This document shows, one piece after another, positions 1-64,000 of a DNA stretch of 64,000 bases. Below the pieces are notes generated by a model. That model was not told where the DNA came from. It made no database searches and saw only the letters and a program-made list of their open reading frames with translations. This stretch comes from Methanosarcina horonobensis HB-1 = JCM 15518 (GTDB lineage Archaea > Halobacteriota > Methanosarcinia > Methanosarcinales > Methanosarcinaceae): the NCBI RefSeq assembly GCF_000970285.1, contig NZ_CP009516.1:1405036-1469035 (forward strand). The letters are read 5' to 3'. The translations under genes were made by a program, and so were the position numbers. Positions within the stretch are counted from its first letter, which is position 1. Each line of letters begins with the position of its first letter.

Positions 1-62
1 TACTCATAATGTAATTAGTGAGTTCTTTATAATCATAGTTCATCATAATCAGTGAGTTAATT

Positions 63-980
63 ATGCTTCGTATTATTTTTCTTGGCACTGGAGGCTCTCT
101 CCCGACCCGCAATAGAAATCCGTCTGCAGTAATTGTTAACCTTAAAGGGGAACTTCTCCTTTTTGACTGCGGAGAAGGTACCCAGCAGCAGATGATGCGG
201 GCAAAGACAGGAATGATGAGCCTATCTTCCATTTTTGTCAGCCACTTTCATGCTGACCATTTCCTTGGGATTCCAGGCCTTATTCAAACCATGTCTTTTC
301 TGGGCAGGAAAGAGCCGCTAATAATCTATGGGCCTGAAGGGACAAGAGAGTTTACCGAGTTTTTTAAGGTCCTTGGCTATTGTAACCTTAAATATGAAGT
401 CCGGGGTGTGGAACTGAGCCCCGGAGACACAGTAGAAGGGAAAGATTATGTGGTTCGAGCCCTGAAGACCGAGCACAGCACTCCGAGTCTTGGCTATGCT
501 CTTATTGAAAATGCCAGACCCGGACGTTTCAACAGGGAAAGGGCAGTCAAACTTGGAGTCCCTCCCGGCCCCCTTTTTGCAAAACTGCAGAAAGGCAACC
601 CTGTAGAGGTGAATGAAAAGCTCGTAAAACCCGAAGAAGTCATGGGAGCCCCGAGGCCTGGAAGGACAGTTGTTTATACCGGGGATACCAGACCCTGTAA
701 AGCAGTACTTGAAGCCAGCAGGGATGCTGACGTCTTAATCCATGACGGCAGCTTTGCCGATGAGATGGCAGACTGGGCTGAAGAGTCCATGCATTCAACA
801 GCAGGCGAGGTTGCAGCTCTTGCAAAAGAAGCTGGGGTCAGGAAACTGGTTCTTACCCATATCAGTTCGCGTTATACTGATGATGTGGAACCTATCCTGA
901 AAGATTCGAAAAAAGTATTTGAAAATGTTATTGTAGCCGAAGACCTGATGGAAATTGAGGTGCCTTATCGACCTGAGTGA
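63..980 (+). CDS. rnz: Ribonuclease Z (tRNA 3' processing endonuclease)
   Basis: Removes the 3' trailer from pre-tRNAs in the cytoplasm; a zinc-dependent metallo-beta-lactamase-fold nuclease. The signature H-F-H-A-D-H lies at residues 61-66, preceded by the N-terminal G-T-G-G-S-L-P-T-R loop, with further metal ligands in the Y-T-G-D-T-R segment near residue 206 and in L-T-H-I-S-S-R-Y near residue 268. The length of 305 residues is normal for the short (tRNase Z-S) archaeal and bacterial form. The ATG follows an AT-rich leader holding an imperfect repeat of TCATAAT...AGTGAGTT. It stands alone; the next gene is on the other strand. Confidence 0.96.
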   Translation: MLRIIFLGTGGSLPTRNRNPSAVIVNLKGELLLFDCGEGTQQQMMRAKTGMMSLSSIFVSHFHADHFLGIPGLIQTMSFLGRKEPLIIYGPEGTREFTEFFKVLGYCNLKYEVRGVELSPGDTVEGKDYVVRALKTEHSTPSLGYALIENARPGRFNRERAVKLGVPPGPLFAKLQKGNPVEVNEKLVKPEEVMGAPRPGRTVVYTGDTRPCKAVLEASRDADVLIHDGSFADEMADWAEESMHSTAGEVAALAKEAGVRKLVLTHISSRYTDDVEPILKDSKKVFENVIVAEDLMEIEVPYRPE

Positions 981-1098
981 GCCTTCGGGTACTGGCTTTA
1001 TAAATAGTTTAATTTTTAAAAAACAGGTTAAAAAAGTAGATTAAATCTTTCTTCAGAAAACAAGTCCGTAGAAAGGATCTTTGTCCGGTGTTCTAAGG

Positions 1099-1359
1099 TC
1101 AGACAAGTGTCCAATCCAGTTTTTTGTCCTCAGCGTCGTAAAGTGTAACTCTCATGGTCTTATCTTCTATTTCATAAATCGGTTTTACTCCAAGATAGAA
1201 TGTGTCTCCAGGGTTAATTTCAATTTCCCCGTTAACCCTGCTAAAGTACACCCTCCCTTTGGTATCTTTCTCTTCAACTGTCACGCCTTTCCAGGCTAAG
1301 TTTTTGATTACACTTATAACCCTGCACTCAAAACGGTCAACTTCACGTATTTCATTCAT
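1099..1359 (-). CDS. Small conserved-looking hypothetical protein
   Basis: An 86-residue soluble protein with alternating hydrophobic and charged residues suggesting a small beta-rich domain (V-I-S-V-I-K, G-V-T-V-E-E, G-R-V-Y-F-S-R-V, M-R-V-T-L-Y). There is no signal peptide or membrane segment and I do not recognise the family. The ATG at 1359 is preceded by a GGGATCC-like purine stretch. It converges on rnz. Clean codon use and the good start favour a real gene, but no function is assigned. The 330 bases between this gene and the AAA ATPase end show nothing I can identify. Confidence 0.6.
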   Translation of the reverse strand: MNEIREVDRFECRVISVIKNLAWKGVTVEEKDTKGRVYFSRVNGEIEINPGDTFYLGVKPIYEIEDKTMRVTLYDAEDKKLDWTLV

Positions 1360-1691
1360 GGGGATCCCTTTTAAATATTGTTTCGGGTATTGTTGAGACT
1401 CACTTGAATATGGTTTCTGATAGAGAATAACGATTTCTATACATAAAACTATCCCAGAGGCTTTAACAGCAAAAAATTCTTTAACTTTTTAACATCTTTT
1501 TATAAATGCAAGTCCAAAAAGAAGCTTTCTTGACTGAAAAAGTTATCTACAATATGGACTACAGGAGATTAATTCTGAAACCAGTGAAATGAAATGACCA
1601 ATAACAAAATAATGCATAAGAGATGTGCCTGGAGTATTTAATAGAAAGAAAGTAATGAGGCACTTTCTCTTTTAATTCTTCGTTTTCTACT

Positions 1692-2810
1692 TTATACGTA
1701 CAGATGAGTCGGGTCCGGAGTGAAATCTTTCCTGCCCAATCTTGCAAGAGCCTTTTCAAAATCTTTGCCGGTGACAACTTCCCTGTCTTCGATAATAGCC
1801 TGGTGCAGGGCAGTTTTAAGGATCTTCTCGACAATATCCCTTCCAGAAAGCCCTTTGGCCTTCTTTGCAAGTGCCTGAAAATCACATTTCTCTACACTCA
1901 GAGGGAAAGTTCTTACATTTGATTCCAGTATGTGAACGATTTCTTCTTCCCCTGGAAGGACAAACTCGATCTCTTCTTCGAACCTGCTTCTTACGGCAGA
2001 GTCCAGGGAATTGACACGGTTTGTCGAACAGATGGTGCAGACTCCGTCACGTTCAACTATCCCGTCCATTTCTGTCAGAAGGGCATTTACAATTTCGCTT
2101 ACGTCTCCTCTGATCTCCTGGAACCTTCTGTCGAGAGCTATGGCGTCAAGTTCGTCAATGAAGATTATACAGGGGGCCATCTCTTCTGCACGGTCGTAGA
2201 GCTGATGGATCTGGCGTGCTCCATCTCCTACGTATTCTCCTATTAACTGGGTGGCCTTGACCGGAATGATCGGTACATCGGTTTTGTTTGCAAGGGCTTT
2301 TGCAAGCATGGTTTTTCCTGTGCCAGAAGGTCCGAAGAACAGGATATTTCTTGGTGCCCATTTCCCGAAGCGTTCGGGTTCTTCAAGGAAACGTTCGATC
2401 AGCCTGCATTTCTGTTTTGCGAGTTCCTGCCCTATGACATCTTCGAATCTGACATCGCTTCTAATCTCTGAAGAAGAAGGAATTCCGGTTTCCTCTTCGG
2501 TTACGATAATAGATGTTGAATTCCCTATTATGGATTCTGCAGGCTCCACATCTATAATGCGGTATGCAAAGTCAGGAAACATCCTCCTGTCAAAGAGATA
2601 GTCTCCTTTGCGGGCAACATATCCGCTCCACTGTTCCCGTGCATAGAATTCAAAAACATCCCTATTTTCAATAACAGGATACTCTTCCATCATGCCGCTC
2701 AGTGGGTATCCTTCAGGCTTCAGGATAAGGAGTTCGGATGTGGATTTCCCAAATTCGGTGTTGTTCTCGTGAGTCTTTTTCGCGTTCACTCTTTGTGAGA
2801 CTGGTCGCAC
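1692..2810 (-). CDS. AAA+ ATPase (Cdc48/proteasomal-ATPase-like single AAA module)
   Basis: A 372-residue protein: an unrecognised N-terminal region of about 120 residues, then one AAA module. Walker A (G-P-S-G-T-G-K-T) is at 160-167, Walker B with D-E at 219-220 (I-I-F-I-D-E-L-D-A), the sensor/second region of homology includes S-T-N-R-V and R-S-R-F-E-E-E-I-E-F, and the C-terminal lid holds G-L-S-G-R-D-I-V. It resembles the ATPase core of PAN, Cdc48 and SpoVK-type unfoldases but lacks the PAN coiled coil and a second AAA ring. The annotated start is GTG at 2810; a GTG seven codons further in is also possible. It is monocistronic. The substrate is unknown. Confidence 0.85.
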   Translation of the reverse strand: MRPVSQRVNAKKTHENNTEFGKSTSELLILKPEGYPLSGMMEEYPVIENRDVFEFYAREQWSGYVARKGDYLFDRRMFPDFAYRIIDVEPAESIIGNSTSIIVTEEETGIPSSSEIRSDVRFEDVIGQELAKQKCRLIERFLEEPERFGKWAPRNILFFGPSGTGKTMLAKALANKTDVPIIPVKATQLIGEYVGDGARQIHQLYDRAEEMAPCIIFIDELDAIALDRRFQEIRGDVSEIVNALLTEMDGIVERDGVCTICSTNRVNSLDSAVRSRFEEEIEFVLPGEEEIVHILESNVRTFPLSVEKCDFQALAKKAKGLSGRDIVEKILKTALHQAIIEDREVVTGKDFEKALARLGRKDFTPDPTHLYV

Positions 2811-3109
2811 TTTGTTATCAACTCGAATACTTTTCTATACCCTATAGTGACATGAAGAGCTAATAAAATTAACCCATGATCCAATCCTTAGATTCGATTG
2901 CGAATGCCTTCTCCCTACTCTGTAAAAAGGAAACCTGTTTACTGAAAACCACTTTTTCAGGATGTCATTTTTCCGGCGTTTTTCTGTAAATCATTATCTA
3001 ATTTCAGGTAACCATTATATATTCAGATATTTAATCTACAGATATGCATCCTGAAAGGCATTGTGTGGATGTAAAATATTTATAGGAGTAAGGATAAAGA
3101 GCTTATTGT

Positions 3110-3392
3110 TTAAAACTCGTTTGAACAAACGATGAGGCCTCAATGAACTATCTGTTATGAGTAAAGAGGCTTTCATAACGAGTTCTTTGTAAATCCTTTG
3201 ATCTACTCATTTAAAGTATGAATGAAATTGATCAAAGGGAAAGCTAATATATTAAGATCAATAATATAAATATTTGTATTATCAAATTGAAACTATTTTC
3301 CAGAATAGTTAAAACTGGCAATTCATTACCAGTGCACTACTTAATTAACATATTTGTATCGTAAAATATTACATTGAAATCAAACAATGTAA
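3110..3392. other. Intergenic region with several inverted repeats
   Basis: The stretch 2811-3428 holds no convincing gene. Within it are three visible inverted repeats: GTTATGA...TTCATAAC around 3155-3180, a perfect 9-bp stem CCTTTGATC (3195-3203) / GATCAAAGG (3230-3238), and a perfect 8-bp stem TTACATTG (3369-3376) / CAATGTAA (3385-3392). The last lies 36 bases before the small gene at 3429 and could be an operator or leader hairpin. A structured RNA or a degenerate small repeat element is possible; nothing proves either. Confidence 0.35.
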
Positions 3393-3428
3393 AAAATCTT
3401 GAACACATAAGTAAGTTAATTCCAGAGT

Positions 3429-3626
3429 ATGATTTATATGTTTACTATGGAGAACACGGAAGGTTTCGACCAGAAAACTCTTGACAAAATGAACGCTGAA
3501 GTCAAAAAAACTATGAGCAAGCACGACCCAAAGTCGAAAGATTATAAGAAAATCTGCGAACAGGTTGAGGACAAGGTCTTTGACAAGTACTGTTCTGAAG
3601 TATTCAGACCATCCCTCAAACTTTAA
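3429..3626 (+). CDS. Small charged hypothetical protein
   Basis: A 65-residue, lysine- and glutamate-rich, probably helical protein with no signal peptide or membrane segment; it contains a K-H-D-P-K-S-K-D-Y-K motif and a single C-terminal Cys-containing segment. An alternative start at Met-6 (M-E-N-T-E-G) gives about 60 residues. The leader is long and structured. Homologous unnamed proteins of this type are common in Methanosarcina as far as I recall, but I cannot assign a role. Confidence 0.6.
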   Translation: MIYMFTMENTEGFDQKTLDKMNAEVKKTMSKHDPKSKDYKKICEQVEDKVFDKYCSEVFRPSLKL

Positions 3627-3660
3627 AATCTTGCCGCTGGATAATATTTATCCCGGTAAA

Positions 3661-3689
3661 TTTTTATTTTTATTTTTATTTTTATTTTT
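3661..3689. repeat. TTTTTA microsatellite
   Basis: About five consecutive copies of the hexamer TTTTTA lie directly after the gene ending at 3626. The T-rich run may also serve as an archaeal transcription terminator. Slippage here could vary copy number between strains. Confidence 0.7.
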
Positions 3690-3743
3690 CAGCCAATATA
3701 CTTAACCATTATTTTTATTTAGTTTAAGTGCAAATATGGAACT

Positions 3744-4271
3744 ATGCCTTTAAACAAATATAACAAGTCCTGGATTTTACTTGCTATTGTTTTTTGTTTG
3801 TTTTTGATGCCATTTATGGCAGCTGCTGAGGGTCCCGGGTACGGAAACAGTACATATCTTAATGAAACCGAAGACCCGGAATCAGAACTGTTTGATCTGA
3901 TTAGTTATAATATCGGGGTTTACAACCAGAACCTCAACCTTACTCCCAGTGCTTTGAAAAGTCTCATCGGGGACGAGCAGATCCTTTTTGTCATAACCCT
4001 TCAGAACGGTGGAGAAATGTACGCATTGGGCACTACGGAGAATGCTGAATTTGTTGAATTTGAAAAACTTGAGGAACTAACCGGTCAGGAGCCCTCATTA
4101 ACGGTCCGGAGCGATGAATCAACAGTTCATTCAATTATTGAATCTCCTTCTCCTGTGCAGGAGTTCAGCGAGGCTGTGAAATCAGGAAAGGTGACGGTTG
4201 AAGATGCAGGTTTACTGCAAAAACTTATACTCTGGGCAATGAGTATGGGGCTTGCTGGCCTGTTCATGTAA
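3744..4271 (+). CDS. Exported protein, paralogue of the next gene
   Basis: A 175-residue protein with a typical N-terminal signal sequence (K-Y-N-K, then about 18 hydrophobic residues ending near A-A-A-E-G). The mature part contains an N-Q-N-L-N-L-T-P-S-A-L-K-S-L-I-G-D-E segment, a beta stretch with N-G-G-E-M-Y, and a short C-terminal hydrophobic helix (L-I-L-W-A-M-S-M-G-L-A-G-L-F-M) that may anchor it. It aligns along its length with the protein coded at 4413-4943, so the two are tandem paralogues. No known domain was recognised; a secreted or cell-surface role is inferred from the signal peptide only. Confidence 0.75.
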   Translation: MPLNKYNKSWILLAIVFCLFLMPFMAAAEGPGYGNSTYLNETEDPESELFDLISYNIGVYNQNLNLTPSALKSLIGDEQILFVITLQNGGEMYALGTTENAEFVEFEKLEELTGQEPSLTVRSDESTVHSIIESPSPVQEFSEAVKSGKVTVEDAGLLQKLILWAMSMGLAGLFM

Positions 4272-4412
4272 GTCAGGCAAGACTGCCTGCTACTATTTTT
4301 TAATAACATCACAGGTACTCAGGCATGGAAACTAGCTTTTTATTATCCTATTTTTTTGAGAACCTTTCTTTCTATGAGAACTTTTTTATATCTCTGATTC
4401 TTACTTTTAACT

Positions 4413-4943
4413 ATGGTTTCTTACAGTAAAAATAGAATTCTGGGTTTATTCTTAGTTTTGCTTTTGCTTGCTTCAATAACAGGTATAGCTTCCTGTGTGG
4501 GTGACATTACAGAAGCCAGTACTTTTACAACTTCTGTTAATTCCAGTGCTGAAAATGATCTTTTTTCCGAATTAAGCGCACAGATGGAACTTTATAACGA
4601 AAACTTCGATAATGTCCCCTCGCTCGTTAAAAGGCTGGTTGGAAGTGAGGAAATTGCCGGGAAAATCGAGCTTAATAATGGTGAGATGCTCTACGTAACT
4701 TTACTTATGAACGGTGGAAAAGTAGGAGACTTTTACAGATATGACACTCCCAATGACCCAAATTCAAAGTTCGGTCCTTCCATAACCGTTGAGTCCGATG
4801 AAGAAACAGTAAGAGAGATACTTGATTCTGATGATCGTTTAAGGAAAGCAGTAGAAGAGATGAATGATGGATCTCTCAATGTGGAAGTTGAGGGTTATTT
4901 CCGAAAAACAGTGTTCTGGAGTATAAAACAGTTGTATTCGTAA
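4413..4943 (+). CDS. Exported protein, paralogue of the preceding gene
   Basis: A 176-residue protein with an N-terminal hydrophobic signal segment (L-G-L-F-L-V-L-L-L-L-A-S-I) followed by S-C-V-G, which could be a lipobox-like Cys but does not fit the consensus well. The body repeats the plan of the upstream gene: Y-N-E-N-F-D-N-V-P-S-L-V-K-R-L-V-G-S-E-E, then N-G-E-M-L-Y, a S-I-T-V-E-S-D-E-E-T-V-R-E-I-L segment matching S-L-T-V-R-S-D-E-S-T-V-H-S-I-I upstream, and a C-terminal hydrophobic end. The two genes are separated by about 140 bases. Function unknown. Confidence 0.75.
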   Translation: MVSYSKNRILGLFLVLLLLASITGIASCVGDITEASTFTTSVNSSAENDLFSELSAQMELYNENFDNVPSLVKRLVGSEEIAGKIELNNGEMLYVTLLMNGGKVGDFYRYDTPNDPNSKFGPSITVESDEETVREILDSDDRLRKAVEEMNDGSLNVEVEGYFRKTVFWSIKQLYS

Positions 4944-5041
4944 ATAATATCTTAATAAAATTCTTCAAAAAGGGTTAAGTAAACTCAAACAAAATAAAAC
5001 AATTAACAGAACAAATCTGGATAAAAAATACGGAAGATTTC

Positions 5042-5069
5042 CCTCCTTATTCCAGCAGGAATAAGGAGG
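5042..5069. terminator. Perfect 12-bp hairpin between convergent genes
   Basis: CCTCCTTATTCC (5042-5053), loop AGCA, then its exact reverse complement (5058-5069). It sits between the convergent ends of the exported-protein gene and the nucleotidyltransferase gene and so is placed to end transcription from both sides. Confidence 0.6.
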
Positions 5070-5103
5070 AGCCCTAACTTCTTTTAATACTTTGATCGAC
5101 TTC

Positions 5104-6297
5104 TCAGTGCTTGACCACTTCTCCGGGAAGTGTGGCTCTTCCTTTGTGCATTATTACGCCTATATTTATACTCGTATTGATGCCTGTATGCACATCGTCT
5201 CCCATGATCACGCCCAGCTTTCTTCTGCCGGAGTCGAGAATCCTGCCTTTGAGCATTACCTTTATGTTCTTCCCGTCGTGACGGAGATTTGCAACTTTCG
5301 TACCGGCTCCGAAATTACAGCGGCGTCCTATTACACTGTCTCCAACGTAACTCAGATGCCCCACGTGAGTGCCTTCCATGACAATTGTGTTTTTTACCTC
5401 GACCGCATTTCCTATTCTAACCCGATTGCCTATTGCTGTTGACGGGCGAATATAACAGTTGGGTCCTATATCGCAGTTCTCTCCTATTACGACAGGCCCT
5501 TCTATATAAGCCCCGCTTCGGATAAGAGAGCCTTTTCCGATCGTAACCTCTCCTTTTATTACAACGTTTGGCTCAATAGTACCCTGGCAGTAGCCTTTCA
5601 CGGCTTTTAATAGATATTCGTTTGCTTTCAGGAGGTCCCAGGGGTATCCGATGTCGATCCAGCTGTCTTCAAGAGGGCTGTAACCTACAGGTGCCCCGCT
5701 GTCGATCAGCATTTGAATTGAGTCTGTAATCTCAAGTTCATTTCTTACGGAAGGCCGGGTTCTGTCAATGAGGTCAAAAATTGACTCCCTGAATAGATAA
5801 ATTCCGGCGTTTGCAAGGTTTGTCGGAGGATTTTTCGGCTTTTCAATTATCTTTATCACTTTACCGTTCTCGATTTCAAGCACTCCGAAATCCGAGGGAT
5901 TTTCCACCTCTTTTACGCAGATAATAGCTTCTTCCTGTCTTGAGATAAGGGCTTTTAAGTCCTGCTGACCTATGAGCATATCCCCGTTAAGTACCAGAAA
6001 TGCCCCTTCAACATGTCCTTTTGCGTAACCTATGGCGTTTGCAGTCCCTAACTGTTCTTTCTGCTGTACATACTCAATACTCACTCCCCATTTGCTTCCG
6101 TCCCCGAAATGAGCTTTTATCTGCTCTTCGAGGTAGCCTGTAATGAAGACAAAACCATCAATGCCTGCTTCTACGGCTGAATTAAGGATATGTTCAAGTA
6201 CAGGCTTGTTCGCAACCTGAAGCATTACTTTCGGGCAATCGGAAGTGAGAGGCTCCATCCTTGTGCCTTTGCCTGCCACAAGGACAACAGCTTTCAT
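5104..6297 (-). CDS. Bifunctional sugar-1-phosphate nucleotidyltransferase/acetyltransferase (GlmU-like)
   Basis: Archaeal GlmU-type enzyme of 397 residues. The N-terminal Rossmann-like nucleotidyltransferase domain has the [10 protein letters not shown] signature at residues 9-18 and N-G-D-M near residue 110; the C-terminal third is a left-handed beta-helix of hexapeptides ([19 protein letters not shown]) as in acyltransferases. Predicted chemistry: acetylation of GlcN-1-P and uridylylation of GlcNAc-1-P, the last steps to UDP-GlcNAc. It overlaps the upstream glmM by four bases and so is translationally coupled in one minus-strand operon with glmS. A paralogue is at 9586-10803; which one makes UDP-GlcNAc and which another sugar nucleotide cannot be decided here. 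Confidence 0.85.
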
Positions 6298-7598
6298 TTA
6301 AGCGCCTCCTTCACTATTTTTTCTGCCATCTCATAGATTCCATCCACGTTTTCGCGGGCTTCTGCCGTAATCCTTACCTTTGCTTCCGTGCCCGAGGGGC
6401 GGACAAGCACCCAGCCATCTTCAAGTTCCACACGGATGCCGTCAATATCAAGAACTTTTCCAAGGGGTTCCAGCTTTGCTTTTGCATTTTTCATGAACTC
6501 GGCTTTCTTTTCGTTTGCACAGGGTAAAGCGCCTCTCTTTGTAGCGTAGGCCGGAAGTTCTGCCCTGAGCTCACTTAACTTCTTTTCCCTGACAATCTCA
6601 ACAAGCTTTGCAGCTGCATAAATTCCATCCGGGCAGTAAGATATCTTCGGGAAAATCCAGCTTCCGGAAGGTTCTCCGCCGTAGATTGCCCCGCACTGCT
6701 TTATGCCTTCTGCAACATAAACATCCCCTACTCTTGTCCTTATGATTTCCGAGCCTCCAAGATAATCGTCTACCATCATGGAGGTGTCAACAGGCACGAC
6801 AACGGACCCCTTTTCATCTCCGCATTCAAAACGCCCGAATATTGCAAGCAGTTCGTCGCCTGACACGAAATTGCCTTTTTCGTCTACTGCCATCATCCTG
6901 TCTGCATCCCCATCATGGGCTATTCCGAGATCGGCTCCGAATGCCACAACTGCTTTTTTAAGCAGGGAGAGGTTCTGGTCGTTAGGCTCAGGATTTCTTG
7001 CCGGGAAATGTCCATCAGGCTGGGAGTTCAGGGTTATTATCTGACAGCCAAGCTCCTGCAGGAGATAAGGAGTGATTGTACTTCCGGCTCCACATCCGCA
7101 ATCGAGAACCACACGCAGCCTAGAATTACCTACAAGCGCCTCAATCATATCCATGTGGTCCCGGATGGCGTTCTGGTCTTCAGTAATTTTTCCTATTAAG
7201 TTCCAGGTAACCCGCGAGAAGTTTTCTTTTTCAATAGCTTCCTCAATCTCTTCCTGCTGGGCCGAGTCAAAAGCCATGCCGTCAGGGTTCCATAGCTTTA
7301 TCCCCACATACTCTGAGGGGTTATGCGAAGCTGTAACCATCACTCCGCATTCGTATTTTCTGGCTGCATATGCAAGAGTTGGGGTTGTTACCATTCCCAC
7401 TTTAGTTACGTCACAGCCTGCTGCAGTCAGCCCGGCAACCAGGGCGTGCTCTATCATAGGCGCCGAAACTCTGGGATCTCTCCCTATTACCGCAGTTCTT
7501 TTCCGGCTTCCGAGCACAATCCCTACCTGCAATGCAAGTTCGGGTGTAACTTCCTTATTGACTATACCTCTAATTCCTGAAGATCCGAAGAGTTTCAT
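6294..7598 (-). CDS. glmM: Phosphoglucosamine mutase (phosphohexomutase family)
   Basis: Interconverts GlcN-6-P and GlcN-1-P between GlmS and the GlmU-type enzyme. I place the start at the ATG at 7598, giving the canonical [12 protein letters not shown]-terminus and 434 residues, the usual archaeal length; a longer frame runs upstream to 7805 but is non-homologous and overlaps glmS. Visible motifs: T-A-S-H-N-P-S phosphoserine loop, D-G-D-A-D-R metal loop, G-E-P-S-G-S sugar-binding loop and the C-terminal R-P-S-G-T-E-A-K phosphate-binding site. An archaeal alternative would be a phosphomannomutase; the neighbours favour glucosamine. Confidence 0.9.
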
Positions 7599-7704
7599 AA
7601 GTCCCACTCCATATTTCATGAAGTTCAGTTCTTTTTCTGAAAATTTATCTATAGTAATTAACCTGGTTTTAAGTTCCAAATTCTGAAATTCGAAGTTTTT
7701 ACTA

Positions 7705-9561
7705 TTATTCGACAGTGACACTCTTTGCAAGGTTGCGAGGTTTGTCAATAGAGCAGTCCCTGGCAAGAGCAGTGTAGTAAGCAAGCAACTGAAGCACAAC
7801 AACACTTAAAAGGGGAGCCAGCAGTTCGTCGCTTTGCGGAACTCTAAGGACGGTATCCGCATACTTCGCTATTTCCGTATCCTTGCTGTCGGCAACCGCT
7901 ATTACAAAAGCATCCCTTGCTTTTACTTCTTTTATATTGCTGAGCATCTTATCATAAGTCTGCCCTCTGGTGGCAATTGCAACTACCGGAGTTCCTTCAT
8001 CAAGCAGGGCAATAGGACCGTGTTTCAGTTCTCCTGCAGCAAAGCCTTCGGCATGTACGTACGAAATCTCTTTGAGCTTCAGAGCCCCTTCAAGTGCTAT
8101 AGGGTAGTTCAGGTGCCTTCCAAGGAAGAAGTAGCTTTTTGAACGGGCAAAGCTCTCAGCACATTCTTTTATCGATTCTTTCTGATTGAGGACCTGCTGA
8201 ATCTTTCCCGGGACTTTCCTGAGTTCCGTAATGAAACTCTTTACATAGTCAGGGCTAACTTTACCCCTTACAAGAGCGAACTTTACGGCGAGGAGATAAA
8301 GAAGGGTAAGCTGGGTACTGAATGTCTTTGTGGCAGCGACTCCTATTTCAGGGCCGGCTCGTGTATAGAGCACACTGTTTGCCTCTCTTGTAATCGTACT
8401 TCCCACGACATTTGTAATTGCAAGGGTGGGACAGTTATAAGACATAATCTCCCGCACGGCTGCAAGTGTGTCTGCAGTTTCTCCTGATTGAGTAATCGCA
8501 ATGGCAAGAGTCCCTTCATTCATAACAGGGTTTCTGTATCTGTATTCCGAGCAGATGTCAATATCGCAGTGAATCCCTGCCAGCTGTTCAAAGAGGTATT
8601 TTCCAAGCAAACCTGCGTGCCATGAGGTCCCGCAGGCTAGAATCTGAACCCTTGAAAGTTTCTTTATTTCCTCCTCACTCAGGTTCAGTTCTTTTAAGTA
8701 TATAGCTCCTTCAAGTTCAGAGATTTTGCCTGCCAAGGTGTCGTGGATTGCAGTTACCTGTTCGTGAATCTCTTTCAGCATGAAATGCTCATAACCTGCT
8801 TTTTCTGCAGCTTCGAAGTCCCATTCAATCTTTTCTATCTTCTTTTCTCTGATATTTCCTTCCCTGTCAAATATCTCTACACCGGTTGGGCTCAGGACTG
8901 CTGTCTCAAAATCATTTACGAAGATAACATCCCTTGTATGATTCAGAAAAGCAGTTACATCAGATGCAGCAAAGTTTTCTCCTTTTCCAAGCCCTATGAC
9001 CAGCGGGCTGTCCTTTCTGGCAAGTACGAGCTTTCCGGGTTCATCGGCAGAAAGGATTGCAAGAGCATAGGATCCTTCAATCTCTTTTAAAGCTTCTCTG
9101 ACACCTGCAAGGAGTTCACAGCGAGCTTCTTTTCCTTCCGGGCTTCCGTAAATATGTTTATGCAGAAGATGTGCGACCACCTCGGTATCGGTCTCGGATT
9201 TGAATACATAACCCTCTTCAGTAAGCCGCTCTTTTAATGCCATATAATTTTCAATAATTCCGTTGTGCACTAGCGAGATTTTTTCCGGGTTTACCCCCGA
9301 GTTATGAGGGTGAGCGTTTACCGTACTTGGACGTCCGTGGGTTGCCCAGCGGGTGTGTCCTACTCCTACAGTGCCTCCGAGGTTCTTCGGGATTTCGGAT
9401 TCGAGATTTACGATTTTTCCTACTGCTTTGTAAGTCTCAATTCCGCTTCCCAGAACAGTAACTCCTGCGGAGTCGTATCCCCTGTATTCAAGCTTCTTAA
9501 GGGATTCTATGATAACCGGTGCAGCAGCATTTTGCCCTGCATATCCGACAATTCCACACAT
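7705..9561 (-). CDS. glmS: Glutamine-fructose-6-phosphate aminotransferase (isomerizing)
   Basis: Makes glucosamine-6-phosphate from fructose-6-phosphate and glutamine, the committed step to UDP-GlcNAc. The 618-residue protein begins M-C-G-I-V-G-Y, with the nucleophilic Cys-2 of the class II glutamine amidotransferase domain, and has G-H-T-R-W-A-T-H-G. Two SIS domains follow (A-C-G-T-S-W-H-A-G near residue 310; S-Q-S-G-E-T-A-D-T), with the C-terminal K-S-V-T-V-E tail typical of GlmS. It lies first or second in the minus-strand sugar cluster, about 100 bases before glmM and 24 bases after the upstream nucleotidyltransferase gene. Confidence 0.96.
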
Positions 9562-9585
9562 TTTTCTATCTCCTCTTTATAGAAC

Positions 9586-10803
9586 TCAAAGGACTACCGA
9601 ATCACGGGACAGGTTTCTGTAAATGGTATTTCCAGATTCTACCTGACAGTTGACAGCAATCATCACTCCGGCTTTCACGAGCACTCTGCCTCCTATCCGG
9701 TTGTCGTCCCCAAGTATGGTGCCGAGCTTTGGAGCTTTATGGATCGTGCCGTTAATGTTTATCTCAAGGTCCCCCTTTTCCTCTGAGGTAAAGCCGGGAC
9801 CAAGGGTGTTATTGCTCCCGATTATGGAATTCGAAATCTGTCCATGGGACGAAATCCTGCAGTCATTCATTATGATGCTGTTCTGAATTTCGGTAAAGGA
9901 TCTTACGGACACATTGTCCCCTATTGTAGTGGAGGGCAAAATTACTACATTAGGTCCTATATCACAATTTTCCCCGATTACCGCGGGCCCTACGATATAA
10001 GTTCCGGCACGGATTATTGTGTTTTTCCCGATTGTGACCTTCCCTCGGATTATTACTCCTTCTTCAAGTTCTCCTTCCTGTTTCTGATTTCGGGAGGAGT
10101 TCAGTACAGTTGCGTTCGCTTTCAGGAGATCCCATGCATGGACTGCATCCAGCCACTTGGATTCTGTCGGGATTGAAGTAACCACTTTTCCCTCGTCTAT
10201 CATAAGCTGGAGAGTATCGGTTATCGCATATTCCCCGTTTTCGGATATAGGAGTCTTTTCAATGGTTTCAAAGACCTGCGGTGTAAAAATATAAATTCCG
10301 GTGTTTACAATGCGGCTTAAACCTCCGGGTCTCTTTTCCAGGATCTGGGTGACTCTCTTCTTTTCTTTAAGTACCACTCCATAACCTGCCGTATCCTCCA
10401 TTCTTACGGTTAGAAGGCTCGCATCTCCTTCATGATTGTTCAGGAGATCGGCTATGGTTTTTGGTTCGACGAGGTTATCCCCGTTCAAAACAAGGAATTC
10501 GGAGTCTTCGGGATTTATTAGTTTTTTTGCCTGCTCAATCGCATGCGCTGTCCCGAGTTGGGCTTTTTGCTCTACATATGTTATATTGACCCCGAAGTTA
10601 AGCCCGTCTTCAAAATAGTTCATTATACGCTCTTTTTCATACCCGACAACCAGGATAATCTCTTTGATCCCGTTTTTCTCAAGCGAAGATATGACATGTT
10701 CCAGAATAGGCCTGTTGGCGACAGGAAGCATTACTTTGGAACGAGTAAGAGTAAGAGGCCTGCAACGCAGTCCTTCTCCTGCTGCGAGGATAATAGCTTT
10801 CAT
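9586..10803 (-). CDS. Sugar-phosphate nucleotidyltransferase with beta-helix domain (GlmU-like paralogue)
   Basis: A 405-residue paralogue of the enzyme at 5104-6297. I use the ATG at 10803 (M-K-A-I-I-L-A-A-G-E-G), which gives the family N-terminus; a five-residue longer start exists. Signature G-E-G-L-R-C-R-P-L-T and L-N-G-D-N in the catalytic domain; the C-terminal part is hexapeptide left-handed beta-helix ([19 protein letters not shown]). It is the first gene of the sugar operon, downstream of a strong palindromic promoter region. It may use UTP or dTTP with glucose- or GlcNAc-1-P; substrate not resolved by sequence reading. Confidence 0.85.
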   Translation of the reverse strand: MKAIILAAGEGLRCRPLTLTRSKVMLPVANRPILEHVISSLEKNGIKEIILVVGYEKERIMNYFEDGLNFGVNITYVEQKAQLGTAHAIEQAKKLINPEDSEFLVLNGDNLVEPKTIADLLNNHEGDASLLTVRMEDTAGYGVVLKEKKRVTQILEKRPGGLSRIVNTGIYIFTPQVFETIEKTPISENGEYAITDTLQLMIDEGKVVTSIPTESKWLDAVHAWDLLKANATVLNSSRNQKQEGELEEGVIIRGKVTIGKNTIIRAGTYIVGPAVIGENCDIGPNVVILPSTTIGDNVSVRSFTEIQNSIIMNDCRISSHGQISNSIIGSNNTLGPGFTSEEKGDLEININGTIHKAPKLGTILGDDNRIGGRVLVKAGVMIAVNCQVESGNTIYRNLSRDSVVL

Positions 10804-10832
10804 AAAGTTAAAGAACATTTTTTAGAATTTAT

Positions 10833-10893
10833 ACATTCCCTTCAAAACTAGTGGAATAAATATATAAACTTGCGTTTATATATTTAGGAATGT
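10833..10893. promoter_or_regulatory. Palindromic AT-rich promoter/operator of the amino-sugar cluster
   Basis: A perfect 12-bp inverted repeat AAATATATAAAC (10858-10869) / GTTTATATATTT (10874-10885) with a 4-base centre lies 55 bases upstream of the ATG at 10803, and is nested in a wider ACATTCC (10833-10839) / GGAATGT (10887-10893) repeat. Each arm contains a TATA-box-like core, so it could be a symmetric promoter for the minus-strand cluster or an operator covering its TATA box. Confidence 0.5.
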
Positions 10894-11024
10894 TCAAAGA
10901 TATTTTATAATATGTAATAATGAGTGTTATATCTATAAGAGGGGAAAAAATTTATATAAGTTGTGGAGATCTCCCCTCGAAAGTGAAGAGAGTTCTGGCT
11001 TTACTAAAAAATCACAGGACAGAA

Positions 11025-11972
11025 TTATCCGTAGAACTTAAAAAGTCCTGCTACATAAGCAAGATATGCCCCGAGAATTATGGCTCCCTCCCATCTTTCC
11101 AGTTTTTTTCCTGTAATTCCGAAGATTATCAGGGCAAGAGATATCAGGAACATGAATGGGAAGTCATATCCTGCAAGCTGTTCCGAGACAGGAAGCACCC
11201 TGATCTGAGAAGAGGCTCCGAGAATCATGGCAATGTCCATTGTATTTGCCCCCAATATATTGCCTATGGAAAGTTCCTGATGTCCTTTTTTGAGGGAAGT
11301 AATTGCAGTTGCAAGTTCTGGCAGGGATGTCCCTATTGCAACAGCTGTCAGGGCTATTATTACCTCAGGGACGCCGATCAATTCAGCGATTTCTATTCCG
11401 GAATCTACCAGGATCCTGCTTCCTATAACTACGGAAAGGGAGCCAAGGATAAAGAAAGCTATATCTTTCTGGACATCTTTAAATTTTAGTTTTTGTTTCT
11501 CAGCTTCATCATCTCCGAATATCACGCGTTGAGTCTTTGAAGCATGGAACATGAAAGCAAAGAATACTAACAGAAGTAAAACTCCATCAAGCCGGTTTAC
11601 ACTTCCGTCCTGGCTGACTATTATCAGGATAATTCCTGCGAGAAGCATAAGCCCGCTCTTAATGTGAAACGTATCATCTCTCATAGGAATTGCTTTTATG
11701 ACTATAATAGAGCCCAGTATGAGTCCGGTATTGCAGATAACAGAACCAACGGCATTTCCTATTGTTACATCCGTATGCCCGAGATAAGCTGCTGTTGCAG
11801 AAACTGCAAATTCCGGGGCTGTGGTCGCAAAACTCACGATTGTAGCTCCTATTATCATCTTCGGTATCCCGCTCTTATTTGAAATTGCAACTGCAGCTTC
11901 AATGAACCAGTCAGAACCTTTGCTTATCATAGCAAGGCTGAGTAGAAAAAGAAAAACTAAAAGCAAGTCCAT
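11025..11972 (-). CDS. Sodium/calcium-type cation exchanger (CaCA family) membrane protein
   Basis: An integral membrane antiporter with about ten hydrophobic segments and two inverted alpha-repeats: A-T-T-A-P-E-F-A-V-S with N-A-V-G-S in the first half and A-I-G-T-S-L-P-E-L-A-T-A with N-I-L-G-A-N in the second, the ion-binding motifs of YrbG/NCX-like proteins. The ATG at 11972 gives 315 residues starting M-D-L-L-L; a TTG seven codons upstream is less likely. It is divergent from the osmoprotectant importer operon, with about 200 bases between, so shared control by ionic or osmotic stress is plausible but unproven. Confidence 0.9.
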   Translation of the reverse strand: MDLLLVFLFLLSLAMISKGSDWFIEAAVAISNKSGIPKMIIGATIVSFATTAPEFAVSATAAYLGHTDVTIGNAVGSVICNTGLILGSIIVIKAIPMRDDTFHIKSGLMLLAGIILIIVSQDGSVNRLDGVLLLLVFFAFMFHASKTQRVIFGDDEAEKQKLKFKDVQKDIAFFILGSLSVVIGSRILVDSGIEIAELIGVPEVIIALTAVAIGTSLPELATAITSLKKGHQELSIGNILGANTMDIAMILGASSQIRVLPVSEQLAGYDFPFMFLISLALIIFGITGKKLERWEGAIILGAYLAYVAGLFKFYG

Positions 11973-12100
11973 GTCGTCTTTTAAAGTGGACAAAGAATAT
12001 AACTCAAACGCTCTTTGACCAAAAGCTCTCGTTTTTGCAGTACTTTATAAGTTTTTTGATCATAAGAAGTTATAACTACTATCGACAGTAAATTTACAAA

Positions 12101-12163
12101 ACGAATTATCTGATTTATTTAAGGGTTATTTAAGGGGACAAAATACCGAACGAATTATCGGAT
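12101..12163 (+). promoter_or_regulatory. Repeated candidate operator sites upstream of the osmoprotectant operon
   Basis: ACGAATTATC followed by T/G-GAT occurs at 12101-12114 and again at 12150-12163, the second ending 17 bases before the ATG at 12181. Between them the 11-mer TTATTTAAGGG is repeated exactly in tandem (12115-12125 and 12126-12136). Paired repeats straddling the promoter/leader fit a regulator-binding arrangement; the regulator is unknown. Confidence 0.45.
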
Positions 12164-12180
12164 ACTGTGGGGGAAATCAA

Positions 12181-13101
12181 ATGAAATTTTATTTTATTGC
12201 AGCCCTTTTGCTTATAGCCTCTCTTCTGGTCAGTGGCTGCGCGGAAAACAATCAAACCGGGGAAAATAATGCGCAGCCTGCCGAAAATGTTGTAATAGGG
12301 ACAAAGCTCTTCCAGGAATCCTATATTACCGCTCATATGGTTTCTCTTTTGCTCGAAGAGCAGGGGTATGAAACCGAGGTTAAAGAAAACCTCGGGGGAA
12401 CGCTTGTAAATTACGAGGCTCTAAAAAAAGGAGACATCCAATCCTATATCGAGTATACAGGGACAATTTATAGCCAGATCTTAAAAAAACCGCCTCTTGA
12501 GGAATGGGATCCTGCTGTAGTATACGAGGAGTCCGAACAGGGTATGCTTGAAAGTGATGGAATAGTGATTGCGGCTCGCCTGGGCTTTGAAGATGCCTAT
12601 GCAATAGCTGTTGATAAGGAATGGGCTGAAAGCCGGAATGTATCCACAATTAGTGATCTTGAGCCTTATGCCCCGGAAATGTCGATAGGTACGGATCCTG
12701 AATTTGCAACGAGAGAAGACGGGCTTCCGCAAATTGCCCACATTTACGGTTTCTCATTCCAAAGCTACAATTCAATGGCTCCTGGTATAATGTATGAGGC
12801 TATGAGGAATGAAGAAGTTGATGCTATAAGCGCTTACACCACGGATACCCGAAACGACCTCTATGAGCTAAAAGTGCTTGAAGACGATAAGCATGCTCTT
12901 CCTCCATATGATGCCGTGATCCTTGTTACTGAGACCTTTGCAGAGGAAAATCCTGAAGCTATGGAGGCCCTTGCACAGCTTAACGGCAGAATTGACCAGG
13001 ACACTATGAGGCGCCTTAATGGAGAATATGATATTGAGGGCAGGGAAGCAAGGGACATTGCCAGGAATTTTCTGATAGAAGAAGGTCTGATTTCTACCTG
13101 A
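12181..13101 (+). CDS. Osmoprotectant (glycine betaine/choline-type) substrate-binding lipoprotein
   Basis: Extracellular solute-binding subunit of an OpuC/ProU-type importer. A lipoprotein signal ends in L-V-S-G-C with Cys-20 as the lipid anchor, followed by an acidic/Asn-rich linker. The mature domain shows the OpuAC/ProX pattern: G-T-K-L-F-Q-E-S-Y-I near the start, Y-I-E-Y-T-G-T-I around residue 85, and L-P-P-Y-D-A-V-I-L-V toward the C-terminus. It is the first gene of an operon with the ATPase 27 bases downstream. The ligand (betaine, choline, carnitine or a related compound) is inferred from the family only. Confidence 0.9.
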   Translation: MKFYFIAALLLIASLLVSGCAENNQTGENNAQPAENVVIGTKLFQESYITAHMVSLLLEEQGYETEVKENLGGTLVNYEALKKGDIQSYIEYTGTIYSQILKKPPLEEWDPAVVYEESEQGMLESDGIVIAARLGFEDAYAIAVDKEWAESRNVSTISDLEPYAPEMSIGTDPEFATREDGLPQIAHIYGFSFQSYNSMAPGIMYEAMRNEEVDAISAYTTDTRNDLYELKVLEDDKHALPPYDAVILVTETFAEENPEAMEALAQLNGRIDQDTMRRLNGEYDIEGREARDIARNFLIEEGLIST

Positions 13102-13128
13102 ACAGTCACTACCCTGAACATTCTGTCT

Positions 13129-14256
13129 ATGTCATCCAAAAAACTTTTTGACCGGATCGATTCAGTCCGGCTTGAGAACATTACAAAGACGTACGGAGAG
13201 CAGTTTGCCGTTAAAAACCTGAACCTGGAAGTTCAGGGAGGAGAACTTCTTATCCTTATAGGAAGAAGCGGCTCAGGAAAGACCACGGCTATGAGGACTA
13301 TAAACCGCCTGACAGAGCCTGACTCGGGAACTGTATTTATAAATGGAACTGATGTCAGGGAGTTTGATCCTGTCCGTCTCAGGCGAAATATTGGCTACGT
13401 GATCCAGAATATTGGCTTGCTCCCTCACTTCCGCATCTCGGAAAACATCGGGCTGCTCCTTAAGCTTGAAGGCTGGAAAGAAGGGGAAATCCGGGAAAGG
13501 GTTAGAGATCTTCTAAACCTTGTTTCCCTTCCTCCCGAGAATTTTATGGACCGCTACCCTCATGAATTGAGCGGGGGTCAGCAGCAGAGAGTAGGGCTTG
13601 CGAGAGCGATGGCTTTGAACCCTCCTCTGTTTCTTATGGATGAACCTTTCGGAGCACTTGACCCTCTCCTGAGGACACAGCTGCAGGATGAATTTTGTAA
13701 AATAAAAAAAGAACTTGGAAGAACTATTGTCTTCGTCACGCACGATATTAACGAAGCCTTCAGGCTTGGTGACCGAATTGCAGTTATGAATAGCGCTGAG
13801 CTTGTCCAGATAGGAACCCCCGAAGAATTAATTTTCTCGCCGGCCAGTGACCTTGTTGCCGAGATCGTAGACTCAAAAAGAAAATACAGGCATATCGATG
13901 CCCTGAAGGTCGGTGACATGATGCAGCCGCTTGCCAGAGAGTACATTCTGGATCCGGGACTGTCTGCAGAGAACGCCCTTGACATCATGGTCAGGAAAGG
14001 GCTTGAAGTTGCTCTTGTTACAGGTAAACCGGATACTTTGGGGCGCGTCGGCTTAAACGATATCCTGAAAGCCAGAGCTGAAGGAAAAGGAACTGAGGAA
14101 GCTGCAAAACCTCTGCCCTTTTTCTCTTTTGATACTCCGCTTCTTGAAGCCCTTGCAAAGCTCAAATCCGAAGGAGAATCTATGGGGCTTGTATTCGAAG
14201 CTAACGAACCTGTCGGGATCCTGTTTTCTGACCAGGTTGTCCAGAGCCTGATTTAA
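13129..14256 (+). CDS. Osmoprotectant ABC transporter ATPase with C-terminal CBS region
   Basis: Cytoplasmic ATPase of the importer, 375 residues. Walker A G-R-S-G-S-G-K-T-T near residue 43, ABC signature L-S-G-G-Q-Q-Q-R, Walker B F-L-M-D-E-P and H-loop T-H-D-I-N-E. After residue about 260 there is a CBS-like pair (V-G-D-M-M-Q-P-L and a second half starting F-F-S-F-D-T-P), the ionic-strength/nucleotide sensing module found in OpuA/ProV-type ATPases. It follows the binding-protein gene closely; the permease genes start 236 bases downstream. Confidence 0.93.
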   Translation: MSSKKLFDRIDSVRLENITKTYGEQFAVKNLNLEVQGGELLILIGRSGSGKTTAMRTINRLTEPDSGTVFINGTDVREFDPVRLRRNIGYVIQNIGLLPHFRISENIGLLLKLEGWKEGEIRERVRDLLNLVSLPPENFMDRYPHELSGGQQQRVGLARAMALNPPLFLMDEPFGALDPLLRTQLQDEFCKIKKELGRTIVFVTHDINEAFRLGDRIAVMNSAELVQIGTPEELIFSPASDLVAEIVDSKRKYRHIDALKVGDMMQPLAREYILDPGLSAENALDIMVRKGLEVALVTGKPDTLGRVGLNDILKARAEGKGTEEAAKPLPFFSFDTPLLEALAKLKSEGESMGLVFEANEPVGILFSDQVVQSLI

Positions 14257-14492
14257 TTTTACTTTACATTACGCCTGCTCAAAACCTATTAAACTTGAAA
14301 AAACGGTAGCCTGTGAGAAATCAGGTAAGATCTTTTTCGAGAAAACCGGATGGTACTGTCAATTCATTCTTTACAGCGCCGTGAACTGCTTGACCCCATC
14401 CTGCATATGGATAAAAAGAAATCAATACACACCTGGATTGTGATACCTAACTACTATTCATATAAGGTACAGTCGGGAAAGGTGATTGTCTG

Positions 14493-15149
14493 ATGATTGA
14501 GAGCGTTAATGAGCTCATCTCAGAAATAATAAGAGTCTGGAACACGCAATTGCTCTCTCTTCGCACACTTGAGCACCTCTACATGTTCCTGGTTGCTCTC
14601 TTCTTTTCTATTCTCATAGGTGTACTCATCGGAATTTTTGCCTACAGGAACAAGAAACTTGCAGACCCTGTTCTAAACGGCTTAAACGTGGTAGAAACAG
14701 TTCCCGATGTGGCTTTGCTTGTCCTTTTGCTCCCCATGTTCGGGATAGGTACCAAGCCGACAATTGTAGCTTCTATACTTTATTCCATCCTCCCTATTGC
14801 CAGAAATACTTATACCGGTCTTTCAAACGTGCCAAGGGAGTACATAGAGGTTGCCGAAGCCCTGGGTCTGACCTCCCGGGAAGTTCTCTTAAAAGTCCGT
14901 TTCCCTCTATCTCTTCCTCTGATTGCCGGAGGTATAAGGATTGCAGTCGTGTTTACAATGGGAGTCGTAACCCTGGGAGGGCTAATAGCTGCAGGAGGGC
15001 TTGGAGCTGCCCTTCAGAACGGGATTCAGCTTTATGATATGGGAACTATCCTTGTAACCGGAGCCTGGGTGGGGCTGCTTGCCATACTCCTGGATGGGAT
15101 TGCAGGCTTAATAGAAAGCAGTCTTAAAGAGAGGTATGGAACATGGTAA
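14493..15149 (+). CDS. Osmoprotectant ABC transporter permease
   Basis: A 218-residue inner-membrane permease with about six hydrophobic helices and the cytoplasmic EAA loop (E-V-A-E-A-L-G-L-T-S-R-E-V-L-L-K-V), which docks on the ATPase. The family is OpuCB/OpuCD, smaller than ProW. It overlaps the next permease by seven bases, so the two are coupled and presumably form a heterodimer. The 236-base gap from the ATPase contains no complete gene; only short unconvincing open stretches are seen, so a second promoter or a small loss may have occurred. Confidence 0.92.
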   Translation: MIESVNELISEIIRVWNTQLLSLRTLEHLYMFLVALFFSILIGVLIGIFAYRNKKLADPVLNGLNVVETVPDVALLVLLLPMFGIGTKPTIVASILYSILPIARNTYTGLSNVPREYIEVAEALGLTSREVLLKVRFPLSLPLIAGGIRIAVVFTMGVVTLGGLIAAGGLGAALQNGIQLYDMGTILVTGAWVGLLAILLDGIAGLIESSLKERYGTW

Positions 15150-15757
15150 TAACCGCGGAGATCCTGGAAGCTACGCTTGAACACCTTTTTCTTGCTTATA
15201 CCGCTCTCCTTGCCGGAATTCTTATTTCCATTCCCTTGATACTTCTTTCCCTTTATAATGCAAAACTGGCCTCCCTTGTCATTAGATTTTCCAATCTCGT
15301 CCAGGCAGTCCCCAGTTTTGCGGTTGTAGCTGTGGTTGTGCCTTTAATAGGTATCGGCTTTATCCCTGCTGTTATCGCCATAACGTTGAGGGTACTGCTT
15401 CCTATCATCAAAAATACATACATAGGGCTTTTCAGTATAGACCCTTCACTGCTGGATTCTGCAAAAGGAGTTGGGCTGACAGAGTTTCAGATTATAAGGT
15501 ATGTGAGGCTTCCAAATGCATACCCTGCCGTTTTTGCAGGAATTAAGTTTGCCGCCATCCTTGCAAACAGCGTTGCAGTCCTGACAGCCCTTATAGGTGG
15601 AGGAGGTCTGGGATCCATGGTTTTTGAAGGACTTACAAATTTCAATACCAGCAAAATTCTGGCAGGGACCCTTCCGGTCATAGGCATAGCTCTTTTTCTT
15701 GACTTCTTCTTTTCAGCGCTGGAACGCCGTTTGACCCCGGAATACCTTAAAACTTAA
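15143..15757 (+). CDS. Osmoprotectant ABC transporter permease
   Basis: The second permease of the importer, 204 residues, with about five to six transmembrane segments and an EAA-type loop (D-S-A-K-G-V-G-L-T-E-F-Q-I-I-R-Y-V) followed by the conserved G-G-G-G-L-G-S motif. Its start overlaps the stop of the preceding permease. With the binding lipoprotein, ATPase and sister permease it completes an OpuC-like system for compatible-solute uptake. Confidence 0.92.
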   Translation: MVITAEILEATLEHLFLAYTALLAGILISIPLILLSLYNAKLASLVIRFSNLVQAVPSFAVVAVVVPLIGIGFIPAVIAITLRVLLPIIKNTYIGLFSIDPSLLDSAKGVGLTEFQIIRYVRLPNAYPAVFAGIKFAAILANSVAVLTALIGGGGLGSMVFEGLTNFNTSKILAGTLPVIGIALFLDFFFSALERRLTPEYLKT

Positions 15758-15995
15758 ACTGTAAATAGAACTTAAGACATTTGTAAAGACAGGACCTAAA
15801 CGCTATAATTTAAGATATCATGTGGAATTTGCAGATATTGTAAAAAACTGTTCTTTCTCCGTGAATTGCCTTTCTAATTTATATATGATGAGAGCACTCG
15901 TAGAGAATGTTGCTGGAAGTTGAAACCACAGGCTAAATTTATATCAAGCGATTCATATACAATAATAAGCATTATCTTGAGGAAGGTTTTCAGGT

Positions 15996-16025
15996 AGTTA
16001 ACAGCCAAGAAGTTAACAGCCAGAA
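15996..16025. repeat. Tandem 15-bp repeat in intergenic region
   Basis: AGTTAACAGCCA-AGA (15996-16010) is followed directly by AGTTAACAGCCA-GAA (16011-16025). It lies in the 420-base gap between the osmoprotectant permease and the antiporter gene, about 150 bases before the latter, and may be an operator pair. I see no gene in the rest of that gap. Confidence 0.5.
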
Positions 16026-16177
16026 TTCAAACTTATATAATATAATTATATTGTAATACATTATCGGGCATTTTGTACTTTTTTGGCAATGCAACCCTGG
16101 CATATCTTTCCGTTCAATTAATCTTGGATGTTTGCTAAATATTTTTGTTAAGTTAACGCCTCATTACAGGGAATTTC

Positions 16178-18015
16178 ATGCTTGATCCGATACTTCTGCT
16201 TGGGCTGGTAGTTGCCGTGCTTATCATGTCCCTTGTAGCACGCGCCCTCAGCTGCTATTTTCGGATTCCTTTTATCATTTTCCTGTTGATCGAAGGAATT
16301 CTTGTAGGGCCCGAAGTCCTCAACCTGCTGGACCCTGCTCTCTATATCGATGGGCTAAGCGCTATCGTGGCAATTTCGATATCCGTGATTGTTTTTGATG
16401 GAGGGCTTCACATCGACCTGAAGCATATAAGGATGGTCCAGGAAAGTGTTCTGAAACTGACAACAATAGGGGTCTTTGTGACCTTTTTGGGGACTACGGT
16501 TCTTACCAGCCTCCTGATAGGCCTCCCTCTTGAGCTTGCAGCCCTTTTCGGAGCGCTCGTCACAGCAACAGGGCCGACAGTAATAACTCCTATTGTAAGA
16601 GATATCCGGATTAGTCACAGGCTTGGAAAGATTCTGGAACTTGAGGGGGTTCTGAATGATGCTGCCAGTGTAATCTTGCAGCCATGGTTTTCGAATGGGT
16701 TGCGGCAGAACTTTCCGGGACTGATGCTGTTGTCTTTATCCTTTACAGATTGGGGATAGGAATTGCACTCGGGACTTTAAGCGGTTTTGCCCTCAGGTGG
16801 TTCTTTACCAGGGGTATAGCAATCAGCAATCAGACTGCAAGACTGGTTTCCCTGACTGCGGTATTTGCCTGTTTCGTCCTTTCGGAACACCTGGGCAATG
16901 AATCCGGAATTCTGGCAGTAGCTATCTTCGGGATTATCCTTGGGACTTCAGAATTCCCTTACAAGGAGAATATCAAAGAATTCAAGAGTGATATTGTGAC
17001 TGTGATGCTCTCTCTGATTTTCATCTTGCTTGCTGCAATGCTTAAGTTCGAAGATATCCAGAGAATAGGAGTGAGCGGGATAGTCCTTGTATTGCTTCTC
17101 ATATTCTTTATTCGTCCAATGGCAGTTTTTGTTTCGATGTGGAATTCGCGGCTTAAAACTAACGAAAAACTTTTTCTTTCCTTTATTGGCCCCAGAGGCG
17201 TTGTACCGACTTCGATTGCAACCTATTTCGCAATCAAGCTCGATTCAATGGGTATTCCTGGAGGGCAGGCCCTTGTGGGGCTTGTTTTTCTTACGGTTAT
17301 TATCACGGTCTTTTTAAGTGGCAGTCTCTCAAAAAAAATCGCAGAGATGCTGGAGGTAATTCCTATGGAAATTCTTATCATTGGTGGAGGAAAGGTGGGC
17401 AGGATTCTTGCCGAACGTTTTGACAGAAGAGGAGAAAATGCAGTTGTTGTGGATATTTCCGGGTCCAACTGCAAGAAATGTATGGACCTCGGAATCCGGA
17501 CTATTCAGGGTGATGCAGGGGATGTAAATGTCCTTAAAAAGGCAGGAATCGAGAATGCCAAATATGTGGTTGCAACAACCAATAAAGATGACACAAACCT
17601 TCTCTTCTGCCAGATTGCTAAAACTTCTTTCGGATTCGGAGGCGAGCAGCTGGTGGCCAGGGTAAACGAGATAGAAAACCTTCAGGCTTTCTGGAACCTG
17701 GGAATCCGTGCCATTAGCCCGGCCATGACCACTGCAGTGATGCTTGACAATATGATCGGAAGGCCTCATCTCTTCTCCATGTGTGAGGTAGGCGGCGAAG
17801 GAGATATGATGGAAGTCAAGGTCACGAACCCCAGGGTAATCGGGAAAGCCATCAAGGATATCCAGTTCCCTGAAAAGAGCCTCCTAGTTATGGTCCAGCG
17901 GGGAAGTGATTCTATTATTGCCCACGGAAGCCTTGTGCTTGAATATGAAGATATAGTAACCGTTATTGGGGAAGGAGATGCGACCAAGAAGACCGCGGAT
18001 ATACTTTACAAATAA
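16178..18015 (+). pseudogene. Na+/H+ antiporter-TrkA fusion interrupted by a single-base frameshift
   Basis: Two abutting frames together make one CPA1-type antiporter of about 610 residues. The first (16178 onward) holds the N-terminal helices and ends off-frame at 16759; the second, in the -1 frame, contains the remaining helices, then a TrkA-N nucleotide-binding domain (I-I-G-G-G-K-V-G at about residue 390 of the restored protein) and a TrkA-C domain. The break is exactly at CTTGCAGCC (16675-16683): restoring one G (TTG-GCA-GCC) joins N-D-A-A-S-V-I-L to A-A-M-V-F-E-W without a gap. No slippery heptamer is present, so a deletion or sequencing error is likelier than programmed frameshifting. 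Both halves are otherwise intact, which means a recent event if real. The role would be cytoplasmic pH or sodium homeostasis, gated by the TrkA domain. Confidence 0.8.
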
Positions 18016-18804
18016 AACAAATTAGTTTGTGGATTATTCTCTGGTAATATAAATAGAGAGAAAATAATTTTAAAATAGTTTGCATTATGAATCCGATTTG
18101 TAAAGGAAGAAATCTCTCTTCCCTAACTATGAAAAAATACATGGAAAAGATATTTGCTTCGATTCAATTTTTCTTGGGAAAACTATAGAGTAAATACGCA
18201 AATTTTAAATGTTCAAATAATGAATTTAATAAAAAGGACTTTTATATGTTTTTCAGTTCTCAGAGACTTCCTACATCCCAAAATATATCAATATTAAGAA
18301 ACAATCTATTCTAAGCTACTGGGCAAAATTTTGTCCTGAGTAACTTATATTATCAACTGTTTGACTGACTATATAAAATGTTTACTACAAAGTGCCTTGT
18401 GGGTAAATTATTGGGTGGTTATTGGCAATTTAATAATATCTCTCTACCGATGAATAATTGTAAAGTTAACGTAACCATCCGATTGTATAACCAATTAATA
18501 AAGCGTATAAAGAAACTTGAGGCTAATTTCGAAGCAGAGACAAGAGGAAGGCAAGTGAATTTTCTTTGAGGAGAGGCGGGACTACCTTAAAAAGGATAAA
18601 CTCATCCCTCAAAATCGGTTGAGTCAATGAGCATGTGCCTTTTCGGGCTTGTAATTCATTACTGTGAGACTCTTAAAGGGGCAGCTGCTTCCTGCCGGAA
18701 GAATACTTTCACCCCGCTTCACTCAACTTTATATCCTCTGCTGCAGTAATTTAAAGTGCCTCACAATAAGATTCAGACAACCATGAGGCTTGAGGTCGAA
18801 TAAA
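18016..18804 (+). other. Long intergenic region upstream of RPA, one weak small frame
   Basis: Mostly AT-rich sequence without a supported gene. A 63-codon frame at 18378-18569 has a lysine-rich amphipathic C-terminal half (R-L-Y-N-Q-L-I-K-R-I-K-K-L) but a poor start context; I regard it as doubtful. A TATA-like TTTATATC is at about 18729-18736, some 70 bases before the RPA start, and is the likely promoter of that operon. Confidence 0.3.
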
Positions 18805-20070
18805 ATGAGACAGACTGCAGAATCCATTAGAGACCGGTTTATGAAACTTGGCGTCGATGTGCCTGTTGAGGACATCGAAAGCAGACTCGACGAGCTGATT
18901 AAAAAGTTCAAGGTACCTTCAAACGAAGCTCAGCGCAGTGTAACGAACTATTTTTTGAAAAAGTATTCAATTCCTAAAAATGAGTTTTATGTCAGGCAGG
19001 CTGAACCCCAGCTCACCAAAATCGCGAATATTTCGGAAAACGGGCAATGGGCAAACCTTAAGGCAAAGGTTGTTCAGCTCTGGGAAAATACCCATGAATC
19101 CATATCTCAGGTTGGACTTCTTGGAGATGAAACAGGAATCATAAAGTTTACCATCTGGAAAAATGCCGAACTTCCTCCTCTCGAGCAGGGAGAAAGCTAC
19201 CTTCTCAGGAGTGTAGTTGTTGGGGAATATAACGAGAGGTTCCAGGTCCAGGTTAACAAGAACAGCTCCATTGAGAAGCTCTCCGAGCCTGTTGAAGTAG
19301 GAGGCGGGGATTTCACTCCTGTGGTAAGGGAAGCCGAACTCAGGAACATTGCTGATCTTGTCGAAAACCAGTGGGCAACAGTAAGAGGAAAAGTTGTCCA
19401 GCTCTGGGAGAACTCCCATGAGTCTATAGAACAGGCAGGGCTTATAGGCGACGAAACCGGAGTCATCAAATTCACCAACTGGGCAAGTTCCGAACTTCCG
19501 GACATGGAAGAAGGGAAGAGCTACATGCTGAAAAATGTGGTCGTTAGCGAATGGAACGGCAAGGCTCAGGTCCAGCTTAACAGATCAAGCTCCATAGAAA
19601 CACTCGATGAAGACATTGAAGTAAGGACTTCCATGTTTACATACTTCGGGGCAATGGTTGATATTCAGACCGGATCCGGACTTATAAAACGCTGCCCTGA
19701 GTGTAAAAGAGCTCTGGTTAAAGGTGCCTGTGCCGAACATGGAAAGGTCAAAGGAGAATATGACCTCAGGATAAAGGCAGTTCTCGATTCCGGAACCTCC
19801 ACACAGGATGCCCTGATTAACAGAGAACTTACCGAAGAGCTTTCAGGCATCTCTCTTGACACTGCTATTGCAATGGCTGCAGATGCCCTTGACCCCGGAG
19901 TTGTGCTGGACAAACTGAAACACGAGCTTGTCGGCAGGTACTATACCGTCACCGGACACAAGCTTGACCGTTATATCCTTGTGGAATCGATTACTCCAAG
20001 GACTTCTCTTGATAGGGAACTGCTTGATCAAATGCTTGCTGAACCGCTCGCCCAACAGGAGGTGGAGTAA
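18805..20070 (+). CDS. rpa: Replication protein A-type ssDNA-binding protein (two OB folds plus zinc finger)
   Basis: Binds single-stranded DNA in replication and repair. At 421 residues it has an N-terminal helical segment, then two closely similar OB folds (W-A-N-L-K-A-K-V-V-Q-L-W-E-N about residue 77 and W-A-T-V-R-G-K-V-V-Q-L-W-E-N about residue 190) and a C-terminal zinc finger C-P-E-C...C-A-E-H. This is the architecture known for Methanosarcina RPA2/RPA3 rather than four-OB RPA1. I chose the ATG at 18805 because GAGGT lies about nine bases upstream; a TTG five codons earlier is less likely. The next gene starts at the base after its stop. Confidence 0.93.
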   Translation: MRQTAESIRDRFMKLGVDVPVEDIESRLDELIKKFKVPSNEAQRSVTNYFLKKYSIPKNEFYVRQAEPQLTKIANISENGQWANLKAKVVQLWENTHESISQVGLLGDETGIIKFTIWKNAELPPLEQGESYLLRSVVVGEYNERFQVQVNKNSSIEKLSEPVEVGGGDFTPVVREAELRNIADLVENQWATVRGKVVQLWENSHESIEQAGLIGDETGVIKFTNWASSELPDMEEGKSYMLKNVVVSEWNGKAQVQLNRSSSIETLDEDIEVRTSMFTYFGAMVDIQTGSGLIKRCPECKRALVKGACAEHGKVKGEYDLRIKAVLDSGTSTQDALINRELTEELSGISLDTAIAMAADALDPGVVLDKLKHELVGRYYTVTGHKLDRYILVESITPRTSLDRELLDQMLAEPLAQQEVE

Positions 20071-20640
20071 ATGGCAGGCTTCTTTAGAGAGGCAGCTCGC
20101 CGAGTTTTTGCCCAGGAGCTGAAAGACTCGAACCTTACCTCAAAGGATGAAAGCGACCAGTATGCTCCGCAGTATCTCCTCACCCCGACAGGGGCAAAAG
20201 TGAACCGCATCTTCGTTGTGGGTACACTTATTGAAAAAGAAGATATAGGCACTGACTCCGAGTACTGGAGGGGCAGAGTTTCCGATCCCACAGGTTCTTT
20301 CCTTGTCTATGCAGGGCAGTACCAGCCCGAAGCTGCTCAGTTCCTTGCTGAATGCGAACTGCCTGCTTTTGTTGCGGTGATCGGTAAGACCAGTACCTAT
20401 ACTACAGATGATGGAAATGTCCTTACCTCCATTCGTCCGGAATCTATCCAGCAGGTGGATGAGCTGACAAGGAATCTCTGGGTGCTTGATACTGCAAAGC
20501 AGACTCTTGAGAGGATAAGGGCAGTCGAGGCGCAGGAAGATCCTAACTCAAAGCTTGCAAAAGAGCACTATTCCACTGATACGGAGATTTACCGCGAAAC
20601 AGTGAAAAAGGCTCTCGAATCCCTTAAAGACAATACATAA
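20071..20640 (+). CDS. RPA-associated OB-fold protein (COG3390 family)
   Basis: A 189-residue partner of archaeal RPA. The core (V-G-T-L-I-E-K-E-D-I-G-T-D-S-E-Y-W-R-G-R-V-S-D-P-T-G-S-F) is an OB fold, matching the RPA-associated proteins that in haloarchaea are co-transcribed with rpa1 and rpa3. The start ATG directly follows the TAA stop of RPA (TAAATG), with the upstream GGAGGTGGAG within the RPA gene end as its ribosome-binding site, so expression is tightly coupled. It probably acts in the same ssDNA complex. Confidence 0.88.
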   Translation: MAGFFREAARRVFAQELKDSNLTSKDESDQYAPQYLLTPTGAKVNRIFVVGTLIEKEDIGTDSEYWRGRVSDPTGSFLVYAGQYQPEAAQFLAECELPAFVAVIGKTSTYTTDDGNVLTSIRPESIQQVDELTRNLWVLDTAKQTLERIRAVEAQEDPNSKLAKEHYSTDTEIYRETVKKALESLKDNT

Positions 20641-20689
20641 AAAGTAATAAATTTTGTAACCGTGTAAAACGGTATATTTAAATAGTCGG

Positions 20690-20717
20690 AAATTCAGGGA
20701 CTTTTTATCCTGAATTT
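20690..20717 (+). terminator. Hairpin after the RPA operon
   Basis: AAATTCAGG (20690-20698) and CCTGAATTT (20709-20717) form a perfect 9-bp stem, followed by TTCGTTTTC. It lies 50 bases after the COG3390 stop and is the likely transcript end. The rest of 20641-21009 is AT-rich with no gene seen. Confidence 0.5.
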
Positions 20718-21009
20718 TCGTTTTCAAGTAAAGGAACTTTATGTTTCTTTAGTTTTTCTGAATCCTTTTCTCAGGTTTTTATTTTGTTTTATTCTGGTTT
20801 TATATGCTTTTCCTATTCTTTTCCAGATTTCTTTCCATAAAGTTCCCTGAATTTAATTTAATGAAAAAATTTCTCTTTTTTTCACTAAATTAGAGAAGTT
20901 AAAGGCAAAATATAGATAAATAAACGAAGCAGATATAAAATAAGTACTACATGCTTGAATTAGAATCTACGTTAAAATTGATCAGTTAATCGATATATGG
21001 GATGATTCT

Positions 21010-21231
21010 GTGAAAACCTATCTTGTGGTCTGGTTCAGTAGTGAAGGAGTCCGCCCGTCTGAGGTCAACAGGAGGTTGCTGTCCCTGGGTTTCGAACCCA
21101 TGCAGGGCAGCTATGACTTTGTATATAACTGGAACAGCAATGTTGGTGTTGAAAAGATTCTCGAGTTTGGAGATAAAGTCTATCTGAGCCTTCAGGGCAC
21201 AGGTGTAATGTTCAAACTGGAGAGTATGTGA
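21010..21231 (+). CDS. Small hypothetical protein (archaeal, unknown function)
   Basis: A 73-residue protein beginning at a GTG, with K-T-Y-L-V-V-W-F-S-S-E-G-V-R-P-S-E-V-N-R-R-L-L-S-L-G-F as an apparent beta-alpha-beta start and a beta-rich C-terminal half (K-V-Y-L-S-L-Q-G-T-G-V-M-F). It looks like a ferredoxin-like small domain, but I do not recognise the family. It converges on the phosphoesterase gene. Confidence 0.65.
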   Translation: MKTYLVVWFSSEGVRPSEVNRRLLSLGFEPMQGSYDFVYNWNSNVGVEKILEFGDKVYLSLQGTGVMFKLESM

Positions 21232-21393
21232 ATTCCCAAAAGTTTGCTGAATAAGTAGTAGTTCCAGAGATCTCACCTAGCGAGGCATGTGCCTGATTTC
21301 TGGCAGCAGGTCCGGCAATAAGAGATCCCTAAACAGGTCTGAATCTATCTTCTTAAAAATCCACTGGCAGTTTAAGACGCCTGTACTTCTTTT

Positions 21394-21942
21394 TTATTTA
21401 TGACTCTTTTCCTCTTTTTGTTTTTTCAGGGCATCCCGGAACTTAATATATTCACAGCTGTCTCCTTCAAGTGTAATTACCCTTCCTTCTATACTCCCTT
21501 TTTTGATAATGAGTTCTACTACACTTGGACTTGACATTCTGGGTTTTGTAGGAGAACCAGGACAGACAAGCATTACGTCTTTTCTTTCAATCAAAGGGCG
21601 GTGCAGGTGGCCGAAAATCAGAATATCCACTTCCATTTCTTTTGCCAGATATCCCTGTGCTGTTGTATCCATTACTGAGAGCCCTCCTTCATGAATCACC
21701 CCGATTTTTACCCCTTCAACCTCAAATTTCAGCCTTTCGGGAAGGAGTTGCTTGAGTTCGAAGCTGTCATCATTTCCGGAAACGGCTTTCAGCTTGCCGC
21801 TGGCATTAAAGGCCTGATAAGCCTCTATAGTACTGAAGTCTCCTGCATGGACGATCAGGTCGCAGTCTTCGAGAAGGCTTTGAAGCTGCCCGGGAATCTC
21901 TCCTGTTTTAAGATGAGTATCGGAAAGTGCAATCAGTTTCAT
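21394..21942 (-). CDS. YfcE/MJ0936-type metallophosphoesterase
   Basis: A 182-residue calcineurin-like phosphoesterase. Metal-binding motifs are all visible: S-D-T-H at residues 7-10, H-A-G-D-F near 32-36, S-G-N-D-D near 55-59, H-E-G near 86 and F-G-H-L-H-R near 114-119. Members hydrolyse phosphodiesters or phosphoproteins in vitro with Mn or Ni; the physiological substrate is not known. Monocistronic, with an ATG start. Confidence 0.9.
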   Translation of the reverse strand: MKLIALSDTHLKTGEIPGQLQSLLEDCDLIVHAGDFSTIEAYQAFNASGKLKAVSGNDDSFELKQLLPERLKFEVEGVKIGVIHEGGLSVMDTTAQGYLAKEMEVDILIFGHLHRPLIERKDVMLVCPGSPTKPRMSSPSVVELIIKKGSIEGRVITLEGDSCEYIKFRDALKKQKEEKSHK

Positions 21943-22150
21943 GAGAAACCTCCGTTATAACGTAAAATGTACCGTTTGAAGATAAAAATGTACAGCGTAA
22001 ATTCAGGAAGCCTGAGAGTCACACTTTAATTTGAAATTTACGCTTAACATTTGAAAAACGAAGATTCGAGTTCCGGATCCATATTCAGAACCTCAGAACC
22101 CGAATTAAATATAAAAATAAAAATGAAAGATATTTTACTCGACTGTCAGT

Positions 22151-22939
22151 TTACTCAACTGTCAGGTCCACAAGTTCATACTCAAGGTTCTCGGTTTCCA
22201 GCCTATTCAGGAGAGCAGATACCTGTTCGTCCACTGAGACTACCAGAGATGAAAGTCCATGATATGCAGCCTCAATGACAGATTCATTTGTCCCGAACAT
22301 GACATTGGGACTTATGCCGATCTTGCGAAGAGCAATTAATGACTCCACACCGATTGCTGCTATATACGGTTTTGAACTTGCCAGCATTTTCAGACGCTCA
22401 AGGTCCACTTTCCTTGACCCTCCGCGCTCAACTCGCGGAACCTTGCAGATCGTGATATTTGCGTTTTCCAGGTCTATAAGTCCCTTGAGGCTGGTTACTC
22501 CTACATCGTCTCCCTGGGCAGCGTCGGATATGACAGTTCCTGATGCTCCTGTCTTTTCCGTGGTGCTCACATAGAGAAGCCCGTGATCCATTTTCAGGTA
22601 AACCTGCTGACCTTCTTTTACTTCCTCTTTCGTAATGGCTGTCCAGGTTGAGACATGGCTGATTATATCCTCCATGACAAAGCGGGCATACCGCTTCATT
22701 TCGGCAGCGTTTTCAAGGACCCATTCAACGCCTTCTTTTGTTATCCTGTACCGGACACGGCCCTCTGTGACAATCAGCCCGTCATTCACAAGTTCCTTAA
22801 TGTATTCGGAAACAGCCTGGGGGGTTATTCCAATTTTTGCGGCAATCTCTTTTTGCCTTACATTCGGCTGGTGGGCTGCAATCTCAATAAGGACCTGAAA
22901 CTTGGTGACTCCGCTCTTGGTCTGGAGGATTTTAATCAT
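22151..22939 (-). CDS. Winged-helix transcriptional regulator with C-terminal sensor-like domain
   Basis: A 262-residue protein. Residues about 12-75 form a winged helix (R-Q-K-E-I-A-A-K-I-G-I-T-P-Q-A-V-S-E-Y-I-K-E-L-V recognition region, then wing R-V-R-Y-R-I-T). The rest is an archaeal-specific domain with no known catalytic motif (G-V-T-S-L-K-G-L-I-D and V-E-R-G-G-S-R). I use the ATG at 22939; it overlaps the stop of the upstream regulator gene as TGATG, so the two are translationally coupled. Target genes are unknown; a role with the upstream partner is inferred. Confidence 0.8.
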   Translation of the reverse strand: MIKILQTKSGVTKFQVLIEIAAHQPNVRQKEIAAKIGITPQAVSEYIKELVNDGLIVTEGRVRYRITKEGVEWVLENAAEMKRYARFVMEDIISHVSTWTAITKEEVKEGQQVYLKMDHGLLYVSTTEKTGASGTVISDAAQGDDVGVTSLKGLIDLENANITICKVPRVERGGSRKVDLERLKMLASSKPYIAAIGVESLIALRKIGISPNVMFGTNESVIEAAYHGLSSLVVSVDEQVSALLNRLETENLEYELVDLTVE

Positions 22940-23460
22940 CAATCGTAATTCTCCTCAACATCTTCAATTAATTTTAATCTCTGCCCCATTACTGAAAGCC
23001 TTTCGGACCTGCGGGCAACAGCACAGATATAGAAAGGATTCTTGTTAAGAGTCCTTGTGAGGTTGCTCATTGAGGTGTTGCCTTCTTCTACCAGTCTTTC
23101 CAGTTCTTCCATAGCATCCTTGACCTCCTCATAAGGTTTGAAGGTCAGCATGATGATATCACTGAGGTCTTCAAAGGAACACTGAAAGTTCACCTGAACC
23201 TTTGAGTAAGAACTGTGGTATTCTTTTGAAGGTTTTTGTCCTGCTTCAGGGACTCTCCACTGGCTTTCAAGGAGCCCGGCTTTTTTCAGAATATGAAGAC
23301 TTTTTGATGAGTCCGAGCCTATAAACTCATCGATTTCCGCTCTGGTCATCCATTTATTAGAAAGTGCATCAAATATTTTTTTATGGGTTCTGGATCCAAA
23401 AGTCCTGAGTAATGGTACTAAATAGGAAGGATCGTTAATTATTCGAGTTCTTTTACCCAT
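22939..23460 (-). CDS. ArsR-like winged-helix regulator
   Basis: A 173-residue protein with an N-terminal winged helix (L-R-T-F-G-S-R-T-H-K-K-I-F-D-A-L-S and a recognition helix in S-S-K-S-L-H-I-L-K-K-A-G-L-L), a beta wing (Y-H-S-S-Y-S-K-V-Q-V-N-F) and a helical C-terminal part. It precedes and overlaps the regulator at 22151-22939. Upstream lies the deoxyhypusine-synthase-like gene, 64 bases away on the same strand, so all three may be read together. Confidence 0.78.
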   Translation of the reverse strand: MGKRTRIINDPSYLVPLLRTFGSRTHKKIFDALSNKWMTRAEIDEFIGSDSSKSLHILKKAGLLESQWRVPEAGQKPSKEYHSSYSKVQVNFQCSFEDLSDIIMLTFKPYEEVKDAMEELERLVEEGNTSMSNLTRTLNKNPFYICAVARRSERLSVMGQRLKLIEDVEENYD

Positions 23461-23524
23461 TTATGTCCTCTCCTTCTCGCCTTATGTTATCAGCTTTTAA
23501 ATTTTATAAGATTTGTGATGTGAT

Positions 23525-24562
23525 TTATTCGTTATAAGCAATCTCAAGCCCTTCGGGCCCATCCCATGTAAAAACAGGGGCAGAACGCTTTATCCCGCGG
23601 GACTTTTCATGCAGGGCATGAGCAACGATCGGGAGAGCAATGGTAGCGTCCACAAAAACCTGCACTTTTTTTGCCTGAGGTGCAATCTTACCCCAGGAAA
23701 CCGCTTCGTCAAAAGTGCAGCCTGAAAGCCCGCCCCAGTGCGGAGCATCCGAGGTATACTGGATAGCATATTCATGCCCGGCGACATCCATTCCCAGAAT
23801 CGAAGCTATCACTTCTGTCTGCTGGATAAAGTTCTTCGGGACTCCGCCCCCTACATAGATTACTCCCGTATGTCCTGACTTTTCTACAATCTGAGTAATT
23901 TCATCAACATCTTTTATCTGGTCTATTTCAAGTTTCAGCCCTCTTCTCCTTGCTATGGTGAGCCCTATGCCTATGGAACTGTCAGACAGGGCAGGCACAA
24001 ATATAGGGATATTATGCCTGTATGCACTTACAACTATTGAGTCTTCGGCAGCTCCTCTCCTTACAAGCTCTTTTCCGAGAAGATACATGAACTCCCTTGA
24101 AGAACAGCTAATCTCTCCGATCTCCTTTGCAAAATCTGCAATCAGGTTGTCTGCGGTTCTAAATTCTTCTTCAACTGCAAAGATATCATAAATTCTGTCC
24201 ACGCCGTGTTCAAAGAGTTTTTCATCGTTAGCGAGGTGTGAACCGACATAGTGCTTCCTACCGAGAGCTTCGTGAGAATCGTGAAACAGATTTGCCCCTG
24301 TGCTTACAAGGCAATCGATCTTTCTTTCCCGAATCAGATATGAAATAACCCTGCGCATTCCTGCAGGAACCATGGCTCCGGATAAACCCATAAGCACAGT
24401 AGTGTCCTTTTCTCCGAGCATATTGTGCCAGGCCTGAACTGACTCAGCAAGCTTTCTGCCCTGAAAGCCGGTTCTGAGCATTCCGTCCATCAATTCGCTT
24501 ATAGACCTGTCTTTTACATCAATTGGAACTGTCGGGTTGTTCGTGAATACATTGTGACGCAT
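23525..24562 (-). CDS. Deoxyhypusine synthase-like protein
   Basis: NAD-dependent aminobutyltransferase family; in archaea this makes deoxyhypusine on aIF5A, in some species from agmatine. I choose the ATG at 24562 (345 residues): a GGAG lies six bases upstream and M-R-H-N-V-F-T-N-N-P-T is a plausible N-terminus; a TTG 35 codons upstream gives an unmatched extension. The catalytic Lys is present in the E-A-V-S-W-G-K-I motif. However, the segment before it reads S-D-A-P-H-W-G-G-L-S-G-C instead of the E-F-D-G-S-D-S-G-A of canonical enzymes, as in the DHS-like/homospermidine-synthase-like branch, so the substrate is uncertain. The arginine decarboxylase gene lies upstream on the same strand. Confidence 0.82.
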   Translation of the reverse strand: MRHNVFTNNPTVPIDVKDRSISELMDGMLRTGFQGRKLAESVQAWHNMLGEKDTTVLMGLSGAMVPAGMRRVISYLIRERKIDCLVSTGANLFHDSHEALGRKHYVGSHLANDEKLFEHGVDRIYDIFAVEEEFRTADNLIADFAKEIGEISCSSREFMYLLGKELVRRGAAEDSIVVSAYRHNIPIFVPALSDSSIGIGLTIARRRGLKLEIDQIKDVDEITQIVEKSGHTGVIYVGGGVPKNFIQQTEVIASILGMDVAGHEYAIQYTSDAPHWGGLSGCTFDEAVSWGKIAPQAKKVQVFVDATIALPIVAHALHEKSRGIKRSAPVFTWDGPEGLEIAYNE

Positions 24563-24985
24563 ACCATTCTCCACATAAATAAGCAGATTGCGATAGATAG
24601 GTTTTGCCTGTGATCCCCTTATTGTCCTGTCTTGCAGGTACCCGGCAATAGACGGTAAGAGACGCAAATAACGTTAAGGGATTATATATTTTTTATTAAA
24701 TATCAATATATGCAGACTCTCTCGCCTGAAGAATCCTTGCAGAGGCAGGCTCTCTAAAGGAAGCCCGGTTTGATGTTTTTAAGAGTTATAAATTAAGAGT
24801 GAATTGCGTGTAATGAACGGTTAATGATTTTACTGCTTTAAGTTAATGATTCATAAAGGAAATATTAAAGTAAACATGGGGATGTTCATAAATAAGTGAT
24901 ACTGTGCAAATGATGTACGTAAATAATACTGCTAACGTATATGAAGTAACAGCATTACTTGAGTTCTGTACGAAAACCTTTTTAT

Positions 24986-25483
24986 TTAAACTACAAAAAT
25001 TGCTGCGGATATTACAGTCATCCAGTTTCCGTTTCCGTGCAAGAAGGCTGACCTGGAAATGCTGAAAGTTTTAAGAGGTGCTTCGTTTGTCCAAGTACTA
25101 TACATGCTTTCTGCAAGTTTTACGGCATGTTTCCCTGCATCCTCCTCACTTTCTTCGTAAGTGTGATACTCGGAGACATAACCGTGCTTGCCAGCGTCCC
25201 TGGGAAGAGCGCATCCGACGGAAGTAGTTAATGTTCTTCCGGGCTCATTGGAGGAGATCCTGGACATCACACAGAAAACTATCTCCCCAGGGATCAGTTC
25301 TTTCAGACCTTCTTCCTTTGTCACAATTTCACATTTCGGAGGCAGGATGGAACTTACAGTTACAAGGTTAAACTTTTCAATGCCTGCATCCCTGAGTGAA
25401 ACCTCAAATGATTCAAGTTTTTCTGGGTGTGTGCCGATTCCACTTGTGAAGAATACTTTCCTCGGAATTAACTTTGCAATCAT
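24986..25483 (-). CDS. pdaD: Pyruvoyl-dependent arginine decarboxylase
   Basis: Converts arginine to agmatine, the entry to archaeal polyamines and to agmatidine/hypusine chemistry. The 165-residue proenzyme contains the self-cleavage site V-T-V-S-S-I-L-P-P; cleavage between Ser-44 and Ser-45 would make the pyruvoyl group on the alpha chain. Other family marks are G-I-G-T-H near residue 15, R-I-S-S-N-E-P-G-R and the C-terminal G-N-G-N-W-M-T-V-I-S-A. Length is that of the Methanocaldococcus enzyme. It lies about 420 bases upstream of the deoxyhypusine-synthase-like gene. Confidence 0.95.
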   Translation of the reverse strand: MIAKLIPRKVFFTSGIGTHPEKLESFEVSLRDAGIEKFNLVTVSSILPPKCEIVTKEEGLKELIPGEIVFCVMSRISSNEPGRTLTTSVGCALPRDAGKHGYVSEYHTYEESEEDAGKHAVKLAESMYSTWTNEAPLKTFSISRSAFLHGNGNWMTVISAAIFVV

Positions 25484-26093
25484 TTTTGCAGCCTTGAAAT
25501 ACCATCAATTTAAGCTTAAATCAGATAGCAATTATTATTTTTAAGCGTTACCCTTCAATTCTGCTGGAAAAAAGTTTGATTTTTATTTCTTCAGGTATTG
25601 CGGACTGCAAAACTTCATTTCTATCCATTTCTATTTAAATGCGTTTCTCAGGAAATCCTTACACTAAGTTTTTTACACTAAGTCTTTCGATTTAAAGTTC
25701 CTTTACTTTTATTACCTATGTTAAATAAATTTCTTCACTCAAAATTAATCTCTAACTGATAAGATTTTCTTTGCTTTTATATTTTCTTACCAATACTTCC
25801 TGGCTCCTGGATTTTTTCACTGGAATTCTTTTACTTTCCGGTTACTTCCCGATCTTTCTGCAAAATCTCTCATAAGCTTTATATTATGCAGGATAATTAC
25901 ATCGTGTGTTACTCCCTGCAATTTTCCTGTCCGCAGCCTTTTAATCGGGAAATGTTCAGTTTTTTCCGGAGGCTTTCGGAAATGCGGACCCGATTACATG
26001 CGTTATTGTAGCAGGAGATTGTGTTTTCCTGGCTTCAGGCCTGAAGACAAACTATCATTAATTAACCCTAATCTCGATATAAAGGCAGAGAAA
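25484..26093. other. Intergenic region, no supported gene
   Basis: Divergent region between pdaD and the helix-turn-helix-like gene. It is T-rich on the plus strand and contains a short direct repeat TTACACTAAGT at 25659-25669 and 25673-25683. An in-frame extension of the downstream gene reaches back to 25998 but shows no homology-like character. Confidence 0.3.
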
Positions 26094-26744
26094 ATGGCAG
26101 AGAAACTCAACCTTAAACTTATGCAACTGCTCGATGGCAGGCAGCTTTCAATAAGCGGACTCACGCGGGAATTGAAAGCTGAGGGAATAGAAGAACACAG
26201 GCTGGTTCTGACCGGCTACCTCAGGGCACTCAGGGATCTTGAACTTCTAGAAGAAAGCGAGGTTCCCCCCTCCAAAATCTATGCCTTGTCTGAAAAAAGC
26301 AAAGAGCCTTTGCCGGAAAAAGGCAGGGACCTCAAGTCAGCAGATTCCTCTGAGCCTGAGGACATTTACCTTATTTTCAGGACACAGCTCCTTAAAATCG
26401 ATCTGGACTTCCGGATTCCTGTTGGCGTATATGTAATTTCCCGACTTTTCGAAAGACCCTGTTTCCGCAGGGAATTAAAACTGGTAGGGATCACCCAGAA
26501 GCATCTTGACCAGTATATGGAAAAACCCGGCATTGTTTGCGAAGCTCCGGACTCACATCTGAGAAAGTCCAGAGCCGACATCACAAAAATTGAAATCCCC
26601 TCAGATGACCCTGCATACGAAATTCGCGAAAATAGGGAAGAGATAACAAGGCTTGCAAATGACGTGCTTGCAGGGATGATAAAACACAGGATAGACCTTG
26701 AAGGGCTCGTGGCAAAAAGCAAGCAAACTACCCTGCTTCCCTGA
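26094..26744 (+). CDS. Hypothetical protein with N-terminal winged-helix-like domain
   Basis: About 216 residues from the ATG at 26094 (M-A-E-K-L-N-L-K-L-M-Q-L-L-D-G-R-Q-L); a 32-codon longer start at 25998 exists but begins with an unlikely Cys/Arg-rich leader. The first 60 residues look like a winged helix (S-I-S-G-L-T-R-E-L-K-A-E-G-I ... L-R-D-L-E-L-L), followed by an acidic linker and a second helical domain (F-E-R-P-C-F-R-R-E-L-K-L-V-G-I-T-Q-K-H). The nitrilase gene follows after 78 bases in the same direction. Function not recognised; DNA binding is inferred. Confidence 0.65.
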   Translation: MAEKLNLKLMQLLDGRQLSISGLTRELKAEGIEEHRLVLTGYLRALRDLELLEESEVPPSKIYALSEKSKEPLPEKGRDLKSADSSEPEDIYLIFRTQLLKIDLDFRIPVGVYVISRLFERPCFRRELKLVGITQKHLDQYMEKPGIVCEAPDSHLRKSRADITKIEIPSDDPAYEIRENREEITRLANDVLAGMIKHRIDLEGLVAKSKQTTLLP

Positions 26745-26822
26745 AAACCTTTACACTGATTCCAATCCTACCTTTATGCGGATCTGAACTAATCAACGAT
26801 CAAGCCGCAGGCTGGCCAGAAC

Positions 26823-27734
26823 ATGAAAGTTGCCTGTATCCAGATGGATGTGCTTCACTGTAAGAAGCAGGAAAACCTTGAAAATGCCCTTTACATGGCT
26901 CTCGAAGCTGTTGAGAAAGGGGTCGAATTAGTTGTTTTTCCCGAAGTTTTCTCCACAGGTTTTTGCTATGAAAATCTCGGCCATGTCGCAGAAAGTTTTC
27001 CTTCCCCGGTCCTTGAAAACCTGGCATGTTTTTCCGAAGCTAACGACTGCATCATTCTGGGTTCAATTATCCAGAAGGACAGTGGAGAAAAGTGTAGAGA
27101 AAATGGTTTTAGAGAAAATGGTTTTACAGAAGAAGACTCAGAAGAAAACGGTGCTGCAGGAAAAGAAAATAATATTTCCGGAAAAAAAAGGGAAATACCG
27201 GAAAGTAAAAACTCCGCCTTCTACTACAATCTCGGCTTTTGCTTTGAGTCAGGAACCCTTGCGGGTACTTACCGTAAAACTCACCCCTTCAAAAAAGAAA
27301 ATAGTTATTTCTCAAAGGGCAGTTCGATAGAACCTATTTCCCTGAAAAAACAAAACCTGAAAATTGGCTTTGAGATCTGCTATGAGATCCGTTTTCCCGA
27401 GGTTGCAAGAAAACTGGCCCTTGCCGGCTCTGACCTGCTTGTGACCACAGCTGCCTTCCCAAATCCCAGGTCCGAACACTGGAAGATCCTTGCAAAGGCA
27501 AGAGCAATCGAAAACCAGATCCCGCACATCGCCTGCAACCGGACAGGTTCTGCTCCTGACTGCGACTACTTCGGAAAATCGATGATTATCGATGCATGGG
27601 GTGAAGTAAAAGCCGAGGCAGGGCATAAAGAATGTGTGATTGTTTGCGACCTTGACCTGTCCGGAAAAGATGAGATTCGAAAAGTTATTCCAGTTTTTGA
27701 AGATAGGAGACCTGAGCTTTATTCCGACAGTTAA
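26823..27734 (+). CDS. Carbon-nitrogen hydrolase (nitrilase superfamily amidase)
   Basis: A 303-residue amidase/omega-amidase-like enzyme. The Glu-Lys-Cys triad is visible: F-P-E-V-F near residue 41, Y-R-K-T-H-P-F near 155 and E-I-C-Y-E-I-R-F-P-E near 187. Between strands at about residues 87-130 there is an extra acidic low-complexity insertion (E-N-G-F-R-E-N-G-F...), encoded in part by an exact 15-bp tandem repeat (27096-27110, 27111-27125). Its place near pdaD suggests N-carbamoylputrescine amidase activity as one option, but omega-amidase or another carboxamide is equally possible. Confidence 0.87.
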   Translation: MKVACIQMDVLHCKKQENLENALYMALEAVEKGVELVVFPEVFSTGFCYENLGHVAESFPSPVLENLACFSEANDCIILGSIIQKDSGEKCRENGFRENGFTEEDSEENGAAGKENNISGKKREIPESKNSAFYYNLGFCFESGTLAGTYRKTHPFKKENSYFSKGSSIEPISLKKQNLKIGFEICYEIRFPEVARKLALAGSDLLVTTAAFPNPRSEHWKILAKARAIENQIPHIACNRTGSAPDCDYFGKSMIIDAWGEVKAEAGHKECVIVCDLDLSGKDEIRKVIPVFEDRRPELYSDS

Positions 27735-27885
27735 TGTATTTTCGGAACTTTTTTGAAAAATCAGATTAATCTTATTAAACCTGTGTTGTTTTTATTACTG
27801 TGAGCAGCACGCAATTTGATTGAAAGCTGGTTTCTCAATTCAATCGTATAAGTCCTGTACCGGAATATTTTAGGGAAGTAGAAAA

Positions 27886-28515
27886 ATGAAAAATATAATT
27901 ACAATTCAGCATACACAATCTGTCCATCATACAAATGGAATGATCGGGTCCTGGACTGATTGGGAATTAACTGCTCTGGGAAAGCAGCAGGCATTTAATA
28001 TCGGTGAAGCATTGAGAAAAGAAGTAACAGATCAACATTATGTGATGTATACATCCGACTTATTGCGAGCCAGACAGACAGCAGACATCGTAGCTTCCTC
28101 CCTGGAAATAGTCCCGATTTATAAAAAGGAACTTCGAGAAATTGACCTGGGGAGCGCCACCGGGAAATCGGTTGAATGGTTACGTAAAAATCAAATCAAG
28201 CAGGATATACTTATATCGCCACTGGATTATAAGCCCGTACCGGATGCAGAATCAAAAAGAGATCTATATGGTCGACTGCTTCCTTTTTTATGCGAAATAC
28301 TGAGTTCTCAGGAAGAAAATATTATAATAGTCTCTCACGGCGGCACATTAAGTATGCTATTTTACATGTGGCATCACCATAATATCAATAATCTGGAACA
28401 CACGGAGTTTCGGGGATTACCGGGAGGAGTTTCAGTTTTAAGTGAAAACGGTAAAGGGGTAAGAATTATACGAAAATTAAACGATTTATCTTACTTATGT
28501 AACTCTGCCAAATGA
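27886..28515 (+). CDS. Histidine phosphatase superfamily protein with altered R-H-G motif
   Basis: A 209-residue protein of the phosphoglycerate-mutase-like fold. The normal N-terminal R-H-G-Q-T is replaced here by Q-H-T-Q-S (residues 8-12), keeping the phospho-accepting His but losing the Arg. The rest of the family pattern is kept: L-T-A-L-G-K-Q-Q-A, Y-T-S-D-L-L-R-A-R-Q-T-A, the proton-donor E-I-D-L-G and the second catalytic V-S-H-G-G-T. The gene is AT-richer than neighbours. It converges with the unknown gene at 28528. Substrate unknown; activity may be reduced or changed by the lost Arg. Confidence 0.83.
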   Translation: MKNIITIQHTQSVHHTNGMIGSWTDWELTALGKQQAFNIGEALRKEVTDQHYVMYTSDLLRARQTADIVASSLEIVPIYKKELREIDLGSATGKSVEWLRKNQIKQDILISPLDYKPVPDAESKRDLYGRLLPFLCEILSSQEENIIIVSHGGTLSMLFYMWHHHNINNLEHTEFRGLPGGVSVLSENGKGVRIIRKLNDLSYLCNSAK

Positions 28516-28527
28516 AATTTTCTGCGC

Positions 28528-29469
28528 TTAAATTCTCTTATCCAGCATCCCGGTAATCAGCTGCAAATCAATCCCTGCTCCACTGATTAACAAACGTTCT
28601 TTTTTATTGCCAAGTAATTTCTGTGTCCAGTCAACAAAGCCGCCGTCCACAATTTCTATGTCATTAACGCTGATCTTGAAATTGAGGCCCTGATAATAGG
28701 TGTTATCGGTTTCTTCCCTGTTCACTATGAAATCAATCTCCGGATATCTTTCACGAAGATAGCAGTGGATTCTATCAATAAATCCCATTTTATCCTTATG
28801 GCCATTTCTTATGTTAAGGGACACTTTGAGGTTATGCCCCAGTTTCTCTCCGAAATAGTTTATGTAAAATCCTATCTGTCTGGATATCGCATCTTTTTCA
28901 AAGCCGTAAGAACCGGTGTCTTTGCCGGAACTGACAATAGTAAACAAGCTAAAATGAGGGACAAATGCATTACTCTTAAACATCTGTCCGCGAGTAACCC
29001 TGCAGGTTGCAGATAAATGAACTGGACTTTTTGTGTTATCAATGGTTTTGTTTTTTATTCCATTTGCAAGGTATATGGCAAGCATATTGGTGCTGTCTGC
29101 AGTGAGCTCCAGTCCTCTTGTTGCAGAAATGACATTGTTCTGGTCAACCTTCGCTATAACAGAACAGCTTCCCAGCGGGCTTGCGGGAGATAATAAAAGA
29201 GGTGAAAAATCCGAAGCTTCAGCCATTTCGAGCATTAATAGTTCTACCTGCTTGACTTTAATCGGATTAAGCTCGGATGGCTTTACAAAGCGGCTGGACT
29301 CATACCTGCTTAATATGTCATGTGGAGTGTTTTTGTTCGCCATCTCTTTTGAAAGGGCAAGCAAAAATGCAGTGATTTCAGACTGCGATAGCCTGGTTGT
29401 AAGTTCGTTTATTAAATTTTTGTTGCCTGCTTTTTCAAGCACATGTTCGATTATACTGTGCTGATTCAT
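28528..29469 (-). CDS. Unknown protein, possibly class II aminoacyl-tRNA-synthetase-like fold
   Basis: About 313 residues from the ATG at 29469 (AAGGA lies upstream; a GTG two codons earlier also exists). No family was recognised with confidence. Features: a helical first 60 residues; R-Y-E-S-S-R-F near 57; a strongly conserved-looking core L-L-S-P-A-S-P-L-G-S-C-S-V, then T-R-G-L-E-L-T-A-D-S-T-N, and C-R-V-T-R-G-Q-M-F...H-F-S-L-F, which recalls motif 2 of class II synthetases or HisZ-like proteins. That resemblance is an inference by eye. The C-terminal G-A-G-I-D-L-Q-L-I-T-G-M also recalls a motif 3-like end. Upstream is an intergenic region of about 290 bases. Confidence 0.6.
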   Translation of the reverse strand: MNQHSIIEHVLEKAGNKNLINELTTRLSQSEITAFLLALSKEMANKNTPHDILSRYESSRFVKPSELNPIKVKQVELLMLEMAEASDFSPLLLSPASPLGSCSVIAKVDQNNVISATRGLELTADSTNMLAIYLANGIKNKTIDNTKSPVHLSATCRVTRGQMFKSNAFVPHFSLFTIVSSGKDTGSYGFEKDAISRQIGFYINYFGEKLGHNLKVSLNIRNGHKDKMGFIDRIHCYLRERYPEIDFIVNREETDNTYYQGLNFKISVNDIEIVDGGFVDWTQKLLGNKKERLLISGAGIDLQLITGMLDKRI

Positions 29470-29763
29470 TATCACACCATCCTTCTTTTTGTTTATTGAC
29501 AGAAACCGGCCGTCCTCAACTACATAGCTGATATTCCGGGATCAGACTTCCCGGCGCGGACAATAATTTTATTTTTATCTACTGTATGCAGGCGGGTTCG
29601 AGCGGAGCGCGGCGCGTGGACAGAAAGAACTTGAGATGCAATTTACAGCCGTTCAGGAATAATACCTGCCAATTAACCAGGGAGCACAAAAAAAGAAAAA
29701 AGTAAGAAGTCCCGAGCTTTTTCTTTGCCCGGATACAGAGTATTCTGGTCGAAAAGAAACTTT

Positions 29764-32664
29764 TTACTCTTCCTTCTTTTCCTCAATATAAATTGCAGGC
29801 CTCAGGGGTTCTGCAAACCTGGACTTTTTCTGCGGGTCATACTCAGGAGAATCTGCGCTCTGGATTTCAACCGGGCAGCCGATTTCTTTTTCCAGGAAGG
29901 AGGCTGATTCTTTCAGGAGGTCCTGTTCATCAAGACCGAGATAAGCAAATGTCTCATAGCGTTCTGCGCCTCCGCTCTTGAACTCGGGAACTATTTTCTG
30001 AACAAACTTCGGGATCTCCTTTCCAAAGCGCTTTATCTCAGGTTTTGCCATCAGCGCTTTGATCAGCGTACCGACCTCAAGAGGAGCTTCTACCTGCAGT
30101 TCGCAGGCACACCTTATGGCTTCGGCTTTCCAGGCAGGAGCTGTATAAAGATAGACCTTCTGAGGGGTCATCTTCGTAACCCTTATGATCTCTTCAATAT
30201 CGTTCAGGGTACTCTTTACAGCCTCTTCTGCAAGTTCTGCGCCCTCATCTATAAGGTCTTCGTTGTAGAGAGGGTACTGGGCAAGGGAAATCGGGTCTTC
30301 GTGTCCCATGGCTTCCCAGATCTCTTCACAGAGGTGAGGGGTGAAAGGAGCCATAAGCCTGACCCAGTTGTCCAGCACGTAGTAGAGAAGGGCTTCTCCG
30401 CCTCTCCTCTGGTACCACCTGACATCATTTATGAGCAGGAAGAAGGAGTTCTGGATGGCTTCCCTTGTCTGGATGGAGTCAAGGGCAATATTTGTCTCCT
30501 TTATGTAGTTCTGCATTCTCGAAAGCATCCAGCGGTCGATTTGCTTCAGCTCGGTATTCAGGCTTGCACGCTTTCCGCTTTCAATGACATCCTTTGAAAA
30601 GGCGTAGAACCTGTCAACCTGCCTGCGGGCAGAATCTATTCCTGTCTTCTGCCAGTCTGCATCCTGGGTCTGTTCGGCTGTTGAAAGGATATACATCCTT
30701 GTTATGTCTGCTCCGTAAGCACTGACCGCACTTTCCAGAGTCAGGATAGGACCTTTGGACTTGCTCATTTTCTGTCCTTCAAGGGAAACAAAACCATTTA
30801 CTGCAAGGGCTCTTGGCCACCTGTCCTCTTCAAAGAGGGCCACATGGTGGAAGAGGAAGAAAAGCAGGTGGTTCGGGACAAGGTCTTTTCCTGAAGAGCG
30901 CAGGTCAACCGGGTACCAGTAATTGAAGTGGCTGCGAATTTCTTCCAGGAGTTCCTGTTTGAGGCCGGTTTCTGCAGAAACTGCTGCGGAATCGCCTGTT
31001 TCGAGAAGGACATAGTCGAAGAATGAAAGGGTAAGCTGTTCAAGGGCAAGCTCGCCTTTCTCGATGAACCTGGCAATGATATAATAGCTCATATAGATTG
31101 TCGAGTCCCCAAGGGATTCAATTAGCCACTCTTTATCAAATGGCAGGCGGGTTCCAAGCCCTTTCCTGCGGGCACATGCCTTGTCTTTGAGCCAGTCAAC
31201 CTTGTTTTCGAACTCCACTCTGTACTCTTCTGGAATGATCCGCATCTGGCTGAGACACTTGTAAACCTTTGCTTTCCATTCGGGATTTGAGTAGTTCAGG
31301 AACCACTGTCCCTTCACCATGTTCACGACACATGGAGTCCCGCAACGGCAGACCACTGGTTCGCTGAATTCATAAAAAACTTCTCCTGAGTTCGAGGCAA
31401 TGAAATCTCTGGTAAGTACGTCTTTGATTTTGGAGACCGGATATCCTTTATATTTCCCTGTAAGCTCCTTAAGGACTCCGCCGTGGAATTCTCTCCTGTA
31501 CACGATCTTTGTGGCTTCTTCGGCTTTCGGGTCTTTCTGGTTTACAATTCCCATGCTTTCCACTATTTCTTTTGCCGGAAATTCCCCGAATTCAGGGACC
31601 TGGATCAGAGAGATAAGTTCGATTTTCTTGAGGTCTTCGGTTATTCCATATTCGCTCAGGTCAGCATCATAGAGGTCGCGGAGGGCAAGGTAGTCAAAAG
31701 GCGCGTGGGCGGGGACACTCATCACTATTCCGCTTCCGTTTTCAGGCCTCACAAAGGATGCCGGAAGGGAAATTACTTCATCTCCGGTTACCGAGTTTGT
31801 GAGTTTTATCCCTATTATGGATTTTGCAGGCACATCCTCAACATATTCGACTGTCCTGTCAGTGAAGGTAAGTTTCCTGAACGCGTCCCTGCTGACAACC
31901 CAGAACTCCACGTTTCCGTCCTTCTCAACCCTTGCTTTTACGTAATCTACTTCAGGGTTGACCCAGAGGTTTGTTACTCCGTACGTCGTTTCAGGCCTGA
32001 GGGTAGCACAGGGGAGAACCAGGTCTTTATACCTGAACTTTATCAGAGTGTACTCCACGATTGTAGCTTCTTCTCCATGCAGGATATCGTGGTCTTCTAC
32101 AGGGTTATTGTCGTTGGGGCACCATTTTACGGGGTGGGACCCTTTGACGATCAGACCTTTTTCTTCAAGCCGGATATACTGCCATTCAATGAACTTTTTG
32201 TAGGTCGGGTCAGTTGTTGTAAACTTTCTCCTCCAGTCAATGGAGTACCCTATCATGCGCATGGCTTTCTCGGCTTCCCTTTTGAAATAGTCTACAATCT
32301 TTTCCGGAGTATCGAGTGTCGGCAGGATATCTCCGGGGATCCCGTGGAGGCGCTCATAGACATCCATAGTCTGCGGATCACGGTTTGCAATAAGTTCTGC
32401 AAGCCCGACAATGGGCGTACCTGTTACATGGAAGCCCATGGGGTAAAGCACGTTATACCCGAGCATCCTTTTATGCCTTGCCACCACGTCGCCTATTGTG
32501 AAGGTACGAGTGTGGCCTGCATGCAGGTTCCCGTTAAGGTAGGGGTAGGGGATTGTTATGAAGAACTTTTCCCGTTTGTCCGGTTCAGCCTGAAAAATCC
32601 GGCTCTCATTCCATTTTTTCTGCCATTTGTTTTCGATTTCGTGAGGCTTATAGTCCTGCTCCAT
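29764..32664 (-). CDS. leuS: Leucyl-tRNA synthetase (archaeal type)
   Basis: Charges tRNA-Leu. The 966-residue class I synthetase has the H-A-G-H form of the HIGH motif (near residue 48), a CP1 editing domain with T-L-R-P-E-T-T-Y-G, a second editing segment, the K-M-S-K-S-K-G signature near residue 638 and the long C-terminal anticodon-binding domain of the archaeal/eukaryal type. It starts at the ATG at 32664. It is monocistronic, with about 300 bases to the threonine synthase gene upstream. Confidence 0.97.
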   Translation of the reverse strand: MEQDYKPHEIENKWQKKWNESRIFQAEPDKREKFFITIPYPYLNGNLHAGHTRTFTIGDVVARHKRMLGYNVLYPMGFHVTGTPIVGLAELIANRDPQTMDVYERLHGIPGDILPTLDTPEKIVDYFKREAEKAMRMIGYSIDWRRKFTTTDPTYKKFIEWQYIRLEEKGLIVKGSHPVKWCPNDNNPVEDHDILHGEEATIVEYTLIKFRYKDLVLPCATLRPETTYGVTNLWVNPEVDYVKARVEKDGNVEFWVVSRDAFRKLTFTDRTVEYVEDVPAKSIIGIKLTNSVTGDEVISLPASFVRPENGSGIVMSVPAHAPFDYLALRDLYDADLSEYGITEDLKKIELISLIQVPEFGEFPAKEIVESMGIVNQKDPKAEEATKIVYRREFHGGVLKELTGKYKGYPVSKIKDVLTRDFIASNSGEVFYEFSEPVVCRCGTPCVVNMVKGQWFLNYSNPEWKAKVYKCLSQMRIIPEEYRVEFENKVDWLKDKACARRKGLGTRLPFDKEWLIESLGDSTIYMSYYIIARFIEKGELALEQLTLSFFDYVLLETGDSAAVSAETGLKQELLEEIRSHFNYWYPVDLRSSGKDLVPNHLLFFLFHHVALFEEDRWPRALAVNGFVSLEGQKMSKSKGPILTLESAVSAYGADITRMYILSTAEQTQDADWQKTGIDSARRQVDRFYAFSKDVIESGKRASLNTELKQIDRWMLSRMQNYIKETNIALDSIQTREAIQNSFFLLINDVRWYQRRGGEALLYYVLDNWVRLMAPFTPHLCEEIWEAMGHEDPISLAQYPLYNEDLIDEGAELAEEAVKSTLNDIEEIIRVTKMTPQKVYLYTAPAWKAEAIRCACELQVEAPLEVGTLIKALMAKPEIKRFGKEIPKFVQKIVPEFKSGGAERYETFAYLGLDEQDLLKESASFLEKEIGCPVEIQSADSPEYDPQKKSRFAEPLRPAIYIEEKKEE

Positions 32665-32967
32665 TCGTGTTCACGCCCACCGATAATTGTTATGATATAA
32701 AAGTCTGAATACAAACCAGAGATATTAGTTATAATAGTAAACAGCTAAGGGAAGCTGATTTGCTGCCCGGAAAACCTTAAAGGAACGAAGGGTACCGGAG
32801 CCCGGTTGTCAATCTTTCAACTGTTTACGGTTCCGGTATGTAAATACTTATCTTCGTAACACTTAACTTTGCATTTGTCTGGTTGGTTTTTCCAATAATC
32901 TGATCGTCTAATTAATCCAATTCTCTAATCAAGTATTTTTTATCGAATATATCTTATCTTTCCGATT

Positions 32968-34185
32968 TTATTTTTTCTTTCCGAAGATTGCTTCCCGGAT
33001 AGACTCAATGTCTGCATCAACAACAGTCGGCTCCTCACACACATCAATTACGGTCTGGGGATCTTTAAGGAGGTGCCCTGTGGTAATGCAGACCACGGTT
33101 TCGTCCCTTCCTATGGTTCCCATCTCGACAAGCTTCTTAAGCCCTGCGACAGAGGCTGCACTTGCGGGTTCGACCCCAATGCCCTCAAGCCTTGCGAGGT
33201 CTTTCTGGGCTGCAAGGATTTCCTCATCAGTTACGGATTCCGCAGTTCCGCCTGATTCCCGAATTGCGCTCAGGGCTTTTGTTGCGTTTACAGGGTTTCC
33301 TATCCTGATCGCCGTTGCAACCGTTTCCGGATTATCTTCTGGAGTGATTTCCGGAGCCCCGCTCTGAATGGCTTTTACTATGGGACAGGAGCCTGCTGCC
33401 TGGATTCCGGTCATTTTCGGGAGGGAGTCCGTGATGCCAAGCAGCTTGAACTCTCTGAAACCCTTGTAGATGGCAGTAATATTCCCTGCATTTCCTACGG
33501 GAAGGACAACTCTATCAGGCACTTTGAAGCCGAGCTGGTCTGCAATTTCAAAACCAATGGTCTTCTGGCCTTCGAGCCTGTAAGGGTTAATAGAGTTTAA
33601 GAGATAGATCTTTTCCTGGGAGCAGAGCGTGCGTACAAGAGCAAGTGCATCATCAAAATTTCCGCGGATACTAAGAACTTTTGCCCCGTGCATAAGGGCC
33701 TGAGCTATCTTTCCAAGGGCAACTTTTCCTGCCGGGAGCAGCACAACTACGGGAATTCCGGCTTTTGCTCCGTAGATTGCAAGAGCTGCTGAAGTGTTTC
33801 CGGTTGATGCACAGGCAACTGTGCTCATTCCGAGTTCGAGTGCCTTTGTAACCCCAACGGTCATTCCCCTGTCCTTGAAAGAGCCGGTCGGGTTCATACC
33901 TTCGTGCTTTACGTAGAGCTCCTTAACCCCTATCTTTTCAGCAAGGCGGTCACATTTATAAAGGGGGGTACCGCCTTCCTTTATAGTCACAGGTTCTCTT
34001 TCTACCGGGAGAAGTTTTGCATATTTCCAGACCGAAGGGCATTCGGTTTTTAATTTTTCCATATCAAGTTTAATTGAAGAATAATCATAAATAACATCAA
34101 GCAGCCCGTCACACTTGCTGCAGGTATAGATTACTTCATCTTTCGAATACTCTGCACCGCACTCGATACATTTCAGATGGTACAT
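32968..34185 (-). CDS. thrC: Threonine synthase
   Basis: PLP enzyme converting O-phosphohomoserine to threonine, 405 residues. The N-terminus has a small zinc-ribbon-like element (C-I-E-C...C-S-K-C) as in long archaeal threonine synthases, then the PLP lysine in G-S-F-K-D-R-G and the S-T-G-N-T-S-A motif. The phosphate-binding G-N-A-G-N segment is also present. The start is the ATG at 34185. Confidence 0.96.
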   Translation of the reverse strand: MYHLKCIECGAEYSKDEVIYTCSKCDGLLDVIYDYSSIKLDMEKLKTECPSVWKYAKLLPVEREPVTIKEGGTPLYKCDRLAEKIGVKELYVKHEGMNPTGSFKDRGMTVGVTKALELGMSTVACASTGNTSAALAIYGAKAGIPVVVLLPAGKVALGKIAQALMHGAKVLSIRGNFDDALALVRTLCSQEKIYLLNSINPYRLEGQKTIGFEIADQLGFKVPDRVVLPVGNAGNITAIYKGFREFKLLGITDSLPKMTGIQAAGSCPIVKAIQSGAPEITPEDNPETVATAIRIGNPVNATKALSAIRESGGTAESVTDEEILAAQKDLARLEGIGVEPASAASVAGLKKLVEMGTIGRDETVVCITTGHLLKDPQTVIDVCEEPTVVDADIESIREAIFGKKK

Positions 34186-34793
34186 TAAATTGCTCCTGTT
34201 TGTGATTAATATCTGATTATCATGAAATATTTAACAGTTTGATTCAGTCAGACCCGAACTAGTGCAACGTATATCTGTATAAACCCTGTACTGTGTAATC
34301 CGGGTTTCAGGTCAACATAATCTGGATTTCTGATTAGTATAATATTAGAGTTTAATAATATTTTGTATCCTTAACACTCTACTTGCTTTTAAATCATACT
34401 GTTTCTGGCTTCGGACGTCCCTCCAGGACAGGAGCCTTTTATAAAGGATCTTAAAACTATGTTATTAAAGCTAATGCTGTAATTACTACCAGAAAACAGA
34501 TTTCGAAATTGTGCTCTCATATTTTGACAGTTATACTGATGAGCAAAAACATATCTTTTTCTAACTGGCTGTTTTCAATCACAGTTAAACATTATACATT
34601 GTGCATTGCAAAACCATTTTGTCCGCATATCAGTGGGAGTTTTAGAACCGTTTTCAAGGACCATAAACTTGAAGGATAGTCTAAAATTCTTTGTTTAGAT
34701 TTATACCCTGACAGGTAATTCCATGTCTCGGAACCGGCTTAATATTAAACACATAGTGGATATTATTAGATACCTGCTCAAAATGATACATAC
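34186..34793. other. Intergenic region, no gene seen
   Basis: About 600 AT-rich bases upstream of thrC, between it and the end of the DUF1622 pair. I saw no ORF with codon-like character, no tRNA and no strong repeat. A small hairpin-like CTCCAGGACAGGAG is near 34424-34437. The thrC promoter and leader should lie in the 34186-34400 part. Confidence 0.4.
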
Positions 34794-35126
34794 TCAATCA
34801 AACTTATACTCTTTAATTTCCTTACTGAGGAAATAACCAAGTACAGTCCTGATAAGCACAATAACGCCAAGAATAATCAGATCATCTCTTGAAGGATTCC
34901 TCATAGTTCCGAAGATAGCAACAATGATATAAAACTCCAGTCCAAAAAGTATTTTATTTGTAAGTTCCTTTCTGATTTCCTCCAGGTTATAAGATTTTTT
35001 TGATATTTCTTGAAAAACTATTTGAAGTACTGCTCTTAATCCGCCGTAAATTATAATAGTTGTGCCAATTGCTTCGAAAACCCACTCAAAAATCTGCAAA
35101 AATGCTTCAAATGACCCCAGAACCAA
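34794..35126 (-). CDS. DUF1622 family small membrane protein
   Basis: A 110-residue protein with three predicted helices: an N-terminal one with I-I-I-Y-G-G-L-R-A, the family mark I-L-F-G-L-E-F-Y-I-I-V-A, and a third L-I-I-L-G-V-I-V-L-I-R-T-V-L-G-Y-F-L ending in a charged tail. It starts at TTG (35126) with GAGG upstream and lies 22 bases after its paralogue, so the two form one transcript. The function of the family is unknown. Confidence 0.85.
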   Translation of the reverse strand: MVLGSFEAFLQIFEWVFEAIGTTIIIYGGLRAVLQIVFQEISKKSYNLEEIRKELTNKILFGLEFYIIVAIFGTMRNPSRDDLIILGVIVLIRTVLGYFLSKEIKEYKFD

Positions 35127-35148
35127 TTTTTATCCCTCAAGTTGTCTT

Positions 35149-35487
35149 TCAAGATTCGGTTAAAAAAGACTCTTTTGTTTCCTTACTCAGGAAGTAACCA
35201 AGAATAGTTCTAATGATCACTATGGTTCCAACTATCAGCAGTTCCTCTAAGAAGGGTTTTCTCAGAGTTTCAATCAAATCAGCAATTATCAGCAGTTCAA
35301 GCCCGAAAAGGATTTTGTCCGTAAATTCTTTTCTTATACCTTGATAATCTTCAGGCCTTTTGTGAGTCTCTACAAGCAGGATTTTAATTGTAGCTTTTAA
35401 CCCTCCATAAATTATCAAAACTGCACTCACAACCTCAAAAAATGTTACAAAAGTTGTCAGAACCACACCAGTTATTTCAAGTACCAT
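35149..35487 (-). CDS. DUF1622 family small membrane protein
   Basis: A 112-residue paralogue of the next gene, with the same layout: V-L-I-I-Y-G-G-L-K-A, K-I-L-F-G-L-E-L-L-I-I-A-D-L-I and a third helix followed by S-K-E-T-K-E-S. The pair likely forms a hetero- or homo-oligomeric membrane complex (inference). Start ATG at 35487. Confidence 0.87.
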   Translation of the reverse strand: MVLEITGVVLTTFVTFFEVVSAVLIIYGGLKATIKILLVETHKRPEDYQGIRKEFTDKILFGLELLIIADLIETLRKPFLEELLIVGTIVIIRTILGYFLSKETKESFLTES

Positions 35488-35876
35488 TCTTCCACTTCCA
35501 GAAGGTATCCTGCATCTACATTGATCTCAAAAACGAAATTTTATAAATCCAGAGAAGTGATTTTCCAGATTTTTCCATGCCTTTGTTTCAGGTTCTCATT
35601 TATACCCTATATTTGTTTCAATTTTTTTATCTATATCATTTTATCTGTATTCTACATCTTATCTATATTCTATAATTATCTTAATATAATAGACTTGCCT
35701 GCATCATCTGCAAATAACAGGTCTATCAAATATGTAGAAAAGGTAAAAAGATCTGAACGCTGGCTAAAATAAAGTCTGAAACCACTGCCTGAAAAATTCG
35801 GTTAAAAAGTTTTGCTCCGGTAGTTTATTTTCCGGAGCAGAGAAGGCAATTCCAAACAAAATTCATTTTTAAAAGT
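35488..35876. other. Intergenic region, no supported gene
   Basis: AT-rich region between the DUF1622 pair and the end of the M1 aminopeptidase. One 83-codon frame (35521-35772) is Phe/Ile/Tyr-rich and looks like chance AT-rich translation rather than a gene. Confidence 0.4.
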
Positions 35877-38729
35877 TCAGGACTGCAGAGCCTGAATTTT
35901 TCCATGCTCTATCCCGTAGGCTTCGACAGCTTTGGGAGCCCCGAGAAGGAGTTTTCTAATCCTGTTATATACGCTCGGGAACTTCTGGGGGTCAAGCTCC
36001 TCAAGGAGGCCTGCAAGGATCTCCACCAGGGGAATATGGTACCTTATCTCCATCTGGTCTATGTTTGCAAAAGCATTGAGCAGGTTTACTGTAGTATATT
36101 CGTTCACAGGAGCAAGTTTTCTCAGGATTTCTGCAAAGAGGGCCCTGCCTTCCTCGGTCTGGAGGGACTTCTTGCGGTTGCGGGCAAAGCTCCCGTAAAG
36201 AGCACGCTGGTCGTTTGTCTGTTCGATCCTGAACGCGTCCGACCTTTCCATTTCCCTGACCAGTTCCACTGCATCAACACTGCTGTTGTTTCCTATAACA
36301 GAAAGGAAGGCTTCCCAGGCAATGAGATTCTTTTTCGATTCGGCTTCAAAGGCTCTCAGGACTTCTATTTTGTCAGGAGCCGAACTGTTCAGGTATGCAG
36401 CAAATGCGCTCAACCTGTCGGTTGTACAGGCTGCAGTCTCAAATTGCTGTTTTATCAGAGCGTGGATATCAGGGGTATCAAGGGCTGCAAGGACTCCCAG
36501 GCAGATGTTTTTAGCCTGCCTGCTCTTGATCACCCTTGCGGTTTCTTCCAGAGAGGAATCTCTCGAAACAGAGGCATTTTCAAAGAAGTTATAGGCAGAA
36601 ATGAGAGAGCTTCTGTACTTCCAGGCAACTGCCTTCAAGAGCTTCTGTTTTACATCATAGAGTGCCTGGTAGTGGTGGGCATAGCCCGGGTCCTCCACGG
36701 ACTCAAAAATGGTCAGGAACTGCCCTCCTGCCCTTTCGAGGAGCTGCCGGTCGTTAAGGAGTCTGTAGTAAAGCTCTACAAAGTCTTCGGAAGGAACAGC
36801 ATTCGGAACCTTAAGCAGCCTCAGCTTTTCCCTGTCCACCAGGGTATAGAAAGCAGTGAACCTGCCAATGATGTCGCTGTCCTTTCTGACCTGTATGAGG
36901 AGTTCTTCCTGGCTTGTTTTATAAACAAGTTTTCCATAGAAAGAGTACCCCCTGTTAAGGGAAAGGAAAGCCGGCATATCCACATTTTCAATTACAATCT
37001 CTGCGTTTTCTCCGCTTATCCTTTCCAGCACCTCGGCAAGGTCTTTCCCGTTCTCGTCCACAAGGGCTGCCCTGAACGGGAATTCCCAGGGCTTTCCGCC
37101 AATAGGGAAGTGCTGTTTGAGGAAGAAAGTAAATTTCCTGGAAGGTTTGTCGTATTCTGCTGAGACTTCGACAACAGGGAACCTGGTCTGCTTCAGCCAG
37201 GTCTCGGACATCTCTTTTAAGGGAACCCTGCTTTCTTCTTCCATAGCCTCGATCAAGTCCCGGGTGGAAGCATTGGAGTGGCTGAATTTCTTAAAATAGC
37301 GGTCAAGCCCCCTTGCAAAAGTCTCCTTACCTATGAGGCTCTCGACCATGCGCACATATTCAGGGGATTTTACATACGTAACTGCAGTGATCAGGTCATT
37401 GGGGTCATTGAACCCGTCAGGAATAATCGGCATGGAAGCAGCCCCCGAGTCCAGTGCAAAAGTCCCGGACGCAGGTGCAAGCAGCTCAAGTACCCTACCT
37501 AGCCTCTGATAGTCCTCGCCGAAAAGGAAAGCGTGGTACTGCTCTTCCACGTGCACGGTAACGGCTTCGTTCAACCATATCTCAAACGGGCTTCTCCCGG
37601 TAACCTCGGACCCGTTCTGGTTGTGGTAGTATTCGTGTACCTTGACCCTGATCATGTACTCAAAAGCAGGGTCCGTTATCTGCGGGAAAGGCATGATGCG
37701 GTTTGTGGTAATTGTGGTGTTCCCCACGTTTTCCATGCCCCCGAAGTCCGAGTTCTGCATCCCTATTTCCCTGTAGACAGTCCCCGTATATTTATACCCC
37801 GGAGTGATGGTTTTGACAAGTCCGGCAAGCTTTTCCCTGATCTTCCCGAGTTCTTCGTCCTGCCCGGGTTCGGGCTTTGCCTCTATTTTCAGCTTCTCCC
37901 GCCTCCGGACAAGGTCCCAGAGCATCTGTCTGGCTGGCAATTTGTCCTCATCAAACTGCTCAGGCCCGGTAAAGATGTAGACCCACATTACGCAGTCGTG
38001 CAGGATATCGAGTGCCTTTTCTGCAGCCCTTGCATCCGAATCCGGCGGCACGAGCAGTTCCAGCATAAAAGTGCGCCCGTCAGGGTATTCGAATTCCCTT
38101 TTAAAGGTCGCATAAGTCCCTGCCCCGAGGAAAAAGAGGTAGGTTGCCATGGGCGTTACCGAGTTATCATAGACAATCCTGTCCCTGCCCGGCTTTACTG
38201 TAGTCCTTTGAACCAGGACATCTCCGTTTGTTATTAGGTTTGTGTACCTTGAATCTGCAGTGATGGTCGTCCTGTAAGTGCACTTTGCAGTCATGTCATC
38301 AATGCAGGGCACAATCCTCTGGAACCCCCACTGCTGGCACTGGGTGATCTGCTGCGGGGGAGCCCCTGCCGGAGTTTCGTCATAGTACAGCCCTTCAAGG
38401 ATGTTCTTTGTCGGCCTGCAGACCGTATCCGTAATGACTGCAATCTCGGTATGAGGCGGAATCACATCCCTGAAGTTGATTTCGAGAACCGCATCGTCTT
38501 TCCTGTACCTGTAAGAGACCTCAGACTGAAGACAGCTCACAGCCCTGATCTCAAGGTCCCTGCAGTTTAATTCCAGTTTCTCAAGAGGTTCATCTTTTGT
38601 CCTGACCCTCAGCAGGGACTTCACGTTTGTCCTGTCATCATAGATATCAAACCCAAGGTCCATGTGCAAAACATCAACCCTGAGTTCCCCGAAATCTTCG
38701 GGGTAATACTTGTACAGCCTGTTATTCAT
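35877..38729 (-). CDS. M1 family zinc aminopeptidase
   Basis: A 950-residue cytosolic metallopeptidase of the gluzincin type. The exopeptidase motif G-G-M-E-N and zinc motif H-E-Y-Y-H (with the third ligand in W-L-N-E-A-V-T) are visible at about residues 331-335, 368-372 and 387-393. The long C-terminal helical region is as in the PepN/ERAP family. It removes N-terminal residues from peptides; substrate preference is not readable here. ATG start at 38729; single gene. Confidence 0.93.
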   Translation of the reverse strand: MNNRLYKYYPEDFGELRVDVLHMDLGFDIYDDRTNVKSLLRVRTKDEPLEKLELNCRDLEIRAVSCLQSEVSYRYRKDDAVLEINFRDVIPPHTEIAVITDTVCRPTKNILEGLYYDETPAGAPPQQITQCQQWGFQRIVPCIDDMTAKCTYRTTITADSRYTNLITNGDVLVQRTTVKPGRDRIVYDNSVTPMATYLFFLGAGTYATFKREFEYPDGRTFMLELLVPPDSDARAAEKALDILHDCVMWVYIFTGPEQFDEDKLPARQMLWDLVRRREKLKIEAKPEPGQDEELGKIREKLAGLVKTITPGYKYTGTVYREIGMQNSDFGGMENVGNTTITTNRIMPFPQITDPAFEYMIRVKVHEYYHNQNGSEVTGRSPFEIWLNEAVTVHVEEQYHAFLFGEDYQRLGRVLELLAPASGTFALDSGAASMPIIPDGFNDPNDLITAVTYVKSPEYVRMVESLIGKETFARGLDRYFKKFSHSNASTRDLIEAMEEESRVPLKEMSETWLKQTRFPVVEVSAEYDKPSRKFTFFLKQHFPIGGKPWEFPFRAALVDENGKDLAEVLERISGENAEIVIENVDMPAFLSLNRGYSFYGKLVYKTSQEELLIQVRKDSDIIGRFTAFYTLVDREKLRLLKVPNAVPSEDFVELYYRLLNDRQLLERAGGQFLTIFESVEDPGYAHHYQALYDVKQKLLKAVAWKYRSSLISAYNFFENASVSRDSSLEETARVIKSRQAKNICLGVLAALDTPDIHALIKQQFETAACTTDRLSAFAAYLNSSAPDKIEVLRAFEAESKKNLIAWEAFLSVIGNNSSVDAVELVREMERSDAFRIEQTNDQRALYGSFARNRKKSLQTEEGRALFAEILRKLAPVNEYTTVNLLNAFANIDQMEIRYHIPLVEILAGLLEELDPQKFPSVYNRIRKLLLGAPKAVEAYGIEHGKIQALQS

Positions 38730-38888
38730 GAAAGGTCACCGGGTATAATTGTAAAAGTTATATTGTGGGATAGAAAAGGGTGAGGAGGGATTTAAAGGTG
38801 TAGTTTGAGAGGTGGTGGATGGAATCAAAAAATAATCATATACGCACCTCTCGTTCACTAATATGGCCTGTTAGAGTCTATCTACAAG

Positions 38889-41708
38889 TTATCCAACTAA
38901 ATAGTCATAAATGTCATCTCTAACAGGCTTTTGTAGAGAATAGCCAATTTCCACGGCTTTTGTGGTTGTATTTGGCATGACAAATTCTTTTACGTGCCCA
39001 GTAGCAAACATACGGCCTAAGTAGTAGAACTCTTTTGAGATTCGATCATCTTTATTCTTACGAACAAATAAGCACAAATCTATACCATTTTCTCGGGCAT
39101 TTAAGGCTTGCTGGACATCTTTAGAAGATATAGATCGGCGGGATTTGGAAATTGCAACAAGTGAGGATGGTGATAGGAAGCGGTCCTCGTACCTGATTGT
39201 GTCTTCAATATCATTTTCTTTATTATAGTTAATAAAGACAGGATAGGTATTAGTTGCCTGATGAAATTTGTATCCACCAATATTCTGTGGTACCTCTGCC
39301 TGAGACCAATCTAAGCATTTGCATACATCATCATATGTGTATTTTTGATTAAGCTGAAAACTTGTATCTTGGTATCTGTCACCATATAACAACCTATTTC
39401 TCTTCAATCCTAATGTTATCAAATCGAGTACCATTGCCTTGAACTTGTTATTTGTGAGAAACTCCGAAAATTCGTTGAATATCTCATATTCACCGGCGTT
39501 TGTCCTATTTACGAAAACAGCTGAATGATACTTGTCCTTTCCTGTACCTGTGGCAAACTTTTGCATCATTTGATTTAAGACGCAAGTTATAGTGTGTTCA
39601 GTAAATTTAATTGCTGGGTAGTTTGCTTTCATTACTTCCTCAAACCCAACAACTGGATGTTGATGTCCTTCAACAAGTAGTTTGATGAATTCAAGTTCAT
39701 GTGGTCGTTTGCCATTGACATAATTTTTGGAAATGAACTCGATATATGTAGATTCGTTTTCAGATAGTTTGACTGTATATTCTTTTTCGTAGCTTTCTAG
39801 AAAATTATGATATGAACCAAACTTATCAAAAATACGGATGATATCAATAGAACCGTATTCTGCGAACTCGTCTAACCGAGGAATTCTGCCAAGACGTTGT
39901 TTAAGAGCCAGATAGGATTCTTTGATTAGTTTTGAATCGTTAAAGTTAGCTTGATCAATGGAAGCATAAATACGTTCGCGAGTTATCGAATCAAAGTTTA
40001 CTGTTGAACAGCCAGGAATTACGCGGTTACCTTCAGCAACAAATCTGCGGATTGTATCCTTGTTGTAAGTTTGATCTCCGGAAAGGGCTATCGGTATTAA
40101 AAAGTTCCTTTCATAATTACCAATGAAATCAATGATTACAACGTATTCCTTGTTTTCCTTTTTTCGCAAACCTCTACCTAATTGTTGGACAAAGATTATT
40201 GCGGATTGAGTTGGTCGAAGCATGACAATCTGGTTTACAGCCGGTATATCCACGCCTTCATTAAAAATATCAACGGTAAAAATGTAATCGAGCGCACCTT
40301 CATACTTATCTTGCTCAAGCCGTTCTATTGCTAATTCACGTTCACTCTGACTGTCAATGCCAAGAAGTGCGCAGGTACGATATCCATAATTATTAAACTT
40401 TGTGGACAGTGCAACAGCTTCCTCTTTTCTGCTGCAGAATATTAAACCTTTTACACGGTCACCGCTGAATCCATAGTACTCTATTTTTTCGATAATATTG
40501 CGCACTCTCTCATCAGATGTTAACTTGCCAAATTCTGTCTTGTCCTCAATTACCTTACCATCTATTGTGAGTTCAGAAATTCCAAAATAGTGGAAAGGAC
40601 ATATCATTCTTTCCTTCATGGCTTGCTGGAGACGAATTTCGTAGGCAATATTATAGTCAAACATCTTGAAGATATCAAATCCGTCTGTACGTTCAGGTGT
40701 TGCCGACATTCCCAATAAGAATCTGGGCTTAAAATAGTTGAAAACTTTTTGATATGAAGCGGCACCAGCCCTATGAACTTCATCAAATACAATATAATCA
40801 AACTCTTCTGGACTAAACTGATTGAGAACTTCATCTTTAGATAGCGTTTGGATCATAGCAAATATATAATCAGCATCTACCTTGTTACCGCCACTCATTA
40901 CATCCATACTTTTTCCATTATGAATAACACGCTTGTAACTATCCATTGCGTCTTTAGCAATGAGCTCACGATGGACAACAAACAAGAATCTTTTGGGATT
41001 AACAGTTCTAACATCAAACGCCGATAAATATGTCTTTCCAGTTCCAGTCGCTGAAATAACCAAAGCGCGCTCAGCATTTTGGTTTCGCAAGTCGGCTAAA
41101 GACTGCAAAGCAGATTCCTGCATCCTATTAGGTTTGATAGTTGTAAATTGAATTATTTTCTTTTCGACAGATAATGCTGCAATGTGCTCAGATTCTTTTG
41201 CAGTGCGGTAAATCTCCATGTATGCAGCAAGCCAATTATCATCAACCGGCGTTGCAAGTTCAAACATGATTTCAAATTCAGAAACTACGTTGTATACTAT
41301 TCCACCTTTAAAAGAGGAACTAACTTTAAGATTCCATTCTTTATTCTCACAAAGAGCATTTTGTGTAAGGTTGCTGCTTCCAACAATAATGGAGTACTCT
41401 TCGCTTTTTCTAAAAATGTATCCCTTCGTGTGCATATTAGCTACATCTTCAGTGACTATCCGCAGCTCAATGTTCTTAAAACATAGCAAACGCTTTAGAG
41501 CAGTTGGGTCTGTGAAGTTCTGGTATTGAGATGCGATGATTCGACCTTTCACACCACGTTGTTCCAGGTCGCTTAGAGTGTTTAACAAAACGGTTACGCC
41601 ACTACTTGTTATGAATGCAACAGAAATCATGAACTCATCGCATTTAGTAAGTTCTACTACTAACGATGTTAAAATTTTTTCCCCTCGGTCAAAATCGTTA
41701 ATTAGCAA
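38889..41708 (-). CDS. PLD-nuclease-like/SF2 helicase fusion (DUF3427-type)
   Basis: A 939-residue protein. The first 170 residues carry a phospholipase-D-like HKD domain (H-T-K-G-Y-I-F with V-G-S-S-N-L-T). A superfamily II helicase follows: Walker A S-A-T-G-T-G-K-T, D-E-V-H box, S-A-T motif III and Q-L-G-R-G-L-R-K motif VI. The last 300 residues are DUF3427-like. The frame opens further upstream (to about 41811) with coding-looking residues K-Y-G-F-L-D-S-S-I-L, but the only canonical start is TTG at 41708. The gene follows a NUDIX gene by 91 bases. Codon use is AT-rich compared with the aminopeptidase. Such fusions are found in defence islands; a restriction or anti-phage role is inferred. 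Confidence 0.85.
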   Translation of the reverse strand: MLINDFDRGEKILTSLVVELTKCDEFMISVAFITSSGVTVLLNTLSDLEQRGVKGRIIASQYQNFTDPTALKRLLCFKNIELRIVTEDVANMHTKGYIFRKSEEYSIIVGSSNLTQNALCENKEWNLKVSSSFKGGIVYNVVSEFEIMFELATPVDDNWLAAYMEIYRTAKESEHIAALSVEKKIIQFTTIKPNRMQESALQSLADLRNQNAERALVISATGTGKTYLSAFDVRTVNPKRFLFVVHRELIAKDAMDSYKRVIHNGKSMDVMSGGNKVDADYIFAMIQTLSKDEVLNQFSPEEFDYIVFDEVHRAGAASYQKVFNYFKPRFLLGMSATPERTDGFDIFKMFDYNIAYEIRLQQAMKERMICPFHYFGISELTIDGKVIEDKTEFGKLTSDERVRNIIEKIEYYGFSGDRVKGLIFCSRKEEAVALSTKFNNYGYRTCALLGIDSQSERELAIERLEQDKYEGALDYIFTVDIFNEGVDIPAVNQIVMLRPTQSAIIFVQQLGRGLRKKENKEYVVIIDFIGNYERNFLIPIALSGDQTYNKDTIRRFVAEGNRVIPGCSTVNFDSITRERIYASIDQANFNDSKLIKESYLALKQRLGRIPRLDEFAEYGSIDIIRIFDKFGSYHNFLESYEKEYTVKLSENESTYIEFISKNYVNGKRPHELEFIKLLVEGHQHPVVGFEEVMKANYPAIKFTEHTITCVLNQMMQKFATGTGKDKYHSAVFVNRTNAGEYEIFNEFSEFLTNNKFKAMVLDLITLGLKRNRLLYGDRYQDTSFQLNQKYTYDDVCKCLDWSQAEVPQNIGGYKFHQATNTYPVFINYNKENDIEDTIRYEDRFLSPSSLVAISKSRRSISSKDVQQALNARENGIDLCLFVRKNKDDRISKEFYYLGRMFATGHVKEFVMPNTTTKAVEIGYSLQKPVRDDIYDYLVG

Positions 41709-41799
41709 CCTGGGCTTATATTCTTCGAGTGCCAGAATGGAAGAATCTAAAAAACCATATTTTATTCCATTTTTCAGTTCTACACAACAATCCGTACTA

Positions 41800-42198
41800 T
41801 CACTCCAACATCAATTTTTTTACGATAGGTTGATCCGCGGGTGCCCAATCCAGTTTGTCGAGGTCTAGGCGCTTTAACCATACATGATTAATATGCTCTT
41901 TCCTAACGAATTCAGAACTACTTACTCGGCAAATATAGCTGTGCATCGTTATTTTAAAATCTGGATATTGATGGATTACTGTCATGAAAAAATCATTTTC
42001 TGAGACTTTTATTTCAATCCCCATTTCTTCGAGCAGTTCACGCATTAGCGCCTGACTATTTGTTTCACCAGGTTCAACTTTGCCTCCGGGAAACTCATAC
42101 TTATAAGATAAATAATCATATTTGTTAGCATCTCTTTGCATACAAAGGATTCTATCCTCATAAATGATTATCCCTGCCACAACTTCTATGTGTTTCAT
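41800..42198 (-). CDS. NUDIX (MutT-like) nucleotide pyrophosphohydrolase
   Basis: A 132-residue NUDIX hydrolase with a complete box: G-G-K-V-E-P-G-E-T followed by R-E-L-L-E-E-M-G-I. Family members hydrolyse (d)NTPs or other nucleoside diphosphate compounds. It lies upstream of the PLD-helicase gene in the same transcription direction. A related pair, DUF3427 helicase plus nucleotide pyrophosphohydrolase, recurs in bacteria as far as I recall, so a joint role is plausible. Confidence 0.92.
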   Translation of the reverse strand: MKHIEVVAGIIIYEDRILCMQRDANKYDYLSYKYEFPGGKVEPGETNSQALMRELLEEMGIEIKVSENDFFMTVIHQYPDFKITMHSYICRVSSSEFVRKEHINHVWLKRLDLDKLDWAPADQPIVKKLMLE

Positions 42199-42426
42199 TT
42201 CTTTCCCGTCTTTTGCTTTTTTCTGAGCAATACTAATCCTTTGGCTCTTTATACAAAAGATTATCAGAACATAGTAGATGAGCCATTTATCGATTCTCTA
42301 TTTAAGCTGGTTGAAAACTGCAAATAGAAGTTGCTCTGGATCACTCCGAAGCAAGCTAGCGAAGTATTTGACTGAAATTAAAAATAGCAAAAAAAGAAAA
42401 TAAAATCCGAGAAGTAAAAATACTTC

Positions 42427-42750
42427 TCACTCAACTTCAACAGTAAGTGTAAAGTTATCTTCAGTACCCGTTGCATTTTCCCAGGCCTGCTTGTATATTC
42501 CATTCATCTGCTGGGTACCCTGATCCACGGCTTCAATTATCCATGAATGGTTTCCAGGAACACCAGTCATATTTTCAGAGACTTGATCCTGGGTAAAATT
42601 GTCGCTGAGAATACTGAGCCCCTCGCTCACGTTAAGTTCCCAGGAATAGCCTGTAGACGGGTTTTCCCTGAGCTGAAGGGTAAAGTTTTCTCCATTTTTG
42701 ATACTGATGCTTGTCCCGTTGTCAGTTTCGGCTGCTTCGGCTACTTGGTT
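42427..42750 (-). pseudogene. Truncated chagasin-like peptidase inhibitor (relic 1)
   Basis: The C-terminal two thirds of an inhibitor family I42 (chagasin-like) protein, nearly identical in plan to the intact gene at 56577-57134: N-G-T-S-I-S-I-K-N-G-E-N, N-P-S-T-G-Y-S-W, G-V-P-G-N-H-S-W and Y-K-Q-A-W-E are all kept. The lipoprotein signal and linker are missing; the reading frame opens only after a stop at 42751-42753, and no good start exists. The adjoining DNA (from about 42345) also matches the DNA beside the intact copy, so a larger segment was duplicated. Confidence 0.75.
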
Positions 42751-42917
42751 TTAGTTCCGAGTGGCCCATTACAGCCAAAAGATATAATACAAGTCTTAAT
42801 AATTCATATCCTCTTTTCCCGGTCAGGCTTCTCGAGCTCTGTTTCTTCAACTAACAGTAAGTCCTCTGAATCACCTTATTATAAAATGAAGTCTAATTTC
42901 TATCCGGTAAAAGGAAT

Positions 42918-43208
42918 ATGACTCTCACTCTTGACATAAAAGATGACTTCACGCCTCAGGAGGTAAGTGAAGTCATTCGTGCAGCGCTTGATCAGAATGA
43001 ACGCGTTGCAAAATATAAAATAAAAAAGTGTTCAAGTATTTGTGAGGATCTCGAGATAAGATATGGGATGGATTCAGACCTTTTTATGGAAAAATTCGAT
43101 TCTGGAGAACTCGGAGATGATGACGACTTTTTTGACTGGTATGCAGCAAAAAGGGGACTTGATATCTGGAATAAGAAGTTAAAGATTCTCTCGGGAATTC
43201 AGATATGA
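42918..43208 (+). CDS. Small acidic protein, family copy 1 (possible orphan antitoxin)
   Basis: A 96-residue protein with S-E-V-I-R-A-A-L near residue 17, A-K-Y-K-I-K-K near 31 and the hallmark F-D-W-Y-A-A-K-R-G-L-D near 71. Intact paralogues lie at 58471-58761 and 60938-61228, and fragments at 56228, 57482 and 59841. It is reached by an AAAGGA-like site before the ATG. It resembles the small partner of two-gene modules I recall next to DUF6516/TumE-like toxins in methanogens, but no such toxin gene is next to it here, so antitoxin is only a guess. Confidence 0.75.
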   Translation: MTLTLDIKDDFTPQEVSEVIRAALDQNERVAKYKIKKCSSICEDLEIRYGMDSDLFMEKFDSGELGDDDDFFDWYAAKRGLDIWNKKLKILSGIQI

Positions 43209-43250
43209 ATTTCAGAGATTACTATTTAAAAATAGAATCTTTGCTTAATA

Positions 43251-43312
43251 ACTTCCCTCCACGCCCGCATGCTCACGAAGTGAGTGGATATCGGGTGGCT
43301 CTTGGCAAAAAG
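43251..43312. repeat. Direct repeat, left copy
   Basis: A segment of about 62 bases starting ACTTCCCTCCACGCCCGCAT and containing the small hairpin CTCAC-GAA-GTGAG. The same sequence with about 10 differences recurs at 44495-44558 in the same orientation, on the other side of the GNAT toxin-antitoxin pair. Confidence 0.75.
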
Positions 43313-43481
43313 GAATAAAAGTAGATTAAAAAATAGTCATCAGAGAACTTATTGTGTTTTAGTCATGGTAATATCACTGTTTCCCTGAGCAGTACCATTT
43401 CTCCTGCCTCCAGTATCTTAGACCTGTTACTGCAGTGCAGCTTTCTTGTCTGCATGGTGCCAGAACAAGAGTCAACAGTAG

Positions 43482-43493
43482 GGATATATAAGT
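43482..43493 (+). promoter_or_regulatory. TATA box of the GNAT toxin-antitoxin operon
   Basis: GGATATATAAGT lies about 45 bases upstream of the antitoxin ATG at 43536; a GAAGGA ribosome-binding site follows at 43524-43529. Confidence 0.5.
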
Positions 43494-43535
43494 ACAATAA
43501 CAGATTATTAAATCACATAAAAAGAAGGAATTATT

Positions 43536-43682
43536 ATGGCGAAACCTATTGAGTTCGGGCTTGTCCTTGAAGGAGAGGACGCAAAAGAATTCATAAAAAA
43601 TGAAAAGAATCCCGTAGTGACTGATGAAATGGTAGAGATGTTCAAAAAAGCTAAAGAGATATATGACAAAAATAGGTTTTGA
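43536..43682 (+). CDS. Candidate 48-residue antitoxin upstream of GNAT gene
   Basis: A short gene of 48 residues, M-A-K-P-I-E-F-G-L-V-L-E-G-E-D-A-K at the start and E-M-F-K-K-A-K-E-I-Y-D at the end, preceded by GAAGGA and a TATA box. Its stop overlaps the TTG start of the GNAT gene by four bases, the coupling expected for antitoxin followed by toxin. It is not a classical ribbon-helix-helix DUF1778 protein; similar small proteins beside GNAT genes are known to me from archaea. Function as antitoxin is inferred from position and coupling. Confidence 0.75.
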   Translation: MAKPIEFGLVLEGEDAKEFIKNEKNPVVTDEMVEMFKKAKEIYDKNRF

Positions 43683-44230
43683 ATTTGTCTTATATCATTC
43701 CAAATTCCGAACTTACTATCTTTCCTCTAGATGAGGGCAATGGCTTTTCTTCTTTTAATTGTGCAAGTCCTGAATTAAATGATTTTCTGAAAGAAGATGC
43801 TTTTAACGATCAGGAAGATTTGATCAGTAAAACGAACCTATGCTTCTGGAAAGGTGAACTGGTAGGATATATTACTTTATCAACAGATACAATCGGAACT
43901 AAGGAAATATATGTATCAGATGGACTCAAGCGCTATAAGTACAGCAAATATCCAGGAATTAAAATCGCAAGATTGGCAGTAGATTCGAGATTTGAAAGAA
44001 GAGGAGTAGGCACATATTTATTTTTTGCCGGGATAGGTAAAGCATTATCAATCTGCGACAGTGTAGGATGCAGATACATTCTTGTAGATTCTAAAAAAGA
44101 ATCAATCGGCTTCTATGAAAAATATGGATTCAAGCTTGCAGAGAAAAATAAGAAAAAAGATTTCTCTCCGATGTATCTTAACATGCAGCCGATCGTTGCT
44201 AAACTAAAGCTTGAGAAAAATTATAAGTGA
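43679..44230 (+). CDS. GNAT acetyltransferase, TacT-like toxin candidate
   Basis: A 183-residue acetyltransferase. The N-terminal F-N-C-A-S-P-E-L-N-D-F-L-K segment and the motif A region A-R-L-A-V-D-S-R-F-E-R-R-G-V-G-T follow the pattern of TacT/AtaT-type toxins that acetylate aminoacyl-tRNA. The C-terminal F-Y-E-K-Y-G-F is the usual GNAT end. It begins at TTG overlapping the stop of the 48-residue gene (TTG two codons on is an alternative). It lies between two direct repeats, with no other gene nearby on its strand. Confidence 0.83.
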   Translation: MNLSYIIPNSELTIFPLDEGNGFSSFNCASPELNDFLKEDAFNDQEDLISKTNLCFWKGELVGYITLSTDTIGTKEIYVSDGLKRYKYSKYPGIKIARLAVDSRFERRGVGTYLFFAGIGKALSICDSVGCRYILVDSKKESIGFYEKYGFKLAEKNKKKDFSPMYLNMQPIVAKLKLEKNYK

Positions 44231-44494
44231 ACTTTACACTCTGGCTGTTGATTGTCGGCAGTTGACCTACCATATGTTCTGTACAATCTTTTCAGCTAAG
44301 CTCTCTCATTACTGGGGAGCGTATGTTTTATCCTGAAATTATTTCGCTTTAAAGTTCTTTTTTATTATTTCCATGATTAACAAGCCAAAAAACATTACTG
44401 CCTATTTATGAGAGTATATTCTAAAGAATAAGTATCAATTTATATTATGCTCATAGTAACACAAAATAAGTAAATTTTTTTAATCTATCTTAAA

Positions 44495-44558
44495 ACTTCC
44501 CTCCACTCCCGCATGCTCACGAAGTGAGCAGATATCGGGCGGTCGCTGACAAAAAAAG
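44495..44558. repeat. Direct repeat, right copy
   Basis: Matches 43251-43312 in sequence and orientation, with the hairpin GCTCAC-GAA-GTGAGC intact. It lies in the 526-base gap between the GNAT gene and the ABC-2 permease; I see no gene in the rest of that gap. Confidence 0.75.
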
Positions 44559-44756
44559 AAAAAGTGGTAGGATTAATGATGTTTGCATATTGGTATATTT
44601 CAGAAAGATCAAAAGATTAAAGTCTGAATGAAAGGTATCCTGGGTTAAGAGCAAGAAGAAGGCATTACAGGCAAGGTTCTTTCGCGTCCTTACGCGTTTT
44701 AAGCGGTTACAAAAGCAGATTGAATAATCCCTTGCCAGCGTTTACAGTTACGTCGT

Positions 44757-45536
44757 TCACTCATTGAAATTCTTATACATATAGTTTGCAGCCAGGTGGA
44801 AGATTATAATGAATATCACAAGCATTGAAATATCTAAAAGTGGAGAATATAGTGAATTACCCGTATATGCACACTCTATCAAATCGTTTCCGTAAGTAAG
44901 TGGGGATATCAGTGCAATCTTCTGGCCTATCTGAGGCATGGAAGATATCGGAATAAAAATGCCGGAGATAAATATAAGCGGTAGCCTGACAGTATTAAGA
45001 ATTGCCATGACCTCGCCCGCAGTCTCGGTGGGGTATGCAGCAAATAGCGTCCCGAGCATAGCAAAACAGAACGATGTGAGAATCATGGAAATAACAAGGA
45101 TAGGTGCATTTACTATCTGCGTATCGAATATGAAGATGCCGACAGCAAGCGGTAATAACGCAATGACAAGGCTGTAGAGAAACCCGCTAATGCTCTCCCC
45201 GAAAATCATTGAGTTCCGGGAAATAGGTGCTGAGAGCAAGCGTTCAAAAGTCTTTACGCGCCGTTCAAGAGTTAATGAAACCGGTTCTATTTGTGAAGCA
45301 GAAAACAGTAAAGTGATTGAAATCAATCCGGGTATCAATATTTTTGGGGGGGCATTCTTCCCAATAGCAAAAGACAGGAACATAAAAAGGGGAAAGAGTA
45401 TGCCGGAAACTATTATATTGGACCTGAAGTAGTAGATTCTCATATCCTTTTTGGCGATTGCCCATGCACCGTTCATTTCCCGAGACAGGTGCTTTGTCCA
45501 TCCTTTATACTCAGTCGATGGCATGAATTCCATCAC
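44757..45536 (-). CDS. ABC-2 type transporter permease
   Basis: A 259-residue membrane protein with six hydrophobic segments, including G-I-L-F-P-L-F-M-F-L-S-F near the N-terminus and the ABC-2 signature region L-P-L-I-F-I-S-G-I-F-I-P-I-S. It overlaps the ATPase gene end by 26 bases and forms an exporter with it. Drug, lipid or peptide export cannot be told apart by sequence. Several internal Met codons make the exact start uncertain. Confidence 0.9.
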   Translation of the reverse strand: MMEFMPSTEYKGWTKHLSREMNGAWAIAKKDMRIYYFRSNIIVSGILFPLFMFLSFAIGKNAPPKILIPGLISITLLFSASQIEPVSLTLERRVKTFERLLSAPISRNSMIFGESISGFLYSLVIALLPLAVGIFIFDTQIVNAPILVISMILTSFCFAMLGTLFAAYPTETAGEVMAILNTVRLPLIFISGIFIPISSMPQIGQKIALISPLTYGNDLIECAYTGNSLYSPLLDISMLVIFIIIFHLAANYMYKNFNE

Positions 45537-46467
45537 CTGCCCGTTGAAGACCGGTTAACCTTACAAATACATCTTCAAGACTCGGACCGGGAGTTGTTAT
45601 GCTGAGAATTTTTAAGTTATAAGAGTGGGCATAAGCAACCAGAGCATCAATAACTTCAGACGGAAGTTCAGTAAAAATCTTAAATTTGTCACCTGCTTTG
45701 TGAACTTCATTTATCATTGGAAGGCGGCTGAGTTCTTCGAGGTGATCTATGGAATTATTATCAAAAGCAACTTCTATAGACTGAACACTCTGAATTGTCC
45801 TTTTCAACGATTCAGGTGTATCGACTGCAACGATATTCCCTTTATTGATAATTGCTACCCTGTCACACATAACATTTGCCTCCTCAATATTATGAGTTGT
45901 TAAGAAAACAGTGACACCTTCGCGGACCAGACTTGAGACCACTTCCCGGATGATAAGGTTGCTCTGTACATCGAGCCCTGAGGTCGGCTCGTCCAGAAAT
46001 ATCAGACGAGGACTATTGACCATACCCATAGCAAGCGTCAGACGCCTTTTCATTCCTTTTGAAAAACCATGAACTTTGTCATTACGCCGTTCGTATAATT
46101 CAAACTTCCTGAGCAGTTCGTTAGCTTTTTTTTCTCGCTCTTTTCGTCCCACATGGTAGAGTTCAGCTGAAAACATCAGGTTCTGCCAGGCAGTCAGGTC
46201 ATCGTACACGTTAGAATTTTCAGAAACAATGCCTACGGACTGTCTTGCAGCAATGGTGTCGTGTTCAACATCATGACCAAAAATGGTTGCAGTTCCGGAA
46301 GTAGGTCTTGATACTCCTGTCAAAATACGAATAGTAGTTGTCTTGCCGGCACCATTGGGGCCTAAAAACCCAAAAGTTTCTCCTTCACCGACTGAGAAAC
46401 TGATGTCATTAAGAGCAATAAGGGAGCCAAATTTTTTAATGAGATGAGATACTTCAATTGCTTTCAT
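45511..46467 (-). CDS. ABC-2 type transporter ATPase
   Basis: A 318-residue ATPase of the DrrA/NatA class. Walker A G-P-N-G-A-G-K-T-T near residue 39, signature G-F-S-K-G-M-K-R-R, Walker B L-I-F-L-D-E-P and H-loop T-H-N-I. The C-terminal extension of about 100 residues is typical for the DrrA-like group. It is transcribed before the permease with an overlapping end. Confidence 0.93.
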   Translation of the reverse strand: MKAIEVSHLIKKFGSLIALNDISFSVGEGETFGFLGPNGAGKTTTIRILTGVSRPTSGTATIFGHDVEHDTIAARQSVGIVSENSNVYDDLTAWQNLMFSAELYHVGRKEREKKANELLRKFELYERRNDKVHGFSKGMKRRLTLAMGMVNSPRLIFLDEPTSGLDVQSNLIIREVVSSLVREGVTVFLTTHNIEEANVMCDRVAIINKGNIVAVDTPESLKRTIQSVQSIEVAFDNNSIDHLEELSRLPMINEVHKAGDKFKIFTELPSEVIDALVAYAHSYNLKILSITTPGPSLEDVFVRLTGLQRAGDGIHAID

Positions 46468-47530
46468 GGTTAGTCCGTGACCTCAGTGAATTAAAATCAA
46501 TTGGCAACAGATTCTATTAGTTTAAGTTTGCTGATTTTTATAATTAAAATTTAGTTCTGAAGAGTCTTCGATTGCAAATAAGTTGTCCCGAGGCGTAAGT
46601 GATATAGATTTAATATAAGAGTTATCCATGCCGCAATATTTTATGGGAAGAATCTAATATTCCTGGTTTCGTTCCATCAACGAGGACTTGAAGAATCTTA
46701 AATTATAAACTCTTTTCTAAATCTTCTAACCGGGAGATATTTCCTATGAACATACCTATTCATTGGTCATCGGTTAAGGAATTTTCTTGCCTGAAAGCTA
46801 TCGATTTTGTACCGGAAGCCTGCCTTAAATTCTGGCCCCATTACATGAAATAGATACTCTGTTCCAGTCTACAAAACAATGAAATTTTTGATGGTTGTTG
46901 TGGAAATGTAGGCGATTTCTCACGATTTCTCACTTGACCGAAGACACATGGATATCCATTACAAAAGCGTGAGTGAGAGACGGGTTATTAGGAGAAGTTG
47001 TTCCCTATTTGCGGTGGGGTTAAGGTCAAAAGCCACTCTGTTATTAATTTTGCATAAGTGATGATTTCGAAAGTTTTATAATGATCATATTTTATGTATA
47101 GTTTTGGTACAAAAAAGAAGAAAATTTTAACATCTATTTTAACTAAATTTAAAAATTGTATTACAAAATATATTCAATAGAGGGAATAACGAGAGTCCAC
47201 AAATTTAAAAAAATCCAATCGTATGTGCAGGACCTGCTGCTCAGCGTAATGCAGCGTAATAAGTTGATTTCCAAAAGGATACTTTTGCATCTCCCGCCAG
47301 GACAGGGGATCATCCTTATCGTTAAGAAGAAAAGAAGAAGCAGGCACCTAATTAAAGCATGAAAACAGGCACTCCCAAAATTCCATTCACAATCAATTCT
47401 TGTTGTGAGTTTAATAGGCGGTCAAAATTTACCCTCAGGAACAGACAGCTCAGGGATTGGCCAGGTTGCAGGTCCGGCTAAGGATAGCCAGGGAATATAA
47501 AAATTATTTTATTAAGTCAGAAAGAAGGAC
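46468..47530. other. 1-kb intergenic region between ABC exporter and nickel-type operon
   Basis: No gene is supported. A 35-codon frame at 46746 (M-N-I-P-I-H-W...) and a 68-codon basic frame at 47156-47362 have no recognisable character. Short features: tandem CGATTTCTCA near 46918-46940 and a near-palindrome ATAATGATCATATT near 47079-47092. The stretch marks the border between ordinary AT-rich sequence and the GC-richer operon downstream. Confidence 0.35.
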
Positions 47531-49144
47531 ATGAACGTGAGAAAGTATCAAGGCACCAGGGTGATTATAGCAGGAGCCCTAATACTGGTACTGGTAGCGG
47601 TACTTTTATTCAGTACTTATGGACAGACGGGGCAATCTGAAGACGAAAGTACTTTAATCCAGGCATCGTCTCACGATATCGGCGACATCAACGGGCACCT
47701 GTACGGGGGTGCTCAGATGGCGCAGGGAATGGTCTATGAAACCCTGGTGGAAAATACTGTTAACGGTCCCGGGCCAAGGCTTGCGGAGAGCTGGAATATT
47801 TCCGAAGACGGCAAGGTCTATACCTTCTATTTGCTTAAGAATGTCACATTTCAGGATGGGGAGCCGTTCAATGCCCAGGCGGTAAAAGAGAATATTGATG
47901 CGGTACAGCGGAACAAAGAACGTCATGCCTGGCTGGCGCTGGCCTCAAGGATTGTCAGCTGCGATGTCGTGGACAACTATACCGTAAAGCTGGTGCTATC
48001 CGAAGCTTATTATCCTGCACTCAACGAGCTTGGCTATACGCGCCCTTACAGCATGATGTCTCCCGGATGCTTTATCAATGGGGAAACGAAGGACGGGGTC
48101 AGCGGTTATATCGGGACCGGGCCGTATAAGCTGACCGAGCACGTGGAAGACCAGTATGCTGCCTTTGAGGCAAATCCGGATTACTGGGGGGGCGAGCCGG
48201 GCGTTAAGAAAATTATCCGGAAGGTCCTGCCCATCGGACAGACTACCTTGCTTGCGCTTCAGAAGAAAGAAGTGAACTTCCTGGTCACCGAAACAGGTGG
48301 AAATATGCTCGACGTCCAGGCAGTCAGGGACCTGGGAAAGACCGGGGACTACCGGATTACTCAGAGCGACCCGGTGTCTACTAAAATTCTCCTGGTCAAC
48401 ACAGGAAACCCGGAAAGCCCTCTTGCCGAAAAACCCGTACGTGAGGCTGTGTGGTATGCTATTGACCGGGACTCTCTGGCAAATGACCTCCTCGGCGGAG
48501 AAGACTTCCCGGCTGAAACCCTTATGTCAAAGGCGGTCCCCTATTGCAACATTGACCTGAAGGTAAGAAACTTTGACCCTGAAAAAGCCAGGCAAATCCT
48601 TGACGCGGCAGGCTGGAAACTGGAAAACGGCTCGGAGTACCGGACCCGCGACGGGAAGACACTGAAATTCAACCTTTGCTATTTTTCAGCCAAAGCCGGA
48701 CAAAAAGCGATGAGCGAGCTGATCCAGAGCAACCTGAAGGCAGTCGGGATCCAGCTTGAACTGACCGGCGAGGAAAACAATGCTTGTTATGACCGCAGGA
48801 AGACCGGCAACTACGATATGCTGTTCGACGTGACCTGGGGAGTCCCCTATGAGCCTCACTGCACCGCCAATATCCTCAAGCCCGGAGGTTCTTATGGCGA
48901 CACGACTAAAGGACTTCCTGAAGCAGAAAAACTGTATAGGAAAGTTGATGAAGTCCTTGCCAGCAGAGACGAAGCAGCGCGGAAAGAGCTGTATACCGAA
49001 ATTTTTTCGACGGTACATGAGGAAGCAAACATTATCCCCCTCACCTATGGACGCCTCACAGCAATCTCCCCCAAAAATCTTGAAAATGTCCATTTCCTGC
49101 AAAACCAGTACGAACTTCCTTTCAAGGACCTGCAATTCGAATAA
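47531..49144 (+). CDS. Nickel/peptide-type ABC transporter substrate-binding protein (NikA-like)
   Basis: A 537-residue solute-binding protein of the DppA/NikA cluster. An N-terminal hydrophobic helix (V-I-I-A-G-A-L-I-L-V-L-V-A-V-L-L-F) anchors or exports it. Body motifs: L-A-E-S-W-N-I-S-E-D-G-K near 87, F-D-P-E-K-A-R-Q-I-L-D-A-A-G-W near 350 and the NikA-like D-V-T-W-G-V-P-Y-E-P-H near 436. It is the first gene of a run of seven same-strand genes. Nickel, a nickel chelate or another metallophore complex is the most likely ligand; peptide cannot be excluded. Confidence 0.87.
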   Translation: MNVRKYQGTRVIIAGALILVLVAVLLFSTYGQTGQSEDESTLIQASSHDIGDINGHLYGGAQMAQGMVYETLVENTVNGPGPRLAESWNISEDGKVYTFYLLKNVTFQDGEPFNAQAVKENIDAVQRNKERHAWLALASRIVSCDVVDNYTVKLVLSEAYYPALNELGYTRPYSMMSPGCFINGETKDGVSGYIGTGPYKLTEHVEDQYAAFEANPDYWGGEPGVKKIIRKVLPIGQTTLLALQKKEVNFLVTETGGNMLDVQAVRDLGKTGDYRITQSDPVSTKILLVNTGNPESPLAEKPVREAVWYAIDRDSLANDLLGGEDFPAETLMSKAVPYCNIDLKVRNFDPEKARQILDAAGWKLENGSEYRTRDGKTLKFNLCYFSAKAGQKAMSELIQSNLKAVGIQLELTGEENNACYDRRKTGNYDMLFDVTWGVPYEPHCTANILKPGGSYGDTTKGLPEAEKLYRKVDEVLASRDEAARKELYTEIFSTVHEEANIIPLTYGRLTAISPKNLENVHFLQNQYELPFKDLQFE

Positions 49145-49204
49145 ACTGTGACTGTAATCGGTCTGAAAGGCGGATAATTTGCCCTGCAGGACAAGGAGAA
49201 TACC

Positions 49205-50134
49205 ATGCGCGCCTATGTAATCAAGCGGATTTTCGCTGCAGTTCCGCTTTTCTTTATCATTTCCTTCTGTTCCTTTCTGCTGATTAACCTCTCCCCGACC
49301 GACCCCGCAGAAGCTGCGCTGCGGGCAAACGATGTGCCTGTGGTCACACAGGAGCTGGTGGAGCAGACCCGGGAGCAGCTTGGCCTGGACCGGCCTTTCC
49401 TAATCCGTTACGGGAACTGGCTGTCTGACAGCCTGCACCTGAATTTCGGTCAGTCTTACGTCAAAAGGAGGCCGGTATCCAGCCTGATCTTGCCGGCCTT
49501 CCTGAACACTTTAAAGCTGGTTACGGTAACTTCGGTAACCGTCATATTTCTGTCGACGGCATTCGGAGTATTTTGTGCCCTGCGTGAAGGGAGCAGGGCG
49601 GACAAAGTCACACGTGGAGTCCTGTTCGCTTTTACCGCCGTGCCGTCCTACTGGGTCGGCATCCTGATGATATGGTTTTTTGCCGTGCGGTTAAACCTTC
49701 TCCCTACAAGCGGGATGGGGAGCGCTGCGCACTATATTTTGCCGGTCGCGGTAATGTCCTCTGGCTATATCGGCTTCTATTTTCGGCTGATCCGCAACTC
49801 CATGGTCCGCAACAACGGAGAGAATTACGTGCTGTACGAAAAGGCCAGCGGGCTGCCGGACCGTCTGGTAAACCGGCACATCCTGCGCAATTCCCTGCAG
49901 ACGGCAGTCTCAGGCTTTTGCATGGCTGTTCCCGGGATGCTGGCAGGGACTGTCGTGGTCGAAAATGTTTTTGCATGGCCGGGTATCGGCCGTCTTTGCG
50001 TTTCCGCAATTTTTGACCGGGACCTGCCGGTAGTCCAGGCTTATATTATCGTCGTGGCTGCGTTCTTCATCCTGTTTAATTTGATTGCCGACCTTGTAAA
50101 TGCGGCAATAAACCCAAAACTGAGGGAGGAGTAA
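49205..50134 (+). CDS. Nickel/peptide-type ABC transporter permease (NikB-like)
   Basis: A 309-residue DppB/NikB permease with six membrane spans and the N-terminal M-R-A-Y-V-I-K-R-I-F-A-A-V-P-L-F hallmark. The EAA-like loop (Y-E-K-A-S-G-L-P-D-R-L-V) is near residue 218. Separated by 60 bases from the binding-protein gene and 4 bases from the partner permease. GC-rich codon use, like the whole operon. Confidence 0.9.
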   Translation: MRAYVIKRIFAAVPLFFIISFCSFLLINLSPTDPAEAALRANDVPVVTQELVEQTREQLGLDRPFLIRYGNWLSDSLHLNFGQSYVKRRPVSSLILPAFLNTLKLVTVTSVTVIFLSTAFGVFCALREGSRADKVTRGVLFAFTAVPSYWVGILMIWFFAVRLNLLPTSGMGSAAHYILPVAVMSSGYIGFYFRLIRNSMVRNNGENYVLYEKASGLPDRLVNRHILRNSLQTAVSGFCMAVPGMLAGTVVVENVFAWPGIGRLCVSAIFDRDLPVVQAYIIVVAAFFILFNLIADLVNAAINPKLREE

Positions 50135-50138
50135 GCAA

Positions 50139-51002
50139 ATGCCTGTCTGGGAAAAACTCAAGCAGGACCGGCTTGCGATGTGCTGCCTCGTCTTTCTCTC
50201 GTCTGTTGTCCTGGTTGGCATTTTTGCACCTTTTTTCGCACCAAACGACCCTCTTGCTGTGGACACCTCACTGAGGTTTGCAGGGCCGTCCTTCCGGTAC
50301 CCGCTTGGGAATGACCAGTTAGGGCGCTGCGTCCTGTCCCGGCTGATCTATGCGATCCGCCCGAGCGTCCTGTATGTGCTCTTTGCCCTGTTAATTACCG
50401 TGATGATCGGCGCGGTACTGGGGATGATTTCCGGGTACCATAAGGGGAGGGTGGACAATGTAATCATGCGCCTCTGCGATGTCATGCTCTCCTTTCCCGG
50501 GGAGGTCATCACCCTTGCCATCATCGGGGTGTTCGGGGTGGGGCTCCAAAACATTCTCCTGGCCTCTATACTGACAAAATGGGCGTGGTTCACGCGGGTG
50601 ATCCGCACCTCAGTGATGCAGTTTACCGAACAGAACTATGTCCGGTTTGCAAAGGCTGCCGGGTGCAGCCCCTTTCACGTCCTGACCCGCCACATCCTTC
50701 CGATGACGTTTTCAGAAATTGCAGTCATTTTCAGCAGTTCGGTCTGCTCGATGATTCTGCAGATCTCCGGTTTTTCCTTTCTTGGCCTGGGGATTCAGGC
50801 ACCTGCACCCGAATGGGGCATGATGCTCAATGAGGCAAAGGACGTGATGCTCTCTTATCCCGCTTTGATGCTCCCTCCGGGAATCGCAGTGATGCTGGTT
50901 TCGGCTTCTTTTGGCTTTCTCGGGGACAGTCTGCGTGATGCCATGGACCCGAAACACGAGCCTGCTGCCGCAAAAAGAAGGGAAGGGAGGGCTCCTTCAT
51001 GA
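50139..51002 (+). CDS. Nickel/peptide-type ABC transporter permease (NikC-like)
   Basis: A 287-residue DppC/NikC permease. Its first half holds the N-terminal helix and the family segment L-G-N-D-Q-L-G-R-C-V-L-S-R near 50; the second half includes the EAA loop F-A-K-A-A-G-C-S-P-F-H-V-L and G-F-S-F-L-G-L-G-I-Q-A-P. It overlaps the next gene by four bases (ATGA), so translation is coupled. Confidence 0.9.
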   Translation: MPVWEKLKQDRLAMCCLVFLSSVVLVGIFAPFFAPNDPLAVDTSLRFAGPSFRYPLGNDQLGRCVLSRLIYAIRPSVLYVLFALLITVMIGAVLGMISGYHKGRVDNVIMRLCDVMLSFPGEVITLAIIGVFGVGLQNILLASILTKWAWFTRVIRTSVMQFTEQNYVRFAKAAGCSPFHVLTRHILPMTFSEIAVIFSSSVCSMILQISGFSFLGLGIQAPAPEWGMMLNEAKDVMLSYPALMLPPGIAVMLVSASFGFLGDSLRDAMDPKHEPAAAKRREGRAPS

Positions 51003-51817
51003 AAAATATACTGCAGGTAAACGGCCTTAATGTATGGGACTCCCGCAGCGGGGAAGCAATCGTCAAAGATGTTTCCTTTTCTCTTAAGGAGCACAGCTGT
51101 CTTGCCCTTGTAGGAGAAAGCGGCAGCGGAAAGTCCATGACCTGTAAAGCCATTATGGGACTGAACAGGCCCTGGATCAGCTGCTCCGGCCGTGTGGAAT
51201 TTGACGGGCAGGAGTTGCTCACACTGCCGCAGCAGAAGCTCCGCAGCCTGTGTGGGAACCGCCTGTGCATGATTTTGCAGGACGGGATGAGCGCGTTTGA
51301 CCCTTCCTGCGTCATCGGACAGCATTTCAGGGAAACCTTGAAGGAACATTTTGGCTGGACAGCCCAGCAGGCTGACGAAAGGATGGTGGAGTCCATGCTG
51401 ACAGTCATGCTGAAAAATCCGGCTGGACTTTTGAAAAAATACCCGCACCAGCTGTCAGGCGGTATGCTTCAGCGTGCAATGATCGCCCTCGCGCTGGTCC
51501 TGGAGCCGGACATTATCATTGCGGACGAGCCTACCACGGCGCTAGACACCATCACACAGTTCGAAGTGATGGAGCAATTCACAGCGCTGCAAAAGCGTAC
51601 CAGCAGCGCCATGATTTTCGTATCTCATGACTTAGGGGTCGTGAACAGGCTGGCCGATTCTGTTGTCGTGATGAAAAACGGGTCAGTTGTGGAATTCGGC
51701 CCGCTTCCGGACATTTTTGAGCACCCGCAGCAGGAATACACGCGGTACCTGGTCTCTACAAGGCAGGCGCTCGGGACGCGTTTTCGTCAGGTCCTGGGGG
51801 GAAATGAGCCGTGCTGA
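50999..51817 (+). CDS. Nickel/peptide-type ABC transporter ATPase (NikD-like)
   Basis: A 272-residue ATPase. Walker A G-E-S-G-S-G-K-S near residue 39, signature L-S-G-G-M-L-Q-R, Walker B I-I-A-D-E-P-T-T and H-loop S-H-D-L-G. Overlaps both neighbours, which places it firmly in the operon. It lacks much of the C-terminal oligopeptide-binding extension of OppD, as NikD does. Confidence 0.92.
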   Translation: MKNILQVNGLNVWDSRSGEAIVKDVSFSLKEHSCLALVGESGSGKSMTCKAIMGLNRPWISCSGRVEFDGQELLTLPQQKLRSLCGNRLCMILQDGMSAFDPSCVIGQHFRETLKEHFGWTAQQADERMVESMLTVMLKNPAGLLKKYPHQLSGGMLQRAMIALALVLEPDIIIADEPTTALDTITQFEVMEQFTALQKRTSSAMIFVSHDLGVVNRLADSVVVMKNGSVVEFGPLPDIFEHPQQEYTRYLVSTRQALGTRFRQVLGGNEPC

Positions 51818-52593
51818 CCGTAAGCCGTGTAAATAAAACCTACAATAACGGAGACTTTTTTTCAAACAACCGTCAGCTAGTCCTTTCTGACGTAAGCTTT
51901 GAGGTGCATGGCGGCGAATGTCTCGGGGTTATCGGCGAGAGCGGCAGCGGAAAATCTACTCTCGGGCGTTTGATTGCGGGGATTGAAAAACCGGACAGCG
52001 GAGAGATCCTGTTTCAGGGGCGGGACGTACAGTCGCGCGAAGTACGTCTGGGACATATCAGCGCGGTCTTTCAGGACTATTCCTCGTCAATCAACCCTTT
52101 TTTCACGGTTTTCGATGCGGTTTCGGAGCTGCTCAGGACCATGGGCCAGCACGATAAAAAGGAGGTTACACGCAGGGTTGTCGACCTGCTCGGACAGGTG
52201 GGGCTGAACGCCGGATACTGCAGCAAGCTGCCGCATGAGCTTTCGGGGGGCGAAGCACAGCGGGTCTGCATTGCGCGTGCCATCTCAACCGGGCCTCAGT
52301 TCCTGGTCCTGGACGAGGCAATCAGCTCCCTCGACACACCGGTTCAGACTCAGATACTGAACCTTTTAATAGAGCTTAAGGAGCGGTATCAGATGAGCTA
52401 CCTGTTTATCACGCACGATATTCAGGCGGTAGCCTATCTTTGTGACCGGGTCCTCTTTTTTCATAATGGGCGGGTGGTTGAACAGTCTCCGGTGTCCGGG
52501 CTGTCCCGGGTAAAAAACGAATATTCCAGAAAACTGCTTTCTTCAGTCATCCCGTTCGAAAGTAAAGAAATGAGGTCATGTCATGGAGTATAA
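51811..52593 (+). CDS. Nickel/peptide-type ABC transporter ATPase (NikE-like)
   Basis: A 260-residue second ATPase with G-E-S-G-S-G-K-S-T-L-G-R, signature L-S-G-G-E-A-Q-R and H-loop T-H-D-I-Q. Its start overlaps the end of the NikD-like gene and its end overlaps the methyltransferase start by 11 bases, so the methyltransferases belong to this transcript. Confidence 0.92.
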   Translation: MLTVSRVNKTYNNGDFFSNNRQLVLSDVSFEVHGGECLGVIGESGSGKSTLGRLIAGIEKPDSGEILFQGRDVQSREVRLGHISAVFQDYSSSINPFFTVFDAVSELLRTMGQHDKKEVTRRVVDLLGQVGLNAGYCSKLPHELSGGEAQRVCIARAISTGPQFLVLDEAISSLDTPVQTQILNLLIELKERYQMSYLFITHDIQAVAYLCDRVLFFHNGRVVEQSPVSGLSRVKNEYSRKLLSSVIPFESKEMRSCHGV

Positions 52594-54097
52594 AATACAA
52601 ACCGTTAGATGGTGGACAGAAACCGCAAATAGCTATAACAGTACCATTCAGGCAGAGCTTACCAATGAGAAACGCAGGATATGGACAGGCCTCCTGCTCG
52701 AGAATGCGCCGCGGAAAGAAAATCTGAGGGTGCTTGATGTTGGGACCGGGCCCGGTTTTTTCTCCATCCTCCTCTCTGCCAGGGGCCACCGGGTCACAGG
52801 GATCGACTGCACGCCTGAAATGCTGGAGCAGGCAAAAAATAATGCCCGGCAAGAAGGTGTTCATCCGGAATTTTTACTGATGGACAGTCACCACCTGGAG
52901 TTTCCGGACAATACTTTTGACCTGGTCGTAAGCCGCAATGTGACCTGGACCCTCTACGACCCTGAGGCAGCTTATACGGAATGGAAACGAGTCCTGAAGC
53001 CCGGCGGCAGGCTGCTTGTTTTTGATGCCAACTGGTATATGCAGCACTTTGACCCTGAGATGGAGCAGACAATGCGCAGGGGCATTTTGCAGTACAGGGA
53101 AAAATACGGGCAGCTCCCGGCAAAGTTTGCGATGTACCGCCTGGAGGAATACTGGAAAAGACTTCCGCTGGTCGGGACAAAGCGGCCCTTATGGGACCGT
53201 GCGGTGCTCTGGAAGCTGGGCTTTCAGGATATAGTGTGTGATGAAAACATCTCGTATCTGACTGCGCTCGACGATATCAGCCAGATGCTTTATGGCGCTG
53301 CTGCCATGTTTATGGTCCGGGCGACCAGAGTGACACAGGAGGAGGAAGACCTTCAGACCATAGCCGAATATTGGGACGGAAGGTCTCCGGAGCAGAGTAT
53401 TGCCTGCCTGTCCGAGCTTGCTTCTCCTCAGCGTGAAGCCTACCTGAAATTATTGAGCACCTATCTGCCTGCAGGACGGAAACTGCGTGTCTTGGACGTA
53501 GGTACAGGCTGCGGCTTTCTGGCCATACTGCTTGCGGAGGAAGGGCATGAGGTAACGGGGGTCGACATTTCTCCCCTGATGCTGGAGGAAGCTGCTTACT
53601 GTGCTAATTCCCGCAGTGCAGCCGTGGATTTCAGGCCGGACAATGCGGAAAAGCTGCCTTTTGGAGATAACTGCTTTGATCTGGTCATAAGTCGCAACCT
53701 GGTCTGGACCCTGCAAAATCCGGAAACAGCTTTTTCAGAGTGGCATCGGATATTGAAACCAGGAGGAATGCTGGTGTACCTGGACGCGAACTTTTACTTG
53801 CACCTCTTCGACCCTCAGCAAAAGGAGCAGCTTGAAAAGTTCCGCCAGGCAGCAGGGGTGCGTGAAAGCACTCCGCTCTATGGGACGGGACACAGCAGCA
53901 CGTCCGTGATGGATTCCGTTGCCCCCAGGCTCCCGCTTTCTGCCCAAAAGCGTCCGAAATGGGACAAAAAGGCACTCTCACAGGCTAGATTTCATGTTCT
54001 TGCCGCAGAGCCGTGCAGCTCAAGACTTCCCGGAGCAGAAAAAGAACAAATTCAATACGCTGCGACGCCGATGTTTTTCATCACCGCGCAAAAATAG
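52583..54097 (+). CDS. Fused tandem class I SAM methyltransferase (two domains)
   Basis: A 504-residue protein made of two similar methyltransferase domains. Domain 1 has the SAM motif V-L-D-V-G-T-G-P-G-F near residue 49 and S-R-N-V-T-W-T-L-Y-D-P; domain 2 has V-L-D-V-G-T-G-C-G-F near 305 and S-R-N-L-V-W-T-L. Each includes the F/L-D-A-N-W/F motif. The start ATG at 52583 follows GAGG and overlaps the NikE-like gene. The gene ends in TAG with an in-frame TGA backup four codons on. Domains of this type occur beside nickel/peptide importers in Firmicutes as I recall, where the methyl acceptor is not known; a metallophore or regulatory role is possible. Confidence 0.85.
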   Translation: MEYKIQTVRWWTETANSYNSTIQAELTNEKRRIWTGLLLENAPRKENLRVLDVGTGPGFFSILLSARGHRVTGIDCTPEMLEQAKNNARQEGVHPEFLLMDSHHLEFPDNTFDLVVSRNVTWTLYDPEAAYTEWKRVLKPGGRLLVFDANWYMQHFDPEMEQTMRRGILQYREKYGQLPAKFAMYRLEEYWKRLPLVGTKRPLWDRAVLWKLGFQDIVCDENISYLTALDDISQMLYGAAAMFMVRATRVTQEEEDLQTIAEYWDGRSPEQSIACLSELASPQREAYLKLLSTYLPAGRKLRVLDVGTGCGFLAILLAEEGHEVTGVDISPLMLEEAAYCANSRSAAVDFRPDNAEKLPFGDNCFDLVISRNLVWTLQNPETAFSEWHRILKPGGMLVYLDANFYLHLFDPQQKEQLEKFRQAAGVRESTPLYGTGHSSTSVMDSVAPRLPLSAQKRPKWDKKALSQARFHVLAAEPCSSRLPGAEKEQIQYAATPMFFITAQK

Positions 54098-54119
54098 TCG
54101 CAAAGGAGATGAAGAGACA

Positions 54120-54866
54120 ATGCTTCAAAAAGAAATGGCAGAGTACTGGTCTCAGGGCTCTCAAAATTATGACCGGATTATCCGGGATGAACTGCAAAGC
54201 TTCCGACCTGACCGGTGGCAAAAGCTGATTCTGGGTCAGGCCCCTAAAAAAGATAGCCTGGCTGTGCTGGATGTCGGGTGCGGCCCGGGCTTCTTTTCAA
54301 TCATCCTGAGCCAGGCCGGCCATCAGGTAACCGGAGTGGACTGTGCGGCCGGGATGCTGGAAAGAGCACGGCTCAACGCTGAATTCTCAGGGGTTTCCCC
54401 GAATTTTTTGCAGCTGGACTGTACGGAACTGCCGTTTCCGTACTGCTCCTTTGACCTTGTTGTTAGCAGGAATGTAACGTGGACCTTATCCGACCCCCTG
54501 GCAGTCTACCGGGAATGGCAGCGTGTCCTGAACCCAGGCGGAGTGCTGCTTATTTTTGATGCCAACTGGAACCTGCATTATTATGATGAAAATCTGATGG
54601 AGGAAGTCAAACACAGGGAAAAACTGTGCATTGAAAAATACGGCTAGACTTTTGATGGGGGGACACGTCCTGCAGTGAGCATCGATTATGATCTATTACC
54701 GCTCAGCTCCATAAAACGCCCTAGCTGGGACGTGGAGCAGCTTACAAAGCTCGGCTTTTCAGAGGTCAGCTCTGTCCGGGATATTACCGGTCCTCTGTGG
54801 GACGACAAAGAAAAACTGCTCTACGGAGCCACACCGATGTTCATGGTGAAAGCTGTCAGGGCATAG
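54120..54866 (+). CDS. SAM methyltransferase with in-frame amber codon (candidate pyrrolysine protein)
   Basis: A third methyltransferase of the same family, 248 residues if the TAG at 54645-54647 is read (codon 176). The part before it has V-L-D-V-G-C-G-P-G-F and S-R-N-V-T-W-T-L-S; the part after it continues in the same frame with I-K-R-P-S-W-D and A-T-P-M-F-M, which align with domain 1 and 2 ends of the upstream fusion. In domain 1 the aligned position after E-K-Y-G is Gln (CAG), so TAG may have arisen by a C-to-T change. Methanosarcina reads some TAG as pyrrolysine; a nonsense mutation giving a 175-residue remnant is the alternative. The final stop is also TAG. The start is the ATG at 54120 after AAGGAGATGA. 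Confidence 0.7.
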
Positions 54867-54938
54867 ATAGAAAAAAACAGCACACAGCCGCAGCTCCAAA
54901 AACTGGTGTTTGTCTTTTGCTTTTCCAGCTAATCTTAA

Positions 54939-55160
54939 TTAAAGTGGTCCTGCTGTGTAGAGTTTTCTTCCTCGCTGGTTGTGTTTTCGCAGGACTTCAT
55001 ATATTCCGCTTATCCGCTGACTGCCCGAAGTTGTGACTTCGATTATCCATGAGTGAATCCCGGGAGCATCTGGCCTGTTTTGAGAATTTGGACCTGCGAC
55101 GTATTCGTCGCTGAGAATGCGGAGCCCGTCGGTCAGGTTAAGTTCCCAGAAACAGCCAAA
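54939..55160 (-). pseudogene. Chagasin-like inhibitor relic 2
   Basis: On the minus strand, a divergent fragment reads G-C-F-W-E-L-N-L-T-D-G-L-R-I-L-S-D-E and then H-S-W-I-I-E-V-T-T-S-G-S-Q, aligning with the middle and C-terminal part of the intact gene at 56577-57134. A frameshift follows near Y-E-V-L-R (the other frame gives E-N-T-T-S-E-E-E-N). Signal and N-terminus are absent. Confidence 0.65.
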
Positions 55161-55162
55161 GA

Positions 55163-55690
55163 ATAATCGAAACGGAAGAAAATATCGATGAAGTCTTCTT
55201 TGAAATTTTAAATCACCATACAGCTGGAAGCCCTATTGATGCTGAAACAAAGTGGACAAATCTAAGCCTTAAAGAAATATCAAAGGCATTTGAATCAAAG
55301 GGTATGAATGTAAGTCCCCACGTAATAAAGCAGCTTTTGAAGAAATATGGTTTCGTAAAGAGAAAAATGCAGCAAAAAGCTGTCACAATGAAAGCATGTA
55401 AAGATAGCGACGAGCAATTTGAGAGGATTCAAGAGCTGATAAACGAATATTCAAAAAGCGAGAATCCAATTATTAGTATAGATGTCAAAAAAGAATTCAT
55501 AGGCAACTTCTTCCGCGAGAGAAAATCTATTGTACTAAACAAGTAAAGGTTTATGACCACAATTTCAATACATTTTCAGATGGTGTTGTAATTCCACATG
55601 AGATATACGACGTTAAACTTAACGAAGGATACATAACTTTAGGAGCCAGTAAGGATACAAATGAGTTTTGTTGTGACTGCATTAAGGTAA
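55163..55690 (+). mobile_element. ISAzo13-family transposase remnant
   Basis: The plus strand encodes H-H-T-A-G-S-P, K-W-T-N-L-S-L-K-E-I and L-L-K-K-Y-G-F-V-K-R-K, then N-P-I-I-S-I-D-V-K-K-E-F-I-G-N-F, the N-terminal and first catalytic Asp region of an ISAzo13-like DDE transposase. A frameshift near 55540 leads into V-Y-D-H-N-F-N-T-F-S-D-G-V and T-N-E-F-C-C-D. Both element ends and the rest of the transposase are missing. It is inserted beside a chagasin relic. Confidence 0.7.
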
Positions 55691-55730
55691 CATCTTACCA
55701 TCCGCCGGCGGTCCGGCAGTCCACTCCCCA

Positions 55731-56187
55731 TCACTTTTTCCTGAGCCTCCGTTCTCCATAAAGACAGGTCAAGCCTTCCAATAACCCGAAGCCCGGAGCA
55801 GAGTTATTATTTCTCGATTCATTTCCGCCCGAGCTGCTGTAATTATCAGGTCCGGAATTATTATCATTTTTACTGTTGTTGTTCGAATTATTGAGTTCGA
55901 CAGCGTTTTTTTCTTCAGGCGATAATAAGCTGGTTTCTTCAATTCCCGTATCTGCAGTTGAACCGGAGGTCACTCCTGCGCTTTGATCAGTCATATTGGA
56001 ATCTATAAAGGCCCAATGGCAACTCCAGTAGGATGATGTCCTAAATTTACAGTGGCTGTAACAGTGTTTGTAGCTGTATCAATTACAGAAACAGTGTTGC
56101 TGCCTGAATTAGTCACATACACCTTATTCCCGTCAGGGCTGACAGCAACTTCATAAGGACTGTCTTTTCCCTCATCCGGACATCGGG
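55731..56187 (-). pseudogene. C-terminal remnant of a YVTN-type beta-propeller surface protein with PGF-CTERM
   Basis: On the minus strand the sequence reads [20 protein letters not shown] (a YVTN repeat), then a one-base frameshift at about 56008-56014, then an Asn/Ser-rich linker and the end A-P-G-F-G-L-L-E-G-L-T-C-L-Y-G-E-R-R-L. The last is a PGF-CTERM sorting signal: P-G-F, hydrophobic stretch and basic tail, processed by archaeosortase. The N-terminal propeller blades are lost. Confidence 0.65.
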
Positions 56188-56227
56188 GGAAACTCGCCGA
56201 AACGTCCTGTTTTCGGGTATTGTTCCG

Positions 56228-56455
56228 ATGAAAAATGAGCTTGAGATAATAATCAATGCAAAATACAAAATAAAGAAGTATTCGGATATTTGTGGGAATT
56301 TTGAGGACAAATATGGGATGGATTCAGAAATCTTTATGGAAAGATTCAACGCCGGTAAACTTGGAGATCGTGACGACTTACTCGACTGGTACGCCGCAAA
56401 AGGAGGCCTTAAAATCTGGAACAAAAAAATAAAAGTCATCTCAGCAATTGAATAT
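56228..56455 (+). pseudogene. Small acidic protein, family copy 2 (degraded)
   Basis: Matches the small protein family from A-K-Y-K-I-K-K-Y-S to L-D-W-Y-A-A-K-G-G-L and I-S-A-I-E-Y, but the first 30 residues (S-E-V-I-R-A-A-L region) are missing and the natural stop is lost, so the frame runs on to 56596. The upstream junction falls against the beta-propeller relic. Confidence 0.72.
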
Positions 56456-56576
56456 AACCTGCCAAAAACCAAAAATCAAAGCTTTGCTGGCACTCCCCTA
56501 AGCAAGTTAGCGAGGTACTTGACTGAAATTAAAAAAGTAAAAAAAAGGAATAAAATCTGGAAACAAAAAATACTTC

Positions 56577-57134
56577 TCACTCAACCTCAACAGTGAGTGT
56601 AAAGTTATCTTCAGTACCCGTTGCATTTTCCCAGGCCTGCTTATATACTCCATTCACCTGCTGGCTGCCCTGGTCCACAGCTTCAATTATCCATGAATGG
56701 TTTCCAGGAACACCGGTCATATTTTCAGAGACTTCATCCTGGGTATAATTGTCGCTGAGAACACTGAGCCCCTCGCTCACGTTAAGTTCCCAGGCATAGC
56801 CTGTAGATGGGTTTTCCCCGAGCTTAAGGGTAAAGTTTTCTCCATTTTTGATACTAATGCTTGTCCCGTTGTCAGCCTCGGTTACTATCAGTCCTGTTTC
56901 CATTGTTTCATTAACTTCAGTTGTACTGTTCTCAGCCGTGTTATTTTCAGCTGTGTTATTTTCAGCAGCATTTTCGCCTTCCGTATCAGCTGTTTCCGGA
57001 GCTGCATGCGGAGCCTGTTCCGAACCTGCCGGTGTTTCATCTTCTCCGGTTTCTGACTCTTCGGCACAACCGGCCGCAAAGACAACTGCGGCAATGATAA
57101 GGAGCATTGCCATTATCTTTAAAATTTTCTTCAT
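56577..57134 (-). CDS. Chagasin-like peptidase inhibitor lipoprotein (family I42)
   Basis: Likely inhibits papain-type cysteine peptidases at the cell surface. The 185-residue protein has a lipoprotein signal ending A-A-G-C (Cys-23), a long Glu/Asn/Thr-rich linker with repeated A-E-N-N-T, then the inhibitor domain with the three family loops: N-P-S-T-G-Y-A-W, G-V-P-G-N-H-S-W and Y-K-Q-A-W-E. The linker is encoded by short tandem repeats (AAAATAACAC-like). Truncated relatives lie at 42427-42750 and 54939-55160. It is the only complete copy. Confidence 0.85.
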   Translation of the reverse strand: MKKILKIMAMLLIIAAVVFAAGCAEESETGEDETPAGSEQAPHAAPETADTEGENAAENNTAENNTAENSTTEVNETMETGLIVTEADNGTSISIKNGENFTLKLGENPSTGYAWELNVSEGLSVLSDNYTQDEVSENMTGVPGNHSWIIEAVDQGSQQVNGVYKQAWENATGTEDNFTLTVEVE

Positions 57135-57481
57135 AACTATTCCCTCAAAAAATCTCTTCCTTTAGCTTCTCATAATGCCTGGTTTATTGTACTTCTTTAC
57201 TCGCATTACTGGTCTTTGAAAATAAATCTTGAAAAACAATTGATTCTCGTACTCCACACTTTTTCGGGAATCAATCTATCTTCCAAACTTGATAAAGGCT
57301 GCCAGAAAAAAACAAATCGGATGGATCAGGACGGAAAATAAATGTATTGTTTTGTACCTTTCAGAAAACATCCACGGAATCTTGGCAATAAATGTTAAAT
57401 AGTAATTTTCTATTGAATTAAAACCTTTCGTTTTATTTCGAGAGATTAGTATTTTAGGCTTAAGGAATTTGCCGTTCCTTA

Positions 57482-57557
57482 GACTGGTACGCCGCAAAAA
57501 GAGGCCTTAATTTCTGGAGCAAAAGGCTAAAAATCATCTCAGCAATTGATATCTAAA
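57482..57557 (+). pseudogene. Small acidic protein, family copy 3 (C-terminal fragment)
   Basis: Reads D-W-Y-A-A-K-R-G-L-N-F-W-S-K-R-L-K and ends I-S-A-I-D-I with a TAA stop, the C-terminal quarter of the family of 42918-43208. The remaining gap, 57135-57945, shows no gene; a TATA-like TTTATATA is near 57619. Confidence 0.7.
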
Positions 57558-57945
57558 CCTCCCCTTTTACCTCTAAAACACCTTCAACTTCCCCATTGCC
57601 CACTCTTATCACGCAAGTTTTATATATCATACCACGCAAATAGTAAGATTGTATAAAAGTCTCTAAATTGGAGAGTGTTTTTTCAGGTAATGCTGCACGC
57701 AGGGATCAATTTTAGTGAACCTTCAGATGCAACAATTGGGGTTTTCAACATCTTATCTCGTTTTAGGAGCTTTTTATAAGCTACGTCATGCGTTTTAAAC
57801 GGGGTCGTTGTTCTATTCGAGCCGGTTGAAACTACACAAAATTACCTGAACTGAAATTTAAAAAAACAGAATTATAAACGAAACAAACCGAAAATTGAAA
57901 ACAAAAACACTCTTTAGGACCTTTATTCGCGAGGTTTGAAATAAG

Positions 57946-58194
57946 ATGTCAGAAGAATCCGATGATTCAGACAGTAGTGATAGTAGCGATAGTAGAAGCC
58001 GTCAGAAAATGTTCACAGTAGCCGGAATGGTTCTGTGTGTAATACAGTTTGCCTTTTTCGTGGGCATGATTACAATGTTCATGGAGATGGACTTTGCACA
58101 GGGCTTCAAGTTCATGTTGCTTGCGTATTCTTCAGCGTTCATTTACAAGAACATGGAGAATTCCGGGATAATCCGGCTTGTAACACGAAACTGA
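57946..58194 (+). CDS. Small membrane protein with acidic/serine N-terminus
   Basis: An 82-residue protein. The first 18 residues are an Asp-Ser repeat (D-S-D-S-S-D-S-S-D-S), followed by two hydrophobic helices (V-A-G-M-V-L-C-V-I-Q-F-A-F-F-V-G-M and a second after F-A-Q-G-F-K) and a short basic end. The start ATG follows GAGGT. No known family was recognised; membrane location is from the helices. Confidence 0.68.
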   Translation: MSEESDDSDSSDSSDSRSRQKMFTVAGMVLCVIQFAFFVGMITMFMEMDFAQGFKFMLLAYSSAFIYKNMENSGIIRLVTRN

Positions 58195-58470
58195 TGGTGG
58201 TGTGGATTTAATTCGGATCCACACTTTTATGTCTCTACCTTCTGTCCTGCATCACATTTTATCTGTTTTTTATATTCTTTTTTCATGAGCCTTCTTTGGG
58301 CCTGTGAATTTGTATAAATATATTTATTTCTCTGTTGTTTTTCCGGCTTGAACCCTTAAATACTTAAAGAAAAGCAAGCATACTTAAGGAAAGCGAGCTT
58401 TCTGAACAAATAGAAAAAGACATATAGGATTATTTTTTAGTATCAGCAACAATTCTTCTATGGGATAAAC

Positions 58471-58761
58471 ATGGATCTTACATTGCAGATTGATACCGAT
58501 TACTCGCTGCAGGAAGCAAGCGAGGTCATTCGTGCGGCTCTGGAACATGAGAAACATCTTGCGAAGTATAAGGTACAACGCTATGCCATGATCTGCGATG
58601 AATTTGAAGACCAGTATGACCTGATCTCAACGGAATTCATGCAAAAATTCGAAGCCGGCGAATTCATGGACGACGAAAAATGTTTTGACTGGTACGCCGC
58701 AAAAAGAGGCCTTGACCACTGGAAAAAAAAGCTGGCTGTCCTTAATGCTGTAAAGTACTGA
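58471..58761 (+). CDS. Small acidic protein, family copy 4 (intact)
   Basis: A 96-residue paralogue of 42918-43208 with S-E-V-I-R-A-A-L-E-H-E-K-H, A-K-Y-K-V-Q-R-Y and F-D-W-Y-A-A-K-R-G-L-D-H-W. The acidic F-E-A-G-E-F-M-D-D-E segment is diverged from the G-D-D-D-D type. Start ATG at 58471, no operon partner; the upstream 270 bases show no toxin gene. Confidence 0.75.
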   Translation: MDLTLQIDTDYSLQEASEVIRAALEHEKHLAKYKVQRYAMICDEFEDQYDLISTEFMQKFEAGEFMDDEKCFDWYAAKRGLDHWKKKLAVLNAVKY

Positions 58762-58929
58762 TCAGTAAAGTACTGATCGGCAGAATGCAGCTGTCAGAAT
58801 GCCGCTTGCTGCAGAAACTATTCTTTTTCATCATTCCTTTTCCTGGTTTTTCTCTTTTTTCTTTTTTGTCTCCTCTTTTTTGTTATAGCTTTTCTAAAAA
58901 ATGTTTTCTTCCGGAATAAACCAGTTTAT

Positions 58930-59451
58930 TCACTTCTTTTTGGGAGCAAAATATCCACCGCTAATGGGCTTTGTGTTGCTTACGGTGATGAATACCCTCT
59001 CATCATATTCATATAAAATTTGTTTTAATTTGTCCAGGTCTTTTCTCTTAAGGGCTATGTTCAAAATTTCCCGGGAGCCTTCTTTTCCGGAACCCTGAAC
59101 CGAAGTTACTCCAAACCCGTTATTTCTCAATGAGTCGAGTACTTCCCGGTTTTTGCTGGTTTTTAAGACTACCTGGGCAGCAAAGTTTCCAAGTGCGATT
59201 TTCTCTTCTATGAAAATCCCTATGTAGTTCCCGCTTGCAAAGCCCAGGGCATAGGCAAGCAAATTCCCGGGGTCATCAAGCCCGTTGACAACTTTTCCCA
59301 GGGCGGTTATGTATATTATTATTTCAAAAAAACCGATGGCTGCCGCATGGAGTTTTCTTCCCTGGACTACCATCAATGTTCGAACAGTGGACAAAGAAAC
59401 ATCGCAAATTCTGGCAAAGAAAATTAATATATATCCTGACAAATATTCCAT
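58930..59451 (-). CDS. UPF0316 family membrane protein (DUF5698/DUF2179)
   Basis: A 173-residue protein with three N-terminal hydrophobic segments (Y-I-L-I-F-F-A-R-I-C-D-V-S-L-S-T-V-R-T as the family hallmark, F-F-E-I-I-I-Y-I, A-L-G-F-A-S-G-N-Y-I-G) and a C-terminal DUF2179 cytoplasmic domain. The length is typical. Function of the family is not established. Start ATG at 59451. Confidence 0.9.
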   Translation of the reverse strand: MEYLSGYILIFFARICDVSLSTVRTLMVVQGRKLHAAAIGFFEIIIYITALGKVVNGLDDPGNLLAYALGFASGNYIGIFIEEKIALGNFAAQVVLKTSKNREVLDSLRNNGFGVTSVQGSGKEGSREILNIALKRKDLDKLKQILYEYDERVFITVSNTKPISGGYFAPKKK

Positions 59452-59840
59452 TAGGCAAGCATCCTTTTTTGCCTGGCTGGGCCTTCACTTGAGCGGCAGA
59501 TATTTCTTTTCTGGTTTTTCTTATGTACGGGATCAGATTATTAGTAGGTTTAAAATATTTATTAAGTTTATCCCTCTCCTGATTTATATATTTACCCCAT
59601 AAATTCTGAATTATACAATAATTTCTTTATTGAAGCCTTTTTAAACGCTGTGCAGGAGAGCTAATTTTCGAAATATTCAGAACTTAATCATTATGAGCAA
59701 ATTCAAATTTTTCAGGATGTAAGCAGCCTGGGTTATACTTTTGTTCCCTGCTTGGCTCAAAACCTTGAGGGCCTCATAGAAATTAAAACAGATATGGAGC
59801 ACTTTTTACTGTCAGAGATATTTCTGCTTAGAGGATATAG

Positions 59841-59892
59841 GACCTTACATTGTAGACTGATACTGATTGTTTTCAGCTTCGCGGAAAGCCTA
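59841..59892 (+). pseudogene. Small acidic protein, family copy 5 (N-terminal fragment)
   Basis: GAC-CTT-ACA-TTG-TAG-ACT-GAT reads D-L-T-L-(stop)-T-D-T-D and then F-Q-L-R, aligned with D-L-T-L-Q-I-D-T-D-Y-S-L-Q at the start of the copy at 58471. A C-to-T change makes the stop. It ends beside a 29-bp tandem repeat. Confidence 0.55.
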
Positions 59893-59941
59893 AAATTAAT
59901 GATAATGTATAAGAAAGTCTAAAATTAATGATAATGTATAA
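59884..59941. repeat. Two 29-bp tandem repeats upstream of the DUF1724 regulator
   Basis: GAAAG-C/T-CTAAAATTAATG-ATAATGTATAA occurs at 59884-59912 and 59913-59941 with one difference. The second unit ends in a TATA-box-like ATGTATAAATA, about 50 bases before the ATG at 59993, so the duplication includes the promoter region. The remainder of 59452-59840 shows no gene. Confidence 0.8.
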
Positions 59942-59992
59942 ATAGCTGGGTTTCTATCTTTACATCAGTATAATTTTTTTTCGGGGGTTCTG

Positions 59993-60787
59993 ATGAAGGA
60001 GAAAGCTAAATTAACAGAACTGGTTTTCTTGTCAGATAAAAGGAAGAAACTTCTTCTTTTTCTGAAGGATAAGCCAAGAAATATGGCCGAAATTCAGGAG
60101 CACCTTTCCGCAGATCCTGTTTCAATTCTTCCCCAGATCAAAAAATTAAAAGAAGGTAAGCTTGTTGTACAGAAGAGGCACACCTATGAACTCTCTCTAA
60201 TGGGAGTTGTAGTTGCTGACAAAATGCCGCCTTTTCTGGGAACTCTGGAAGTCCTGGAAGAAAATTTTGACTACTGGACGAAAAGGAACCTTGAAGGCAT
60301 CCCTCCATTTTTACGCAAAAGAATTTTTGAACTGAGGAACTGCAAACTTGTCCTTCCAGACATGAGCCATATGTTCGAACTCAATCCTGAGTTTGTAGAA
60401 AAACTTCACTCCTCCACCCACATCCTCGGTTTTACTTCCTATTTTCATCCTTCTTTTACTACACTCTACCCTGAACTCGCAAAAAAGAAGGGAGTAAAAA
60501 TCTCTTTAATGCTTACGGATCCGGTGCTCCGGAGGTTCGAAAAGGATTTCGGAGAGGAACTGTGCACCTTCCTGAGCTTTAAAAACGTCAGGTTATTCAC
60601 CTATCCTCAGGACCCTAAAATTGCAGACTTTACCGTAACAGATAATTTTTTTCTGCTTACTCTTTTCCCCAAAGAAAAAATTTTTGAACACGAAAGCTTG
60701 CTAAGTTCAGAGCCTGAAGCCCTTAAATGGGGTACTGACCTTTTCTTTCATATGCTAAAAGAAGCAGTTCAGGTAAAAGAGATTTAA
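59993..60787 (+). CDS. wHTH-DUF1724 methanogen transcriptional regulator (Msr-like)
   Basis: A 264-residue ArsR-like regulator of the family that includes the Methanosarcina Msr proteins. The winged helix occupies residues about 10-70 (L-V-F-L-S-D-K-R-K-K-L-L-L-F-L-K, then L-P-Q-I-K-K-L-K-E-G-K-L-V) and the rest is DUF1724 with H-S-S-T-H-I-L-G-F and L-M-L-T-D-P-V-L. Relatives control methanol- and methylamine-specific methyltransferase genes; no such genes lie here. The ATG follows GGGGG with a short spacer. Monocistronic. Confidence 0.88.
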   Translation: MKEKAKLTELVFLSDKRKKLLLFLKDKPRNMAEIQEHLSADPVSILPQIKKLKEGKLVVQKRHTYELSLMGVVVADKMPPFLGTLEVLEENFDYWTKRNLEGIPPFLRKRIFELRNCKLVLPDMSHMFELNPEFVEKLHSSTHILGFTSYFHPSFTTLYPELAKKKGVKISLMLTDPVLRRFEKDFGEELCTFLSFKNVRLFTYPQDPKIADFTVTDNFFLLTLFPKEKIFEHESLLSSEPEALKWGTDLFFHMLKEAVQVKEI

Positions 60788-60937
60788 ATTCACGTTCTAC
60801 GCTAACTCTTGCAGACCTGCATTTCTACAACACTACAATATTACAGTATTTGTTGAGAATTTCTATAATTTATGTAAAGTTGTTTATTTTCATAACTACT
60901 TTATATGAAATAGAATACTATTATAACCGGGATAGAC

Positions 60938-61228
60938 ATGAGTTTCACACTCAATATAGAAACTGATTTCTCACCTCAGGAAGTATGTGAAGCTATCCGT
61001 TCGGCTCTGGAACATGAAAAACATGTCGCAAAATACAAGGTCAAGCGATACTCCATAATCTGTGAGGATTTCGAGGCAAAGTTCGGGTACAGTTCAGGTG
61101 AGCTAAGGGCAAGATTTGAAGCCGGAAATATGGGAGATGAAATTGACTTCTTCGACTGGTATGCGGCAAAAAGGGGACTTGACCACTGGAGCAAAAGGCT
61201 TGAGATCCTTTCAGGGATTTCCCTTTGA
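60938..61228 (+). CDS. Small acidic protein, family copy 6 (intact)
   Basis: A 96-residue paralogue with C-E-A-I-R-S-A-L-E-H-E-K-H-V-A-K-Y-K-V, F-E-A-G-N-M-G-D-E-I-D and F-F-D-W-Y-A-A-K-R-G-L-D-H-W. The DNA match to the copies at 58471 and 42918 is confined to the coding part. No neighbouring toxin-like gene on the same strand. I place the role as unknown; see the family note in findings. Confidence 0.75.
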   Translation: MSFTLNIETDFSPQEVCEAIRSALEHEKHVAKYKVKRYSIICEDFEAKFGYSSGELRARFEAGNMGDEIDFFDWYAAKRGLDHWSKRLEILSGISL

Positions 61229-61611
61229 GAAACAGATTTAAAGTATCCGTTTTTTCCTGGAAATGCCTTTTTCTCAGGTGCCTGAAAGTGAGCTTTGAAA
61301 CCCGGAGCACTCTTCTACGGGATCGTTTTTATTATTTTTGCAGATGACTGCGAATCGAGTTTCAGACAATCCTGATCCTATTTAATATCTTTTTTGGACT
61401 GGTAAGATTCTTCTGCTGCCAGGGCGAAAAATTGATAAATTATTTAAGTATGTTTTAAAGTCTTAACAGGTTAATTTATTTTCTGCATACGGAAACGGTT
61501 CTGTTCTTTACTTCCCTGTTATCTTTTAGCATAACCAGAATATCAATAATTTTTTTCCGGAGAGTCTGCACGGATTTTCCATGTAGAGATAGACTTGAGG
61601 TGTTGAACTTG

Positions 61612-61766
61612 GTGAAAACTGTTTTAAAAAGCATGGTTGGAGAAGCCCTCATTGGGGCATGCCCGGAAATTGCTCATATCGATCTGGTTATCGGTCCAAG
61701 AGGAGGGGTCCGGTAGAAGCAGCATTTATGAACTCCCTGACAATGCCCGGACAGAGTCATACTTAA
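61612..61766 (+). pseudogene. Formaldehyde-activating enzyme (Fae-like) relic
   Basis: The first frame reads M-V-G-E-A-L-I-G-A-C-P-E-I-A-H-I-D-L-V-I-G, the N-terminal active-site part of Fae (H-x-D-L-x-I-G). A net one-base frame change at about 61705-61713 leads to V-E-A-A-F-M-N-S-L-T-M-P-G-Q-S-H-T, the next Fae segment, and then a stop; the C-terminal two thirds are gone. Fae condenses formaldehyde with tetrahydromethanopterin or sarcinapterin. Confidence 0.75.
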
Positions 61767-62081
61767 AAGAAAAGATAAAACTTTTTCTTGAAAACAGTTA
61801 TCACAGAGAAAAACCATAAAAAACCTTAGCAACGCTGGTTGTTATTGCAGGTGTTGCTCTTTTTGTTCTAAAACCTATCATCTCTGTAGAAAACCTATCT
61901 AAACCAGCTTTAAGAGGCGGAACATAAATCAGTAAAAATGAATCAATCTGTTCAGTTTAACTTTAAGGCGGGAAGTCCCCTTCCTCGGAGCGAAGCGACA
62001 GGTGGGGGATGAAAGCCGTCAACTTCACTATATTAAGTTTAACAAAACCTATATATTTTTTTAAAACATATAATATATAGT

Positions 62082-63197
62082 ATGTTAAAAGCCTACAAAT
62101 ATCGAATCTACCCTAGCAAAAAACAAAAGGAAATGATACAAGTTCACTTTGGTGCATGTAGATTTGTCTATAACTGGGCTTTAGAACAAAAGATAAAAAC
62201 TTATGAACAAACTGGGAAATCAATATTGAGGTTTGATTTACAGCACATTTTAGTCCATGAAGTAAAACCTTCTAACGAATGGTTAAAAGAAGCTAATTCA
62301 CAGGCTCTACTTGCCTCTTTAGTAAATGTAGAATCAGCATTTACTAAATTCTTTAGAGAGAAATCCGGATTTCCTAAGTTCAAGTCTAAGAAAAATCCGG
62401 TTCAATCATATCAAATGCCTCAACATTATGCGGTAGATTTTGAGAAGCAGATAATTAAGCTTCCTAAAATAGGTGAAGTTAAAACCATACTTCATAGAAG
62501 GTTTGAAGGCAAACTTAAAACCGCAACAATTTCAAGATCAAGTACAGGAAAATATTATATCAGTATCCTTGTAGATAACGAAAAAGATATTCCTGAAAAG
62601 CAGAACTTTTCAGAATCAACTACAATAGGTATTGATGCAGGCATCAAAGATTTTGCAGTTCTATCAAATGGAGAAAAGGTTGAAAATCCAAAATACCTTA
62701 AAAATTCTCTAAAAAGAATGAAAGCTCTCCAAAAAAGAGTATCGAGAAAAGTTAAAGGCTCTAAGAATAGGAATAAGGCTAGACAGCATCTTTCAAAAAT
62801 CCATGAAACTATTAGCAATCAGAGAAATAATTTCCAGCATCAACTCTCTTTCAGACTGATTAGCGAGAACCAAGCTATTGCGCTGGAAACTCTGAATGTT
62901 AAAGGTATGGTAAAAAATCATTGTCTGGCTCAGTCTATTTCAGATGCTTCGTGGAGTAGTTTTGTAACAAAATTAGAGTATAAAGCTGAATGGTTGGGAA
63001 AAACCATTTTACGAATAGGAAGATTTGAGCCATCTTCTAAATTATGCAATGTTTGTGGGCATCACAATTCTAATCTAACTCTTGATGTTAGAGAGTGGAC
63101 GTGTCCTGATTGCAAAACAAAGCATGACAGAGACATAAATGCTGCAATCAATATCAAAAAGTTCTCTCTTCAAGATCAAAATCTTATAGTTATCTGA
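62082..63197 (+). CDS. tnpB: TnpB RNA-guided nuclease of IS605-type element
   Basis: A complete 371-residue TnpB. The RuvC-like acidic residues are visible: D in I-G-I-D-A-G-I-K-D-F near residue 185, E in A-L-E-T-L-N-V near 268 and D in H-D-R-D-I-N-A-A near 350. The zinc finger C-N-V-C-G-H-H...C-P-D-C lies between the last two. It should act with an omega RNA from the element right end to cut DNA beside a target-adjacent motif. Intact motifs suggest it is active. Confidence 0.93.
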   Translation: MLKAYKYRIYPSKKQKEMIQVHFGACRFVYNWALEQKIKTYEQTGKSILRFDLQHILVHEVKPSNEWLKEANSQALLASLVNVESAFTKFFREKSGFPKFKSKKNPVQSYQMPQHYAVDFEKQIIKLPKIGEVKTILHRRFEGKLKTATISRSSTGKYYISILVDNEKDIPEKQNFSESTTIGIDAGIKDFAVLSNGEKVENPKYLKNSLKRMKALQKRVSRKVKGSKNRNKARQHLSKIHETISNQRNNFQHQLSFRLISENQAIALETLNVKGMVKNHCLAQSISDASWSSFVTKLEYKAEWLGKTILRIGRFEPSSKLCNVCGHHNSNLTLDVREWTCPDCKTKHDRDINAAINIKKFSLQDQNLIVI

Positions 63198-63307
63198 CAC
63201 CTATGGAACGTAGGGGATGAGCTTGTGGACTTGCGAACGGTAGTTCGAGGGATGAAGCAAGAAGCCACTTCCTCGCTTTCATCAGAAAGCAGGGAGGGGT
63301 AGTTCAC
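63198..63307 (+). ncRNA. Candidate omega RNA scaffold at the right end of the tnpB element
   Basis: The region between the tnpB stop and the element end is GC-richer and has hairpins (GAACGGTAGTTC around 63235-63246 and GCTTTC/GAAAGC at 63275-63290), ending GGGGTAGTTCAC. Known TnpB systems transcribe such right ends as guide RNA with the flanking sequence after the element as guide. Assignment is by analogy. Confidence 0.45.
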
Positions 63308-63428
63308 ACTAATGGAGATTAATTATTTCAGAGGAATTTTACAGAGCCGAATAATTACTGAAATATTAACTTTAACTTGAATATCTTGCTTATTTTGCTA
63401 TTTTTTACAAAGGTTGTCTTTAATACTT

Positions 63429-63920
63429 TTACAGAAGCTTCTGCATCCATACCGTATCAAAGAATTTTCCGTTCTTTTTTCCTGCCTCCCTGAATCTCCC
63501 GCACTCGGAGAACCCGTGCTGGCTGTGGAAACGAACGCTTCCCTCGTTGAGGGAAGAAATGCTTGCCAGGATGCAGTGAAGTCCTTTTTCTCTGGCTCCC
63601 GAAAGAAGATATTCCAGCATTACAGAGCCAATTCCTTTTCCCGTGTACTCGGGGTTGATGAAGTACGAGATTTCGGCTGTTCCGGAGAAAGTTGGCATTG
63701 GAGAATGGGGACGGAGCATACAAAAGCCCAGGAAAATTTTATTTTCATCCCTTACAACGGCGTTTGGATACCCTGAAATAGTCTGAAGAAAGAAACTGAA
63801 AAACTCGTAAGGAACTTTACTCTCAGGATAAGCGGCAAAACTGTTCTCAATATAGTAGTTGAAAGTATCAATTATAGCCTCCCTATCTTCGGAAGAAATT
63901 GGAGAGAATTCATATTTCAT
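63429..63920 (-). CDS. GNAT N-acetyltransferase (phosphinothricin/methionine-sulfoximine type)
   Basis: A 163-residue cytosolic acetyltransferase from the ATG at 63920, chosen because AGGTGAT lies just upstream; a start 10 codons earlier is possible. It shows the Pat-like pattern: T-F-N-Y-Y-I-E-N-S near residue 20, F-I-N-P-E-Y-T-G-K-G-I-G-S acetyl-CoA loop near 85-97, and S-S-L-N-E-G-S-V-R-F-H near 127. Bacterial relatives acetylate phosphinothricin or amino acid sulfoximines; the natural archaeal substrate is not known. Confidence 0.88.
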   Translation of the reverse strand: MKYEFSPISSEDREAIIDTFNYYIENSFAAYPESKVPYEFFSFFLQTISGYPNAVVRDENKIFLGFCMLRPHSPMPTFSGTAEISYFINPEYTGKGIGSVMLEYLLSGAREKGLHCILASISSLNEGSVRFHSQHGFSECGRFREAGKKNGKFFDTVWMQKLL

Positions 63921-64000
63921 TCTAATCACCTGTTTTCCTGCTTCAGTCATTTCACTTTACTCACTTTGAGCTCTTTTTCTGTTAATCTGTCAGAACTTCT

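Follow-up and report, generated by a model that had tools for sequence, protein, structure and literature searches.

Results

A methyltransferase gene with an in-frame amber codon

We analysed a 64,000-nucleotide stretch of the Methanosarcina horonobensis HB-1 genome, here called the window. Positions 47531-54866 hold a tight cluster that consists of a Cnt/Nik-type importer and three methyltransferase domains, and the gene studied here is the last of this cluster. The features are as follows:

47531..49144, + strand: NikA/CntA-type substrate-binding protein of the importer
49205..50134, + strand: importer permease (Opp1B, nickel/cobalt type)
50139..51002, + strand: importer permease (Opp1C/CntC type)
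50999..51817, + strand: importer ATPase (CntD/CntF type)
51811..52593, + strand: importer ATPase (NikE-like)
52583..54097, + strand: fused double SAM methyltransferase, 504 aa, ending in TAG (54095-54097) with a TGA four codons on
54102..54109 (approximate position), + strand: ribosome-binding site AAGGAGAT, read from the sequence
54120..54866, + strand: SAM-dependent class I (Methyltransf_11) methyltransferase frame of 248 codons with an internal TAG at codon 176 and a terminal TAG
54645..54647, + strand: in-frame amber codon 176; Ser (TCN) in 5/5 orthologs examined
54648..54863, + strand: 72 codons 3' of the internal TAG, with an invariant RPxWD, the last two strands of the fold and purifying selection kept
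54864..54866, + strand: terminal TAG, also TAG in both other Methanosarcina orthologs

The product of the TAG-bearing gene belongs to Methyltransf_11 (Pfam, E 4e-25) and carries the SAM-binding glycine-rich motif VLDVGCGPGFF at residues 49-59. Its frame begins at ATG 54120, which is preceded by a good ribosome site, and is open through codon 176 to the TAG at 54864-54866; if that terminal TAG were read, 21 further codons would follow before a TAA. We found no frameshift or second stop between the TAG at 54645-54647 and the native end. The preliminary description of this DNA had noted an unbroken frame with 72 residues beyond the amber, and the open frame and orthologs of 84-87% identity bear this out. 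It had also aligned the 72 residues with the ends of the two domains of the upstream fusion gene. This alignment holds and runs to full length, both with the fusion domains (whole-protein identity 45% and 35%) and with the separate orthologs. Because the 72 codons align with both, the frame past the TAG is not due to chance. No stable RNA structure of the PYLIS kind was found after the TAG beyond chance expectation (z -0.30).

In the AlphaFold model of the methyltransferase (mean pLDDT 92.4), a Rossmann-like SAM fold is formed by strands from 48-52 to 241-247. Residue 176 lies outside the SAM motifs, in a loop after helix 157-174, and the model is least confident in the stretch around it (block means 79 and 71). 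A large residue could be tolerated at this position. The strands 213-219 and 241-247 both follow residue 176, as do the invariant R200, P201, W203 and D204 of the RPxWD motif. As a product of 175 residues would be without two core strands, it is probably inactive.

A split enzyme, in which the 175-residue N-terminal part is complemented by a separately started C-terminal part, seems to us extremely unlikely. An ORF of 63 aa does start at GTG 54675, but inspection of the sequence revealed no good ribosome site ahead of this codon, codons 177-185 would be missing, and the homologs examined offer no precedent.

Orthologs carry serine at codon 176

The gene is present in 3 of 112 family genomes (one genome per species), M. 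horonobensis included. The two other genomes with a close ortholog are both Methanosarcina: Methanosarcina sp. UBA11020 (G026; 87% identical) and a second species (G002; 84%). The next best relatives are clostridial, at 61%, 53% and 52% identity. This distribution, with orthologs in three Methanosarcina only and clostridial sequences next in line, suggests that the gene was probably gained horizontally.

The codon aligned with the internal TAG encodes serine in all five orthologs, where it sits in the motif YGS. The preliminary description had proposed comparing the same locus in other Methanosarcina; the internal TAG is not kept there, the codon being TCC in G026 and TCA in G002. In the clostridial orthologs it is TCC (C. 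thailandense) or TCG (two clostridial MAGs). None of the five orthologs has a TAG at codon 176. TCG and TAG differ by a single transversion, and these codons are most simply explained if TCG turned into TAG once, recently and in this lineage only.

We also considered a glutamine ancestry. The preliminary description had pointed to the aligned codon of fusion domain 1, which is indeed CAG (window 53111-53113), and had placed the TAG one transition away from it. We reject this origin because all orthologs have Ser TCN. The CAG is misleading: it comes from a paralogous domain, 45% identical, and not from an ancestor.

These findings also bear on the proposal that the gene represents a new class of pyrrolysine (Pyl) methyltransferase with a functional Pyl at residue 176, or that the TAG is a switch between the metal importer locus and the Pyl supply. 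Both ideas draw on the presence of the Pyl machinery (see below) and on a frame that is intact and constrained. They are weakened by orthologs that all have Ser and never TAG, by the placement of residue 176 in a loop away from the SAM motifs, and by the terminator of the same gene, which is TAG in all three Methanosarcina. As this terminal TAG is common to the three species, TAG has long served as a terminator in the gene. The fusion gene ends in TAG as well, which bears out the earlier remark that neighbouring genes use TAG as an ordinary stop. Furthermore, known Pyl methyltransferases keep their amber across isozymes (PMC2933860). We therefore consider a functional Pyl-176 very unlikely and find a new class unsupported.

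Selection is retained after the TAG

Between this genome and G026, dN/dS of the methyltransferase was 0.08-0.14 before the TAG and 0.15-0.18 after it; values across all seven cluster genes were 0.08-0.15. Lineage-specific changes comprised 37 synonymous and 14 nonsynonymous before the TAG, and 16 synonymous and 8 nonsynonymous after it. Under a Poisson model, the neutral fraction of the branch has a maximum-likelihood estimate of 0.05-0.07 and an upper 95% bound of 0.19-0.26, each range reflecting the choice of transition bias. The codons after the TAG are under purifying selection much like that before it. An old pseudogene is excluded, and a recent onset of neutrality is compatible with the data. 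Given this constraint, the TAG must either be recent or undergo some read-through; such constraint is equally expected of a young nonsense mutation and of a gene that is read through.

A plain recent nonsense mutation would make the gene an incipient pseudogene with negligible read-through, whose function the upstream fusion gene may cover. We regard this, the main rival to the reading that we favour, as a real possibility, though we lean against it. In its favour, the TAG occurs in one genome alone with Ser in the orthologs, other genes of the same genome are broken by TGA or TAA, a related methyltransferase in another species is a real pseudogene, and the fusion gene of this very island is itself reduced to fragments in G002. 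Against it stand the absence of any further lesion and the constraint after the TAG, because of which the mutation would need to be young. In addition, zero read-through is unlikely in a Pyl-competent host (PMC2933860).

Pyrrolysine decoding and other in-frame TAGs

The genome contains intact pylS, tRNA-Pyl (anticodon CUA), pylB, pylC and pylD in one cluster at about 4.853-4.858 Mb (G000:C1); pylB, pylC and pylD were assigned from gene order and sequence. The in-frame TAG expected of these genes is present in two copies of MtbB and in one MtmB, which were identified by sequence. TAG terminates about 5% of genes (26/508; 86/1839 genes). In such archaea UAG is both a sense and a stop codon, and an amber introduced into uidA, a foreign reporter, is reported to have given 20-30% Pyl read-through in M. 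acetivorans (PMC2933860). The usual model is competition between release factor and Pyl-tRNA, with no signal needed (PMC9499178). As the whole Pyl system is present and the codons that follow the TAG remain constrained, insertion at codon 176 is plausible, and Pyl may well be inserted there. The preliminary description had framed the codon as pyrrolysine or nonsense. Nonsense stands as its origin, in the form of a changed Ser codon; Pyl insertion keeps the standing of a possibility that the Pyl genes and the constraint allow.

We surveyed 2.77 of the 5.02 Mb genome for nonsense breaks and found 8 TAG, 8 TGA and 2 TAA breaks spanned by an in-genome paralog. The TAG share (8/18) is not a significant excess over the mutational expectation of 33-41% (p 0.2-0.45); a hand-curated subset of 14 breaks gave p 0.05-0.16, on which we do not rely. 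Ambers are not rare in this genome, and since their share shows no significant excess, we cannot claim that they are spared.

Further lone in-frame TAGs were seen in a PEP-synthase-like gene, an alpha/beta hydrolase, two PocR-domain kinases (PocR/PAS histidine kinases), a receiver domain, a transposase and a sugar nucleotidyltransferase. The lone TAG sites are:

G000:C1 1023786, + strand
G000:C1 1092487, - strand
G000:C1 1823347, - strand
G000:C1 1834841, - strand
G000:C1 2125284, - strand
G000:C1 2546004, - strand
L065:10328-10762

A PAS histidine kinase (G000:C1:2528089-2530611) carries two in-frame TAGs without any further lesion; its relatives within the genus are without stops. In another species (G011, L072:1232-1730), a related methyltransferase with a TAG, a frameshift and further stops is a true pseudogene.

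A sequencing or assembly error at codon 176 would have to alter one base only, and a single genome of the species was compared. This explanation is highly improbable, given a complete genome in a single contig in which the other lone TAGs and the known Pyl codons look normal.

Discussion

The closest precedent for this gene is Thg1, the tRNA-His guanylyltransferase of M. acetivorans, which like our methyltransferase is a non-methylamine gene. M. acetivorans Thg1 has a species-specific in-frame amber that can be read as Pyl, and Pyl is reportedly not essential for its activity (PMC2933860). The two genes share an amber in one species where relatives have sense codons, in a genome with complete Pyl genes. 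They differ in that Pyl has been physically observed in Thg1, whereas for codon 176 of the methyltransferase it is a prediction.

A second comparison is with MtmB, MtbB and MttB. These are also methyltransferases by name with an in-frame TAG in a Pyl-decoding host, but they are corrinoid-dependent enzymes with no SAM fold, and their amber is conserved between isozymes. The gene described here encodes a Rossmann-fold SAM enzyme outside the corrinoid-dependent family, and its amber is not conserved, with Ser in every ortholog. Nor does it look like an old pseudogene, as it has no further lesions and purifying selection is not lost after the TAG.

It has been argued that in-frame UAG codons can arise by neutral drift (PMC3639795). 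The candidates of that study, for example in Thermincola potens and M. acetivorans, resemble our case as single random UAG changes kept by drift in a Pyl organism. However, each candidate there was a cluster of two or more frames with a UAG, whereas the methyltransferase amber is a lone one. Class I SAM methyltransferases of the Methyltransf_11 group (e.g. PDB 3mgg, 5mgz) have the same fold and SAM motif; the identity of the TAG-bearing gene to such solved relatives is 13-24%, none being close, and it differs from them in sitting in a CntA/NikA-type importer cluster.

Based on these results, we favour an incidental, recent Ser-to-amber change that is probably leaky in a Pyl-decoding host, with Pyl having no selected role; we hold this to be the probable explanation, with moderate confidence. 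We propose that codon 176 of this methyltransferase, whose gene was probably gained horizontally, recently turned from a Ser codon, most simply TCG, into TAG. As tRNA-Pyl (CUA) and PylRS are kept, release factor and Pyl-tRNA would be expected to compete at 54645-54647. The majority of ribosomes would stop, which would yield the 175-residue fragment. We infer that a minority would insert Pyl in the loop and produce a 248-residue protein that is probably active. The TAG would thus be tolerated and not used.

If the TAG were instead a switch, full-length methyltransferase would scale with the supply of Pyl-tRNA and be made mainly on methylamines. Such a switch would tie a metal-import locus to methylamine metabolism, but we give it very little credence for the reasons listed above.

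Under the explanation we favour, an incidental and probably leaky amber, the novelty is low, and nothing suggests a job for pyrrolysine at codon 176. This methyltransferase adds no member to the set of proteins that require pyrrolysine. The gene illustrates cleanly how stray ambers may occur in the ordinary genes of an archaeon that decodes Pyl. An annotation pipeline would take a gene of this kind for a broken one, though some full-length protein may be made.

The importer and related loci

The substrate-binding protein of the importer passed the NikA model TIGR02294 (530.6 bits, cut-off 393) and scored 675.4 against the CntA model, below its cut-off of 800. G+C is 52-53% in the cluster genes tested versus 43% in the window. 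We found no described function for loci that combine such methyltransferases with Opp-type transporters. Our guess is that methyltransferases modifying a metallophore or another imported ligand would fit a Cnt-like importer.

The whole importer-methyltransferase cluster is kept in G026. In G002, the ortholog of the TAG-bearing gene lies behind another Opp transporter and is preceded by fragments of the fusion gene (L050:8766-9090; 73-75% identical); there, the double methyltransferase is broken and the ortholog is intact. Such methyltransferases also lie beside Opp-type transporters in clostridial loci (e.g. L039, L040). Similar methyltransferase pairs recur in several Methanosarcina, and in M. 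horonobensis itself five related methyltransferases occur among Opp/Nik-type ABC transporter genes at G000:C1:2928431-2957228.
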